Shown here piece by piece: positions 1 to 44,339 of a DNA stretch of 44,339 bases. A program made the position numbers and the translations under genes. Source of the DNA: a virus; the IMG/VR virus record IMGVR_UViG_3300045944_000135, positions 1 to 44,339 of that record; one strand, written 5' to 3'. Position 1 is the first letter of the stretch, and each line of letters begins with the position of its first letter. Under the pieces are notes generated by a model, which made no database searches, was not told the DNA's origin, and saw only the letters and a list, made by a program, of their open reading frames with translations.

Positions 1-171
1 TTCCTTGTCGGAGCTGCTGTCGGATTCTATCTCGGTTATCGCTTTAATCAAAAAAAGATCCGAGCAGAAGAAATAAAACGGGCTGATAAAGCTATTGATG
101 AAATGCGTGAGTATTATCACGAGCACTATACGATCTTGAAGCCATCTCCGGAGGAAGTAGTCAAGGAGAAG
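1..171. repeat. Terminal direct repeat, left copy
   Basis: Bases 1-171 are repeated at 44169-44339 with one mismatch (T at 45, C at 44213). The repeat lies inside an open reading frame and both forms encode Phe at that codon. This is what a circular or circularly permuted genome looks like when a linear contig overlaps itself. A real packaged terminal repeat is possible but less likely, because it would cut a gene in two. Confidence 0.93.
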
Positions 172-612
172 GGCTACGACGAGGCTCCGCGTCCGACAAG
201 GCCGCCGGTTCCAGTTGCTCCAGCACCAGTTGTCAAAACTGATATTCCACCCGACAAATCGAAAGACGAAGGCTGGGACTGGACGATGCAATTGGCAGAT
301 CGAACTCCGTCCGAGCCGTATGTCATCCATCAGAGCGAATTCAATAGCGATCAGTCGGGGTACAACAAAGTAGCCTGGACATATTACGATACTGACGATG
401 TTCTCGTAGATGAAGATGAGCAGCCAGTTACTCGTCCGGCGGATGTTATTGGTGAGGAGAATCTCCTAAAATTCGGATTAGGTGCCGATGATTTCGATGT
501 TGTCTTCGTTCGTAATGAGCTGATCGATATGGATTTCGAGATCGTCCGGACAAAGAAAAGTTACGAAGCAGAAGTTCAGGGACTCGATCCACATGACATT
601 GACACAAGTTGA
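1..612 (+). CDS. Membrane-anchored acidic protein, C-terminal part of a gene crossing the junction
   Basis: The reading frame is open from base 1 and continues in frame from the ATG at 44052 once the duplicated end is removed, giving a protein of about 242 residues. The N-terminal 39 residues lie at 44052-44168. One membrane helix (LIAGGFLVGAAVGFYLGY) falls at the junction. It is followed by a charged helix, a proline/valine-rich linker (PTRPPVPVAPAPVV) and an acidic C-terminal domain with many Asp and Glu residues. The likely topology is a short N-terminus, one helix and a large soluble domain. It closes the membrane-protein cluster that begins at 38.3 kb and overlaps the next gene by 20 bp. 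I do not recognise a function. An ATG at 103 also exists, but starting there would drop the membrane helix. Confidence 0.85.
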   Translation, partial: FLVGAAVGFYLGYRFNQKKIRAEEIKRADKAIDEMREYYHEHYTILKPSPEEVVKEKGYDEAPRPTRPPVPVAPAPVVKTDIPPDKSKDEGWDWTMQLADRTPSEPYVIHQSEFNSDQSGYNKVAWTYYDTDDVLVDEDEQPVTRPADVIGEENLLKFGLGADDFDVVFVRNELIDMDFEIVRTKKSYEAEVQGLDPHDIDTS

Positions 613-1108
613 CCACGATTATTTTGTTTGGTTAGTATCGCAGATCAATGTTCACGAGAGAAATCCAAACACTTACAACGATCTCTTTGCGAGAATGCAC
701 GATACCGAATTCGTCTGGCATGTTCCCAACGATGACAATCGTGTAGAAGATGGTCGCGAACTACGCAGTGAGTTCTTGCAGGGGGCCCGGTACGGTTTTC
801 CACGAGCAGTTTCGGTTCTCGAAGTACTGGTAGCGCTTAGTCGACGAGTTGCATTCGTTGCTGGTGGGGATCCGAAATTGTGGGCCTGGCAATTGATCGA
901 AAACCTCCGCCTACACAAAGCATCCGATCCCTTGATTGGTGCTAAAGCCGATAGAGTTGATCATATTCTCGAAGTTCTCGTTTGGCGCTTGTATGAACGA
1001 GATGGTCAAGGCGGATTCTTTCCATTGAACGAACCTACAGAAGATCAGACCAAGGTCGAAGTCTGGTTTCAAATGCAAGCATATGTCGGTGAGATTCAAG
1101 GACCTTAG
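593..1108 (+). CDS. Conserved phage protein, function unknown
   Basis: A 171-residue soluble protein starting at ATG 593, overlapping the preceding gene by 20 bp. The N-terminus (QVDHDYFVWLVSQI, then NPNTYNDLFARMHDTEFVW) and the following helical segment (SVLEVLVALSRRVAF) match my recollection of a protein found widely in siphophages next to replication genes. I know of no demonstrated function for it. There are no membrane segments, signal peptide or catalytic motif that I can recognise. The stop lies 17 bp before the replication fusion gene, so the two are probably co-transcribed. Confidence 0.85.
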   Translation: MTLTQVDHDYFVWLVSQINVHERNPNTYNDLFARMHDTEFVWHVPNDDNRVEDGRELRSEFLQGARYGFPRAVSVLEVLVALSRRVAFVAGGDPKLWAWQLIENLRLHKASDPLIGAKADRVDHILEVLVWRLYERDGQGGFFPLNEPTEDQTKVEVWFQMQAYVGEIQGP

Positions 1109-1125
1109 TCTTGAAGGGAGGTTTA

Positions 1126-4100
1126 ATGGATTTCTATCAGATCCGTTCTCGAGAAACGAAAGATAAGGGTATGGAATTATATCCCGATTTCATTGTCGGA
1201 CGTTCTCAGGATCTGATGGTTCAAGGACGGACCTTTTATGCAATTTGGGATTCAGTAAAAGGTCTTTGGTCTCGCGACGAGTATGATGTCCAACGACTTG
1301 TAGATGAAGATCTAGAAGCCGAAGCTGATAAATTGCGAAAAGAAACAGGAATAAATTACATAGTAAAATACATGCGCTCATTTCAAAGTAATTCCTGGGC
1401 GCTATTCAAGAAATTCCTGGCGAATATCAGCGACAATAATCACCCTCTTGATTCGAAGATCCTTTTTGCAAATTCGGACGTAAAGAAAGCGGATTATGCA
1501 AGTAAAACGTTGAATTATCCCTTGGAAGATGGGGATATTTCAGCTTGGGACGAACTTGTGGGGACATTGTATTCGGTAGAAGAGCGAGCCAAAATCGAAT
1601 GGGCTATCGGATCCATCGTGTCTGGGGATTCGAAGAAAATTCATAAATTCTTTGTCTTCTATGGTCCCGCTGGATCCGGTAAGTCCACGATACTGAATAT
1701 AATTCAAAAATTGTTCGACGGCTATACTACTACCTTCGATGGAAAAGCTCTTGGACGTGACGGTTCAACCTTTGCCACAGAAGCCTTCAAGAATAATCCC
1801 CTGGTTGCTATTCAACACGACGGTGATCTGTCCCGACTTGAGGATAACACTCGGTTGAACTCGATTGTTTCTCATGAAGTAATGACGATGAATGAGAAAT
1901 ACAAGCCGAGTTATACTGCTAGAGCGGAAGCACTCTTGTTCATTGGCACCAACCAGCCTGTAAAAATTACCGATGCCAAATCAGGAATCATACGTAGACT
2001 GATCGATATTCATCCAACTGGTGTGAAGATTCCGATTAGGCACTATCATGCGTTGTTGAGTAAGATCGACTTTGAGCTAGGAGCTATCGCTCAGCATTGT
2101 CTGCGAGTATATTTGGAGATGGGCAGGAACTATTATAATGGTTACCGCCCACTCGAAATGATGCTGCAAACAGACGTCTTTTTCAATTTCATCGAAGCGT
2201 ATTACGACATATTCAAATCCCAAAATTACACGACCTTGAAGCAAGCGTATGGTCTCTACAAAGAGTTCTGCGAAGAGACCGGTATCGACCGACCGCTTCC
2301 TCAATACAAAGTTCGCGAAGAGCTTCGTGACTATTTTGACGAGTTCAAAGATCGAGGCGAAGTAAATGGAAAACAAGTTCGAAGTCTCTATTCCGGATTT
2401 AATGCTGAAAAGTTTAAGGTTCCAAAAGACAGTGATGAAGATCTGCCTGCTTATTCTCTGGTCATGGATGAAACTGAGTCGCTCTTTGATCTTGAGTTTG
2501 GTACACAACTCGCTCAGTACGCAAATATTCAGGGAGTGCCAGGACGCAAGTGGGAAAATGTGGAGACGACTCTTTCAGATATTGATACGTCGCGATTACA
2601 CTACGTAAAAGTACCTGAAAAACATGTCGTCATCGACTTCGATCTCAAACAGACAGACGGTCACAGTGGTCTTGAACGAAATTTGGAGGCGGCAAGCCAG
2701 TGGCCAGCGACCTATGCTGAGCTCAGCAAATCTGGAAGTGGCGTACATCTTCACTATGAGTACGATGGAAATCCACTAGATCTAGCACCCGTATATTCCG
2801 AGGGCATCGAGATCAAGGTCTTTACGGGAGACGCATCACTACGTAGGCAATTGACGCTCTGCAATGCGTGGCCTATTTCCAAGATCAGCAGTGGGCTCCC
2901 GCTTAAAAAGAAGAAGGAGCAGATGCTTAAGGCTAAGACGATTACAACAGAAAAGGGTCTTAGGGATCTAATCGAACGAAACTTGAAGAAAGAGATCCAT
3001 CCGGGAACCAAGCCATCTGTAGATTTCATAGCTCATATTCTCGAGGAGGCTTATGAATCGAAATTAAAATACGACGTCACCGATCTACGACCACGTATTC
3101 TCGCTTTTGCCAACAACAGTACCCATCAAGCCTCCACTTGCTTGAAGACGGTACAAACGATGAAGTTCCAATCCGAGCCGGAGCTGAATTCGGATGGTTC
3201 TGTGCAGGTGGACGACGATCGGATGGTTATCTTCGACGTCGAAGTTTATCCGAATCTATTCGTCATCTGTTGGAAATTTCGTGGCGAGGATACGGTTGTC
3301 AGGATGATCAACCCCTCGCAAGCGGAAGTCGAGGCCTTGACAAGGTTGAAATTGGTCGGTTTCTACAATCGTCGCTTCGACAATCATATTCTCTATGCCG
3401 CGGTCCTGGGTTACTCTGTCGAACAGTTGTTTGATCTAGCGCGAAAGATAGTCGAGGGCAATCGTAATGCTTACTTCGCGCAAGCCTACAATCTTTCCTA
3501 TAGCGACGTCTGGGATTTTAGTTCAGTTAAACAAAGCTTGAAAAAATTTGAGATCGATCTGGGTATCCATCATATGGAACTGGATTTTCCCTTGGACGAG
3601 CCCGTAGCTGAAGAAGATTGGTCACGAGTCGTCGAATATTGTGTCAACGATGTTCGAGCAACCGAGTCTGTGTTGGAAGATCGTTGGGAGGATTTCGTCG
3701 CTCGTCAGATCCTAGCTGAGCTTAGTGGGTTGACTGTTAACGATACGACACAAAGGCACACAGCGAAGATCATATTTGGAAACGACAAGAACCCGCAGCA
3801 ATATTTTGTCTATACCGATCTGAGTGAGGAGTTCAGTGGTTATACATTTGACGCTGGTCAAAGCTGGTATCGCGGTGAGAATCCCGGTGAGGGTGGGTAT
3901 GTCTATGCCGAGCCTGGAATATACACCAACGTTGCTCTATTGGACATTGCTTCTATGCATCCAACCTCAATTGAGATCCTTAATCTCTTCGGTAAATACA
4001 CAAGTCGATTCAGCGATCTCAAAAAAGCCCGGCTGGCTATCAAACATCGAGATTACGATCTAGCAAGGACGATGCTGAACGGCCGCTTGGCCCCCTTTCT

Positions 4101-4899
4101 GGAGAACGAAGATGGAGCAGAGAAGCTGGCTTATGCACTAAAAATAGTTATTAACATTGTCTATGGATTGACCTCGGCCTCCTTCCCCAACCCGTTTCGC
4201 GACCCTCGTAACAAAGATAATATCGTAGCCAAGCGTGGAGCTCTCTATATGATCGACTTGAAGAACTGGCTCAAAGACAACCACCATTCAGTTGTGCATA
4301 TCAAAACTGATTCGGTCAAGATTCCTTATGCCGTTGGTGGCGGCGAGCATGTTATCGAGCTTGTCAAAGAACACGGAGCTAAGTACGGCTATGATTTCGA
4401 GCACGAGATAACTTACGACAAACTGTGTCTTGTCAACGACGCTGTGTATATTGCTTGCAAAGATGGTAAGTGGACGGCTGTCGGTTCCCAATTTCAACAT
4501 CCTTACGTATTCAAGACATTGTTCTCCGGAGAAGAACTCGAATTCGACGACTTTTGCGAAAGTAAGAACGTGACCAAGGGAACGATGTATCTGGATCGAG
4601 AGGAACACGAAAAAGATGAAACGCTTAATTATCGTGATATGCGGCATATTGGGCGGTCTGGCTTATTCGTTCCTGTATTGGAAGGCGGCGGTACGCTTTT
4701 CCGGATGGCTGACGACAAGTACTACGCTGTCGCGGGCACTAAAGGCCACAAGTGGATCGAAGCGGAAATAGCTAAATCGATTCCAGACCTCAAGATCGAC
4801 ATGTCATATTTTGAGAAACTGAAAGATGAAGCCGTCAATACTATTCTCGAATTTGGTTCCTTCCAAGACTTCGTTAGGAGAGAAGATGCCACAACCTGA
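1126..4899 (+). CDS. Replicative fusion protein: SF3-type helicase, AEP primase, 3'-5' exonuclease and family B DNA polymerase
   Basis: A 1257-residue protein whose start, ATG 1126, follows AAGGGAGG; an upstream in-frame TTG at 1111 is less likely. Motifs in order: Walker A GPAGSGKST at 180-188 and FIGTNQP at 272-278, as in D5-like SF3 helicases; then AEP primase-like motifs DFD (504-506), SGSGVHLH (His541) and GIEIKV (Glu562); then exonuclease motifs DVE (704-706), NRRFD (to 752) and YCVND (838-842); then polymerase motif A DIASMHP (Asp940), motif B KIVINIVYG (1006-1014) and motif C KTDS (1060-1063). Family knowledge predicts unwinding, priming, synthesis and proofreading in one chain. The helicase precedes the primase, whereas AEP-D5 proteins usually have primase first. 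Motif A has His where family B enzymes usually have Tyr (SLYP). Assignment of the polymerase and exonuclease is strong; the primase assignment rests on three motifs. Confidence 0.88.
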   Translation: MDFYQIRSRETKDKGMELYPDFIVGRSQDLMVQGRTFYAIWDSVKGLWSRDEYDVQRLVDEDLEAEADKLRKETGINYIVKYMRSFQSNSWALFKKFLANISDNNHPLDSKILFANSDVKKADYASKTLNYPLEDGDISAWDELVGTLYSVEERAKIEWAIGSIVSGDSKKIHKFFVFYGPAGSGKSTILNIIQKLFDGYTTTFDGKALGRDGSTFATEAFKNNPLVAIQHDGDLSRLEDNTRLNSIVSHEVMTMNEKYKPSYTARAEALLFIGTNQPVKITDAKSGIIRRLIDIHPTGVKIPIRHYHALLSKIDFELGAIAQHCLRVYLEMGRNYYNGYRPLEMMLQTDVFFNFIEAYYDIFKSQNYTTLKQAYGLYKEFCEETGIDRPLPQYKVREELRDYFDEFKDRGEVNGKQVRSLYSGFNAEKFKVPKDSDEDLPAYSLVMDETESLFDLEFGTQLAQYANIQGVPGRKWENVETTLSDIDTSRLHYVKVPEKHVVIDFDLKQTDGHSGLERNLEAASQWPATYAELSKSGSGVHLHYEYDGNPLDLAPVYSEGIEIKVFTGDASLRRQLTLCNAWPISKISSGLPLKKKKEQMLKAKTITTEKGLRDLIERNLKKEIHPGTKPSVDFIAHILEEAYESKLKYDVTDLRPRILAFANNSTHQASTCLKTVQTMKFQSEPELNSDGSVQVDDDRMVIFDVEVYPNLFVICWKFRGEDTVVRMINPSQAEVEALTRLKLVGFYNRRFDNHILYAAVLGYSVEQLFDLARKIVEGNRNAYFAQAYNLSYSDVWDFSSVKQSLKKFEIDLGIHHMELDFPLDEPVAEEDWSRVVEYCVNDVRATESVLEDRWEDFVARQILAELSGLTVNDTTQRHTAKIIFGNDKNPQQYFVYTDLSEEFSGYTFDAGQSWYRGENPGEGGYVYAEPGIYTNVALLDIASMHPTSIEILNLFGKYTSRFSDLKKARLAIKHRDYDLARTMLNGRLAPFLENEDGAEKLAYALKIVINIVYGLTSASFPNPFRDPRNKDNIVAKRGALYMIDLKNWLKDNHHSVVHIKTDSVKIPYAVGGGEHVIELVKEHGAKYGYDFEHEITYDKLCLVNDAVYIACKDGKWTAVGSQFQHPYVFKTLFSGEELEFDDFCESKNVTKGTMYLDREEHEKDETLNYRDMRHIGRSGLFVPVLEGGGTLFRMADDKYYAVAGTKGHKWIEAEIAKSIPDLKIDMSYFEKLKDEAVNTILEFGSFQDFVRREDATT

Positions 4900-5353
4900 T
4901 AACACGGTACTGATGGAAGGAGTCCGGATCATCTTCCGTAACTTCTCCGGCAAAGAGGGCCAGTACAATCGAGAAGGTGATCGTAATTTCGCAGTCTTGC
5001 TCGACGACAACGTGGCCAACGCAATGGCTGAAGACAACTGGAATGTCAAATGGCTCCGCCCCCGTGATGAAGACGAGGAGGAGAACCCGCAGGCCTATCT
5101 GCCGGTTTCAGTTAACTTCAAAGGCCGTCCGCCACGCATCGTCTTAGTAACTTCTCGTGGTCGCACCCATCTAGATGAGGACTCAGTCGAGATGCTCGAT
5201 TGGGCTGACATCATCAATGTCGACTTGATCGTTCGTCCATACGAATGGCAAGTCAATGAGAAGAGTGGGATCAAGGCTTACCTGCAGAGTATCTACGTGA
5301 CAATTGAAGAAGATCCTCTGGAGATAAAGTATTCTGAACTAGATCAAGCATGA
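4886..5353 (+). CDS. Putative ssDNA-binding protein
   Basis: A 155-residue protein, with ATG 4886 chosen because TTAGGAGAGAAG precedes it; a longer in-frame ORF from 4826 would overlap the polymerase by 74 bp without such a site. The actual overlap is 14 bp. The sequence begins with a beta-rich stretch (VLMEGVRIIFRNFSGKEGQ, then NFAVLLDD), has a central VSVNFKGRPPRIVLV strand pair, and an acidic C-terminus. This pattern is compatible with an OB-fold ssDNA-binding protein. The position directly after the polymerase fits that role. No diagnostic motif settles it, so the function is inferred mainly from context and composition. Confidence 0.62.
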   Translation: MPQPDNTVLMEGVRIIFRNFSGKEGQYNREGDRNFAVLLDDNVANAMAEDNWNVKWLRPRDEDEEENPQAYLPVSVNFKGRPPRIVLVTSRGRTHLDEDSVEMLDWADIINVDLIVRPYEWQVNEKSGIKAYLQSIYVTIEEDPLEIKYSELDQA

Positions 5354-5442
5354 TAGCTTTAGCTATTGTCATCGCGATTATAGTTCTGATCAGTATTGCA
5401 TTTGGATATTTCCTTGGTATAACACGCAACCGAAACGAATAG
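5350..5442 (+). CDS. Single-helix membrane micropeptide
   Basis: A 30-residue peptide (MIALAIVIAIIVLISIAF, then GYFLGITRNRNE) starting at an ATGA overlap with the preceding stop, so it is probably translationally coupled. Residues 2-25 form one hydrophobic helix, followed by a short basic tail that predicts the C-terminus inside. It is one of several micropeptides of this design in the genome (also 6450, 6881 and 23322). Possible roles include a holin-like or membrane-protein regulator, but nothing in the sequence decides this. Confidence 0.6.
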   Translation: MIALAIVIAIIVLISIAFGYFLGITRNRNE

Positions 5443-5447
5443 GACTT

Positions 5448-5765
5448 ATGGAAAATACTAGCCTTACAAAAAAGTATGTTCGCAAGCCGCTATTCGTGGA
5501 TGCGGTTCAGGTCACCGAGGAGAACTTCGTCGATATCGCCCGCTGGTGCTTTGGTGAGATTGGCAATATCGATGAGTCGCCCGTCGACAGGTCGCAGCCC
5601 GCTGAGCCGAACAAGCAGTACATCCACGTGCGAGTCCATAATCCAAAGAATCCTAGACAAACCAAAGCATTCGTAGGGGATTGGATTCTCTACACAGAAC
5701 GAGGCTACAAGGTCTATACAACTAAGGCCTTTCAAGCGAATTTCGATCCGGTGGAAGAAAGCTGA
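5448..5765 (+). CDS. Conserved small phage protein (GDWILYTERGYKVY type)
   Basis: A 105-residue soluble protein from ATG 5448, 5 bp after the micropeptide. The segment AFVGDWILYTERGYKVYTT, followed by KAFQANFDPV, resembles a family widespread in phages, in which a 'GDW' turn sits between beta strands near the C-terminus. No function is established that I know of. An N-terminal strand (KPLFVDAVQVTEENFVDIARW) precedes a variable loop. It is the last gene before the hairpin and promoter cassette at 5776-5841, so it probably ends the replication operon. Confidence 0.75.
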   Translation: MENTSLTKKYVRKPLFVDAVQVTEENFVDIARWCFGEIGNIDESPVDRSQPAEPNKQYIHVRVHNPKNPRQTKAFVGDWILYTERGYKVYTTKAFQANFDPVEES

Positions 5766-5775
5766 TCAGAACGTT

Positions 5776-5799
5776 CGCGAAGAAAACACTTATTATAAT
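5776..5799 (+). promoter_or_regulatory. Promoter-like element, copy 1 (CGCG-N14-TATAAT)
   Basis: CGCG at 5776-5779, 14 bp, then TATAAT at 5794-5799 followed by GA. The ACA inside the spacer ends 5 bp before the hexamer, as in the other copies. There is no canonical TTGACA. It lies in the gap between the genes ending at 5765 and starting at 5855. Confidence 0.7.
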
Positions 5800-5841
5800 G
5801 AGAGGAAATTATAGCATGCTATCCTCTCATTCTTTTTTTTT
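5797..5841 (+). terminator. Hairpin with T-run overlapping promoter copy 1
   Basis: AATGAGAGGA (5797-5806) pairs perfectly with TCCTCTCATT (5822-5831); the apex contains the palindrome ATAGCATGCTAT, and a run of T follows to 5841. Upstream transcripts would be expected to terminate here. The 5' arm overlaps the -10 hexamer of the promoter, and the ribosome binding site of the next gene begins right after the T-run. Confidence 0.75.
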
Positions 5842-5854
5842 CGGAGGAGGTGTT

Positions 5855-6046
5855 ATGTCGGAGCCCGAGAAGAAGTCGTTTGTGAAAGCTTGCCAGGAGT
5901 TTTTTTCCGGAGGTAAGCACGGCCGTAAGGTGGAGATCGCGGAGTTCAAGGCCTTGAGTACGCAAGACAAGATCGACTTGAGTCAGGAGCTTCTCGCCGC
6001 GGGATTCGATCACAAGCCGTATACGGGTGAAGAAGTCGCAGCATGA
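5855..6046 (+). CDS. Small charged protein, function unknown
   Basis: A 63-residue protein starting at ATG 5855, preceded by CGGAGGAGGTGTT, one of the strongest ribosome binding sites in the genome. A longer ORF from 5798 would start inside the hairpin and is rejected. The sequence has EIAEFKALSTQDKIDLSQEL and a hydrophilic, probably helical fold; no cysteine pairs or membrane helix. It resembles small 'STQDKIDL' proteins of phages, which have no known function. It is the first gene downstream of promoter copy 1 and could be expressed early at high level. Confidence 0.78.
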   Translation: MSEPEKKSFVKACQEFFSGGKHGRKVEIAEFKALSTQDKIDLSQELLAAGFDHKPYTGEEVAA

Positions 6047-6126
6047 ATAATCCCTTGGGCTCTGAGTGGGAAGCCCCTTCCCCAACCTTCTTGCCCGGGG
6101 AGTGCTGTTCGGTCGCCGCAGACTGA
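6043..6126 (+). CDS. 27-residue peptide, translationally coupled
   Basis: The peptide (MNNPLGSEWEAPSPTFLPGE, then CCSVAAD) starts at an ATGA overlap with the preceding stop. It has one Cys-Cys pair and no membrane helix. The same DNA folds into a stem between 6055 and 6146, so this stretch could act as RNA rather than as a coding sequence. ATGA overlaps are the rule in this region, which supports translation. No function recognised. Confidence 0.4.
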   Translation: MNNPLGSEWEAPSPTFLPGECCSVAAD

Positions 6127-6146
6127 ATGGTGGCTTGGAGCCCAAT
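6055..6146 (+). other. Possible structured leader RNA
   Basis: TTGGGCTC (6055-6062) is perfectly complementary to GAGCCCAA (6139-6146). Inside lie GGGAAG-CCC-CTTCCC and a GCCGC/GTGGC helix, giving a possible three-way junction. It ends 15 bases before the start codon at 6162. It overlaps the 27-residue peptide frame, so the pairing may be incidental or may regulate the next gene. Confidence 0.35.
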
Positions 6147-6161
6147 ACTATAGGAGAAAAT

Positions 6162-6449
6162 ATGAGATTGATTCATTGTGACGGTGACAATTGCAAAAAC
6201 TCCGAAGATCCTGACGAATCGAAATTCGAGCGTTCAATCGAACAGGTTACCTTGACCTTCTTGACTGATCCACGAGTTCCGGCAGGAGAAAGTGGAGAAT
6301 CGTATAAGGCAGATCTGTGCGAGGATTGTCGAGCAACGATGCTGCATTTGTATTTCAAGGGTCCGGGAAAAGGATTGTCCGAAGCTCCACTTGGTCCACG
6401 CAGAATCGAGGAGATAGTCGCACCAGAATCTCGAAAAGCGGCTCCTTAA
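6162..6449 (+). CDS. Small zinc-ribbon-like protein
   Basis: A 95-residue protein from ATG 6162, preceded by TAGGAGAAAAT; an upstream in-frame ATG at 6066 would run through the structured leader and lacks a site. Two cysteine pairs, CDGDNC near the N-terminus and CEDC near residue 60, could bind one zinc ion. Between them lies a beta-rich segment (SIEQVTLTFLTD). The C-terminal third is basic and proline-rich. The layout fits a small zinc-binding nucleic-acid or protein adaptor of phage; the function is unknown. The next gene starts one base after its stop. Confidence 0.72.
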   Translation: MRLIHCDGDNCKNSEDPDESKFERSIEQVTLTFLTDPRVPAGESGESYKADLCEDCRATMLHLYFKGPGKGLSEAPLGPRRIEEIVAPESRKAAP

Positions 6450-6554
6450 ATGTGGGATCTAGTAGTTCTCATACTAGGTTTGTGGTGGGGCTTGATCGTC
6501 TTATTCGTCGCTATTGCCTTTGTCAGTACTACGCGTAGAAAGTGGAGCGAATGA
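6450..6554 (+). CDS. Single-helix membrane micropeptide
   Basis: A 34-residue peptide (MWDLVVLILGLWWGLIVLFV, then AIAFVSTTRRKWSE) directly after the preceding stop and overlapping the next gene by ATGA. Residues 3-26 are one hydrophobic helix with three tryptophans and a basic tail, so the C-terminus is probably cytoplasmic. There is no ribosome binding site of its own; coupling to the upstream gene is likely. Function unknown. Confidence 0.58.
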   Translation: MWDLVVLILGLWWGLIVLFVAIAFVSTTRRKWSE

Positions 6555-6805
6555 CTGAAGATCTTACCAAGGTCAAAGAAGTTCGAGAGATCGCAAAGGA
6601 ATTCCATCAGACATACGAAAAGCTAGCTCCTCTACTCGGCTACAAAACTCGTAAGGCAACAGCAGTCAGATGGTCGGAAGTACCTGATAAACCAAAACTA
6701 CTGATGATGGAAACGGTGGACAACCTGATCGAAAGGGGTATCATCAGTGCCGGTCCGAAAGTCAAAGGGCGGGTACAAGTACGGCAGAAAAGGAAAGCTG
6801 TATAA
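6551..6805 (+). CDS. Conserved small helical protein
   Basis: An 84-residue protein; ATG 6551 is chosen over an in-frame GTG at 6542 because it makes the ATGA overlap typical here. The N-terminal two thirds are helical (KVKEVREIAKEFHQTYEKLA), followed by ATAVRWSEVPDKPKLLMMET, and the C-terminus is strongly basic. This 'YKTR...W.EVP..N/K..LM' arrangement is one I recall from many phage small proteins without known function. It could bind nucleic acid through the basic tail, which is an inference. Confidence 0.7.
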   Translation: MTEDLTKVKEVREIAKEFHQTYEKLAPLLGYKTRKATAVRWSEVPDKPKLLMMETVDNLIERGIISAGPKVKGRVQVRQKRKAV

Positions 6806-6884
6806 AGGTAAGGGCGCAAAAGCGAAAGCAGCAAAGCAGGGTAGAGCGATTCGAGCCAGTCAGGCCCGACGAGGTAAGAAGTGA
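6747..6884 (+). CDS. Basic KGGYKYG-type phage peptide
   Basis: A 45-residue peptide starting at GTG 6747, overlapping the preceding gene by 59 bp in another frame. It contains VRKSKGGYKYGRKGKLYKG, then KAAKQGRAIRASQARRGKK. This closely resembles a short basic peptide found across many phages (KGGYKWG...GKVY...QGRAI.AS), which is usually encoded late or near DNA genes and has no firm function. Very high Lys/Arg content suggests nucleic-acid binding. The match to that family is why I accept such a large overlap. Confidence 0.62.
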   Translation: MPVRKSKGGYKYGRKGKLYKGKGAKAKAAKQGRAIRASQARRGKK

Positions 6885-6961
6885 GTAATAATCAACTTTT
6901 GGTAATCGGAGTCATTGTCTTGCTAATCGTTATTGTTATCGCGATGAGGAGAAAGGAGTAA
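6881..6961 (+). CDS. Single-helix membrane micropeptide
   Basis: A 26-residue peptide (MSNNQLLVIGVIVLLIVIVI, then AMRRKE) starting at a GTGA overlap with the basic peptide gene. Almost the whole chain is one membrane helix with a short basic tail. The size and coupled start match the micropeptides at 5350 and 6450. Function unknown. Confidence 0.52.
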   Translation: MSNNQLLVIGVIVLLIVIVIAMRRKE

Positions 6962-6994
6962 GCCTTCAAGGAGCGAATTTACTATAAGAAGCAG

Positions 6995-7189
6995 ATGCTA
7001 GGTAAGTGGCGTCGAATGGATCACGATGGAAAGCAGCATGTAAACGAAGAGCAGATGTATAGGGAGATTCAAAAATACGTCAACGATGGCTGGAAAGTTG
7101 AGCTGTTTGGCGAAACGTTCACCCGAGGTATATTGCTCACACGTGAACAGCGACGTCAGAACGGGTTAGAACAATTACTGAGTGCATAG
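6995..7189 (+). CDS. Small protein of unknown function
   Basis: A 64-residue protein (KWRRMDHDGKQHVNEEQMYR, then EIQKYVNDGWKVELFGETF). The start is uncertain. ATG 6995 has no clear ribosome binding site, while the frame stays open back to 6962, and an ATT at 6977 lies just after AAGGAG, which could give a longer N-terminus (IYYKKQM). The C-terminal half (GWKVELFGETFTRGILLTRE) looks like a small alpha/beta fold. It is the last gene before the 560-bp gene-free structured block. Confidence 0.6.
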   Translation: MLGKWRRMDHDGKQHVNEEQMYREIQKYVNDGWKVELFGETFTRGILLTREQRRQNGLEQLLSA

Positions 7190-7199
7190 ATTCTTGCTG

Positions 7200-7727
7200 C
7201 AATCCGAGTGGCGGAACCGTCGATGACTAGTAAGTATGGATAAGCAGTCTGGTGCATATGGAAACCTCCAGATCCCGTATTTCTGGCAGGTTTGTAGGAA
7301 ACGCTGGATCAAGCACATATTTATTATGAGGCGGCATTATAGACTGGGGGATTTAAAATGAGAAGTAAACATACGGGTGCGCCTCTGTAGATGACCCCCG
7401 GCATCGCGAAGGATTACAGAGGCAAGATTTTAGTAATATTAGTCCGCGATAAAAAAGAGCCGACAAAACTTGGAGAACGCAACTTCTCTGAGGGATAAAG
7501 CGGCTGCCCAGTTGCGTGGGAGTGCGTAACCTACCCTTATTGGGAGGAAAGGGGGATTTGGCCTCTCGCCGCGGACTAAGAATTCTCCGAGGGAGGGGTT
7601 CCGGAATGCGGCCCGGAATGAGAGAGCTCGGAGAATAGGGTAGGAGATATGTCTAAGGCAACTCCCTCTGACACGGGGCCTTAGCGTATCTCCTGCCCGC
7701 CTATTAAACTGACATTTTATTTTTTTC
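7200..7727 (+). ncRNA. Candidate large structured non-coding RNA (unassigned)
   Basis: No plausible gene lies between 7190 and 7748, yet the block is full of perfect long helices: 7381-7389 with 7415-7423 (9 bp); 7439-7448 with 7570-7579 (10 bp); 7582-7591 with 7627-7636 (10 bp), enclosing 7599-7604 with 7613-7618; 7638-7649 with 7687-7698 (12 bp, one wobble), enclosing 7653-7659 with 7678-7684. The 10-bp helix at 7439/7570 encloses further stems (7458-7462 with 7501-7505, 7473-7477 with 7484-7488, 7507-7510 with 7517-7520). GAGGCG (7328-7333) can pair with CGCCTC (7380-7385), in competition with the 9-bp helix. A T-rich run closes the block at 7714-7727. Size and style recall the phage-borne ornate RNAs (GOLLD, ROOL), but I cannot match it to either. 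A TATTAT at 7322-7327 could be a -10. Confidence 0.72.
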
Positions 7728-7748
7728 GAAAGTAGATATGGAGGAATT

Positions 7749-8060
7749 ATGGGTCGATTGGAAGTGCAAGGTATTGTCTCCGCAAAGGATAATCTACCGA
7801 GAGTTCAGTTCCGTCAACTTGATGATGAAGGTAATCTCGAAGTTGGCTGGGAAGCTGAGATAATCGAAGCTCGAGAAATGGCTCAACAAATACTCGAAGC
7901 AGTATTCAACGCCGTTTATGATGCGGCAATCGTTGCCTGGGCGAAAGAAGCGTGGCCCGATGATCCAATGATGGGTGCTCGCATGCTTACTCTAATCAGA
8001 AATTACCGAGCCGATCACTGGGGTTTACCGGATCAACCCAAAGATTGGCGAAATGACTAA
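7749..8060 (+). CDS. Conserved phage protein (AIVAWAKEAWP type)
   Basis: A 103-residue protein from ATG 7749, preceded by TATGGAGGAATT right after the structured RNA. An N-terminal beta hairpin (RLEVQGIVSAKDNLPRVQFR) is followed by a long helix (EAREMAQQILEAVFNAVYDA) and a C-terminus rich in Trp and Pro (WGLPDQPKDWRND). I recall close relatives in many siphophages with no assigned function. No catalytic motif is visible. Its ribosome binding site lies about 10 bp downstream of the T-run at the end of the RNA block, so its expression may depend on readthrough. Confidence 0.8.
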   Translation: MGRLEVQGIVSAKDNLPRVQFRQLDDEGNLEVGWEAEIIEAREMAQQILEAVFNAVYDAAIVAWAKEAWPDDPMMGARMLTLIRNYRADHWGLPDQPKDWRND

Positions 8061-8217
8061 AAAACCCCCCATAGGTAACTGTCCAACCTGCGGACAAGAG
8101 CTGAAAAAAGTAGGACAGAGTCGACCAGAAGGAGAGAGACCGCAAGGACGTTACAAATGTATGAACCAGGAATGTCCTGAGAGAGGCTGGTTCAATAGGC
8201 AGGGAGAACGAAGATGA
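8053..8217 (+). CDS. Small zinc-ribbon protein
   Basis: A 54-residue protein from ATG 8053, overlapping the preceding stop by 8 bp and the next start by ATGA. Two cysteine knuckles, CPTCGQEL and CMNQECPERG, separated by about 22 residues, form a typical four-Cys zinc ribbon. It could bind nucleic acid or stabilise a protein complex. It is one of three small zinc proteins between 6.1 and 9 kb. Confidence 0.7.
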   Translation: MTKKPPIGNCPTCGQELKKVGQSRPEGERPQGRYKCMNQECPERGWFNRQGERR

Positions 8218-8510
8218 AACTGATAGTTGGCGATCGACAGAGCGGACGAACGAGCGATCTAATCAGAGCTGCTGCAGATGATGAAGCTCACGGATTGTGC
8301 GTTTATATTGTCTGTCATTCTCAAGAGGAATGTTTTAGGATAGCACGAGAAGCTGAGCAGATGGAATTGAACGTGCGTTTTCCGATAACTTACGACGAGT
8401 TTCTTCATCGTTCTTACTCGGGTGTGAACATCGACAAACTGTACATCGACAATCTTCGTATGCTGCTAGAGCATATTTCTATCGTACCGATCGAGGCGGT
8501 GGTTTGGTGA
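8214..8510 (+). CDS. P-loop-like small protein lacking the usual lysine
   Basis: A 98-residue protein from ATG 8214 (ATGA overlap). It begins MKLIVGDRQSGRTSDLIRAA, which has the shape of a P-loop NTPase start (hhhGxxxSGKT) but with Arg where the catalytic Lys normally stands. A strand (LCVYIVCHSQEE) follows, and KLYIDNL near residue 77 resembles a Walker B strand. The chain is much shorter than a working ATPase. Related short phage proteins keep the first half of the fold only. It may bind nucleotide weakly or have lost activity. Confidence 0.68.
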   Translation: MKLIVGDRQSGRTSDLIRAAADDEAHGLCVYIVCHSQEECFRIAREAEQMELNVRFPITYDEFLHRSYSGVNIDKLYIDNLRMLLEHISIVPIEAVVW

Positions 8511-8773
8511 TGAAAGATCGATTATCTACAGAAGAATTTCGCGAACAAGTATTAAATTTATTGGCACAAGCAGTCCCGTTTGGTGACGACACAAATGATG
8601 AGGAAACGCCTGACGCTGGTGTGCCAACAGCAGTACTAATAATGGTAGAGTGGCAAGCAACTGACGGAAATCGTTGGCTATCTTGTCTCTGTTTCTTCGG
8701 AAACGGTTCTCCCGCTCCGCGTTGGACTACTGAAATGCTAGCGAAAGAAGCGTTAGAATGGAGCAAAACCTAA
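8510..8773 (+). CDS. Hypothetical acidic protein
   Basis: An 87-residue protein; ATG 8510 overlaps the preceding stop by one base (TGATG), favoured over in-frame TTG 8504 and GTG 8507. An acidic N-terminal half (FGDDTNDEETPDAG) leads to strands AVLIMVEWQATDGNRWLSCL and CFFGNGSPAPRWTTEMLAKE. No known family recognised. The overlap pattern ties it to the same operon. Confidence 0.65.
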   Translation: MKDRLSTEEFREQVLNLLAQAVPFGDDTNDEETPDAGVPTAVLIMVEWQATDGNRWLSCLCFFGNGSPAPRWTTEMLAKEALEWSKT

Positions 8774-8928
8774 CCTGGACATGTCACGTCTGTGGCAAAG
8801 AGCGTCCGGACGAGAAGATCTCAGTTCGCACCACAAACACAAAGCTTCATGGTGTTGATGTTACGCAAAACGTACGTTACTGTAACGACAATCCGGATTG
8901 TGTAGAAAGATCCTTAAACGTCCGCTAG
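8758..8928 (+). CDS. Small zinc-finger protein (TWTCHVCG type)
   Basis: A 56-residue protein from ATG 8758, overlapping the preceding gene by 16 bp. TWTCHVCGKERPDEKISVRT holds one Cys pair and NVRYCNDNPDC the other, with LHGVDVTQ between. I recall near-identical motif order in small proteins from actinobacterial phages, which weakly supports the host inference. The likely role is zinc-dependent structural or nucleic-acid binding; no function is proven. Confidence 0.7.
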   Translation: MEQNLTWTCHVCGKERPDEKISVRTTNTKLHGVDVTQNVRYCNDNPDCVERSLNVR

Positions 8929-8944
8929 ATTCCGGAGGAGAAAG

Positions 8945-9190
8945 ATGACTGAAACTGAAGACAACGAAGTAGCCGGTATTGGTTGGTATGTATCGGATAC
9001 TCATTGTCGACGAGCAATTGGTTATCTCTATACCAACCTGGCAACGAAAGGACATCTGGCTGCTGATTTCGAAGCGCCCTTACTACTGAAAATGTGGGGG
9101 GAAGCATTGGCCAACACGCTGGATGTAAGAGAGCCGTCACCGATTGGTCCTGATCCGGAATTGGCTAAGGAGATACTGGGACATGGCTGA
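8945..9190 (+). CDS. Hypothetical protein
   Basis: An 81-residue protein from ATG 8945, preceded by GGAGGAGAAAG. It contains VAGIGWYVSDTHCRRAIGYL and a helix AADFEAPLLLKMWGEALANT. No domain recognised. It overlaps the next gene by 8 bp. Confidence 0.68.
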   Translation: MTETEDNEVAGIGWYVSDTHCRRAIGYLYTNLATKGHLAADFEAPLLLKMWGEALANTLDVREPSPIGPDPELAKEILGHG

Positions 9191-9365
9191 ACCGAAAACG
9201 GAAATTGACAGACGTCTGGATAGACACGAAAAAGCAATCGATACGATGGCCCATTGGTTGACACAAGTGCCGGGAGCTTTTGGCACAGCCGATTACGAAG
9301 GAATCAGAGCGATCCTAGATGGAACTGAAACCACATCAGAAACTAGCACTGGCCCAGCTGAGTAA
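9183..9365 (+). CDS. Small coiled-coil-like protein
   Basis: A 60-residue protein from ATG 9183; an upstream in-frame start at 9144 would add a 39-bp overlap without a ribosome binding site. [20 protein letters not shown] has the heptad-like spacing of a short coiled coil, followed by a Thr/Ser/Glu-rich tail. It overlaps the helicase start by 47 bp, so the two may be translationally coupled. Confidence 0.6.
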
Positions 9366-10503
9366 CGGGCGCATCTTGTGGGGTGGCGTAGGCAGCGGCA
9401 AGTCCCGAGTAGCAGTTAGTTATTATATTGAGAGGGAGCAGCCGCGCGACGTCTATGTGATCACAACTGCCAAGAAACGGGAGAGCCTGGACTGGGAGAA
9501 GGAGTTTGCACAATTTGCGATCGGCAAAGAAAAGGATGCAACGGTTACTGGTTTACTAACAGTAGATAGCTGGAATAATATCGATAAATATGCTGAGGTT
9601 AGCGATGGCTTTTTCATCTTCGACGAACAAAGAGTTGTCGGCTCTGGACGCTGGGTTCGCTCATTTCTTAAGATTGCTAAGCAGAATCGATGGATATTAC
9701 TGTCCGCAACTCCCGGCGATACCTGGTTAGACTACATACCTGTCTTTGTCGCCAACGGCTTCTACAAGAACCGTACCCAGTTCAAGCGCGAGCACGTCGT
9801 CTACGCCTCCTACGTCAAGTTCCCGAAGGTAGAACGCTATCTGAACGAGAGTCATCTGCGCAAATTGCGAAGTAAGATCCTCGTCCACATGCCCTATCCG
9901 AAACTGACTGTTCGGCACTCAGTAACTAAATACGTGCATCATAACGAGCAGTTGCTGCAGAACGTGCTCAAGAATCGCTGGCATATCTACCAAAATCGGC
10001 CAATCAGGGACGTAGCCGAGCTGTGGGGCGTGATGCGACGGGTGATCAACAGCGATCCCAGTCGTCTCAGGACGCTGAGAGAGCTTCTAAGCGAACATCC
10101 TAAGATAGTGGTATTCTATAACTTCGACTACGAGTTAGAGCTTCTGAGAGGCTTACAGAGCCTTACAGCGGTATCTGAGCTGAATGGTCACAAGCATGAA
10201 GAGATACCAACAGCTAGTTCTTGGGCCTATCTGGTTCAGTATGTAGCGGGTGCACAGGCGTGGAATTGTGTAGAAACTGATACAATTTGCTTCTATAGTC
10301 TTACCTATTCTTACAAAAACTACGAGAATGCGCACGGACGAATCGACCGTTTAAACACGCCTTTCATCGATTTGTACTACTATGTCCTGAAAAGTAAGAG
10401 CTTCGTTGATAGCGCAATCTGGAAAAGTCTGAAATCGAAGCAGAATTTCAATGCGACAAATTATGACTTACAAATGGTAAAAATGGGGAAGATGGGTAAG
10501 TGA
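9319..10503 (+). CDS. SF2 (DEAD/SNF2-like) DNA helicase
   Basis: A 394-residue protein from ATG 9319. Walker A GGVGSGKS (22-29), motif Ia-like [23 protein letters not shown] in place of DEAD/DEAH at 102-105, and motif [11 protein letters not shown] at 129-136 define an SF2 helicase core. The second RecA-like half contains [33 protein letters not shown] and [10 protein letters not shown], matching the arginine-finger region of SNF2-like phage helicases. It probably assists replication, recombination or promoter access. It is followed by a 410-bp gap that may hold the origin. Confidence 0.88.
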
Positions 10504-10798
10504 ATCTTGGCAACGTTTCAAAAATGACAGTAGGATTTGGCTTAACCATGCGGGAAACGTCAAATCCATGTCAAAAACAAGTACGCGAAAACTTTTATAT
10601 AATCACGCACTTAATATCTATTATGTCATATATATACCTATTACTATACCCACTACGCGCGAGAGAAATAGTTATTAGGTAGATATATATAAAAGAGTTT
10701 TGACCCCTCAAAATCTTGGCAAATATCTAAATGCCTTCAAAGCAGCATGGTTAAGCGCTTTTCGAGGCTAAAAAGCCTTAAAAACCGATCTTGGCAAG
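10503..10798 (+). repeat. Three direct repeats ATCTTGGCAA
   Basis: Exact ten-base copies at 10503-10512, 10713-10722 and 10789-10798, all on the + strand. The first overlaps the helicase stop. Iteron-like spacing is irregular (210 and 76 bp), which fits protein binding sites better than a copied module. Confidence 0.7.
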
Positions 10799-10914
10799 GG
10801 GGTGTAATAGCTAAATAAATGACAATTTCAGGGTAAAATATGATTTACAACTCATAAACACCTCTGCCGCAAGGCAGCGCCTTTTCCCAAGGCCGTAAAA
10901 GAAAATGGGGAGTA
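10504..10914. other. AT-rich gene-free region, candidate replication origin or control region
   Basis: No convincing gene lies here; the only ORF (10500-10682) has a low-complexity, unphage-like sequence. A very AT-rich core runs from about 10590 to 10695 (TATATATA tracts). Three copies of ATCTTGGCAA and a 12-bp inverted repeat flank it. Two small hairpins (10865-10876 with GCAA loop, 10879-10893) precede the next gene. Repeats plus an AT-rich core beside a helicase gene suggest an origin; a control region for transcription is the alternative. Confidence 0.45.
10540..10756. repeat. 12-bp inverted repeat flanking the AT-rich core
   Basis: GCTTAACCATGC (10540-10551) is the exact reverse complement of GCATGGTTAAGC (10745-10756). 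The arms are 193 bp apart, with the AT-rich core between them. Confidence 0.72.
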
Positions 10915-11412
10915 ATGGATGAACAATGGAGTCAAATAGACCTTTTTCCCGAGTATAGCGTCAGTAATCTGGGTCGTATTCGTGCTGACAAGTCGGGAAG
11001 AATCCTAGCTTTGTCTGAAAATCAATATGGTCTGCTACAAGTGGGGTTGATGCGAGATGGGGTTCAACACCATAGATCTGTACCATTATTGGTGGCGAAA
11101 GCCTTTATTCCTCCGCCTCTTGGTTCTTTCGACACTCCTATTAATCTAGACGGTGATCGTCATAATAATCGGGTAGACAATCTAGTCTGGCGTCCCCGCT
11201 GGTTTGCTATCAAGTATAATCGACAATTCAAGTATCCTTATGAGCACTCGATCGATGCACCAATCGTGGATATAAAAACTGGTAGAGTAAGTGCAAACTC
11301 ATTCGAATGTGCAAAAAGGTATGGTTTGCTCGAGCAAGACTTGGTTATGTCAATCTTAAATCGTACCTATGTTTGGCCCACATATCAGGAATTTGGCATC
11401 TTGGAACTTTAG
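10915..11412 (+). CDS. NUMOD4/HNH-like DNA-binding protein
   Basis: A 165-residue protein from ATG 10915 after GGGGAGTA. The N-terminus (WSQIDLFPEYSVSNLGRIRA) is a NUMOD4 motif, normally a DNA-recognition piece of homing endonucleases. LDGDRHNNRVDNLVW, followed by RPRWFAIKYNRQF, is the HNH-3 core. Where many family members have His before the LDGD, this one has Asn (PINLDGD), so nuclease activity is doubtful. The C-terminal part (FECAKRYGLLEQDLVMSILN) resembles a NUMOD1-like helix-turn-helix. It could act as a site-specific DNA-binding regulator rather than as a free-standing endonuclease. Confidence 0.8.
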   Translation: MDEQWSQIDLFPEYSVSNLGRIRADKSGRILALSENQYGLLQVGLMRDGVQHHRSVPLLVAKAFIPPPLGSFDTPINLDGDRHNNRVDNLVWRPRWFAIKYNRQFKYPYEHSIDAPIVDIKTGRVSANSFECAKRYGLLEQDLVMSILNRTYVWPTYQEFGILEL

Positions 11413-11421
11413 ATATTAGTT

Positions 11422-11445
11422 AGCGTAGATTTCTACTGTTATTAT
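11422..11445 (+). promoter_or_regulatory. Promoter-like element, divergent copy
   Basis: AGCG at 11422-11425, 14 bp, then TATTAT at 11440-11445. Spacing is identical to the CGCG-N14-TATAAT copies, but the internal ACA is missing. It precedes a hairpin and T-run, as in copy 1. Confidence 0.45.
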
Positions 11446-11447
11446 GG

Positions 11448-11476
11448 AAGGAACGCACACTTCTCCTTTATTTTTT
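11448..11476 (+). terminator. Short hairpin with T-run before the nuclease gene
   Basis: AAGGA (11448-11452) pairs with TCCTT (11464-11468), followed by TATTTTTT to 11476 and then CGCGAAGGAGG, the ribosome binding site of the next gene. The stem is short, so termination may be weak. Confidence 0.4.
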
Positions 11477-11495
11477 CGCGAAGGAGGCTCTAAAT

Positions 11496-11813
11496 GTGAA
11501 TGAAGGTCAATATCAGACTAAAGTAATCAAGCGACTTGAGCGTATGTTTCCGGGGTGTGAAATTTTAAAAAATGATGCTAGCTACAAGCAAGGTATTCCG
11601 GATATCATTATTCTTTGGAATAGCTTTTGGGCTTCGTTAGAGATAAAAATTGGTCCCTCGTCAGGTAGACAACCCAATCAAGACTACTATATCGAGAAGC
11701 TAAGTACTATGTCGTTTGCCGCTTATATCTACCCGGAATGTGAAGAGGAGGTTTTGAATGCGCTTCAACAGGCATTTAAATCTCCAAGGCGAGCACGCGT
11801 TTCTCAGTCCTAG
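11496..11813 (+). CDS. VRR-NUC-type PD-(D/E)XK nuclease
   Basis: A 105-residue protein; the GTG at 11496 is the start because the ATG two bases upstream is followed directly by TGA. NEGQYQTKVIKRLERMFPGC is the usual N-terminal helix, and GIPDIIILWNSFWASLEIK gives the catalytic D(10-20)ExK pattern (PDII and EIK). The length matches stand-alone VRR-NUC proteins of phages, which are structure-specific DNA nucleases thought to resolve branched DNA before packaging. It overlaps a second nuclease-like gene by 56 bp. Confidence 0.82.
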   Translation: MNEGQYQTKVIKRLERMFPGCEILKNDASYKQGIPDIIILWNSFWASLEIKIGPSSGRQPNQDYYIEKLSTMSFAAYIYPECEEEVLNALQQAFKSPRRARVSQS

Positions 11814-12315
11814 TTCCTATCACTGGATTCACTACACTCCAGATCGATTAATTGACCGCTGGACTTCAGCTCAGGCCGGAGCTTATGGCAACATGCAGCA
11901 CGACTATGCTCAGAGAGAAATTGAAGCAGGTAGAAAGTCAGATCTTGTTGGAACTGTAGGTTTGTACATTAACGATGCTATTCAGTATCGGATGACGACC
12001 GAACAAGTTCTTTTTTATTCTGAGAATTGTTTTGGTACTGCTGATGCTATATGTTTTCGATATAATACTCTTCGAATTCATGATCTGAAAACAGGAGTAT
12101 ATCCTGGTTCAGTTCATCAACTTGAAATCTATGCTGCACTATTTTGTCTTGAATACGACAAGGATCCATTCAAGATCAAGATCGAGTTGCGCATTTATCA
12201 AGATAATGAAGTTATCGTCTATGATGCTGATCCAGAGGACATTATGTTCATTATGGAAAAGATTCAGGAATTCGACAGAATACTCAGCCATCGAAGACTA
12301 GAGGAGGAGTCGTGA
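11758..12315 (+). CDS. Cas4/RecB-like PD-(D/E)XK exonuclease
   Basis: A 185-residue protein from ATG 11758. FGTADAICFR, then LRIHDLKTGV and HQLEIYAALFCLEY are the GxxD, DxK and QxxxY motifs of the RecB/Cas4 nuclease group (PD-(D/E)XK superfamily). The N-terminus (NLQGEHAFLSPSSYHWI) is the segment that starts this phage family. A recombination or DNA-end-processing role is likely. Because of the 56-bp overlap and the GTGA overlap with the next gene, it is probably co-translated with the VRR-NUC and the RNA-polymerase-like gene. Confidence 0.82.
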   Translation: MRFNRHLNLQGEHAFLSPSSYHWIHYTPDRLIDRWTSAQAGAYGNMQHDYAQREIEAGRKSDLVGTVGLYINDAIQYRMTTEQVLFYSENCFGTADAICFRYNTLRIHDLKTGVYPGSVHQLEIYAALFCLEYDKDPFKIKIELRIYQDNEVIVYDADPEDIMFIMEKIQEFDRILSHRRLEEES

Positions 12316-14975
12316 TTCGTACCAAAGAACAAGAACCATCTTTTGCGCATTACGGCACTCCCCGTCATTCCGGCCGTTATCCTTGGGGATCTGGTCAACC
12401 CGAAACTACTCGTAATAGAAGTTTTCTCGATTCGGTTAGAGCACTTGAAAACAAAAATATGACACCAGCCGAAATTGCTCAGGGTATGGGTATTTCGGTG
12501 AAACAACTTAGAGCTCGTAAATCAATAGCTACCGCTCAGGAAAGACAAGCCAAAATTCTGCAAGCTCAGCGATTAGATGAAAAAGGTTGGGGAGCTTCTG
12601 AGATTGGTCGACGCATGGGTATCAATGAATCTTCAGTTCGAGCTTTACTTGCTCCTGGTGCGAAAGATAAAGCTGATGCAATACAAACTACAGCTAATCT
12701 ACTTAAGGACAAAGTTAAAGAACACGAATTGATTGATGTTGGTCGAGGTACAGAAAGTTTGCTTGGTATTACCAAGACCCGACTTGATACTTCTGTTGAG
12801 GCTTTAAAAGAACAAGGATATGAAATTCACAATGTTAAGGTTCTACAAGCGGGTACCGGTAAGTTCACAAATATGAAAGTATTGGCTCCACCTGGTACTC
12901 CTTGGTCTCATGTTCAACAGAATAAAGCTAAGATCAAACCAGTTATTGATGCATATTCCGAAGACAATGGTCGAAGCTTTATCGGTTTGCAACCACCAAT
13001 TTCCGTGAACTCGAGACGTATTCGGGTAAATTATGCGGAGACTGGTGGCGACAAACTTGATGGTCTTATCTATGTTCGCCCAGGTGTAAAAGATTTGTCT
13101 TTGGGTAACAGTGCAAATTATGCCCAGGTACGCGTCATGGTTGATAAAACGCATTATCTTAAAGGCATGGCTGTATACAAAGAGGATCTACCTGCAGGTG
13201 TAGATCTGGTTTATAATACAAACAAAAGTAATACGGGTCGCAAAAAAGATGCTATGAAAGCTATAGAGGACGATCCGGAAAATCCATTTGGTTCTATCGT
13301 ACATCAGGTACATGGGCCAGATGGTAAAGTTACATCGGCGATGAATAAGGTTTACGAAGAAGGTGATTGGGATAAGTGGTCTGCTAATTTCTCATCACAG
13401 ATGCTTTCAAAACAAAATCCCGATTTCGCTAAACAGCAGCTTGGTGTGACATTTGAACGTCGGCTTAGAGAACTTGATGAAATCAACTCACTTACGAATG
13501 CGACAGTTCGTAAAGATCTTCTTCTTAAATTCGCCGATAGTGCAGATGCTTCAGCAGTGCATCTCAGCGCGGCGGCTTTGCCGCGTACGTCTGCCAAAGT
13601 CATACTGCCAGTCACGTCTGTAAAACCTACTGAAATCTATGCACCAAGTTATCGAGATGGCGAACGGGTAGCGCTTATTCGTCACCCACATGGTGGAACT
13701 TTTGAAATTCCTCAACTGACTGTAAACAATCGCAATCGTGCAGCTCGCAAAATTATTGGTACTGCAGCAAGAGATGCTGTCGGTATTAATCATGAAGTAG
13801 CAAAGCGATTGTCGGGTGCGGATTTCGATGGTGATCATGTACTTGTTATTCCTAATAAAGGTAAAATAAAAACTACTGCTGCTCTTGACGGATTAAAAGA
13901 TTTCGATCCGCAAGTCTACAAGATACCAAAAGATTCTCCCATCCCTCGTATTAAACCAAATCGTAAACAAAATGAGATGGGTAAAATTTCAAATCTAATT
14001 ACCGATATGACTCTTCAAGGTGCTAGTCATGATGAGGTAGCTCGCGCAATTCGGCATTCGATGGTTGTTATCGATTCAGAAAAACACAATCTTGATTTCC
14101 GTCAATCTGAAAAAGATAACGGTATTGCGAGTTTGAAAGAGAAGTATCAGGGTGGAAAGAGAGCTGGTGCTGCCACTCTGATTAGTAGAGCTGGTGCGGA
14201 GACTCGTATTCCTGAGCGTGTTCCAAGACCAGCTCGCAAAGGTGGACCCATTGACCCGGTTACAGGAAAGAAAGTTTTTGAACCAACGGGACGAATGGTT
14301 CCGGATCGTAGAACAGGAAAGTTAGTTGAGAAGAAAGAAGTACATGATCGCTTGGCCATAACCGATGATGCACTTACTCTTGTTGGAACTCATCCTACAA
14401 GTATGGAACTCCTTTATGCTGAGCATTCTAATAGACTAAAGGCTATGGCTAATAGTGCAAGAAAGCAAGCAGTAGCTATTAAAGGTGCGGAGCGTTCTCC
14501 TTCTGCAGCAAAGACCTATAAGAATGAAGTTGATTCTCTAAACTCAAAACTTAATAATGCTAAACGAAACGCTCCCCGTGAAAGACAAGCCCAGCGTCTA
14601 ACAGAGACGCATGTCTCTCAGTTACGCCAGGCTAATCCAGAGATGCAACCCGAAGACGTCAAGAAGATCAGGTTTGCAGCACTAGAAGAGTACAGAAACA
14701 GGACTGGTGCAGGGAAAGATAGGATTAAGATAACACAAAGTGAATGGGATGCTATTCAAGCTGGTGCTATTTCTAAAACTAAACTAGAAGAGATCCTTAG
14801 GAATAGTGATGCGGATCGTGTTAAAGAGCTAGCTCTACCAAAGCAGAAGATCAAGATGTCATCCACTAATAGACTTCGTGCACAGTCCATGTTAGCTGCA
14901 GGCTTCACTCAACAAGAAGTAGCAGACGCACTGGGTGTTGGCTTGACTACACTCAAGGTAAGTCTCAATGAGTGA
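12312..14975 (+). CDS. Large DFDGD-motif protein, RNA-polymerase-like, with three helix-turn-helix segments
   Basis: An 887-residue protein starting at GTG 12312 (GTGA overlap; GAGGAGG upstream). RLSGADFDGDHVLVIP has Asp504, Asp506 and Asp508 in the order of the metal-binding NADFDGD motif of RNA polymerase beta-prime. It is preceded by RHPHGGTFEIP and KPTEIYAPSYRDGE. Helix-turn-helix segments lie at about 50-75, 90-112 (GASEIGRRMGINESSVRALL) and 858-887 (TQQEVADALGVGLTTLKVSL). The N-terminus carries HYGTPRHSGRYPWGSG, a short motif I recall at the start of other phage proteins. By family it may be a two-barrel RNA polymerase like those of YonO and crAss-like phages, used for phage transcription or injected with the DNA. 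The second barrel is not proven from sequence alone. Confidence 0.72.
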   Translation: MIRTKEQEPSFAHYGTPRHSGRYPWGSGQPETTRNRSFLDSVRALENKNMTPAEIAQGMGISVKQLRARKSIATAQERQAKILQAQRLDEKGWGASEIGRRMGINESSVRALLAPGAKDKADAIQTTANLLKDKVKEHELIDVGRGTESLLGITKTRLDTSVEALKEQGYEIHNVKVLQAGTGKFTNMKVLAPPGTPWSHVQQNKAKIKPVIDAYSEDNGRSFIGLQPPISVNSRRIRVNYAETGGDKLDGLIYVRPGVKDLSLGNSANYAQVRVMVDKTHYLKGMAVYKEDLPAGVDLVYNTNKSNTGRKKDAMKAIEDDPENPFGSIVHQVHGPDGKVTSAMNKVYEEGDWDKWSANFSSQMLSKQNPDFAKQQLGVTFERRLRELDEINSLTNATVRKDLLLKFADSADASAVHLSAAALPRTSAKVILPVTSVKPTEIYAPSYRDGERVALIRHPHGGTFEIPQLTVNNRNRAARKIIGTAARDAVGINHEVAKRLSGADFDGDHVLVIPNKGKIKTTAALDGLKDFDPQVYKIPKDSPIPRIKPNRKQNEMGKISNLITDMTLQGASHDEVARAIRHSMVVIDSEKHNLDFRQSEKDNGIASLKEKYQGGKRAGAATLISRAGAETRIPERVPRPARKGGPIDPVTGKKVFEPTGRMVPDRRTGKLVEKKEVHDRLAITDDALTLVGTHPTSMELLYAEHSNRLKAMANSARKQAVAIKGAERSPSAAKTYKNEVDSLNSKLNNAKRNAPRERQAQRLTETHVSQLRQANPEMQPEDVKKIRFAALEEYRNRTGAGKDRIKITQSEWDAIQAGAISKTKLEEILRNSDADRVKELALPKQKIKMSSTNRLRAQSMLAAGFTQQEVADALGVGLTTLKVSLNE

Positions 14976-15255
14976 GATGACCATGACTGATACTGAATAC
15001 ATGTTAACTACAGTAGACAATCCATTTGATCCATTCACTAGGTTTGATGAATGGCTAGCCTATGATACAATGATGGGTTACTATACACCCTCCTTCTTAG
15101 CTAGAGTGGCATACACATCAGATGAGTTGTCTGAACCTGACCAAGAGCTAGCGTTACAAGAAGCAATAGATTACATCGTAGAGGAGAATGTTTCAGGTAT
15201 GTGGAGAAAGGTTTCACGTAACTCTACATTGATTCCAGATCCTGATGACATCTAA
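14968..15255 (+). CDS. Conserved TTVDNPFDPF-type phage protein
   Basis: A 95-residue acidic protein from ATG 14968, overlapping the preceding gene by 8 bp. LTTVDNPFDPFTRFDEWLAY, then GYYTPSFLARVAYTSDELSE and the helix QELALQEAIDYIVEE are characteristic of a family seen in many siphophages directly after the DFDGD gene. The fixed neighbourhood suggests a partner of that protein. No enzymatic motif is visible and function is unknown. Confidence 0.82.
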   Translation: MSEMTMTDTEYMLTTVDNPFDPFTRFDEWLAYDTMMGYYTPSFLARVAYTSDELSEPDQELALQEAIDYIVEENVSGMWRKVSRNSTLIPDPDDI

Positions 15256-15400
15256 CTTTGAGGAACTAGAACAATTGCGTGAACAAGAAAAACCAAAAGA
15301 TTTAAAGAAACAAAGAGAACTAAGAGCAAGACAGAGAGCGAAGAGATTTGAAAAGTTTAAAAGAAGAGGATTGAAAAAAGGAAAGAGAAAAAATAAATAA
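15245..15400 (+). CDS. Small, highly basic protein
   Basis: A 51-residue protein from ATG 15245, overlapping the preceding stop by 11 bp. After an acidic start (FEELEQLREQE) it is almost wholly Lys/Arg with a helical pattern (KQRELRARQRAKRFEKFKRR). It probably binds nucleic acid or an acidic partner. It is the last gene of the transcription/nuclease operon before a 129-bp gap. Confidence 0.55.
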   Translation: MTSNFEELEQLREQEKPKDLKKQRELRARQRAKRFEKFKRRGLKKGKRKNK

Positions 15401-15425
15401 ATAAAAATCTGGGATCCCATTGATA

Positions 15426-15458
15426 GGGGGGAGGGGGTCAAAAAAATATACCCCCCTC
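15426..15458 (+). terminator. G-rich/C-rich hairpin, possible terminator
   Basis: GGGGGGAGGGGG (15426-15437) faces ACCCCCCTC (15450-15458) across an A-rich loop. The stem has a one-base bulge and only two T follow, so it is a weak intrinsic terminator at best. It marks the boundary between the DNA/RNA metabolism block and the virion block. Confidence 0.4.
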
Positions 15459-15496
15459 TTCATCGCCCGGCTCCCAAAAAATTCCCCGGCGGTATA

Positions 15497-15520
15497 TTTG
15501 GAAAAAACACTTTATTTTAA
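15497..15520 (+). promoter_or_regulatory. Degenerate promoter-like element before the virion block
   Basis: The segment GGAAAAAACACTTTATTTTAA aligns with the repeated element through AAACA and the spacing, but CGCG is replaced by TTTG and the -10 is TTTTAA or TATTTT. It stands where a promoter for late genes is expected. Confidence 0.35.
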
Positions 15521-15529
15521 GGGGGTTGA

Positions 15530-16030
15530 ATGTCGGTAGAAGATTCAAGAACTATTGTTAAAGGTATTATTAGGCCACCTGGAATTGATGTTGAAGTGGA
15601 TATAACTGATAGAGTTAGTGGTGAAAGTAGTGATGTTGTCCTTGAAACTTTTGAATTTCAGTATGATACGCCTGACATCGGATCAGGAATTCCATTTTTA
15701 GTGATGAAAAAAGGCGATTGGATCACGGAGATGTGGATTGATCGCTTAGAACTATGGGCTGGTCCCGATTTAGGTGTGCCAACGGTTTATATTGGAGGAG
15801 CAGCTTTAGAACAATATCAATATTACGCAACACAACGTTTAGATGTTTTTGCTAGTACCGATCACGGAGCTACACATACGCCTTCATCATTTGAAACATC
15901 ACTTATATTCATTGAAGATGAACAATTAATACTGCATGTCGCTTATGACGACTCTGGCGTGCAGAATCCAGGTACACCGGTAGCTGGCCATGCAAAACTA
16001 ACGATACAATACACGAAGAATAGGGTTTAA
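15530..16030 (+). CDS. Probable virion-associated beta-rich protein
   Basis: A 166-residue protein from ATG 15530 after GGGGGTTGA. It is almost entirely beta-prone with little charge clustering (VLETFEFQYDTPDIGSGIPF, WITEMWIDRLELWAGPDLGV, HAKLTIQYTKNRV). This composition and its place at the head of the structural block suggest a capsid decoration or tail accessory protein. I do not recognise the family. Confidence 0.7.
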   Translation: MSVEDSRTIVKGIIRPPGIDVEVDITDRVSGESSDVVLETFEFQYDTPDIGSGIPFLVMKKGDWITEMWIDRLELWAGPDLGVPTVYIGGAALEQYQYYATQRLDVFASTDHGATHTPSSFETSLIFIEDEQLILHVAYDDSGVQNPGTPVAGHAKLTIQYTKNRV

Positions 16031-16048
16031 TCTTAGAAAGGAGGTCGC

Positions 16049-16429
16049 GTGCCAGCCAGGCGAAGAAGGTCGGAGCCCGAACAATCTCCTCGCAAGCCCG
16101 CGACAACTCCTGAAGGTCGCGAGAACGAGTTGGTTTCTCAGGCCGTCGATCTTGCTGAACAACAAATTCGGGATGGGACGGCATCTTCACAGGTTATCAC
16201 ACATTTCTTGAAGCTGGGTTCAACTCGAGAAAAGCTGGAGCAACAACGACTCGAGCATGAAAATGAACTTACACGGGTCAAAATCGAAGCGATCGAGTCT
16301 CAGAAGCGTGTCGAAGAGCTATACATGGAAGCGCTGACCGCAATGCGCTCATATGCGGGTAATCTGCCAACTTCCGAAGCGGAAGAGGCATCCGATGATA
16401 ATGTCACGGACATACGAAGAGCTTCGTAA
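16049..16429 (+). CDS. Terminase small subunit-like protein
   Basis: A 126-residue protein from GTG 16049, preceded by AAAGGAGGTCGC. The basic N-terminus (PARRRRSEPEQSPRKPATTP), EGRENELVSQAVDLAEQQIR and the segment GTASSQVITHFLKLGSTREK followed by a coiled coil match a family usually annotated as small terminase. It would recognise DNA and regulate the large subunit. Here it is separated from the large subunit by about 5 kb of fibre and lysis genes. It overlaps the HNH gene by 29 bp. Confidence 0.72.
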   Translation: MPARRRRSEPEQSPRKPATTPEGRENELVSQAVDLAEQQIRDGTASSQVITHFLKLGSTREKLEQQRLEHENELTRVKIEAIESQKRVEELYMEALTAMRSYAGNLPTSEAEEASDDNVTDIRRAS

Positions 16430-16808
16430 GTTAGAGACGTTTAAAGAGCGGTTCGATTATCTCCGCTTAGACGGAATTCTTGGAGAGAGTACTTTTGGCT
16501 TCGATCGCTGGGTAAATCAACGTTTTTACAAGTCTGGAGAATGGCGATCGGTTCGAAATTATGTAATAACCCGTGATAATGGCTGCGATTTGGCAGTTCC
16601 CGGTTATGAAATTCATATCAAGTTACTGGTTCATCATATGAATCCGGTATCGCTCGATGATATCAAACATGGTGAAGAATGGATTTTAGACCCTAATTTT
16701 CTGATAACTACATCGTTTCAAACACATAATGCGATTCACTATGGAGATGAGAGTCTCCTTCCTAGAGGTCCAATTGAACGGAAGCGAGGCGATACAACAC
16801 TCTGGTGA
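16401..16808 (+). CDS. HNH endonuclease, terminase-associated type
   Basis: A 135-residue protein; ATG 16401 is chosen over an earlier in-frame ATG at 16353 that would lengthen the overlap. YKSGEWRSVRNYVITRDNGC, then LLVHHMNPVSLDDI and FLITTSFQTHNAIHYGDESL give the H-N-H core (HHMNP and THNAIHY). This form is common beside terminase genes and, in HK97-like systems, HNH proteins are needed for cos cleavage and packaging. The role here is inferred from that family. Confidence 0.85.
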   Translation: MSRTYEELRKLETFKERFDYLRLDGILGESTFGFDRWVNQRFYKSGEWRSVRNYVITRDNGCDLAVPGYEIHIKLLVHHMNPVSLDDIKHGEEWILDPNFLITTSFQTHNAIHYGDESLLPRGPIERKRGDTTLW

Positions 16809-16817
16809 GGAGGGAGA

Positions 16818-17192
16818 ATGGCTGTCATCGACGCAGGACCGGTGAAGATGGATTTGCTCCGCATCCGCGCCGGTGATCGAAATCTATTCACTATAAAACT
16901 CAGTAATAACAGCGGTCCGATAGATATAACAGATTTTGTAATCGAAGCACAAGTACGAACTGAACCTACGGATGGAGTAATAGCTATTTCTGCGGTTATT
17001 GCCATTGTCGACGCCGCACAAGGACAATTCTCTATGCGGTGGCCGGGTGACGACGTACGTGATCTTCTTGCTGGTGCCGATACTTGGGAGGGGGTCTGGG
17101 ATTTACAGGTTACTGAGTCGGTTGGCGAAGATCCGCAAACACTTCTAGCTGGATTATTTACTGCTGAGTCGGATGTGACTCGATCACCATGA
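16818..17192 (+). CDS. Baseplate/tail protein, BppU-like N-terminal type
   Basis: A 124-residue protein from ATG 16818 after [31 protein letters not shown], then [16 protein letters not shown] and [12 protein letters not shown] form an immunoglobulin-like beta sandwich of the kind found in baseplate upper proteins and in tail fibre adaptors. It overlaps the fibre gene by 4 bp (ATGA), so it probably joins the fibre to the tail or assists its assembly. Confidence 0.7.
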
Positions 17193-18853
17193 GTATTAAT
17201 CCGATTGAATTAACAGTTAATCTAGAAACGGAAGAAATTGAGGTTGCTCCAAAAGAGATTGATCTCAATATAGAAGTGGGAACCACGACAAAAGACATTA
17301 GTGTTTCGCCACGGGAGATCGATTTCGATATAGCAGTAGAAGCTAAGACAATAGACATTAGTCAAAAAGATACTTATGTAACTGTAGATTTTTCTATTCC
17401 TGATGTCGATTTTATCTATCCCCAGGGTCCTCCCGGACCAGAGGGACCTCCTGGACCAGAGGGACCACGGGGTCCTGCCAGTACTGTTCCCGGACCAGAG
17501 GGACCAGCGGGACCACAAGGAGAGACTGGTCCAATTGGACCAGAAGGCCCGGAAGGTCCCCCCGGTACTGTCTATGATTCCGATCAAATAGGAACTATCA
17601 AGGCTTTTAGTGGACAGACAATTCCGACAAATTGGGAACTTGCCGACGGACGCGACATGGATAAGACAGTTTATCCTGAATTATTTGCGGCTATCGGTTA
17701 TATCTATGGTGGTTCTGGGGATATTTTCAAATTGCCAGATCTACGGAGCAAGTTTATCTATGGTGTCGCGTTAGCGGATTTGTCCGATCTTGGTGATGGT
17801 GGTGGATCCGAGACACATACATTGACTGTCGGCGAGATGCCAGCTCACGATCATGGCGGTGCGACTGGTAGTAGTACAACTGGAGTAGATTCGCCTGACC
17901 ACGCACATGGTGGTTCTACTGATACACGAGGTAATCATTTCCACACCTCTCCGGAAGGTGCGCAGGCAAGTGGAGCAACGGCAGCTCTTGGTTCTGGAGG
18001 TACATCCCGATATTTGGTAACTGGTTTGACAATCACAACGACTACTACTGGAGATCACGCACATAATTTCTCTACTGGTGGTGCCAGCGCTCGTCATGCT
18101 CACTCAGTTCCTTCGTTAACGATCCCTGCCCAGGGCGGTGGTGGTGCCCATAATAACATGCCGCCTTATCTTCGGATTGCACAGATCATCAAGGTGACAG
18201 GCGCTCAAATCGATGCCGGTGGCGCGCTCATAGGTCCACAGGGAGCAAAAGGAGATACGGGCGATCAAGGACCACAAGGTATTCAGGGAGAACAAGGCGA
18301 ACAAGGTCCACCAGGACCAAGCACGTCTGTACCTCTTGTTACTTCTCTACCAGGTAGTCCAACTGATGGACAAGAGGTTTACTATCTAGCGGATGCAGCT
18401 GCAGGTGTTATTTGGCACTTGCGCTATCGGGCTGCAGTCAGTGGATCGTATAAATGGGAATTTCTAGGAGGTTCGTCATTACTTGCGGAAAATATTACAG
18501 ATGCATATATTTCATCGCTTACTTACGTTGATCTTGGCGGTCCCTCAATAACACCACCGTTATCTGGTGATTATCAAGTGGAAATTTCGGCAACAATTTA
18601 TAGTCAGGCAGCTAACAACTGGGTTAGTTATAGTTATTCCATCGGCGCGACTGTGGCTCAAGACGCTGATCAAGCTAATTGGTATTCAGGTGCGATTTCT
18701 TCTGGTTTTTCTGGTGGATCGGTGGCACTTCGTAAGAGAGTGAAAACGCTTTTAGCTGGACAGGCATTAGTAACAAAAGGAAAAGTTTCGGTTGCAGTTA
18801 GTACAGCACTTGGTTATCGACGCATAGAGTTGATTCCGATACGAGTTGGATAA
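17189..18853 (+). CDS. Tail fibre/receptor-binding protein with collagen repeats, tail-collar domain and HxH motifs
   Basis: A 554-residue protein from ATG 17189. An acidic N-terminus with repeating IDLNIEV/IDFDIAV strands is followed by Gly-X-Y collagen-like triplets at about 75-127, a phage tail-collar domain ([20 protein letters not shown] to SKFIYG, about 134-192), then a glycine- and histidine-rich segment with AHDHGG, DHAHGG, NHFHTS, DHAHNF and RHAHSV. A second collagen stretch (about 349-380) leads to a C-terminal beta domain. In T4 gp37, HxH motifs hold iron in the receptor-binding needle; a similar trimeric, metal-bound rod is likely here. It determines host attachment. Confidence 0.88.
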
Positions 18854-18862
18854 GGAGGTGTA

Positions 18863-20053
18863 ATGCCAGGGCCAGCTTTTTATCGTGATCTATACGGTCC
18901 GAGATCAGATCCGAAAAAGTATCCGATGTCGGGCGATGATGTAATCGCTGTAAAACGAGTACTTTCCAGAGCTGGGTATTTGCCTTGGACTCAATTTACG
19001 AATGTTTATGGCGAGGGAGCAGAGGATGCTTGCCGTGAGTTTCAGCGTGATATCGGGATTACAGGCTCTGGTGGCGGTGATCCAAAGGGACATTACGGCA
19101 AACAAACGCACGATGCACTCAGAGAAGAAGAACGACGGGGTTATCCAGGAGAATTTGCCTGGGATGATTATTCGACAAAACTGTATGCCGAAGCTATTGT
19201 TCCTAATACTCCACCTTCGTTTGCTTTTAAGCGTGATCTCTACGGTCCACCGGATAAACGTTATCCAATGTCAGGTAACGATTGTCTCGCGGTCAAGCGT
19301 GCGCTCTCACGCGCGGGCCATATTCCCTGGCAAGATTTTACAAACGTTTACGGGGAACAAGCAAAAGAAGGTTGTATCTCATTTCAGAAATCGGTAGGAA
19401 TTACTGGTCCAGATGGTGGTCCACCACAAGGTCATTATGGGGAGAAGACGCATAAAAAGTTGTTGAAGGCAAAAGCGGAAATGAAGCATGAATGGGCCTT
19501 TGATGCTCGTTCGATCGAGTTGTACAAAGGATACGATGCGCCTGGTTCGAGTAATGGTCGAGATGCGGTAATGAAACATCTCGAGAAACGACTTGGCTAT
19601 ACCGAGAATCCGGCAGGTTCGAATTGCGATACTCGTTCTGATGGTATTCGGACAGCGCAAGATCACACGGCCGGTGGTACGTGGCTTCGAAATCAGCCAT
19701 GGTGTGGTTGTTGGTGCTTCTATGCGCTCGAGGCTGCAGATGTGCAAGGACTAGGTTCTTGGATGGCTTCAGTAGCTTCGATTGAGGAGTATGCTAAGGA
19801 CAAAGCTGGCTGCTTTCACGGTTGGACTACTGATCGTTCAAAGGTGAAGAAAGGTGACTTAGCAGTAATCGGAGGTTATGGTGTTCATGTTGAAACCGTC
19901 CGCGGATTCTCGGGCTCGAATACGCTTACTTACGGCGGAAATACGAGTCCAGGAAGCTCGGGCTCGCAGTCAAATGGGGGAGGTGCCTATGCGAGGACTC
20001 GTTACCCGTCTGAAGTCCGTGGTTATGCGCTCGTCAAGTTCCCAGGGGAGTGA
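18863..20053 (+). CDS. Endolysin: two peptidoglycan-binding modules plus CHAP/NlpC-like peptidase
   Basis: A 396-residue protein from ATG 18863 after AAGGAGGTGTA. Two similar modules, about 6-105 and 118-210, each contain RDLYGP, YPMSG, AVKR(V/A)LSRAG, FTNVYGE and GHYG(K/E)(Q/K)TH, typical of the PG_binding_1 fold; they look like an internal duplication. The C-terminal domain has QPWCGCWCFYALEAA (catalytic Cys region) and YGVHVETV (His), as in CHAP/NlpC peptidases. It would cut peptidoglycan cross-links or stems at lysis. No signal peptide is visible, so it needs a holin; a candidate lies at 20345. Confidence 0.9.
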   Translation: MPGPAFYRDLYGPRSDPKKYPMSGDDVIAVKRVLSRAGYLPWTQFTNVYGEGAEDACREFQRDIGITGSGGGDPKGHYGKQTHDALREEERRGYPGEFAWDDYSTKLYAEAIVPNTPPSFAFKRDLYGPPDKRYPMSGNDCLAVKRALSRAGHIPWQDFTNVYGEQAKEGCISFQKSVGITGPDGGPPQGHYGEKTHKKLLKAKAEMKHEWAFDARSIELYKGYDAPGSSNGRDAVMKHLEKRLGYTENPAGSNCDTRSDGIRTAQDHTAGGTWLRNQPWCGCWCFYALEAADVQGLGSWMASVASIEEYAKDKAGCFHGWTTDRSKVKKGDLAVIGGYGVHVETVRGFSGSNTLTYGGNTSPGSSGSQSNGGGAYARTRYPSEVRGYALVKFPGE

Positions 20054-20171
20054 TTGGTCAAAGGAAGTACCTTCTGATGTGCGACTTGCTCGAGGTTTGC
20101 TCAGACTACTCGCCGAACGTCAAAATGAGAGTGAAAAGGAGAATAAAGATGCAGGAACATCCACAGTCTGA
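20025..20171 (+). CDS. Possible small protein overlapping endolysin end and next gene
   Basis: A 48-residue frame (SDWSKEVPSDVRLARGLLRL, then LAERQNESEKENKDAG) that overlaps the endolysin by 29 bp and the Pro/Glu-rich gene by 23 bp. The amphipathic helix and charged tail look like a real protein, and it fills a 95-bp gap otherwise empty. The ribosome binding site is weak. The alternative is that the next gene begins at GTG 20050 in another frame. Confidence 0.4.
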   Translation: MRSSSSQGSDWSKEVPSDVRLARGLLRLLAERQNESEKENKDAGTSTV

Positions 20172-20325
20172 ATCGCCGGAGGAACCGCAGGAGGAGCAGG
20201 GAGAGATGCAGCCAGGAGCACCACAGGAACCGCTACCACCTCCTGGAACTCCACCTCCAGATACCGAGCCACCTGAAGAAAGTCCAGAGGAGCCAGGTGG
20301 TGATGGAGAAGGCGATACCGAATAG
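20149..20325 (+). CDS. Pro/Glu-rich small protein
   Basis: A 58-residue protein; ATG 20149 follows AAAGGAGAATAAAG. An in-frame GTG at 20050 makes a GTGA overlap with the endolysin and could give 91 residues, but its extra part (KYLLMCDLLEVCSD) looks out-of-frame. The chain is repetitive (PPPGTPPPDTEPPEESPEEP) and disordered, very acidic. It may be a linker or a spanin-like periplasmic chain without lipobox, but no function can be assigned. Confidence 0.55.
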   Translation: MQEHPQSESPEEPQEEQGEMQPGAPQEPLPPPGTPPPDTEPPEESPEEPGGDGEGDTE

Positions 20326-20344
20326 CGTAAAGAGGGTGGAGTAG

Positions 20345-20581
20345 ATGTTTCTCGCCCAGTCTCGTCTACTCGTTTGGGTAGTAATTACTGCATTAGCAAT
20401 TATTACCTATGTGGTTGTAGTTGGTGGCATCGTTTGTATTAAAGATACTGATTATACATTTGCCGAGTATGTCGTTGATCTTGGAGCCATCTATAAACTT
20501 TTAGCAACTGCTGTAGTTGGTGCAATTGCGCATGCTTGGTTTGAACGACAAAACGGAAAAGGTGTGAGAGATGGAAACTAG
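20345..20581 (+). CDS. Putative holin
   Basis: A 78-residue membrane protein from ATG 20345 after GAGGGTGGAGTAG. Two predicted helices: LVWVVITALAIITYVVVVGG (about 9-28) and YKLLATAVVGAIAHAWF (about 50-66), with a charged tail (ERQNGKGVRDGN). Size, two helices and position after the endolysin fit a class II holin. It overlaps the connector gene by 11 bp. Confidence 0.68.
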   Translation: MFLAQSRLLVWVVITALAIITYVVVVGGIVCIKDTDYTFAEYVVDLGAIYKLLATAVVGAIAHAWFERQNGKGVRDGN

Positions 20582-20951
20582 TATTCTTATAAGTACAAAG
20601 AAAGTTTTGGGTATTGCTGAAGAGTATACAGCATTTGATGAAGATGTTATTATGCATATTAACACAGCTTTCTCTACTCTCACTCAATTGGGAGTCGGTC
20701 CGCCTGACGGATTTATGATTGAAGATGCTACTGCGGTCTGGACTGATTTTATTAGTGATGATATTCAATATAATGCTGTAAAATCGTATGTTTTTCTACG
20801 TGTTAAGCATCTCTTCGATCCACCCACGACATCATATCTAATTAATGCTTCTGAAGAGCAAATCCAAGAGCTTGAGTGGCGTCTGAATGTGCATCGAGAA
20901 GAGACCGGCTGGACTGATCCCGATCCACCTTTAATCGAGGAGGTTGGGTAG
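20571..20951 (+). CDS. Head-tail connector protein (gp6-like)
   Basis: A 126-residue protein from ATG 20571. SILISTKKVLGIAEEYTAFD, DEDVIMHINTAFSTLTQLGV, YNAVKSYVFLRVKHLFDPP and EEQIQELEWRLNVHREE match the helical family of HK97 gp6/SPP1 gp15 connectors that bind below the portal. Its place before the large terminase, rather than after the capsid gene, is unusual compared with HK97-like order. Confidence 0.78.
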   Translation: METSILISTKKVLGIAEEYTAFDEDVIMHINTAFSTLTQLGVGPPDGFMIEDATAVWTDFISDDIQYNAVKSYVFLRVKHLFDPPTTSYLINASEEQIQELEWRLNVHREETGWTDPDPPLIEEVG

Positions 20952-21127
20952 TGGAAAGAATCGGAATCGAAGAAGTTGAAGAAAGGCGAGCACGAACTGG
21001 GATGCAGCAAGATCGAGAGGAAAGAAACGAAGAAGTTGCTAACGAAATTGAGCGGAAAAAGCAGGAAAGAGCTAATGCGATTCGAGAAAGGCAGAGTCGA
21101 TTAGGACATATCGAAAAGGAAGAATAA
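20951..21127 (+). CDS. Charged coiled-coil peptide
   Basis: A 58-residue protein from GTG 20951, sharing one base with the preceding stop (TAGTG). Nearly half the residues are Glu, Arg or Lys with heptad-like spacing (EEVEERRARTGMQQDREERN). It could be a scaffold-like or adaptor helix. No family recognised. Confidence 0.6.
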   Translation: MERIGIEEVEERRARTGMQQDREERNEEVANEIERKKQERANAIRERQSRLGHIEKEE

Positions 21128-21128
21128 C

Positions 21129-21563
21129 ATGTCCGCCGAAATTGTAGAAGATATTCTTAAGCATTTCGGTGTTAAAGGGATGCGTTGGGGTATTCGTCGA
21201 AAAGCCACAGTCGGACCACAAGAAGTTATCGTCAGTGATGTAAGAAAGAAGCTCAAAACTTCTGGTGGTGCAGGACATCCGGCGCATCCCGAAGCTATTC
21301 GTGTACGTACACTCGGACAAATCGGAAAGAAAAGTGGACTGAAAGCACTTTCTGATCAAGATCTCCAAGATTATACAAGACGATTACAGCTAGAAGCAGG
21401 TGTGAAACGACTTAACTATACCAATGCACCCCTCGCCAAGAGATTTGTCTTGACTCTTCTTGGACAGACTGGTAAAAATACAGCGCAAAATGCTGCTAAT
21501 GAAGTTGCGTCACAACAAGTTAAGAAAAGATTGATTAAAGCGGGAATATTAGCAGCAGCCTAG
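21129..21563 (+). CDS. Phage protein with HFGVKGMRWG motif
   Basis: A 144-residue protein starting one base after the preceding stop. LKHFGVKGMRWGIRRK near the N-terminus is a short motif found at the ends of many different phage structural proteins; I know of no proven role, but it may direct proteins into the procapsid. The remainder is basic and helical (DQDLQDYTRRLQLEAGVKRL), with KNTAQNAANEVASQQVKKRL near the C-terminus. Probably a minor capsid or internal protein. Confidence 0.7.
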   Translation: MSAEIVEDILKHFGVKGMRWGIRRKATVGPQEVIVSDVRKKLKTSGGAGHPAHPEAIRVRTLGQIGKKSGLKALSDQDLQDYTRRLQLEAGVKRLNYTNAPLAKRFVLTLLGQTGKNTAQNAANEVASQQVKKRLIKAGILAAA

Positions 21564-21576
21564 ATAGGGGGTTAGT

Positions 21577-23322
21577 GTGGGCCTATCTAATACCGCGGTA
21601 CCGATCTACTATGGTCGATTTCGTGAAGCGGTTGTCAAAGGTGAAATTCCTGTTAATCGCGAAATCTCTATGGAGATGAATCGGATTGATTCGCTTATTG
21701 CTAACCCAAATATTTACTACGATGATGAAGCTATTGAAGGGTTTATTCGCTATTGCGAAGGAGAATTAACTCTAACCGATGGATCCGATTTACATCTTCT
21801 TGATTCATTCAAACTTTGGGCTGAACAAATCTTTGGTTGGTACTACTTTGTTGAACGTAGTGTCTATGTTCCTACTAGAGACAATCATGGTGGTCACTAC
21901 GAAAAGAGGTTAATTAAAAAACGTCTAACTTTAAAACAGTATCTAATAGTTGCCAGAGGTGCAGCCAAGTCGATGTATGAATCGGCAATTCAAAGTTTCT
22001 TTCTAAATGTTGATACGTCAACTACTCATCAAGTTACTACTGCGCCAACGATGAAACAAGCAGATGAAGTTGTCTCACCAATTCGTACCGCCATCACGCG
22101 CGCACGCGGGCCGTTGTTCAAGTTTCTTACCGAAGGCTCGCTTCAAAATACTACCGGATCGAGGGCTAATCGTGTCAAGCTTGCAGCCACTAAAAAAGGA
22201 ATCGAAAACTTTCTCACCGGTTCTTTACTTGAGGTTCGACCAATGGCCATTAACAAGCTACAAGGACTTCGTCCAAAGATTTCTACCATCGACGAATGGC
22301 TGTCGGGAGATCTACGAGAAGATGTAGTGGGAGCGGTTGAACAGGGAGCGTCCAAACTAGAAGATTATTTGATCGTTGCTGTCAGCTCTGAAGGAACTGT
22401 TCGTGCGGGTTCCGGTGATACAATTAAAATGGAGTTAATGGATATTCTTAAAGGTGAGTATTTTGCGCCGCATGTTTCGATTTGGCATTATAAACTAGAC
22501 GAAATCGAGGAAGTTGCTGATCCGGCAATGTGGGTGAAGGCGAATCCAAATCTAGGAGCGACAGTTTCTTATGAGACGTATCAGCTTGACGTGGAGCGTG
22601 CTGAGAAGGCTCCAGCATCTAGGAATGATATTCTCGCCAAGCGTTTTGGAATTCCGATGGAGGGTTATACTTATTTCTTTACGTACGAAGAAACTCTTCC
22701 CCATCGTGCGCGAGAGTTCTGGCAGATGGCTTGCTCACTCGGAGCTGATCTTTCTCAGGGAGACGACTTCTGCGCCTTTACCTTCTTGTTTCCGTTAGGG
22801 CGAGAGAAATACGGTGTAAAAACTCGCAGTTATATTACTGAGCTCACCTTGATGAAACTGCCAGCGGCTATGCGACAAAAATACGAAGAATTTATCAATG
22901 AAGGAAGTCTTCACGTAATGCCGGGAAACATTCTCGACATGATGGAAGTCTATGAGGATCTCGATCGTTTTATTTTAGCTTCCGAATACGATGTTCGAGC
23001 TCTTGGCTATGATCCTTATAATGCCAAAGAATTTGTCGCTCGCTGGGAAGGAGAGAACGGACCATTCGGTATTGAAAAAGTAATTCAAGGAGCTAAGACT
23101 GAATCGGTTCCACTAGGCGAGATCAAGATTATGAGTGAAGAGCGATTATTGATCTTCGATCAGGCACTGATGTCTTTTGCAATGGGAAATGCGATTACAT
23201 TAGAGGATACTAACGGAAATCGCAAACTATTGAAGAAAAGACAAGACGAGAAAATCGATAATGTCGCTGCTCTTCTGGACGCCTGGGTTGCATATAAATT
23301 GAACAAGGAGGCGTTCGAATAA
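21577..23322 (+). CDS. terL: Terminase large subunit, HK97-like
   Basis: A 581-residue protein from GTG 21577 after AGGGGGTTAGT. ATPase: VARGAAKS (Lys131) is the deviant Walker A, and ISTIDEW (Asp239-Glu240) the Walker B plus catalytic Glu. Nuclease: GADLSQGDD (Asp391), LGYDPYN (Asp479) and DNVAALLDAW (Asp561/Asp569) supply the metal-binding acidic residues of the RNase H-like fold. It drives DNA into the procapsid and cuts at the start and end of packaging. The length is normal. It lies 5 kb downstream of the small-subunit-like gene and shares one base with the next start. Confidence 0.95.
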   Translation: MGLSNTAVPIYYGRFREAVVKGEIPVNREISMEMNRIDSLIANPNIYYDDEAIEGFIRYCEGELTLTDGSDLHLLDSFKLWAEQIFGWYYFVERSVYVPTRDNHGGHYEKRLIKKRLTLKQYLIVARGAAKSMYESAIQSFFLNVDTSTTHQVTTAPTMKQADEVVSPIRTAITRARGPLFKFLTEGSLQNTTGSRANRVKLAATKKGIENFLTGSLLEVRPMAINKLQGLRPKISTIDEWLSGDLREDVVGAVEQGASKLEDYLIVAVSSEGTVRAGSGDTIKMELMDILKGEYFAPHVSIWHYKLDEIEEVADPAMWVKANPNLGATVSYETYQLDVERAEKAPASRNDILAKRFGIPMEGYTYFFTYEETLPHRAREFWQMACSLGADLSQGDDFCAFTFLFPLGREKYGVKTRSYITELTLMKLPAAMRQKYEEFINEGSLHVMPGNILDMMEVYEDLDRFILASEYDVRALGYDPYNAKEFVARWEGENGPFGIEKVIQGAKTESVPLGEIKIMSEERLLIFDQALMSFAMGNAITLEDTNGNRKLLKKRQDEKIDNVAALLDAWVAYKLNKEAFE

Positions 23323-23417
23323 TGGAGAAGAGAGTCATATTTGGTATTAGTGAAGTATGTTTAATTATTATTGCAATCTTTATTGTTCTTGCTTATTTTA
23401 CGGGATGGAATAATTAA
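23322..23417 (+). CDS. Single-helix membrane micropeptide between terminase and portal
   Basis: A 31-residue peptide (MEKRVIFGISEVCLIIIAIF, then IVLAYFTGWNN) starting at a TAATG overlap. Residues 13-27 are a hydrophobic helix with a basic N-terminus. Membrane peptides in the middle of head genes are unusual. Translation is supported by the overlap and by the lack of any other frame in the gap. Confidence 0.5.
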   Translation: MEKRVIFGISEVCLIIIAIFIVLAYFTGWNN

Positions 23418-23449
23418 CTTCGAGCGAGTTTTGGGGAAGGAGGTGAGAT

Positions 23450-24772
23450 ATGTCGCGACTTGGCACGGCGTTACGACATGCCTGGAACGTATTCTCTAAT
23501 CAAGAACGACTAAGAAATTCGCCTTGGCCGGTTCAACCCGTTGGTGATACACGAAATTATGGTACAAGCTCCGGGTCAAGACCAGATCGGGTAAGACTTC
23601 GAATCCCCAATGAGCGCTCGATTATCTCCTCAATTTACACACGTCTTAGTATCGATATTGCATCTGTCGACATGCGTCACATAAGAAATGACGAGCAAAA
23701 TCGATATCTCGAGGATATTGATAGTGGTCTCAATAATTGTTTGACTGTTGAAGCCAATATTGATCAAGCTGCTCGCGCATTTCGCCAAGACATTGCTCTA
23801 ACACTTTTTGATAGCGGCGTTGCTGCGCTTGTTCCTGTGGATACATCAATTAGTCCAGAGAAATCTGGTGGATTCGAGATTTTGACACTTCGTGTTGGCA
23901 CTATCGTTCAATGGTATCCGAAACATGTACGAATTAGTTTGTATAATGAAGATAGAGGGGTTCGTGAAGAGATTACTCTAGAAAAAACTGCAGTAGCAAT
24001 TGTTGAAAATCCGTTGTATGCAGTAATGAACGAGCCAAATTCAACTCTTCAGCGTTTGTTGTACAAGCTTAATTTGTTGGATACTATCGATAGTCAAACC
24101 GCGTCAAAACAACTCGATATCATTATTCAGCTTCCATATGTAATTAAGTCTGAAGCTCGTAGACAGCAGGCAGAACAACGCCGCGCAGACATCGAGTTTC
24201 AACTTAAAAGTAGCGAATACGGCATTGCTTATACAGACGGGACTGAAAAGATCACTCAGTTGAATCGACCGGCCGAAAACAGTCTTTTGAAACAGGTCGA
24301 ATTCTTAGTAGAGATGCTGTATGGTCAACTCGGTCTAACTGAAGAAGTCATGAACGGTACGGCTGACGAACAGGCTATGCTGAATTATTGGAATCGTACA
24401 ATTGAGCCTATTCTTACGGCTATCGTTGAAGCTATGCGACGCACTTTCTTGACCAAAACTGCTCGAACACAGAAGCAAACAATTGATTTCTTCCGAGATC
24501 CGTTCCGACTGGTTCCAATTGAGAACATTGCCGAGATTGCTGATAAATTTACTCGTAATGAGATCATGACATCGAATGAGATGCGACAAGTGATTGGTAT
24601 GGCCCCACATCCGGATCCGAAAGCTGATCAACTAATAAATAGCAATATGCCTCAAGGAGCTCTAACAGGTGTAGGAACAGAAGAAACAGTAGCAACAGTT
24701 CCCCCAGAGGTAATGAATGAGCTGAGGATCCAAGACTTAGAGAGGAACGGTCAAAATGGGAGCAGAGGCTAA
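23450..24772 (+). CDS. Portal protein
   Basis: A 440-residue protein from ATG 23450 after GGAAGGAGGTGAGAT. NERSIISSIYTRLSIDIASV near residue 55 and VEFLVEMLYGQLGLTEEVMN near 288 are typical HK97/SPP1-type portal segments, with RNEIMTSNEMRQVIGMAPHP near the C-terminus. It forms the dodecameric ring through which DNA enters. The length is normal, and it overlaps the protease-capsid gene by 17 bp. Confidence 0.9.
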   Translation: MSRLGTALRHAWNVFSNQERLRNSPWPVQPVGDTRNYGTSSGSRPDRVRLRIPNERSIISSIYTRLSIDIASVDMRHIRNDEQNRYLEDIDSGLNNCLTVEANIDQAARAFRQDIALTLFDSGVAALVPVDTSISPEKSGGFEILTLRVGTIVQWYPKHVRISLYNEDRGVREEITLEKTAVAIVENPLYAVMNEPNSTLQRLLYKLNLLDTIDSQTASKQLDIIIQLPYVIKSEARRQQAEQRRADIEFQLKSSEYGIAYTDGTEKITQLNRPAENSLLKQVEFLVEMLYGQLGLTEEVMNGTADEQAMLNYWNRTIEPILTAIVEAMRRTFLTKTARTQKQTIDFFRDPFRLVPIENIAEIADKFTRNEIMTSNEMRQVIGMAPHPDPKADQLINSNMPQGALTGVGTEETVATVPPEVMNELRIQDLERNGQNGSRG

Positions 24773-26771
24773 GCCTGACTTTAGCGGCTATGCCACGAAG
24801 GCTGGTCTTAAATGCTCAGATGGCCGGACAATTACGCCAGATGCCTTTAAGCATCAGGATAAAGAAACTGTCCCGTTGGTCTGGCAGCATGGTCATAACG
24901 AACCAGGTAATGTACTTGGCCATGCAGTTCTTGAGCATCGTGAGGATGGTGTCTATGCCTACGGATTCTTTAATGATTCCGATCAGGCAAAGAATGCCAA
25001 GACACTAGTACAGCATAAAGACATCAAGTCGCTGTCTATTTACGCTAATCAGCTTACCGAGAAGGCCAAGCAAGTTCTTCATGGATTCATTCGTGAGGTA
25101 AGTCTGGTGTTGTCAGGTGCCAATCCAGGTGCACTCATCGATAACATCACATTGGCTCACGCTGATGGCGAAATGGTCACGCTGGAAGATGAAGCAATTA
25201 TCTTTACGGGTTTGGAACTTCATCATGGTGAAGGAGAGTCTTCGGAAACCACAGACTCAAAAGCAGAACATTCCGCTGACGATCCTACAGTGCAGGAAAT
25301 TTACGATTCGATGACCGACGATCAAAAGGAAGTCGTCCACTATATGGTCGGTACCGCGCTCGAGAGCGCTAAGAGGACTCTTAAGCAGTCAAGCGATGAT
25401 GACAAAGATGAGACAACTGATACGAAAGAAGAAGAGTCCAAAGAAGTTGTCCATAATGAAAATAATGAAGAGAAGGGACGGCGCATGACCCGCAATGTTT
25501 TCGAGCAGAGCGGAACGAAAAAGGAGGAAGAGAGGCACGTTCTCAGTCATGATGCGATCAAGGGGATTGTCGAAGACGCCCATAGGATGGGATCGCTGAA
25601 AGAAGCCGTCGAAGCCTATGCGCTTAAACACGGTATCGAGAACATCGACGTTCTCTTCCCAGACGCTCGTTCAGTTACTGATACCCCCGAGTTCGATCAA
25701 CGGCGGGTCGAGTGGGTTTCTGGTGTCATCAATGGCACAAAGCACTCGCCGTTCTCTCGCATCAAGTCGATCGTAGCTGACATTACGTTCGATGAAGCTC
25801 GAGCCCTTGGTTACATCAAGGGGAATTTGAAGAAGGAAGAATTCTTTGGAGTTTCTAAGCGCACGACAACTCCGAGCACTGTTTACAAGAAGCAGAAGCT
25901 AGATCGCGACGATATTATCGATATCACCGATTTCGATGTTGTAGCCTGGCTCAAGGCCGAGATGCGCATGATGCTTGACGAAGAGCTCGCGCGGGCGGTA
26001 CTTATTGGTGATGGTCGTGACGTTGCTGATGAAGACAAGATCAAGGATCCGATGGGTGCTCCAGAAGGTGCTGGGATTCGATCAATTCTGTACGATCATG
26101 ATCTTTATGTGGCGACAGTTACCGTTGATGATACTGCTGATGCGCCAGAAGTTGTCGATGGAATTACTTCAGCATTGCAGTATTACAAAGGATCGGGTTC
26201 TCCGACATTCTATACAACACTTCCTACACTTACATCGCTTCTAACTGCTCGCGATCCTCAGGCGAATCGTCGTTATTGGAGTACTCCAGCTGAGCTTGCT
26301 AGTGAAATTGGTGTTTCGAATATTGTTACTGTTGAAGTCATGGAAGGTGAAGTCGATCTGATCGGCATTATCGTAAATCTGAAGGATTACACAATCGGTG
26401 CCGATAAGGGTGGAGAGATTAATTTCTTCGATGATTTCGATATCGATTATAACCAGTATAAGTATCTATACGAGACTCGCATTTCTGGCGCCCTTACGAA
26501 GATCCGTTCCGCCATGGTCGTCAAGAGAGCAGGAGCGGGCGCTACGCTTGTTACTCCTGTGGAGCCAGCCTTTGATGGTACAACTGTTACGGTTGCGACC
26601 ACGACTGGTGTTACCTATAAGAACAAGGATACCGGAGCTACACTTACTACTGGTGCCCCAGTTACATTGGCAGATGGTGAGTCGATTACGGTTGAGGCTA
26701 CACCGGCATCGGCTTCATATTACTTTGCAAGTAATCAGGAAGATCAGTGGACTTTCGAGAATCCAGCTTAA
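24756..26771 (+). CDS. Prohead protease-major capsid protein fusion with C-terminal Ig-like domain
   Basis: A 671-residue protein from ATG 24756. Residues 1-165 match HK97-type prohead protease: LVWQHGHNEPGN (His45/His47) and DIKSLSIYAN (Ser92/Ser94). An acidic linker (about 170-240) replaces a scaffold. From about 244 the chain is a HK97-fold capsid protein: MTRNVFEQSG, EDAHRMGSLKEAVEAYALKH, PFSRIKSIVADITFDEARAL, LIGDGRDVADEDKI and ANRRYWSTPAELASEIGVS. The last 70 residues (VTVATTTGVTYKNKDTGATL, ending WTFENP) form an Ig-like or decoration domain also seen in the tail-tube gene at 27403. An internal start at 25485 could give capsid protein alone. Confidence 0.92.
   Translation: MGAEAKPDFSGYATKAGLKCSDGRTITPDAFKHQDKETVPLVWQHGHNEPGNVLGHAVLEHREDGVYAYGFFNDSDQAKNAKTLVQHKDIKSLSIYANQLTEKAKQVLHGFIREVSLVLSGANPGALIDNITLAHADGEMVTLEDEAIIFTGLELHHGEGESSETTDSKAEHSADDPTVQEIYDSMTDDQKEVVHYMVGTALESAKRTLKQSSDDDKDETTDTKEEESKEVVHNENNEEKGRRMTRNVFEQSGTKKEEERHVLSHDAIKGIVEDAHRMGSLKEAVEAYALKHGIENIDVLFPDARSVTDTPEFDQRRVEWVSGVINGTKHSPFSRIKSIVADITFDEARALGYIKGNLKKEEFFGVSKRTTTPSTVYKKQKLDRDDIIDITDFDVVAWLKAEMRMMLDEELARAVLIGDGRDVADEDKIKDPMGAPEGAGIRSILYDHDLYVATVTVDDTADAPEVVDGITSALQYYKGSGSPTFYTTLPTLTSLLTARDPQANRRYWSTPAELASEIGVSNIVTVEVMEGEVDLIGIIVNLKDYTIGADKGGEINFFDDFDIDYNQYKYLYETRISGALTKIRSAMVVKRAGAGATLVTPVEPAFDGTTVTVATTTGVTYKNKDTGATLTTGAPVTLADGESITVEATPASASYYFASNQEDQWTFENPA
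25470..25487 (+). promoter_or_regulatory. Possible internal ribosome binding site and start for free capsid protein
   Basis: AGAAGGGACGGCGC precedes ATG 25485, which is in frame with the fusion. The peptide from there begins MTRNVFEQSG, the kind of start I recall for stand-alone capsid proteins. It would yield a 428-residue capsid chain. Confidence 0.45.
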
Positions 26772-26783
26772 GGTAGGCTTCCG

Positions 26784-27122
26784 ATGGCAAGATTCTTTGG
26801 TCGCGTTGGTTACGGCGAAACAGAGGAAACTGAGCCTGGTGTGTGGGTAGATACTATCGTTGAGCATGATTATTACGGAGATGTTATCCGAAACACGAGA
26901 AATCTTCGTGAAGGAGAGAATCTTAATCCTGATCTCAGCGTACAGAATTCGATCAGTATTGTAGCCGATGCATATGCCAATGAGCATTTCTTTGCCATTC
27001 GTTATGTGGAATGGGCGGGGACTTTGTGGACGGTTTCCAGTGTCGAAGTGCAGAGTCCCCGTCTTCTGTTGAGATTGGGGGAGGTGTACAATGGACCGAC
27101 TCCAGTTGCACCAAATCCTTGA
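26784..27122 (+). CDS. Head-closure/neck protein
   Basis: A 112-residue beta-rich protein from ATG 26784. FFGRVGYGETEETEPGVWVD, then ITRNTRNLREGENLNPD-like segments and FFAIRYVEWAGTLWTVSSVE fit the head-tail joining (HK97 gp9/ SPP1 gp16-type) family found after the capsid gene. It overlaps the next gene by 32 bp, as neck genes often do. Confidence 0.75.
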   Translation: MARFFGRVGYGETEETEPGVWVDTIVEHDYYGDVIRNTRNLREGENLNPDLSVQNSISIVADAYANEHFFAIRYVEWAGTLWTVSSVEVQSPRLLLRLGEVYNGPTPVAPNP

Positions 27123-27387
27123 AACGTTTGTAGATAATGTATATTTTCAGCCACCAACTAATATTCAGCTAGTATATCCTTGTATTATCTATAAGCGTGA
27201 TTTCGCAGACACTAAATTCGCGGATGACAAACCGTATACTCATACAAAAAGATATATGGTTATGGTTATTGATCCAAATCCCGATAGTGACATTCCAGAA
27301 AAAGTAGCCTCTATGCCTATGAGTCTATTTAATCGGTTTTACACAGCCGATAATCTAAACCATGACGTTTACAATGTGTTCTTCTGA
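27091..27387 (+). CDS. Tail terminator/neck protein
   Basis: A 98-residue protein from ATG 27091, preceded by GGGGGAGGTGTACA. YPCIIYKRDFADTKFADDKP, then YTHTKRYMVMVIDPNPDSDI match a small family placed between head closure and tail-tube genes. The alpha/beta pattern is compatible with tail terminator proteins, which cap the tail tube and bind the neck. Confidence 0.75.
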   Translation: MDRLQLHQILETFVDNVYFQPPTNIQLVYPCIIYKRDFADTKFADDKPYTHTKRYMVMVIDPNPDSDIPEKVASMPMSLFNRFYTADNLNHDVYNVFF

Positions 27388-27402
27388 GGGAAAGGAAAAA
27401 AA

Positions 27403-28284
27403 TTGACTGCCCTACAATGGGACCAGGTTGGTGAACGTCTGTACGAGGTAGGCGTTGATCATGGGGTTCTGTATCTTCCAGACGCAGGCGGTATGTACGT
27501 CGGTGGAGTCGCCTGGAATGGCCTCACAACGGTCACCGAATCACCCTCTGGAGCCGAGCCTTCACCGCAGTTTGCGGACAATATCAAGTATCTAAACCTG
27601 ATCTCGGCTGAGGAATTCGGCGGAACGATCGAAGCATTCACTTATCCGGAGGAGTTCGCTCAGTGTGATGGTACGGAACTTCCTTCGCCAGGTGTTGCAG
27701 TTGGTCAGCAGGGTCGAAAGATCTTCGGTCTGTGCTATCGAACACGTGTTGGTAACGATATCGATGGTACAGATCATGGCTACAAGTTGCATCTACTTTA
27801 TGGTTGTCAGGCGTCTCCATCCGAAAAAGCTTATGCCACGATTAATGATTCGCCAGAGGCAATCGCCTTTAGTTGGGAAATTACTACTACGCCAGTTCCG
27901 GTTACTGATATGAAGCCAACAGCTCTACTAGTAATTGATTCGACACTAGTCGATGCAGCCGCTCTAGCTCTTCTTGAGGAGCAGCTGTATGGTGATGTCG
28001 ACACTGAGCCGAATCTGCCACTTCCCGATACTGTTATCGGTATGTTTGCTGGAACTATTACCAGGGTTGATATGGGAGTTTCTACAAATCAGCCAACATA
28101 CTCGGTCGGTACTCATATTGTCACTATTCCAGCAGTTACCGGTGTTGCCTGGAAGATTAATGGCGAGGATGTAACTTCTGGTGCTCAGCCCGCAATGACT
28201 ACCGGTCAGAGTTCTACTGTTACAGCTCATGCTATGCCGGGTTATCTTCTTGACGGCGATACTGATTGGACGTTCGACTACTAA
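27403..28284 (+). CDS. Major tail tube protein with C-terminal Ig-like domain
   Basis: A 293-residue protein; the start is TTG 27403, 10 bp after a GGGAAAGG site, and no ATG fits. [20 protein letters not shown], then GVLYLPD and [20 protein letters not shown] are found again in the gene at 28871. [14 protein letters not shown] and [14 protein letters not shown] lie mid-chain. The C-terminal 70 residues ([20 protein letters not shown], ending [10 protein letters not shown]) form an Ig-like domain related to the capsid C-terminus. It should build the tail tube. Confidence 0.88.
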
Positions 28285-28315
28285 GGGGCCCCCTCCCCAG
28301 ACAGGAGGCTGGAGA

Positions 28316-28858
28316 ATGCTCACTATTGTCGTGCCAGGCGTCGAATACTTCGACGAAGAGTCACGAGAATTCGTCACCCAGGGCGATGTGACTTTGAACC
28401 TAGAGCATTCTCTGGTCTCACTGTCAAAATGGGAGTCGAAACACGAAAAGCCTTTTCTCGGTGAAGGTGAAAAGACAACCGAAGAAGTTTTAGACTATAT
28501 CAAACTTATGACTTTAACTCCCAATGTTCCAGAGGAAGTTTGGTCGAGTCTTTCTGAGACCAATATTCTAGAAATTAATGAGTACATCGATGCCAAGATG
28601 ACAGCTACTTGGTTCAGTGAAGCTCCAGGTGCACCGAAATCTCGAGATGTCATTACCGCCGAACTTATTTACTACTGGATGATTGTCTTTCAAATTCCGT
28701 TCGAATGTGAGAATTGGCATCTTAATCGGTTGTTCACTTTGATTCGAGTTTGTAACATTAAGCAAGCAAAGCCAAAGAAGATGAGTCGTGGCGAAATTGC
28801 AGCCAGGAACCGAGAACTCAATGCTCAACGCAGAAAACAGCTGGGCACAAAAGGTTAG
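28316..28858 (+). CDS. Tail assembly chaperone
   Basis: A 180-residue protein; ATG 28316 follows AGGAGGCTGGAGA, whereas the longer frame from 28229 overlaps the tube gene. [20 protein letters not shown], then [20 protein letters not shown] and [20 protein letters not shown] are typical of phage tail assembly chaperones. The C-terminus is basic ([20 protein letters not shown]). I see no long second frame that a -1 frameshift would open, so the usual G/GT pair seems absent. Confidence 0.82.
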
Positions 28859-28870
28859 AAAGGGGGTGGC

Positions 28871-29506
28871 ATGACCGCTCTCGTTTGGGATCAGCCAGGC
28901 GAACGAGTTTACCAAACTGGTATCGATCGTGGAGTTCTCTATCTTCATGACGGAACTGCAGTAGCTTGGAATGGATTAACTGATGTTGAAGAATCTAGTA
29001 ATTCCGAATCAAAGTCCTTTTATCTCGATGGGGTAAAATATTTGGAAATTTTGACTCCGGGGGACTTTTTGGGTAAACTAAAAGCTTTTACTTATCCCGA
29101 TGAATTCGATGCCGTTAACGGTCTTGCTGAGGTCGCCCCTGGGTTGACGTATTACGAACAACCATCGAAAAGCTTTGATTTGTCCTATCGGACGAAGATA
29201 GGTAACGATTTAGACTCAGAGTATGGTTATAAGATTCACATTCTTTATAATGTAATCGCAAATCCTGATCCATACACGTTTACCACAGTTAAAGATACTG
29301 GAGATGCTGTCGAATTCGGTTGGACTTTGACTGGAACGCCTCCGAAGATTGAGAAATTTAGACCGACGGTTCATGTTTCGATCGATTCGCTAAAAACGCC
29401 TGCGAATATCTTGCAAACTATAGAAAAAACCTTATATGGATCAAACATAGCCAATCCCAGTCTTCCATCTATTCAAGATCTTACTGAATATTTTGGAGGA
29501 TTATAA
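28871..29506 (+). CDS. Second tail tube paralogue, lacking the Ig-like domain
   Basis: A 211-residue protein from ATG 28871 after GAAAGGGGGTGGC. It parallels the 27403 product: MTALVWDQPGERVYQTGIDR, GVLYLHDGTAVAWNGLTDVE, LKAFTYPDEFDAVNG and FDLSYRTKIGNDLDSEYGYK. It stops at LPSIQDLTEYFGGL, where the first paralogue continues into its Ig-like domain. It may form a minor tube section, a tail-tip ring or an alternative tube. Confidence 0.85.
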   Translation: MTALVWDQPGERVYQTGIDRGVLYLHDGTAVAWNGLTDVEESSNSESKSFYLDGVKYLEILTPGDFLGKLKAFTYPDEFDAVNGLAEVAPGLTYYEQPSKSFDLSYRTKIGNDLDSEYGYKIHILYNVIANPDPYTFTTVKDTGDAVEFGWTLTGTPPKIEKFRPTVHVSIDSLKTPANILQTIEKTLYGSNIANPSLPSIQDLTEYFGGL

Positions 29507-30390
29507 TGAGATTTGAACTTGCCGGAAGTTTTGTTCATCTCGAACCGCTGGTTATAACTTATCAATACAATCCGATTATTACCGAAATTTTCGATACTGT
29601 TCAATATATGGAAAAAGGATACACGGATTTTGAAGTAATTTGTATTGGTGGCGGTGGTGGGATGGGTGGTGGTATCGACACTGGAGGTGCTGGTACCAAG
29701 GTAAGAAATTATGGTGGAGCAGGCGGTGGCGGAGGATTTCATCGAGTTCGTGGTCTGTTGTCCGCTCTACCAGGTGCTTGTGAGGTTACAGTCGGAGTGG
29801 GTGGTAGTTTAGGAACTGAGCATGTTTCCGATCCTCTTCTCACTACTGATGGTGGTGACGGAGGATATTCGACGTTCAATGATGACACTTGCCAGGCCTC
29901 AGGAGGTAAGGGCGGTAAGCGAGCTCAGTCGAATTCTCTAACAATTGCTACGCAAGCGGATGGCGGTGAAGGTGGTGTTGGAAATAGTATTGTCGCCGGT
30001 GGTGGCGCCGCAGGTGGTACTGCTGGTACACCCGGTCCAAGTGGAGGTACTCCAGGCACAGATGGAGCCGACGGCACGTTGTTGCAAAATATCGGCGAAG
30101 GTGGTGGTGGCGGTGCTGGTGGTGTAAGCGAGTATGTTGCGGGAAATCCCATCCACAATGCTGCTACAGCCGGTGGTCGAGGTTCATATAACCCTGGCGA
30201 TATTTCGGTCTATGGTCCAGGAGATCCAGCCGGTGATCTTGGGCCCGAAATGGGTCACGTTCTTCCCGGAGGAGCAAGTGGAGCAAAAGCATCTCCACTG
30301 AATGGACTACCTACGATATATGGACGATCAGCTGGTACTCGACTTGTCAGTAGTCCAGGCATCGTCATTGTTCGTCTAACGGCGAAATGA
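29506..30390 (+). CDS. Glycine-rich tail protein, probable adhesin
   Basis: A 294-residue protein; ATG 29506 shares one base with the preceding stop. After an N-terminal beta segment (FELAGSFVHLEPLVITYQYN), FEVICIGGGGGMGGG, GGAGGGGGFHRVRG, and repeated glycine motifs (GEGGGGGAGG) make up most of the chain, with GIVIVRL at the end. This is the glycine-rich domain seen in phage tail-tip and fibre adhesins (polyglycine-II type rods). It probably decorates the tail and may bind the host or other surfaces. Confidence 0.78.
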   Translation: MRFELAGSFVHLEPLVITYQYNPIITEIFDTVQYMEKGYTDFEVICIGGGGGMGGGIDTGGAGTKVRNYGGAGGGGGFHRVRGLLSALPGACEVTVGVGGSLGTEHVSDPLLTTDGGDGGYSTFNDDTCQASGGKGGKRAQSNSLTIATQADGGEGGVGNSIVAGGGAAGGTAGTPGPSGGTPGTDGADGTLLQNIGEGGGGGAGGVSEYVAGNPIHNAATAGGRGSYNPGDISVYGPGDPAGDLGPEMGHVLPGGASGAKASPLNGLPTIYGRSAGTRLVSSPGIVIVRLTAK

Positions 30391-30394
30391 TGCC

Positions 30395-30772
30395 ATGATT
30401 ACGTTTACAGAGAAAGGTAATTTCAACAATACAGAAAGATATTTGAATCGATTAAAGAGACTCGAATTGCAATCAGTTCTGAATAAGTACGGAAATCTGG
30501 GTATGGTAGCTCTATCAAATGCCACGCCAGTAGATAGTGGTGAAACTGCGGAATCCTGGTATTTCACGACTGTTGCTCGTCCAGGATATTACTCTATCCG
30601 CTGGCATAATCGTCATGTCGAAGATGGTCGACCGATTGCGATCTTGCTTCAATACGGGCACGGAACCGGTACGGGCGGATACGTACAAGGTCGAGATTAT
30701 ATTAACCCTGCAATTCGACCGATATTTGATCAGTTAGCAGCTGAAGCGTGGAGGGAGGTGACCAAGATCTAG
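30395..30772 (+). CDS. HK97 gp10-like tail completion/neck protein
   Basis: A 125-residue protein from ATG 30395, 4 bp after the preceding stop. GNLGMVALSNATPVDSGETA, then ESWYFTTVARPGYYSIRWHN and ILLQYGHGTGTGGYVQGRDY match the gp10-like family, in which a 'TPVDSG.L...W' motif is typical. The family joins tail to neck. Its stop shares one base with the tape measure start. Confidence 0.85.
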   Translation: MITFTEKGNFNNTERYLNRLKRLELQSVLNKYGNLGMVALSNATPVDSGETAESWYFTTVARPGYYSIRWHNRHVEDGRPIAILLQYGHGTGTGGYVQGRDYINPAIRPIFDQLAAEAWREVTKI

Positions 30773-33700
30773 TGGCAACTATTGACGATAAAGTCGTCGC
30801 GATGAGTTTCGAGTCTAGTAAGTTCGAACAAGGCGTTAATAAATCGATTACCGCGATCGATAAACTAAAGGCTTCTCTCAAGTTTCCTGATGCAGGCAAA
30901 GGTTTGGATGATCTTAACAAATCGGCTAAGAATCTTCAACTTGGTCACATCGGTAAAGCTGTTGACGAGATAAAGGGAAAACTTGGCGCTCTTCGACTAG
31001 CGGCGATTGCTGTTTTTGCTCAAATCGCAGCTCAGGCGGTTAATGCTGGCGTACGACTTGTTAGATCGTTCACGATTGATCCAGCTCTAGGTGGTCTTAG
31101 AGAATACGAACTCAAATTGAATTCTGTTCAGACTATTCTTGCCAATACACAAGCTGCAGGAACAAATCTTAAGGATGTTAATGCAGCTCTTGCCGAGCTA
31201 AACGAGTTCTCAGATAAGACTATCTATAACTTCGGACAGATGGCCAAGAATATCGGTACCTTTACGGCCGCTGGTGTTGCTTTGAAACCGGCAACTGCAG
31301 CTATTAAAGGTATCGCCAATCTGGCAGCTCTTTCAGGTTCGAACTCCGAGCAAGCTGCAACAGCGATGTATCAGCTCTCACAGGCTATTTCGGCTGGACG
31401 CATAAGCTTGCAAGATTGGAACTCAGTTGTCAACGCAGGTATGGGCGGTACAGTTTTCCAGCGCGCTTTGGCCAATACCGCTGTTGCAATGGGTACTTTG
31501 GAAGAGAGCGCGGTAAAGCTTGTCGGTCCAATGAAGAATGTCTCGATTCATGGACACTCGTTTCGTCAGGCAATTACACCCAAGCCTGGCGAGGAATCTT
31601 GGTTGACATCGGATGTTCTGACCAAGACGTTGTCGCAGTTTACGGGCGATTTGACAGATGCTGAACTAGCGGCACAAGGATTTAACAAAGCCCAAATTGC
31701 TGCAATTCAGCAGACAGCTAAAACTGCTCTACATGCGGCTACGGAAGTTAAGACCTTCACTCAGGTTCTATCCGTAGCAAGAGAGACGGCAGAATCTGGA
31801 TGGGCTGAAACTTGGCAATTTATATTTGGAGACTTCGCTGAAGCTAAGAAGACTTTCACCGATCTCTCAAATACGATCAACGGGTTTATCAATGCCAACG
31901 CCGATGCTCGTAACAAGGTATTAGCGGATTGGAAAGAGCTTGGTGGCCGAACTGTTCTGATTCAGAGCATCAAGAATGTATTTGAGGCTTTGGGTGATGT
32001 TATTAGGCCGATTAAACAAGCATTTCGTGATATTTTCCCTGCACAAACGGGGAAAGATCTCTTTGCTTTGACTGTACGGTTTAAAGAATTTACTGAGACG
32101 CTCAAACCTAGTGCAGAAACAGTTGAGAACTTACGACGTACTTTCCGTGGATTATTCGCTCTTTGGAGTATTAGTATACAAATAGTTAAGAATTTATTCA
32201 CCGTTTTTGGTAGAATTTTCGACGCGCTTGGTGTTGGTAGTGGAAGCTTCTTGGAGATTACCGGAACTATTGGTGATTTTCTGGTCAAGATTGATGAAGC
32301 CTTGAAAAAGGGTGGCAAGCTTAACGATTTCTTCACAATATTGAGCGATGTTATTGTCATCCCATTCGAACTTCTGGGTGATTTTATCAATTTGATTTCC
32401 GATTTTTCCTCCGGGGAGTTTTCCGGTCAAGTAGATGCAATGACCGATTCCTTGAATCCGTTCCAAAAAGTTTTGGAGACAATCAAAGATATTTGGGAAG
32501 CATTTATAGATAGCTTCGAGGGTTCTGGAGAAGTCATTCAACCCGTAATCGAGGCAATTTCGCAAGGACTTCAAGAAATGGGTCCGGCTATTGCCAATGC
32601 CATTGCGGGGATGAATTTTGAAGCAATCCTAGCAGTTATCAGAACTGGTCTCTTTGCCGCTCTGGTCGTGATGTTCAAGCAATTTCTGGGTAGAGGCTCT
32701 GTCATTGAGCAAATAACTAGAGTTGGATTTGGTCGAGGAATTCTTGGCAATATCAGTGGCGCATTTGGAACTCTTGAAGGCACAATGAAATCTTTGCAAA
32801 CGAACATCAAGGCAAAGACGTTGAAGGAAATCGCTATCGCAATCGCTTTGCTAGTCGCTTCGATCGTTGCTTTGTCCTTTGTCGATCCCAAGAAGCTCAA
32901 TTCAGCCATGTCGGCGATGACGATTGCTTTCGCGCAGTTGCTGGGAGCGATGTTCATTCTCGAAAAGATTTCTACATCGATGGGCTTCATCAAGATGCCG
33001 ATCATTGCTGCCGCTTTGATTGGACTGGCGTTAGCTGTCGATATTCTGGCAATAGCTGTTTTCGCACTCAGTCGACTCAGCTGGGAACAACTAGCAAAGG
33101 GTTTAGGCGCGGTTGTTGTTCTGCTCGGTGCTCTTACCGCAGCCTCGATACCACTATCAGCTAACTCAGCAGGATTGATCAGAGCAAGTATCGGCATTAC
33201 CGGGATAGCAATTGCGTTGAATTTGTTGGCGATCGCAGTCAAGATCTTCGCCACTATGAGTTGGGAAGAGCTTGCCAAGGGTCTCAGCGCGGTTGCCGTT
33301 GCGCTTGGGATTATAGCAGCTACAGCGAAGGTAATGCCGACTAAGGGTTTGATCCTAACTGGTGCCGGATTGATCGTCATCGCTACAGCTTTGAATATTC
33401 TAGCACTTGCGATCAGACAACTGGGAAGCATGGACGTCCTGACACTCGCCAAGGGTTTGGGCGCAATCGCTGCAAGTCTAGTTATTATCGCCGGTGCGAT
33501 GCGGATAATGCCAAAAGGTATGGTTGCGCAAGCCGCAGCGCTGGTCTTGGTCTCGGTGGCTTTGAATGGAATTGCCCTGGCGCTCAAGACCATGGGTGGA
33601 ATGTCTCCGGAGCAGATAGCAAAAAGCTTGGTCGCTTTGGGTGGTGCCCTAGCAATTCTGGCCGGTGGCATGAAGCTAATGGCAGGATCACTTGCCGGGG

Positions 33701-36309
33701 CCGCTGCGTTGGGTGTTGCCGCTTCAGGCTTGGCTTTGCTTGTACCTGCATTGGTAATTCTGGGCAAGCAAAAATGGTCAACACTTGTTAAAGGCTTGAC
33801 GGCTCTCGGCGTTGCAGTAGGAATCCTTGTCGTTGCTGCCCGTCTACTTCCGGCAACTGTACCTTCTTTGATGGCTTTCGGCGCAGCACTCTTGTTGATC
33901 GGTGGCGGTCTTGCTCTGGCTGGAGCAGGTATTGCGCTGATTGGAGTGGGACTAAGTGCGATTGCTGTAGCTGGCCCAACAGCACTAGCGATTCTTCAGA
34001 CAGCATTCTGGAATTTCGTACGAAGTGTTATCGAGAATGGGAAATTGCTGGTACTCGGATTGCTGGAGATTGTACAGGCGTTTGCCGATACAGCTCCCCA
34101 GTTCGTAGACGCCTTGGTCAAGATTATTGAAGCTTGGTTGCAAGCTATTATCGAAATCGCACCGAAGATGGTACCAGTAATAACTGCTCTTGTTCAGACG
34201 ATAATCGAGGTTTTCCGTATCAATCAAGGACCGCTTATTCAAGCCGGTATCGATTTGATCATAGCTCTCTTGTTGGGTATTCGTAAGAACCTGCCACAAG
34301 TTATCAAATTGGCGGCCGATATTATCGTAACGTTCTTGCGCGGTTTGGCTGCGAATATTGGTCGGATCGTAAGGGCGGGTGCAAACCTAATAGTTTCGTT
34401 CTTGGGAGGCATCGCTAATAATATCGGTAGAGTTATCGTTGCTGGTACACAGATTATCGTCAACATCATCAAAGGTATCGGCAACAACGCGCGAAGAGTT
34501 GTTGAAGCTGGTGCAAAAGCTATTGCCAGTTTCATTCAAGGCATTGCCAACGCTGGTCAAACGCTGATCACTGCTGGCGTAAATGCCGCTGGCAAACTAA
34601 TCAATGGTCTTGTCAACGGTATTCTCAAACTGGTTGACATAGGCGCCCAGGCTATGATCAAGTTCTTGAATGGGATAGCTGATGCGATTGAGAAATATGA
34701 ACCACAGTTGATAGTGGCCGGTGGACGAATTGCCATAGCTATCGTCAAGGGTATGGTCACGGGTCTGGCGCAGGGTGGCGGACAAATCGTAGATAAGATG
34801 AAAGAATTGGCCCAGAACGCCATCAATGCAGCCAAGGACAAGCTGAAATTCTGGTCGCCATCGCGAGTATTCGTAGAAATCGGTGAGGGTATTGTTGAAG
34901 GCTTGGTAGTGGGTATAGGTGATGATAGAGATGCCACTAAAGCTGCCGAAGATATGGCTAATAATGTTATCGATACGTTCAATACTATATTCGAGACTAC
35001 TTCGCCGTCAAAAGTTATGGAGCGAATTGGCCGCTTTGTGATGCAAGGATTCGCCAATGGCTTGAAGGGAAGTAGAGACGAAATCAAGCAGGCATTTTCT
35101 GATCTAAGCACCGCGTTGGCTTTGACAATGGCTGATGCTCGGAAGACGATTACTGAAGAGCAAAAGAAGTTGAAGAAGCTGCAAGGTGAAGAGAAGAAGA
35201 ACTTAAAAGCGATTAATGCGGCCAAGCAAGCTATTGCAGATGCTACAGTCGTCCTTAATCGCTCAACTGCCGCCCACAAAGCTTTGCAAGGGCAGATGAA
35301 GTTGCACAGGGGCGAACTGTTGAAGTTGGCTAAAGATTATGAGAAGCTACAAGGACAATTGGAAGCGGCTAAGCAGGTATTCCAAGAATTCAAAGAACAA
35401 TTCTCAGAGCTTCCCGAGATTATTACGGAAGTGGATGGCAAAGAACTCACTGGTGCTGAGCAGATTCAGAACTGGATCACCGAGCTTACTGGTGATGTAA
35501 AAGATCTCACTAAATTTGGCCAAGTTATCGAACAACTTAGACTAGCGAGAGTAAGTGATGAAGTAATTGAAATGCTGCTCAGGAAAGGTGTAGCCGCTTT
35601 GCCATTTGCCGAGGCTTTGCTTGCTGGAGGTCCAGAACTAATCGCGACTGTTAATAGTCTTCAGGGTCAAGTTGAAGCCGCCGCCACCGTGCTTGGTAAT
35701 ACGGCTGGCGAAGCTCTGTATGATGCAGGCGAAGAGGCGATGACGGGATTTATCAATGGCTTGACCAATCAGATCAAAGCGCTCGAGGATCAGGTAGATG
35801 TCATCGTCAAGGGAATTGTCAAGGTTGTCAAGCGAAGGTTGAAGATCAAGTCACCATCTGAAGTATTTGCGGAAATTGGACAACAGACGATGGAAGGTAT
35901 GGCCAAAGGAATTGATGATTCTGCACAAACGGTGGTTGATGCGGCGGAGACAGTTGTCAAAGACGCAGCCGAAGCAATGCGCACAAGTTTGGGCGAAGTT
36001 CCATTCGACGAATTGATCAATACCGAGCCTGTGATCACGCCGATATTGGATTTGACTACACTTAAAGCTCAGGCCGTACAAGCAGCTGGTCTGATTCCAC
36101 CGATTCCAGTTATTGGCACAGTTTCCTCCGCACAAGCTGCGGGCATATCCGTTGACCAATCGCAGATTGAAGAAGGTGCTATCCCTGGTGGAACATCATT
36201 CAACTTCGAGCAGAACAATTACTCTCCGAAAGCCCTGACCGAAATCGAGATTTATCGGCAGACGAAGAATCAACTGTCGCAGATCAAGTCCGCCTTGGTC
36301 CTAACCTAA
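30772..36309 (+). CDS. Tape measure protein
   Basis: A 1845-residue protein; GTG 30772 shares a base with the preceding stop (TAGTG) and follows GGAGGGAGGTGA. A GTG at 30748 is in frame but lies before the ribosome binding site. The N-terminus is helical (SFESSKFEQGVNKSITAIDK), the middle carries long hydrophobic helices (about 680-1100), and three repeated segments near the C-terminal third have the SPSxVFxxIG pattern typical of tape measures (WSPSRVFVEIGEGIVEGL, TSPSKVMERIGRFVMQGF, KSPSEVFAEIGQQTMEGM). It sets tail length and helps DNA cross the membrane. I see no lytic domain. Confidence 0.93.
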   Translation: MATIDDKVVAMSFESSKFEQGVNKSITAIDKLKASLKFPDAGKGLDDLNKSAKNLQLGHIGKAVDEIKGKLGALRLAAIAVFAQIAAQAVNAGVRLVRSFTIDPALGGLREYELKLNSVQTILANTQAAGTNLKDVNAALAELNEFSDKTIYNFGQMAKNIGTFTAAGVALKPATAAIKGIANLAALSGSNSEQAATAMYQLSQAISAGRISLQDWNSVVNAGMGGTVFQRALANTAVAMGTLEESAVKLVGPMKNVSIHGHSFRQAITPKPGEESWLTSDVLTKTLSQFTGDLTDAELAAQGFNKAQIAAIQQTAKTALHAATEVKTFTQVLSVARETAESGWAETWQFIFGDFAEAKKTFTDLSNTINGFINANADARNKVLADWKELGGRTVLIQSIKNVFEALGDVIRPIKQAFRDIFPAQTGKDLFALTVRFKEFTETLKPSAETVENLRRTFRGLFALWSISIQIVKNLFTVFGRIFDALGVGSGSFLEITGTIGDFLVKIDEALKKGGKLNDFFTILSDVIVIPFELLGDFINLISDFSSGEFSGQVDAMTDSLNPFQKVLETIKDIWEAFIDSFEGSGEVIQPVIEAISQGLQEMGPAIANAIAGMNFEAILAVIRTGLFAALVVMFKQFLGRGSVIEQITRVGFGRGILGNISGAFGTLEGTMKSLQTNIKAKTLKEIAIAIALLVASIVALSFVDPKKLNSAMSAMTIAFAQLLGAMFILEKISTSMGFIKMPIIAAALIGLALAVDILAIAVFALSRLSWEQLAKGLGAVVVLLGALTAASIPLSANSAGLIRASIGITGIAIALNLLAIAVKIFATMSWEELAKGLSAVAVALGIIAATAKVMPTKGLILTGAGLIVIATALNILALAIRQLGSMDVLTLAKGLGAIAASLVIIAGAMRIMPKGMVAQAAALVLVSVALNGIALALKTMGGMSPEQIAKSLVALGGALAILAGGMKLMAGSLAGAAALGVAASGLALLVPALVILGKQKWSTLVKGLTALGVAVGILVVAARLLPATVPSLMAFGAALLLIGGGLALAGAGIALIGVGLSAIAVAGPTALAILQTAFWNFVRSVIENGKLLVLGLLEIVQAFADTAPQFVDALVKIIEAWLQAIIEIAPKMVPVITALVQTIIEVFRINQGPLIQAGIDLIIALLLGIRKNLPQVIKLAADIIVTFLRGLAANIGRIVRAGANLIVSFLGGIANNIGRVIVAGTQIIVNIIKGIGNNARRVVEAGAKAIASFIQGIANAGQTLITAGVNAAGKLINGLVNGILKLVDIGAQAMIKFLNGIADAIEKYEPQLIVAGGRIAIAIVKGMVTGLAQGGGQIVDKMKELAQNAINAAKDKLKFWSPSRVFVEIGEGIVEGLVVGIGDDRDATKAAEDMANNVIDTFNTIFETTSPSKVMERIGRFVMQGFANGLKGSRDEIKQAFSDLSTALALTMADARKTITEEQKKLKKLQGEEKKNLKAINAAKQAIADATVVLNRSTAAHKALQGQMKLHRGELLKLAKDYEKLQGQLEAAKQVFQEFKEQFSELPEIITEVDGKELTGAEQIQNWITELTGDVKDLTKFGQVIEQLRLARVSDEVIEMLLRKGVAALPFAEALLAGGPELIATVNSLQGQVEAAATVLGNTAGEALYDAGEEAMTGFINGLTNQIKALEDQVDVIVKGIVKVVKRRLKIKSPSEVFAEIGQQTMEGMAKGIDDSAQTVVDAAETVVKDAAEAMRTSLGEVPFDELINTEPVITPILDLTTLKAQAVQAAGLIPPIPVIGTVSSAQAAGISVDQSQIEEGAIPGGTSFNFEQNNYSPKALTEIEIYRQTKNQLSQIKSALVLT

Positions 36310-36318
36310 GGAGGTGTC

Positions 36319-37179
36319 GTGCTAACAGAACTGAAAGCGTATAGCGCGTGGGAATCAGCTCCTACGCTACTACTAAGCGACACCGGTAGGACTGAGACGG
36401 ACTTGATCCAAATCACGAATATCGAAGGCTTAGACCCGGTCAAGGCTGCTGTTAACTTATCGCCACTTGGATCGTCGGACGGAACGGCATATACGGGTAG
36501 CAGCGTATTGGGTCGAAATATCGTCCTTACACTGCATCCAAATCCAGATTGGGATACGTGGACTTTTGAAGGTTTACGGAGACTGCTTTATTCATATTTC
36601 ACACCTAAACAGCGAGTACGACTTGAATTTTACAGTGACGACATGATTCCGGTATTTATTGAGGGCATTGTCGAAAGTGCCGAAGTCAATCAATTCAGCA
36701 AGGATCCAGAACTTGTCGTTTCGGTTATTTGCCCCGATCCATATTTCACCGCTCTCGAGCCGATTATTCTGACAGGTCTAACGATTAATCCAATTGATGT
36801 ACCAACAGTGATCGAAATCAATTACGAGGGAAGCGTCGAAGCAGGTATTCATACCGAGGTCACATATTCTGCAGATCCTGCTCCCAACGAGATCACAATT
36901 CAAATCGGAGATCCAGATATTTCATCTTTCAAAGTCATAAAGGACGCAGTCGCGGATTTGAATAACTATTTCGAAATGAGCTCACTGCCCGCACAGAAAT
37001 TCGTGCAAAGTGTCAATATAGGTACTGGTGTCATTACCAGCCTTCTCTCCAAGACGCATATTCAAGAAGGATCTGCTTGGCCAATGCTGGTACCGGGTAA
37101 GAACGAGTGGTCGGTTATTACTGATGTCGGCGAACATGCTTGGGAGTTGACATATTTCGAACGATTTGGAGCTCTCTGA
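36319..37179 (+). CDS. Distal tail protein (Dit, siphovirus tail family)
   Basis: A 286-residue protein from GTG 36319 after AAGGAGGTGTC. GSDGTAYTGSSVLGRNIVLT, WTFEGLRRLLYSYFTPKQRV and LRLEFYSDDM-type strands lead to VICPDPYFTALEPI and a C-terminal beta sandwich, ending HAWELTYFERFGAL. This follows the layout of the siphovirus distal tail family, which forms the hub between tube and receptor-binding apparatus. It shares one base with the next gene. Confidence 0.85.
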   Translation: MLTELKAYSAWESAPTLLLSDTGRTETDLIQITNIEGLDPVKAAVNLSPLGSSDGTAYTGSSVLGRNIVLTLHPNPDWDTWTFEGLRRLLYSYFTPKQRVRLEFYSDDMIPVFIEGIVESAEVNQFSKDPELVVSVICPDPYFTALEPIILTGLTINPIDVPTVIEINYEGSVEAGIHTEVTYSADPAPNEITIQIGDPDISSFKVIKDAVADLNNYFEMSSLPAQKFVQSVNIGTGVITSLLSKTHIQEGSAWPMLVPGKNEWSVITDVGEHAWELTYFERFGAL

Positions 37180-38294
37180 TGGATTTGTTTACTCTCAATC
37201 GTGACTTTTTCAAACAGAACATAATTGACGAATTCGAATCGTTTATTTGGACTGAGCGGTATTACGGTGATAGCGAAGTTGAATTAGTTATTCCTGCCAA
37301 ATCAGAAACGGTGAAGAAACTACCATTAGGGATTTTTCTTGGTATTGATCGATCCGACGAGATCATGATCCTGGAAACGGTGAACATTGAGGGCGAGAAT
37401 CTAAAATTTTACGGAGTTTCGCTCTTGTCCTGGCTCAACAATCGGTTTATTCGTTCCTCAGCTGTACATGCGGACCGAGCTTGGTTTATCGAGAATAAGT
37501 ATCCTGGTGAAATGCTGTGGTATATTCTTTGGAGCATGACGAGTCCGGATAGCGGATATTTGAATTTTGGAGTTGATACTGGTATTCCCGATCCACAAAG
37601 ATTGGCGATCCCTGGAATCTATGAGAAAAATACCGATATGTCCGGAGAGCAGGTTAATATCGCTGTTCCTTTTGGACCTCTTTACAATGCTCTTAAAGAA
37701 ATCGCTGTTGCTTATGGACTGGGAATGCAGTTGACGCTAGACTCTGTTACCGAAGGTTCATATTTACTAGGATTTCGAAGTTACAAAGGACTTGATCGTA
37801 CAAGTGGACAAACGGCAAATCCAGTTGTGCGATTTTCAGCACAGATAGATTCTTTGAGTGATATTAAAGAAGTTCAATCGATCGCTGCACTCAAAACTCT
37901 GGTATATGCATTTGCTCCAGAAGTTCCACCAGCGTATGCGATTCATACTGGTCAAGCCAGTCTGAGTGGACCGCAATATACTGGATTTGATTTGCGCGCT
38001 TCTCTACTACTTACCGATATTTCATCCGAAGAACTTACAAGTGCAGATAATGTCGCTGACGCCCTGAATAATAAAGCTTTTATCGATCTTCTTAATAATC
38101 CATATATTAAAATCGTAGACGGGGAAGTTGGACCTATTATTCAGTTTCAGTATGGCGTTCATTATAATCTTGGCGATATTATTGAAGTTCAGGGAAATAC
38201 TGGCGTAATTAACACAGCTCGGGTTACCGAGTATATTCGTGTACAGGACGAGACGGGTGAAAGATCATATCCTACTGTAAGCGTGCTTGACTAG
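37179..38294 (+). CDS. Siphovirus ReqiPepy6 Gp37-like tail protein
   Basis: A 371-residue protein; ATG 37179 shares a base with the preceding TGA, and the longer frame from 37140 is rejected. LNRDFFKQNIIDEFESFIWT, ERYYGDSEVELVIPAKSETV, LGIFLGIDRSDEIMILETVN and ENLKFYGVSLLSWLNNRFIR are characteristic of the ReqiPepy6 Gp37-like family, a tail-tip/tail-associated family first noted in a Rhodococcus phage. It is the last gene of the virion block. Confidence 0.85.
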   Translation: MDLFTLNRDFFKQNIIDEFESFIWTERYYGDSEVELVIPAKSETVKKLPLGIFLGIDRSDEIMILETVNIEGENLKFYGVSLLSWLNNRFIRSSAVHADRAWFIENKYPGEMLWYILWSMTSPDSGYLNFGVDTGIPDPQRLAIPGIYEKNTDMSGEQVNIAVPFGPLYNALKEIAVAYGLGMQLTLDSVTEGSYLLGFRSYKGLDRTSGQTANPVVRFSAQIDSLSDIKEVQSIAALKTLVYAFAPEVPPAYAIHTGQASLSGPQYTGFDLRASLLLTDISSEELTSADNVADALNNKAFIDLLNNPYIKIVDGEVGPIIQFQYGVHYNLGDIIEVQGNTGVINTARVTEYIRVQDETGERSYPTVSVLD

Positions 38295-38302
38295 GAGAAC
38301 CG

Positions 38303-38533
38303 ATGCAGATATTGGTTTATATTTTCATCTTTTATCTTGGTGGTATGTTCGGTTTTCTTATTCGATCATGGCTACAGTCAAGAGCTGAATTCAATGGCGC
38401 TATTCTGGTGACCAAAGAAGCAGATAAGACGGTATATTCTCTAATTCTCGACGATTATCCGGAGAAGATCGAATTCAAGAAAGAAGTTATTCTGAAAGTA
38501 GTTGCTTCTGAAGAAAGAGTCGATCGCGAGTAA
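38303..38533 (+). CDS. Single-pass membrane protein
   Basis: A 76-residue protein from ATG 38303 after GGAGAACCG. Residues 2-24 (QILVYIFIFYLGGMFGFLIR) are one membrane helix; the C-terminal domain (GAILVTKEADKTVYSLILDD, then YPEKIEFKKEVILKVV) is a small soluble beta unit, probably cytoplasmic. I recall similar short proteins in actinobacterial siphophages. Function unknown. Confidence 0.72.
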   Translation: MQILVYIFIFYLGGMFGFLIRSWLQSRAEFNGAILVTKEADKTVYSLILDDYPEKIEFKKEVILKVVASEERVDRE

Positions 38534-38548
38534 AACAATCCATATAAT
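38525..38548 (+). promoter_or_regulatory. Promoter-like element, copy 2
   Basis: CGCG (38525-38528), 14 bp including AAAACA, TATAAT (38543-38548) then GA. It overlaps the end of the preceding gene and lies 24 bp before the next ATG. There is no post-promoter hairpin. Confidence 0.7.
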
Positions 38549-38571
38549 GAGACTCTATCTAAAGGAGCGCT

Positions 38572-38850
38572 ATGTTTAAGAGCGAAGAGCCAAGTAAGCT
38601 CGATCAAGAAGTAGACAGAGTGCTCGATGCGTTGAGAGATCAAATGATAGGTACCAAGGAGTATTCGACGGTATTGAATGCGCTACAAGATTTGCATGAG
38701 ATGAAGGAGAAAGAAAAGCCTTTGTCAGTAAGCAAAGATACGCTAGCAATCATTGCCGCCAATCTGCTGGGTATCATCCTGATCATCAAGCACGAGCATG
38801 TGAATGTCATCACTTCGAGAGCGATGAATTTGGTGCTCAGAGCCAGATAA
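38572..38850 (+). CDS. Small membrane-associated protein
   Basis: A 92-residue protein from ATG 38572 after AAAGGAGCGCT. A charged helical N-terminal half (LDQEVDRVLDALRDQMIGTK) leads to a hydrophobic helix (TLAIIAANLLGIILIIKHEH) and a basic tail (SRAMNLVLRAR). This 'helix plus DTLAII.ANLLGI' design is one I have seen in many phage membrane proteins. Function unknown. It is directly controlled by promoter copy 2. Confidence 0.75.
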   Translation: MFKSEEPSKLDQEVDRVLDALRDQMIGTKEYSTVLNALQDLHEMKEKEKPLSVSKDTLAIIAANLLGIILIIKHEHVNVITSRAMNLVLRAR

Positions 38851-38876
38851 CAAAGTTCCAAGAAGAGATCAAAAAG

Positions 38877-38914
38877 TATGGGGGGTCGTATATACGGCTC
38901 CTCATATTTTTTTT
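38877..38914 (+). terminator. Intrinsic terminator
   Basis: TATGGGGGG (38877-38885) pairs with CTCCTCATA (38898-38906) with two wobbles; eight T follow at 38907-38914, immediately before CGCG. It ends the transcript of the small membrane protein gene. Confidence 0.75.
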
Positions 38915-38938
38915 CGCGCTTCCAACAAGGATTTAATT
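38915..38938 (+). promoter_or_regulatory. Degenerate promoter-like element
   Basis: CGCG (38915-38918), 14 bp with ACA in the usual place, then TTAATT (38933-38938). The hexamer is poor. It may be a decayed copy upstream of the better copy at 39007. Confidence 0.4.
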
Positions 38939-39006
38939 TTTTTCAATCTGGAAAAATCCCCGGGGGGAGAATTTACCTCAAGGTCCAGATATTGGTTCGC
39001 GAAATT

Positions 39007-39030
39007 CGCGCGATGAACATACCTTATAAT
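39007..39030 (+). promoter_or_regulatory. Promoter-like element, copy 3
   Basis: CGCG (39007-39010), 14 bp containing GAACA, TATAAT (39025-39030) and GA. A second TTCGCGAA lies just upstream. The next ATG is 22 bp downstream with AAAGGAG between. Confidence 0.7.
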
Positions 39031-39051
39031 GAAATCTACGAAAGGAGAAGC

Positions 39052-39243
39052 ATGGAAAGAATCGGAGATCAAACTTGGAAGGAACTCTTGCAGAGTGTTG
39101 GAAAGAATGTTGAAGCTGCTGGAAGAATGCTTCAGCGTAAACCTGCATTTACGTCTGAAGAGCTTTCAGAGCTTCAACAAACTTTGGAAACCTCTGCGGA
39201 GACCATCAAGAGAGTCCGAACGAGTGCTGCCGATCAGGTTTAA
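39052..39243 (+). CDS. Small helical protein
   Basis: A 63-residue soluble protein; ATG 39052 follows AAAGGAGAAGC, while the longer frame from 38878 would pass through the terminator and promoter. It is two helices: WKELLQSVGKNVEAAGRML and EELSELQQTLETSAETIKRV. It is a single-gene unit between promoter copy 3 and a strong terminator. Function unknown. Confidence 0.72.
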   Translation: MERIGDQTWKELLQSVGKNVEAAGRMLQRKPAFTSEELSELQQTLETSAETIKRVRTSAADQV

Positions 39244-39247
39244 AAGC

Positions 39248-39274
39248 TAGGGCCCTTCGGGGCCTTAGTTTTTT
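39248..39274 (+). terminator. Intrinsic terminator with TTCG loop
   Basis: TAGGGCCC (39248-39255) and GGGCCTTA (39260-39267) pair around a TTCG tetraloop, followed by a T-run to 39274. CGCG of the next promoter starts at 39275. Confidence 0.85.
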
Positions 39275-39298
39275 CGCGTAATAAACATACTATAAAAT
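39275..39298 (+). promoter_or_regulatory. Promoter-like element, copy 4
   Basis: CGCG (39275-39278), 14 bp with TAAACA, then TAAAAT (39293-39298) and GA. It abuts the T-run of the preceding terminator and drives the 42-residue gene. Confidence 0.65.
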
Positions 39299-39320
39299 GA
39301 AACCAACAGAAAGGATTATT

Positions 39321-39449
39321 GTGTCTACGTTGCTACGTCCAGTCCGCTTCGTCGGCCGGAATCGAGACGTCGTCTATCGCGCCGCCATCGTTTGGGGTGT
39401 GATCTTCACGCTCGACGCCGCCGCCAAGAAGCTCAAGGACACCAACTAG
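39321..39449 (+). CDS. Small basic membrane-associated peptide
   Basis: A 42-residue peptide from GTG 39321 after AAAGGATTATT. RPVRFVGRNRDVVYRAAIVW, then GVIFTLDAAAKKLKDTN gives a basic N-terminus and a moderately hydrophobic helix. Codon choice is richer in G and C than in its neighbours. It has its own promoter and terminator, which argues that it is expressed. Function unknown. Confidence 0.6.
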   Translation: MSTLLRPVRFVGRNRDVVYRAAIVWGVIFTLDAAAKKLKDTN

Positions 39450-39467
39450 TCAGATAACCTGACAGAA

Positions 39468-39500
39468 AGAGAGTCCCAACACGGGATTCTCTTTTTTTTT
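39468..39500 (+). terminator. Intrinsic terminator
   Basis: AGAGAGTCCC (39468-39477) pairs with GGGATTCTCT (39483-39492), one wobble, with a run of nine T to 39500. CGCG of the next promoter starts at 39501. Confidence 0.85.
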
Positions 39501-39524
39501 CGCGAGAAAAACACATACTATAAT
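39501..39524 (+). promoter_or_regulatory. Promoter-like element, copy 5
   Basis: CGCG (39501-39504), 14 bp with AAAACA, TATAAT (39519-39524), GA. It stands between a terminator upstream and a hairpin-plus-T-run leader downstream. Confidence 0.72.
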
Positions 39525-39605
39525 GAGAGGAAAGTATGTCATTGCGACTGCTTTGGGGTTAGGTATATCATTGCGATTGCCTAATCCACCTCTCATTTTT
39601 TTTCA
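39522..39605 (+). terminator. Structured leader ending in hairpin and T-run
   Basis: AATGAGAGG (39522-39530) pairs perfectly with CCTCTCATT (39589-39597), followed by a T-run. Inside, GGTTAGG can pair with CCTAATCC, and TCATTGCGA(C/T)TGC occurs twice. The ribosome binding site (TAGGAG) of the next gene lies just downstream. As with copy 1, the 5' arm overlaps the -10 hexamer. Confidence 0.62.
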
Positions 39606-39622
39606 ACCTATAGGAGTAAATT

Positions 39623-39997
39623 ATGCCAACAGTTAAGCATGAACATGAAATTGCCAAGCTCGATCAGGTAACTACAAAGATCAAAGCACACTGGCGCAAG
39701 AACAAAAAGCTCTACATCGGTATCGGGATTGGAGCTGCTATCGCAGTGATTGTTATTCGCAGGCCAGTATCGATCGCGCCTGTGTTTAACAATAACAATA
39801 CAGTCATTACTGATCTGTCGCGTCGTGGTCATCCCGGTTATATCGTCAGATGCAAAGAAACGGGAGAAGTATTCGCTAGTATAAATCGAACATCAGATCT
39901 TATGAACCTTAACTATGGAAATCTGGTGTCGCATTTGAAAGGTAGACTACCTGCAGTTGGTGGGTACACATTTGAAATCCTTGGAGAAGCTATCTGA
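39623..39997 (+). CDS. Membrane-anchored protein with NUMOD1-like domain
   Basis: A 124-residue protein from ATG 39623. A basic N-terminal part (KIKAHWRKNKK) leads to one membrane helix (LYIGIGIGAAIAVIVI, about 36-51), a linker, then YIVRCKETGEVFASINRTSD, LMNLNYGNLVSHLKGRLPAV and GGYTFEILG. This last part resembles the NUMOD1 helix-turn-helix module of homing endonucleases, here without a nuclease. A DNA-binding unit on a membrane anchor is unusual. Alternatively, the module may have another role. Confidence 0.7.
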   Translation: MPTVKHEHEIAKLDQVTTKIKAHWRKNKKLYIGIGIGAAIAVIVIRRPVSIAPVFNNNNTVITDLSRRGHPGYIVRCKETGEVFASINRTSDLMNLNYGNLVSHLKGRLPAVGGYTFEILGEAI

Positions 39998-40001
39998 GAT
40001 T

Positions 40002-40025
40002 CGCGACAAAAACAATCATTGTAAT
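40002..40025 (+). promoter_or_regulatory. Promoter-like element, copy 6
   Basis: CGCG (40002-40005), 14 bp with AAAACA, then TGTAAT (40020-40025), GA. It is followed by another structured leader. Confidence 0.65.
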
Positions 40026-40087
40026 GAGGTGAAGACTCGATATGAAGTCGTTCGCAGCTGGGTCTGCGCGCCTCTTTTTTTATTTTT
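40026..40087 (+). terminator. Structured leader ending in T-run
   Basis: GAGGTG (40026-40031) can pair with CGCCTC just before the T-run; between them are GACT...AGTC and CGCAG-CTGGGT-CTGCG hairpins, giving a three-way junction. The T-run is followed by AAGGAGGTGCT of the next gene. Confidence 0.55.
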
Positions 40088-40100
40088 CTAAGGAGGTGCT

Positions 40101-40253
40101 ATGTATCCCGTAGTCGTTGTGCAAGAACGCAAATCGTACGGCTTCTTCAAATTTCTTGGAGATTGCATCATGGTCTTGCTCACCTGGGGGCTGTGGTTGA
40201 TCTGGATCTTCGTTCGAGAGATGCGCAAGTCCAACCGTCCTTACATCTGTTGA
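40101..40253 (+). CDS. Small single-pass membrane protein
   Basis: A 50-residue protein from ATG 40101 after AAGGAGGTGCT. VVVQERKSYGFFKFLGDCIM precedes a helix VLLTWGLWLIWIFVREM, with a basic tail. The 'YGFFKF...LWLIWIFVREMR' arrangement is one I recall from many actinobacterial phages. Function unknown. Confidence 0.68.
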   Translation: MYPVVVVQERKSYGFFKFLGDCIMVLLTWGLWLIWIFVREMRKSNRPYIC

Positions 40254-40259
40254 GGTATC

Positions 40260-40430
40260 ATGGGTAGTAGAAGAAACTCACGTATGTATCGAGTAGTCTT
40301 AGTTTTTCCACTCGGAGAAACTAAGTCAGTATTTGTCAAGGCCAAAAATCAACGAGGAGCAGAAAGGCGTGCCCTGAGAAAATACCCGAATGCAATCCAA
40401 GTAGATCGTTCACCCTATCCACAAAGTTGA
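40260..40430 (+). CDS. Small basic protein
   Basis: A 56-residue protein from ATG 40260, 6 bp after the preceding stop. Beta strands (MYRVVLVFPLGETKSVFVKA) and a basic helix (GAERRALRKYPNAIQVDR) suggest a small alpha/beta fold (beta-beta-alpha-beta). No family recognised. Confidence 0.62.
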   Translation: MGSRRNSRMYRVVLVFPLGETKSVFVKAKNQRGAERRALRKYPNAIQVDRSPYPQS

Positions 40431-40441
40431 GAGGATTATAA

Positions 40442-41242
40442 ATGGGATTGACTGGACTAACTCAGTTGGTTCAACGAGCTAAGTTCTTGGTGAATGAGAA
40501 TTCGGCTACGATTCTGACAGGTATGGGCGTCGCCGGTACCGTCTCGACCGCCTATATGACAGGACGGGCAACGTTCAAAGCCGCCAAGATTCTTGAGAAA
40601 GAACAGCTATTGATCGCTTCCGAGGAGAAGGAAAATACCGATGCTCCTCGAGTCCTAACACTGCCTAGTAAGATCAAGCTGGTCTGGCGGCTCTATATTC
40701 CACCGGTTGTGGTAGGCGCAAGCACAATTGCCAGTATCATCATGGCCAACCGCTTCGCCTCGAAGAAGATCGCTGCTTTGACGATCGCCTCGGGAATCTC
40801 GGATCGAGCTCTCCAGGAATACAAGGAGAAAGTAGCACAGAGGCTGAGCGAGAACGATCGAACTAAGGTTCGTGACGAAATCGCCCAGGATCGTGTGAGT
40901 AAGAATCCGCCCAATGGCCGAGAGATCATCCTAGCGGGTACGGGCGAAGTTCTCTGCTACGACATGGTGACTGGACGCTATTTCCAGAGCTCGGTCGAAG
41001 AGATCAAGCGAGCCGAGAACAAAATCAATCATCAGCTGCTCAATTACATGCACGCCAGTTTGAGCGAGTTCTACGATGAGATTGGTCTGCCGCCGACGTC
41101 GTATACAGATTCAGTGGGCTGGAACTTGAACAATCGGCTGGAAGTGGTGTTCTCGACCGTCATGTCCACCGATCAGCGTCCGTGCGTAGCGATCGACTTT
41201 CTGCATCCGCCGGTTGCCGACTATGCGAATGTCTATGACTGA
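40442..41242 (+). CDS. DUF6353-like membrane protein A
   Basis: A 266-residue protein from ATG 40442 after GAGAGGATTATAA. Two hydrophobic helices, NSATILTGMGVAGTVSTAYM (about 20-39) and YIPPVVVGASTIASIIMANR (about 84-103), precede a helical segment (ASGISDRALQEYKEKVAQRL) and a soluble C-terminal domain. The product at 43147 has the same order, so the two are paralogues. The family is common in siphophages with no established function. A membrane-associated role during infection is the only safe inference. Confidence 0.82.
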   Translation: MGLTGLTQLVQRAKFLVNENSATILTGMGVAGTVSTAYMTGRATFKAAKILEKEQLLIASEEKENTDAPRVLTLPSKIKLVWRLYIPPVVVGASTIASIIMANRFASKKIAALTIASGISDRALQEYKEKVAQRLSENDRTKVRDEIAQDRVSKNPPNGREIILAGTGEVLCYDMVTGRYFQSSVEEIKRAENKINHQLLNYMHASLSEFYDEIGLPPTSYTDSVGWNLNNRLEVVFSTVMSTDQRPCVAIDFLHPPVADYANVYD

Positions 41243-41310
41243 AGAGCAGAGCAGGCCCAGCGTAGACATGAGGATGGCCCGTTAAGTAGATATCTGTAGA
41301 AAGGACAGGT

Positions 41311-41835
41311 GTGCTCAAAAAGACCATTACCTACGAAGACTTTAATGGAGAAACAGTTAGCGAAGACTTCTTTTTCCATCTATCGAAAGCTGAGCTAGTC
41401 GAGCTCGAGATGAGTCACAAGGGTGGTCTATCGGAAAGTTTACAGCGAATCATCAAGGCAGAAGATAATGCAGCTCTGATCAAGGAGTTCAAGAACTTGA
41501 TCTTAAGCTCCTATGGAAAGCGTTCGGACGATGGTAAGCGATTCGTCAAGAATGAGCAAGTGCGTGAGGAATTTGTCTCAACTGAGGCCTATTCGGCATT
41601 GTTCATGGAACTGGTTACGGACACAGATGCTGCGATCGAGTTCGTAAAAGGTGTGATTCCCTCAAATCTATCGGAAGAAACGGCAAAAGTGACAGCTCTC
41701 GAAGCGGTTCCCCAGCCGGAGCCAAGAATTGTAAGTCCGGCAGAAGTCAAAGAGATGTCAGCTGAAGATCTACAAGCTTTGGGAGCTGAAATTCAAGCTG
41801 GCAAAGTAGTGCTGGGGAAAGAGGATTCGCAGTAA
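41311..41835 (+). CDS. Conserved phage protein (DFNGE...FFFHLSKAELVELE type)
   Basis: A 174-residue soluble protein from GTG 41311 after GAAAGGACAGGT. KTITYEDFNGETVSEDFFFH, then LSKAELVELEMSHKGGLSES and KNLILSSYGKRSDDGKRFVK and TEAYSALFMELVTDTDAAIE are segments I recall from a widespread phage family. It is sometimes annotated as tail assembly related, though its position here outside the tail genes does not support that. Its C-terminus is acidic and proline-rich. Promoter copy 7 overlaps its end. Confidence 0.78.
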   Translation: MLKKTITYEDFNGETVSEDFFFHLSKAELVELEMSHKGGLSESLQRIIKAEDNAALIKEFKNLILSSYGKRSDDGKRFVKNEQVREEFVSTEAYSALFMELVTDTDAAIEFVKGVIPSNLSEETAKVTALEAVPQPEPRIVSPAEVKEMSAEDLQALGAEIQAGKVVLGKEDSQ

Positions 41836-41851
41836 AAACACTCCATATAAT
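41828..41851 (+). promoter_or_regulatory. Promoter-like element, copy 7
   Basis: CGCA (41828-41831), 14 bp with AAAACA, TATAAT (41846-41851), GA. It overlaps the last codons of the preceding gene. Confidence 0.68.
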
Positions 41852-41875
41852 GAAACCACTACTTGAGGAGTAGAT

Positions 41876-42130
41876 ATGTCAGACAAGCTCGCTGTTATTA
41901 AGTTGGCTAGTCATGTCGTTGTCAGCTTCAGTGTGATGAAGGTAGTCGGAGATTTCGTGAAGGCAAATACGCTTGCTGTAACCAGAGCCCAACAGATTCA
42001 GGTTGCAATCGGCAGCTTTGTCCTTGCCTCGATGGTCTCCGACTTCGCCGTCAATCACGTGCATGCTTACATCGACCAGATGGTCACCTGGTATCAGAAC
42101 CGAGAACAGTCAGACGAAACACCTGCATAA
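41876..42130 (+). CDS. Two-helix membrane protein
   Basis: An 84-residue protein from ATG 41876 after TTGAGGAGTAGAT. Two hydrophobic stretches: KLASHVVVSFSVMKVVGDFV and QVAIGSFVLASMVSDFAVNH. The C-terminus is soluble and acidic. Holin-like topology is possible, but the likely holin is at 20345. It is followed by the structured RNA at 42136. Confidence 0.72.
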   Translation: MSDKLAVIKLASHVVVSFSVMKVVGDFVKANTLAVTRAQQIQVAIGSFVLASMVSDFAVNHVHAYIDQMVTWYQNREQSDETPA

Positions 42131-42135
42131 GTAGT

Positions 42136-42256
42136 AAAAAAGAAGAGTTCTATGAAGGGTATTGTAAGCTGATAAGCTGTAAATACAGTAAGGAACCGAT
42201 AAGCAGATAACTTACGGGCCTCTACAATACCTTTCACGGAACTCTTCTTTTTTTTC
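42136..42256 (+). ncRNA. Candidate structured RNA with 29-bp outer helix
   Basis: In a 151-bp gap, AAAAAAGAAGAGTTC (42136-42150) pairs perfectly with 42239-42253, and TGAAGGGTATTGTA (42153-42166) pairs with 42223-42236 (one wobble), giving about 29 bp with one small internal loop. The enclosed 56 bases can form AGCT-GATA-AGCT, CTGT-AAAT-ACAG and GTAAG/CTTAC (42188-42192 with 42211-42215), and contain GATAA three times. A T-run follows to about 42263. It may be a small RNA, a readthrough terminator or a leader for the gene at 42282. Confidence 0.65.
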
Positions 42257-42281
42257 TTTTTTTGTCTAATCTAAGGACGAA

Positions 42282-42911
42282 ATGGACCATCCTGAATATC
42301 CGCCAAATAGTGAAGCAAGCAAAAGAGAGCCAGAAGATAAGAATATCGAGCGTGTCACCTCTGGCGAGGTCGTTCGAAAGAAGAAATCGCTTCGAAAGCA
42401 GTTCTCAGAGACATTTGTTGCTGGTGATGCCAGAAGTGCTGTTCGATATGTCCTATTAGACGTATTGCTTCCAGCAGCAAAGGACATGATCGTCGAGGCG
42501 GGAGCTCAGGGTATTGAGAAGTTGATTTTTGGAGACTCTCGTCGCTATCGAGGATCTTCGCCTCCGCAATCGGGCCCGACAGGCTATGTCAGTTACAATC
42601 GCTATTCTGGTCCGATGAGAAGCATAATGTCTTCTTCTCAACGAGTGATGAGTCGTCAGGCACGTGCTCGACACGATTTCGATGAGATCGTATTGGAATC
42701 GAGAACGGAAGCTGAAGAAGTAATCGACCGACTATTTGACTTGGTGAGCCGATATGAATCCGCAACTGTTGCAGATCTGTACGAACTTGTGGGCCTCGCC
42801 TCTTCGCACACAGATCATAAGTGGGGTTGGACCGATCTTCGCGGGGCAGGCGTTTCCCGGGTCCGCGGTGGTTATCTACTGGATCTTCCAGATCCCCATC
42901 CTCTCAACTAA
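42282..42911 (+). CDS. Conserved phage protein with basic N-terminus
   Basis: A 209-residue protein from ATG 42282 after TAAGGACGAA. An acidic-basic N-terminus (REPEDKNIERVTSGEVVRKK) leads to a helix ARSAVRYVLLDVLLPAAKDM and EAGAQGIEKLIFGDSRR, a Ser/Gly/Arg-rich linker, and a C-terminal globular domain (FDEIVLESRTEAEEVIDRLF to HKWGWTDLRGAGVSRVRGGY). I recall this protein in many siphophages; no function is known. The central helix could be membrane-peripheral. Confidence 0.8.
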   Translation: MDHPEYPPNSEASKREPEDKNIERVTSGEVVRKKKSLRKQFSETFVAGDARSAVRYVLLDVLLPAAKDMIVEAGAQGIEKLIFGDSRRYRGSSPPQSGPTGYVSYNRYSGPMRSIMSSSQRVMSRQARARHDFDEIVLESRTEAEEVIDRLFDLVSRYESATVADLYELVGLASSHTDHKWGWTDLRGAGVSRVRGGYLLDLPDPHPLN

Positions 42912-42916
42912 AGTAG

Positions 42917-43147
42917 GTGATCGCAACGCCTAAGAAAATCGAGATCAAAGAATTTGCACACCGTGTAGAACGTTTATGTGATTTTCTTCTTGCGCAAATA
43001 AATACAGAAGTAAGTGGAGATAAAGATATTCTGATAATTAAAGATCTGAAAGAAGATGCAGCAGATCTTCAATTTGATCATATTGACGTTCCAGCAAATT
43101 TAGAGGGTCTCGATAACTATATGAAGGGTCTAGATAAGGAGTCATAA
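42917..43147 (+). CDS. Small acidic protein
   Basis: A 76-residue protein from GTG 42917, 5 bp after the preceding stop; no other start fits well and the ribosome binding site is weak. Helical (EFAHRVERLCDFLLAQINTE) and acidic (DIDVPANLEGLDNYMK-type end). It shares one base with the next start. Function unknown. Confidence 0.6.
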   Translation: MIATPKKIEIKEFAHRVERLCDFLLAQINTEVSGDKDILIIKDLKEDAADLQFDHIDVPANLEGLDNYMKGLDKES

Positions 43148-44070
43148 TGAAGTTCGTTTCGGAAGCGATTACGAGAAAGGTCGCTCGAAGCACGCTGCTC
43201 GTGCAAAAGAATTCTCCAGGACTTCTTTTTGGTGTGGGCATCGTAGGCGTAGTGGGAAGTACTGTTCTAGCTTGTCGAGCCACTCTCAAGATGGAAACTA
43301 TTCTCAACGAAGCAAATGAGAAGATGAATATGGCTCGGGATCTCCAGCATGACGAGTACAGCGAAATCGATCGTCGACGAGATCTTACACTTATCCGTGT
43401 TCAGACAAGTGTCAAGATCGTCAAGTCATATGCTCCGGCAATTATCGTTGGTGGACTTTCAATCGCCGCCCTGACGAAGTCTCATAACATTCTGACCCGG
43501 CGTAACGCAGCCTTGACGGCGGCCTACGCAGCTCTCGATCGAGGTTTCAAAGAATATCGTGCTCGCGTAGTTGCCAAATATGGCGAAGAAGAGGATCGGA
43601 ATCTTCGCTATGGCACCAGAGAAGTTAAGACGATCGACCCTGAGACCAAAGAAGAAAAGATAACCGTGCGGGTGGCGCCTGGAGAGCCATCGATCTATGC
43701 ACGTTTCTTTGATCAGAACTCAACTCTCTGGAGCAAGAATCCAGAGTACAATCTGATCTTTCTGAAAGCACAACAGAACTATGCCAACGATTTGCTGAAA
43801 GCTCGTGGCCATATATTTCTGAATGAAGTATACGATATGGTCGGAATTGAGAGAACTCAAGCTGGATCTATAGTTGGTTGGATTGTTTCCCGTAATGGAG
43901 GTACCGATAACTTCGTCAATTTCGGCGTCTTCGATGGTAAAACTCAAGCTGCTCGGGATTTTGTCAACGGCTTTGAGGGAGCCATTCTGCTCGATTTCAA
44001 TGTCGACGGCGTAATTTACGATAAAATCGAAGGGGATATGGAGGCTTTGTCATGGCAACTGGGTCACTGA
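43147..44070 (+). CDS. DUF6353-like membrane protein B
   Basis: A 307-residue protein from ATG 43147. Two hydrophobic helices, GLLFGVGIVGVVGSTVLACR (about 25-44) and SYAPAIIVGGLSIAALTKSH (about 98-117), then TAAYAALDRGFKEYRARVVA and a soluble C-terminal domain (LLKARGHIFLNEVYDMVGIE, ending ALSWQLGH). It shares the order of parts with the 40442 product, including a YMHASLSEFYDEIGL-like counterpart (HIFLNEVYDMVGIE). The two probably arose by duplication. It overlaps the junction gene by 19 bp. Confidence 0.82.
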   Translation: MKFVSEAITRKVARSTLLVQKNSPGLLFGVGIVGVVGSTVLACRATLKMETILNEANEKMNMARDLQHDEYSEIDRRRDLTLIRVQTSVKIVKSYAPAIIVGGLSIAALTKSHNILTRRNAALTAAYAALDRGFKEYRARVVAKYGEEEDRNLRYGTREVKTIDPETKEEKITVRVAPGEPSIYARFFDQNSTLWSKNPEYNLIFLKAQQNYANDLLKARGHIFLNEVYDMVGIERTQAGSIVGWIVSRNGGTDNFVNFGVFDGKTQAARDFVNGFEGAILLDFNVDGVIYDKIEGDMEALSWQLGH

Positions 44071-44339
44071 CCGAGCAAGTTACCGAGCAAGTAGCGGATC
44101 ATCTCGAAGATGCAGCACAGGTGACCCGACAGATCGACAAAGCTCGTATCGGGCTTATCGCCGGAGGATTCCTTGTCGGAGCTGCTGTCGGATTCTATCT
44201 CGGTTATCGCTTCAATCAAAAAAAGATCCGAGCAGAAGAAATAAAACGGGCTGATAAAGCTATTGATGAAATGCGTGAGTATTATCACGAGCACTATACG
44301 ATCTTGAAGCCATCTCCGGAGGAAGTAGTCAAGGAGAAG
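44052..44339 (+). CDS. N-terminal part of the junction-spanning membrane protein
   Basis: ATG 44052 opens the frame that continues into bases 1-612 after removal of the duplicated end. The N-terminus (TGSLTEQVTEQVADHLEDAA) is acidic and helical, followed by the membrane helix GLIAGGFLVGAAVGFYLGY and a basic stretch (RFNQKKIRAEEIKR). It belongs to the same 242-residue product as the entry at 1-612 and should be annotated once on the circular map. Confidence 0.85.
   Translation, partial: MATGSLTEQVTEQVADHLEDAAQVTRQIDKARIGLIAGGFLVGAAVGFYLGYRFNQKKIRAEEIKRADKAIDEMREYYHEHYTILKPSPEEVVKEK
44169..44339. repeat. Terminal direct repeat, right copy
   Basis: Identical to bases 1-171 except C at 44213 for T at 45, a third-position change that leaves Phe unchanged. 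Confidence 0.93.

Follow-up and report, generated by a model that had tools for sequence, protein, structure and literature searches.

HelPrimPolB is a group of family B DNA polymerases (PolB) that carry an SF3 helicase and a PrimPol fused at the N terminus and was named in 2020 by Kazlauskas et al. (PMC7544198). That paper describes motif C as divergent and traces the first notice of the fusion back to a paper from 2016. A full-length member, GP55 of the lactococcal phage 1706 (YP_001828703), was purified by Zhang et al. 2025 (Nucleic Acids Res., PMC12205980). GP55 dimerises and exhibits UTP/dTTP-dependent helicase, RNA primer synthesis, 3'-5' exonuclease and DNA polymerase activities; it copies ssM13 de novo, with 5'-CCAAC-3' as the priming site (PMC12205980). 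According to the same study, a new helical domain (aHD) that follows the PriS-like domain and replaces the PrimPol helix bundle is required for priming, Y655 and F667 being essential, and more than 1000 homologues of GP55 were found (PMC12205980).

Results and Discussion

The DNA analysed here, referred to as the window, comprises 44,339 nucleotides of the IMG/VR virus record IMGVR_UViG_3300045944_000135. Its reading frame at 1126-4899 on the + strand is open without an internal stop and codes for 1257 amino acids. The ATG at 1126 is the point from which the relatives align, with a TTG at 1111, 15 bp upstream, as a possible alternative start. Five domains were assigned in the order SF3 helicase, AEP (PrimPol-like) primase, small helical domain, 3'-5' exonuclease and family B polymerase:

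1126-4899, + strand: HelPrimPolB-type multifunctional replicase, 1257 aa, ATG start
1126-2445, + strand: SF3 helicase domain, approximately residues 1-440 (DUF5906, Pox_D5 and PHROG matches, conservation)
2473-2910, + strand: AEP (PriS/PrimPol-like) primase domain, approximately residues 450-595 (AlphaFold, Foldseek, PF09250)
2923-3195, + strand: helical domain equivalent to the aHD of GP55, approximately residues 600-690 (model helices, residue mapping, PMC12205980)
3208-3795, + strand: 3'-5' exonuclease domain, approximately residues 695-890 (motifs, model, fold match)
3823-4875, + strand: family B polymerase domain, approximately residues 900-1250 (AlphaFold, Foldseek, profile)

An earlier, sequence-only reading of this DNA had listed helicase, primase, exonuclease and polymerase motifs along the chain, and all of them were recovered in the order given there. 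The helical domain between AEP and exonuclease was absent from that reading.

The protein belongs to phrog_4210, which matches residues 1-1254 with 1943 bits, far above chance level. Among isolate phages, 428 records contain a relative, and in 252 of these the match extends over at least 80% of the protein; Gordonia and Rhodococcus phages come closest, with approximately 61% identity. In viral contigs 176 matched stretches with a relative were found, of which 80 were retained, the nearest showing 84% identity. The listed members from Gordonia, Arthrobacter, Streptomyces, Microbacterium and Rhodococcus phages are mostly annotated as 'DNA primase/polymerase' or 'DNA polymerase', and among the matches listed a Faecalibacterium phage member is annotated as 'helicase/polymerase'. 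The actinophage 'DNA primase/polymerase' proteins are colinear with the window protein over the full length at approximately 50-61% identity. With the HelPrimPolB group it shares the N-terminal SF3 helicase and PrimPol on a PolB as well as the divergent motif C, and comparison with the description of that group in PMC7544198 revealed no difference. The PrimPols of phage NrS-1 and plasmid pRN1 (ORF904) have the same AEP fold and likewise combine PrimPol and helicase in one chain. Unlike the window protein, however, they place the AEP first, use one catalytic centre to prime and extend, and lack PolB and exonuclease (general knowledge and PMC12205980).

The sequence-only reading had considered the helicase-first order, the attached proofreading polymerase and a His in polymerase motif A as unusual. 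The comparison lends no support to this view: order and added polymerase are defining traits of HelPrimPolB, and all three features are constant in this known group, of which at least 252 phage records match the greater part of the protein. The window protein is an actinophage-type metagenomic member of a widespread, named and biochemically characterised group and is not new.

Judged from its motifs, the N-terminal domain is an SF3 helicase with Walker A (GPAGSGKST, 180-188), a Walker B-like HDGD (231-234), LFIGTNQP (271-278) with sensor-1 N276, and an Arg finger (R290/R291). Pfam DUF5906 matches at 7.2e-12, Pox_D5 weakly, and PHROG phage primase-helicase families match at 4e-25 to 3e-16. Residues G180, K186, T188, D232, N276, R290 and R291 are invariant (90/90) in an alignment of 90 full-length sequences that comprises the window protein, phage 1706, other isolates and contigs and is colinear end to end. 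As a separate observation, Streptomyces phage Rainydai carries, upstream of an intact full-length replicase, a 166-aa gene (L004:2986-3483) annotated as DNA primase/polymerase, which matches helicase residues 135-341 with 25.6% identity and looks like a partial extra copy of the helicase.

Single-sequence searches of the PDB and Pfam did not clearly detect the AEP or the polymerase, and a sequence profile built for the AEP region retrieved no relative from the PDB. The AEP was detected by fold comparison and by Pfam scans of relatives. Residues 440-690 were modelled with AlphaFold from an input alignment of 61 relatives (mean pLDDT 88.3), and the 10 PDB matches obtained with Foldseek at E <= 0.001 are all AEPs, PrimPols of NrS-1 and pRN1. 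Superposition of residues ~449-595 on the NrS-1 PrimPol with a structural aligner gave a Z score of 9.7 and an rmsd of 3.1 over 138 residues, the Z score being well above unrelated entries for this region. Pfam Prim-Pol (PF09250) matches 46 of the 61 relatives by sequence, but not the window protein itself. The motifs DFD (504-506), SGSGVHLH (536-543, with H541/H543) and GIEIKV (560-565, with E562/K564) are located in this domain, and D504, D506, H541, H543, E562 and K564 are invariant in the alignment. At the level of the model the AEP fold is confirmed; the sequence-only reading had made its claim depend on residues 480-640 adopting this fold, and they model well (pLDDT 88), with PDB matches at Foldseek E <= 0.001 exclusively to AEP primase-polymerases.

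At the place expected for the aHD, the model contains helices. Two positions of this domain align with the essential residues of GP55: Y649 with Y655 (82 Tyr and 8 Phe in 90 sequences) and F661 with F667 (Phe in 90/90). PDB matches to this part alone (Z up to 7.8, mostly designed helical repeats) were set aside as chance-level for helical bundles.

The exonuclease exhibits ExoI DVE (704-706), ExoII NRRFD (748-752) and ExoIII YCVND (838-842). The polymerase carries motif A DIASMHP (940-946, with D940 and H945), motif B ALKIVINIVYG (1004-1014) and motif C HIKTDS; D704, E706, D752, D842, D940 and D1062 are invariant in all 90 sequences. The AlphaFold model of residues 640-1257 (pLDDT 89.4) retrieved family B polymerases with exonuclease in Foldseek, among them 9N, Pol alpha and Pol II at E values of 1e-14 to 2e-16, and a profile of the polymerase domain matched E. 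coli Pol II at 1.5e-6. The PolB fold is confirmed in the predicted structure. With AEP and polymerase both supported by models, the four-domain reading proposed from sequence is upheld.

Comparison with GP55

Over the full length, the window protein and GP55 share 39.7% identity, with 30.5% in the helicase, 52.7% in the AEP, 36.3% in the helical domain, 43.6% in the exonuclease and 46.7% in the polymerase. Both proteins have the same five-part order, the same catalytic residues, His in motif A and KTD in motif C. All seven residues mutated in GP55 that could be mapped are conserved: K189, D509, Y655, F667, D712, E714 and D949 correspond to K186, D506, Y649, F661, D704, E706 and D940 in the window protein. 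The two differ in host group, the window being nearest to actinophages and GP55 originating from a lactococcal phage. Identity drops to 30.5% in the helicase domain, so that the fuel nucleotide (UTP/dTTP in GP55) and the priming site may differ between the two proteins.

Integrity of the Gene and its Active Sites

In total, 91 full-length single-frame reading frames were obtained, the window sequence being counted twice, which corresponds to approximately 89 distinct related loci; in three further related contigs the replicase gene is cut by the contig end. An assembly chimera or a frameshift artefact could in principle have joined two or three separate replication genes. Listeria phage P35 does contain polymerase and AEP-motif primase as separate adjacent genes, and in one contig (L042) the frame is broken near residue 906-909. 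Against this stand the 91 single reading frames, window included, their colinear alignment from end to end and the presence of the same single gene in isolate phages. Because the full-length gene is conserved across independent isolates, we rejected this explanation, the probability of which is negligible. The sequence-only reading would have abandoned the fusion if separate genes had emerged; one gene, conserved in approximately 89 independent loci, was found instead.

The catalytic residues of every domain are invariant (90/90), and each of the five segments, the AEP segment included, shows a dN/dS between ~0.01 and 0.18. These values were taken from pairs of close relatives, as dN/dS between the window and its nearest contigs had reached saturation in exonuclease and polymerase. 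Purifying selection acts on all five segments; this is a real gene, and every part of it is maintained.

It could also be argued that the fusion is real but one active site, for example that of the polymerase, is dead here and the protein acts as a helicase-primase only. The first Asp of motif C is replaced by Lys and the steric-gate Tyr of motif A by His, which would fit such a loss. However, His945 is found in 90/90 sequences and KTDS instead of DTDS in motif C, a deviation missed in the sequence-only reading, likewise in 90/90. GP55 is among them in both cases and is an efficient enzyme that copies the 7.2 kb M13 (PMC12205980). Strong purifying selection on all domains also speaks against a dead polymerase, which we therefore regard as very improbable. 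The distant unfused relative in Listeria phage P35 (L095:2653-6477) has Tyr in motif A (DVASMYP) and NTD in motif C. As His and Lys are constant in 90 sequences including the active GP55, they go along with the fused group and are no sign of a dead enzyme. A more speculative thought, to which we assign a low likelihood, is that His, at the sugar-discriminating Tyr position, and Lys form an altered active site that aids the takeover of very short RNA primers or the tolerance of ribonucleotides, and that the actinophage branch may in addition use another fuel nucleotide and priming site than GP55.

Two of these loci deserve a separate remark. In P35 the polymerase gene is immediately followed by a separate gene for the AEP-motif primase; this arrangement may show how the parts looked before they fused or after they split. 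L042:5177-8974 is the only related contig with a replicase split by an internal frame break, which falls between exonuclease and polymerase and is either a sequencing error or real.

Proposed Function

The gene is almost certainly the phage's own DNA replicase and a HelPrimPolB orthologue. By analogy, the protein would have the same four activities as GP55 and would copy the genome of its own phage. In the proposed mechanism the N-terminal SF3 motor would unwind or displace the strand, AEP and the following helical domain would lay down short RNA primers, and the C-terminal PolB would extend these and proofread via its exonuclease, with probable assistance from the separate ssDNA-binding protein encoded directly downstream and from an SF2 helicase. 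The idea of a near-complete replication machine, put forward from the sequence, is supported by the experimental finding that the full-length relative GP55 combines the four activities (PMC12205980). The protein adds to the near-complete one-chain replicases of phages that can be compared with GP55. Such proteins may be of use as reagents for primer-free DNA amplification; as a mechanism, the one-chain replicase had been described and demonstrated before.

Genomic Surroundings and Host

The following genes lie around the replicase, and the virion genes come after the RNA polymerase gene:

103-612 and 593-1108, + strand: two uncharacterised small upstream genes (phrog_4695, phrog_4678)
4886-5353, + strand: phage ssDNA-binding protein, next gene (PF24083, 2.6e-67; phrog_4787)
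9319-10503, + strand: SF2 helicase, probable accessory gene (phrog_62, 8.6e-52)
10915-11412: HNH nuclease
11758-12315: exonuclease-family protein
12312-14975, + strand: single-chain RNA polymerase (phrog_4291)

An SF2 helicase and an ssDNA-binding protein had been named as the only other replication-like genes nearby. Both are present, but the list was incomplete, as an exonuclease-family gene, HNH nucleases and a single-chain RNA polymerase are found as well. The reading frame of the ssDNA-binding protein opens at 4826, with the likely ATG at 4886. Genes for ssDNA-binding protein, SF2 helicase, RNA polymerase and exonuclease-family protein are common to the window and phage 1706, and the four products share 37-41% identity with their phage 1706 homologues (38% for the ssDNA-binding protein with gp66, 39% for the SF2 helicase with gp67).

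Homologues of the two small upstream genes (103-612 and 593-1108) were found in 71 and 78 of the fetched loci, respectively, and lie directly before the replicase in the loci inspected. Gordonia phage Pherobrine shows this arrangement, too. They are candidates for partners.

The genome itself is absent from the isolate phage collection. In a megablast search of window positions 1-25000 against isolate phages only part of the terminase gene matched, with 72% identity at the DNA level to a Gordonia phage; the host is thus probably an actinobacterium.

The 887-aa product of 12312-14975 matches the PHROG family annotated as 'RNA-dependent RNA polymerase' (phrog_4291) with 1194 bits, contains GADFDGDH and shares 37% identity with gp75 of phage 1706. 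It resembles the single-chain two-barrel RNA polymerases of the YonO kind (cf. PMC5467207); the phage may thus carry a one-chain replicase together with a one-chain transcriptase. Among the remaining genes, the neighbours 27403-28284 and 28871-29506 (+ strand) both match the major tail protein family phrog_2645, and phrog_2152, a family of unknown function, occurs in two copies near the contig end (40442-41242 and 43147-44070, + strand).
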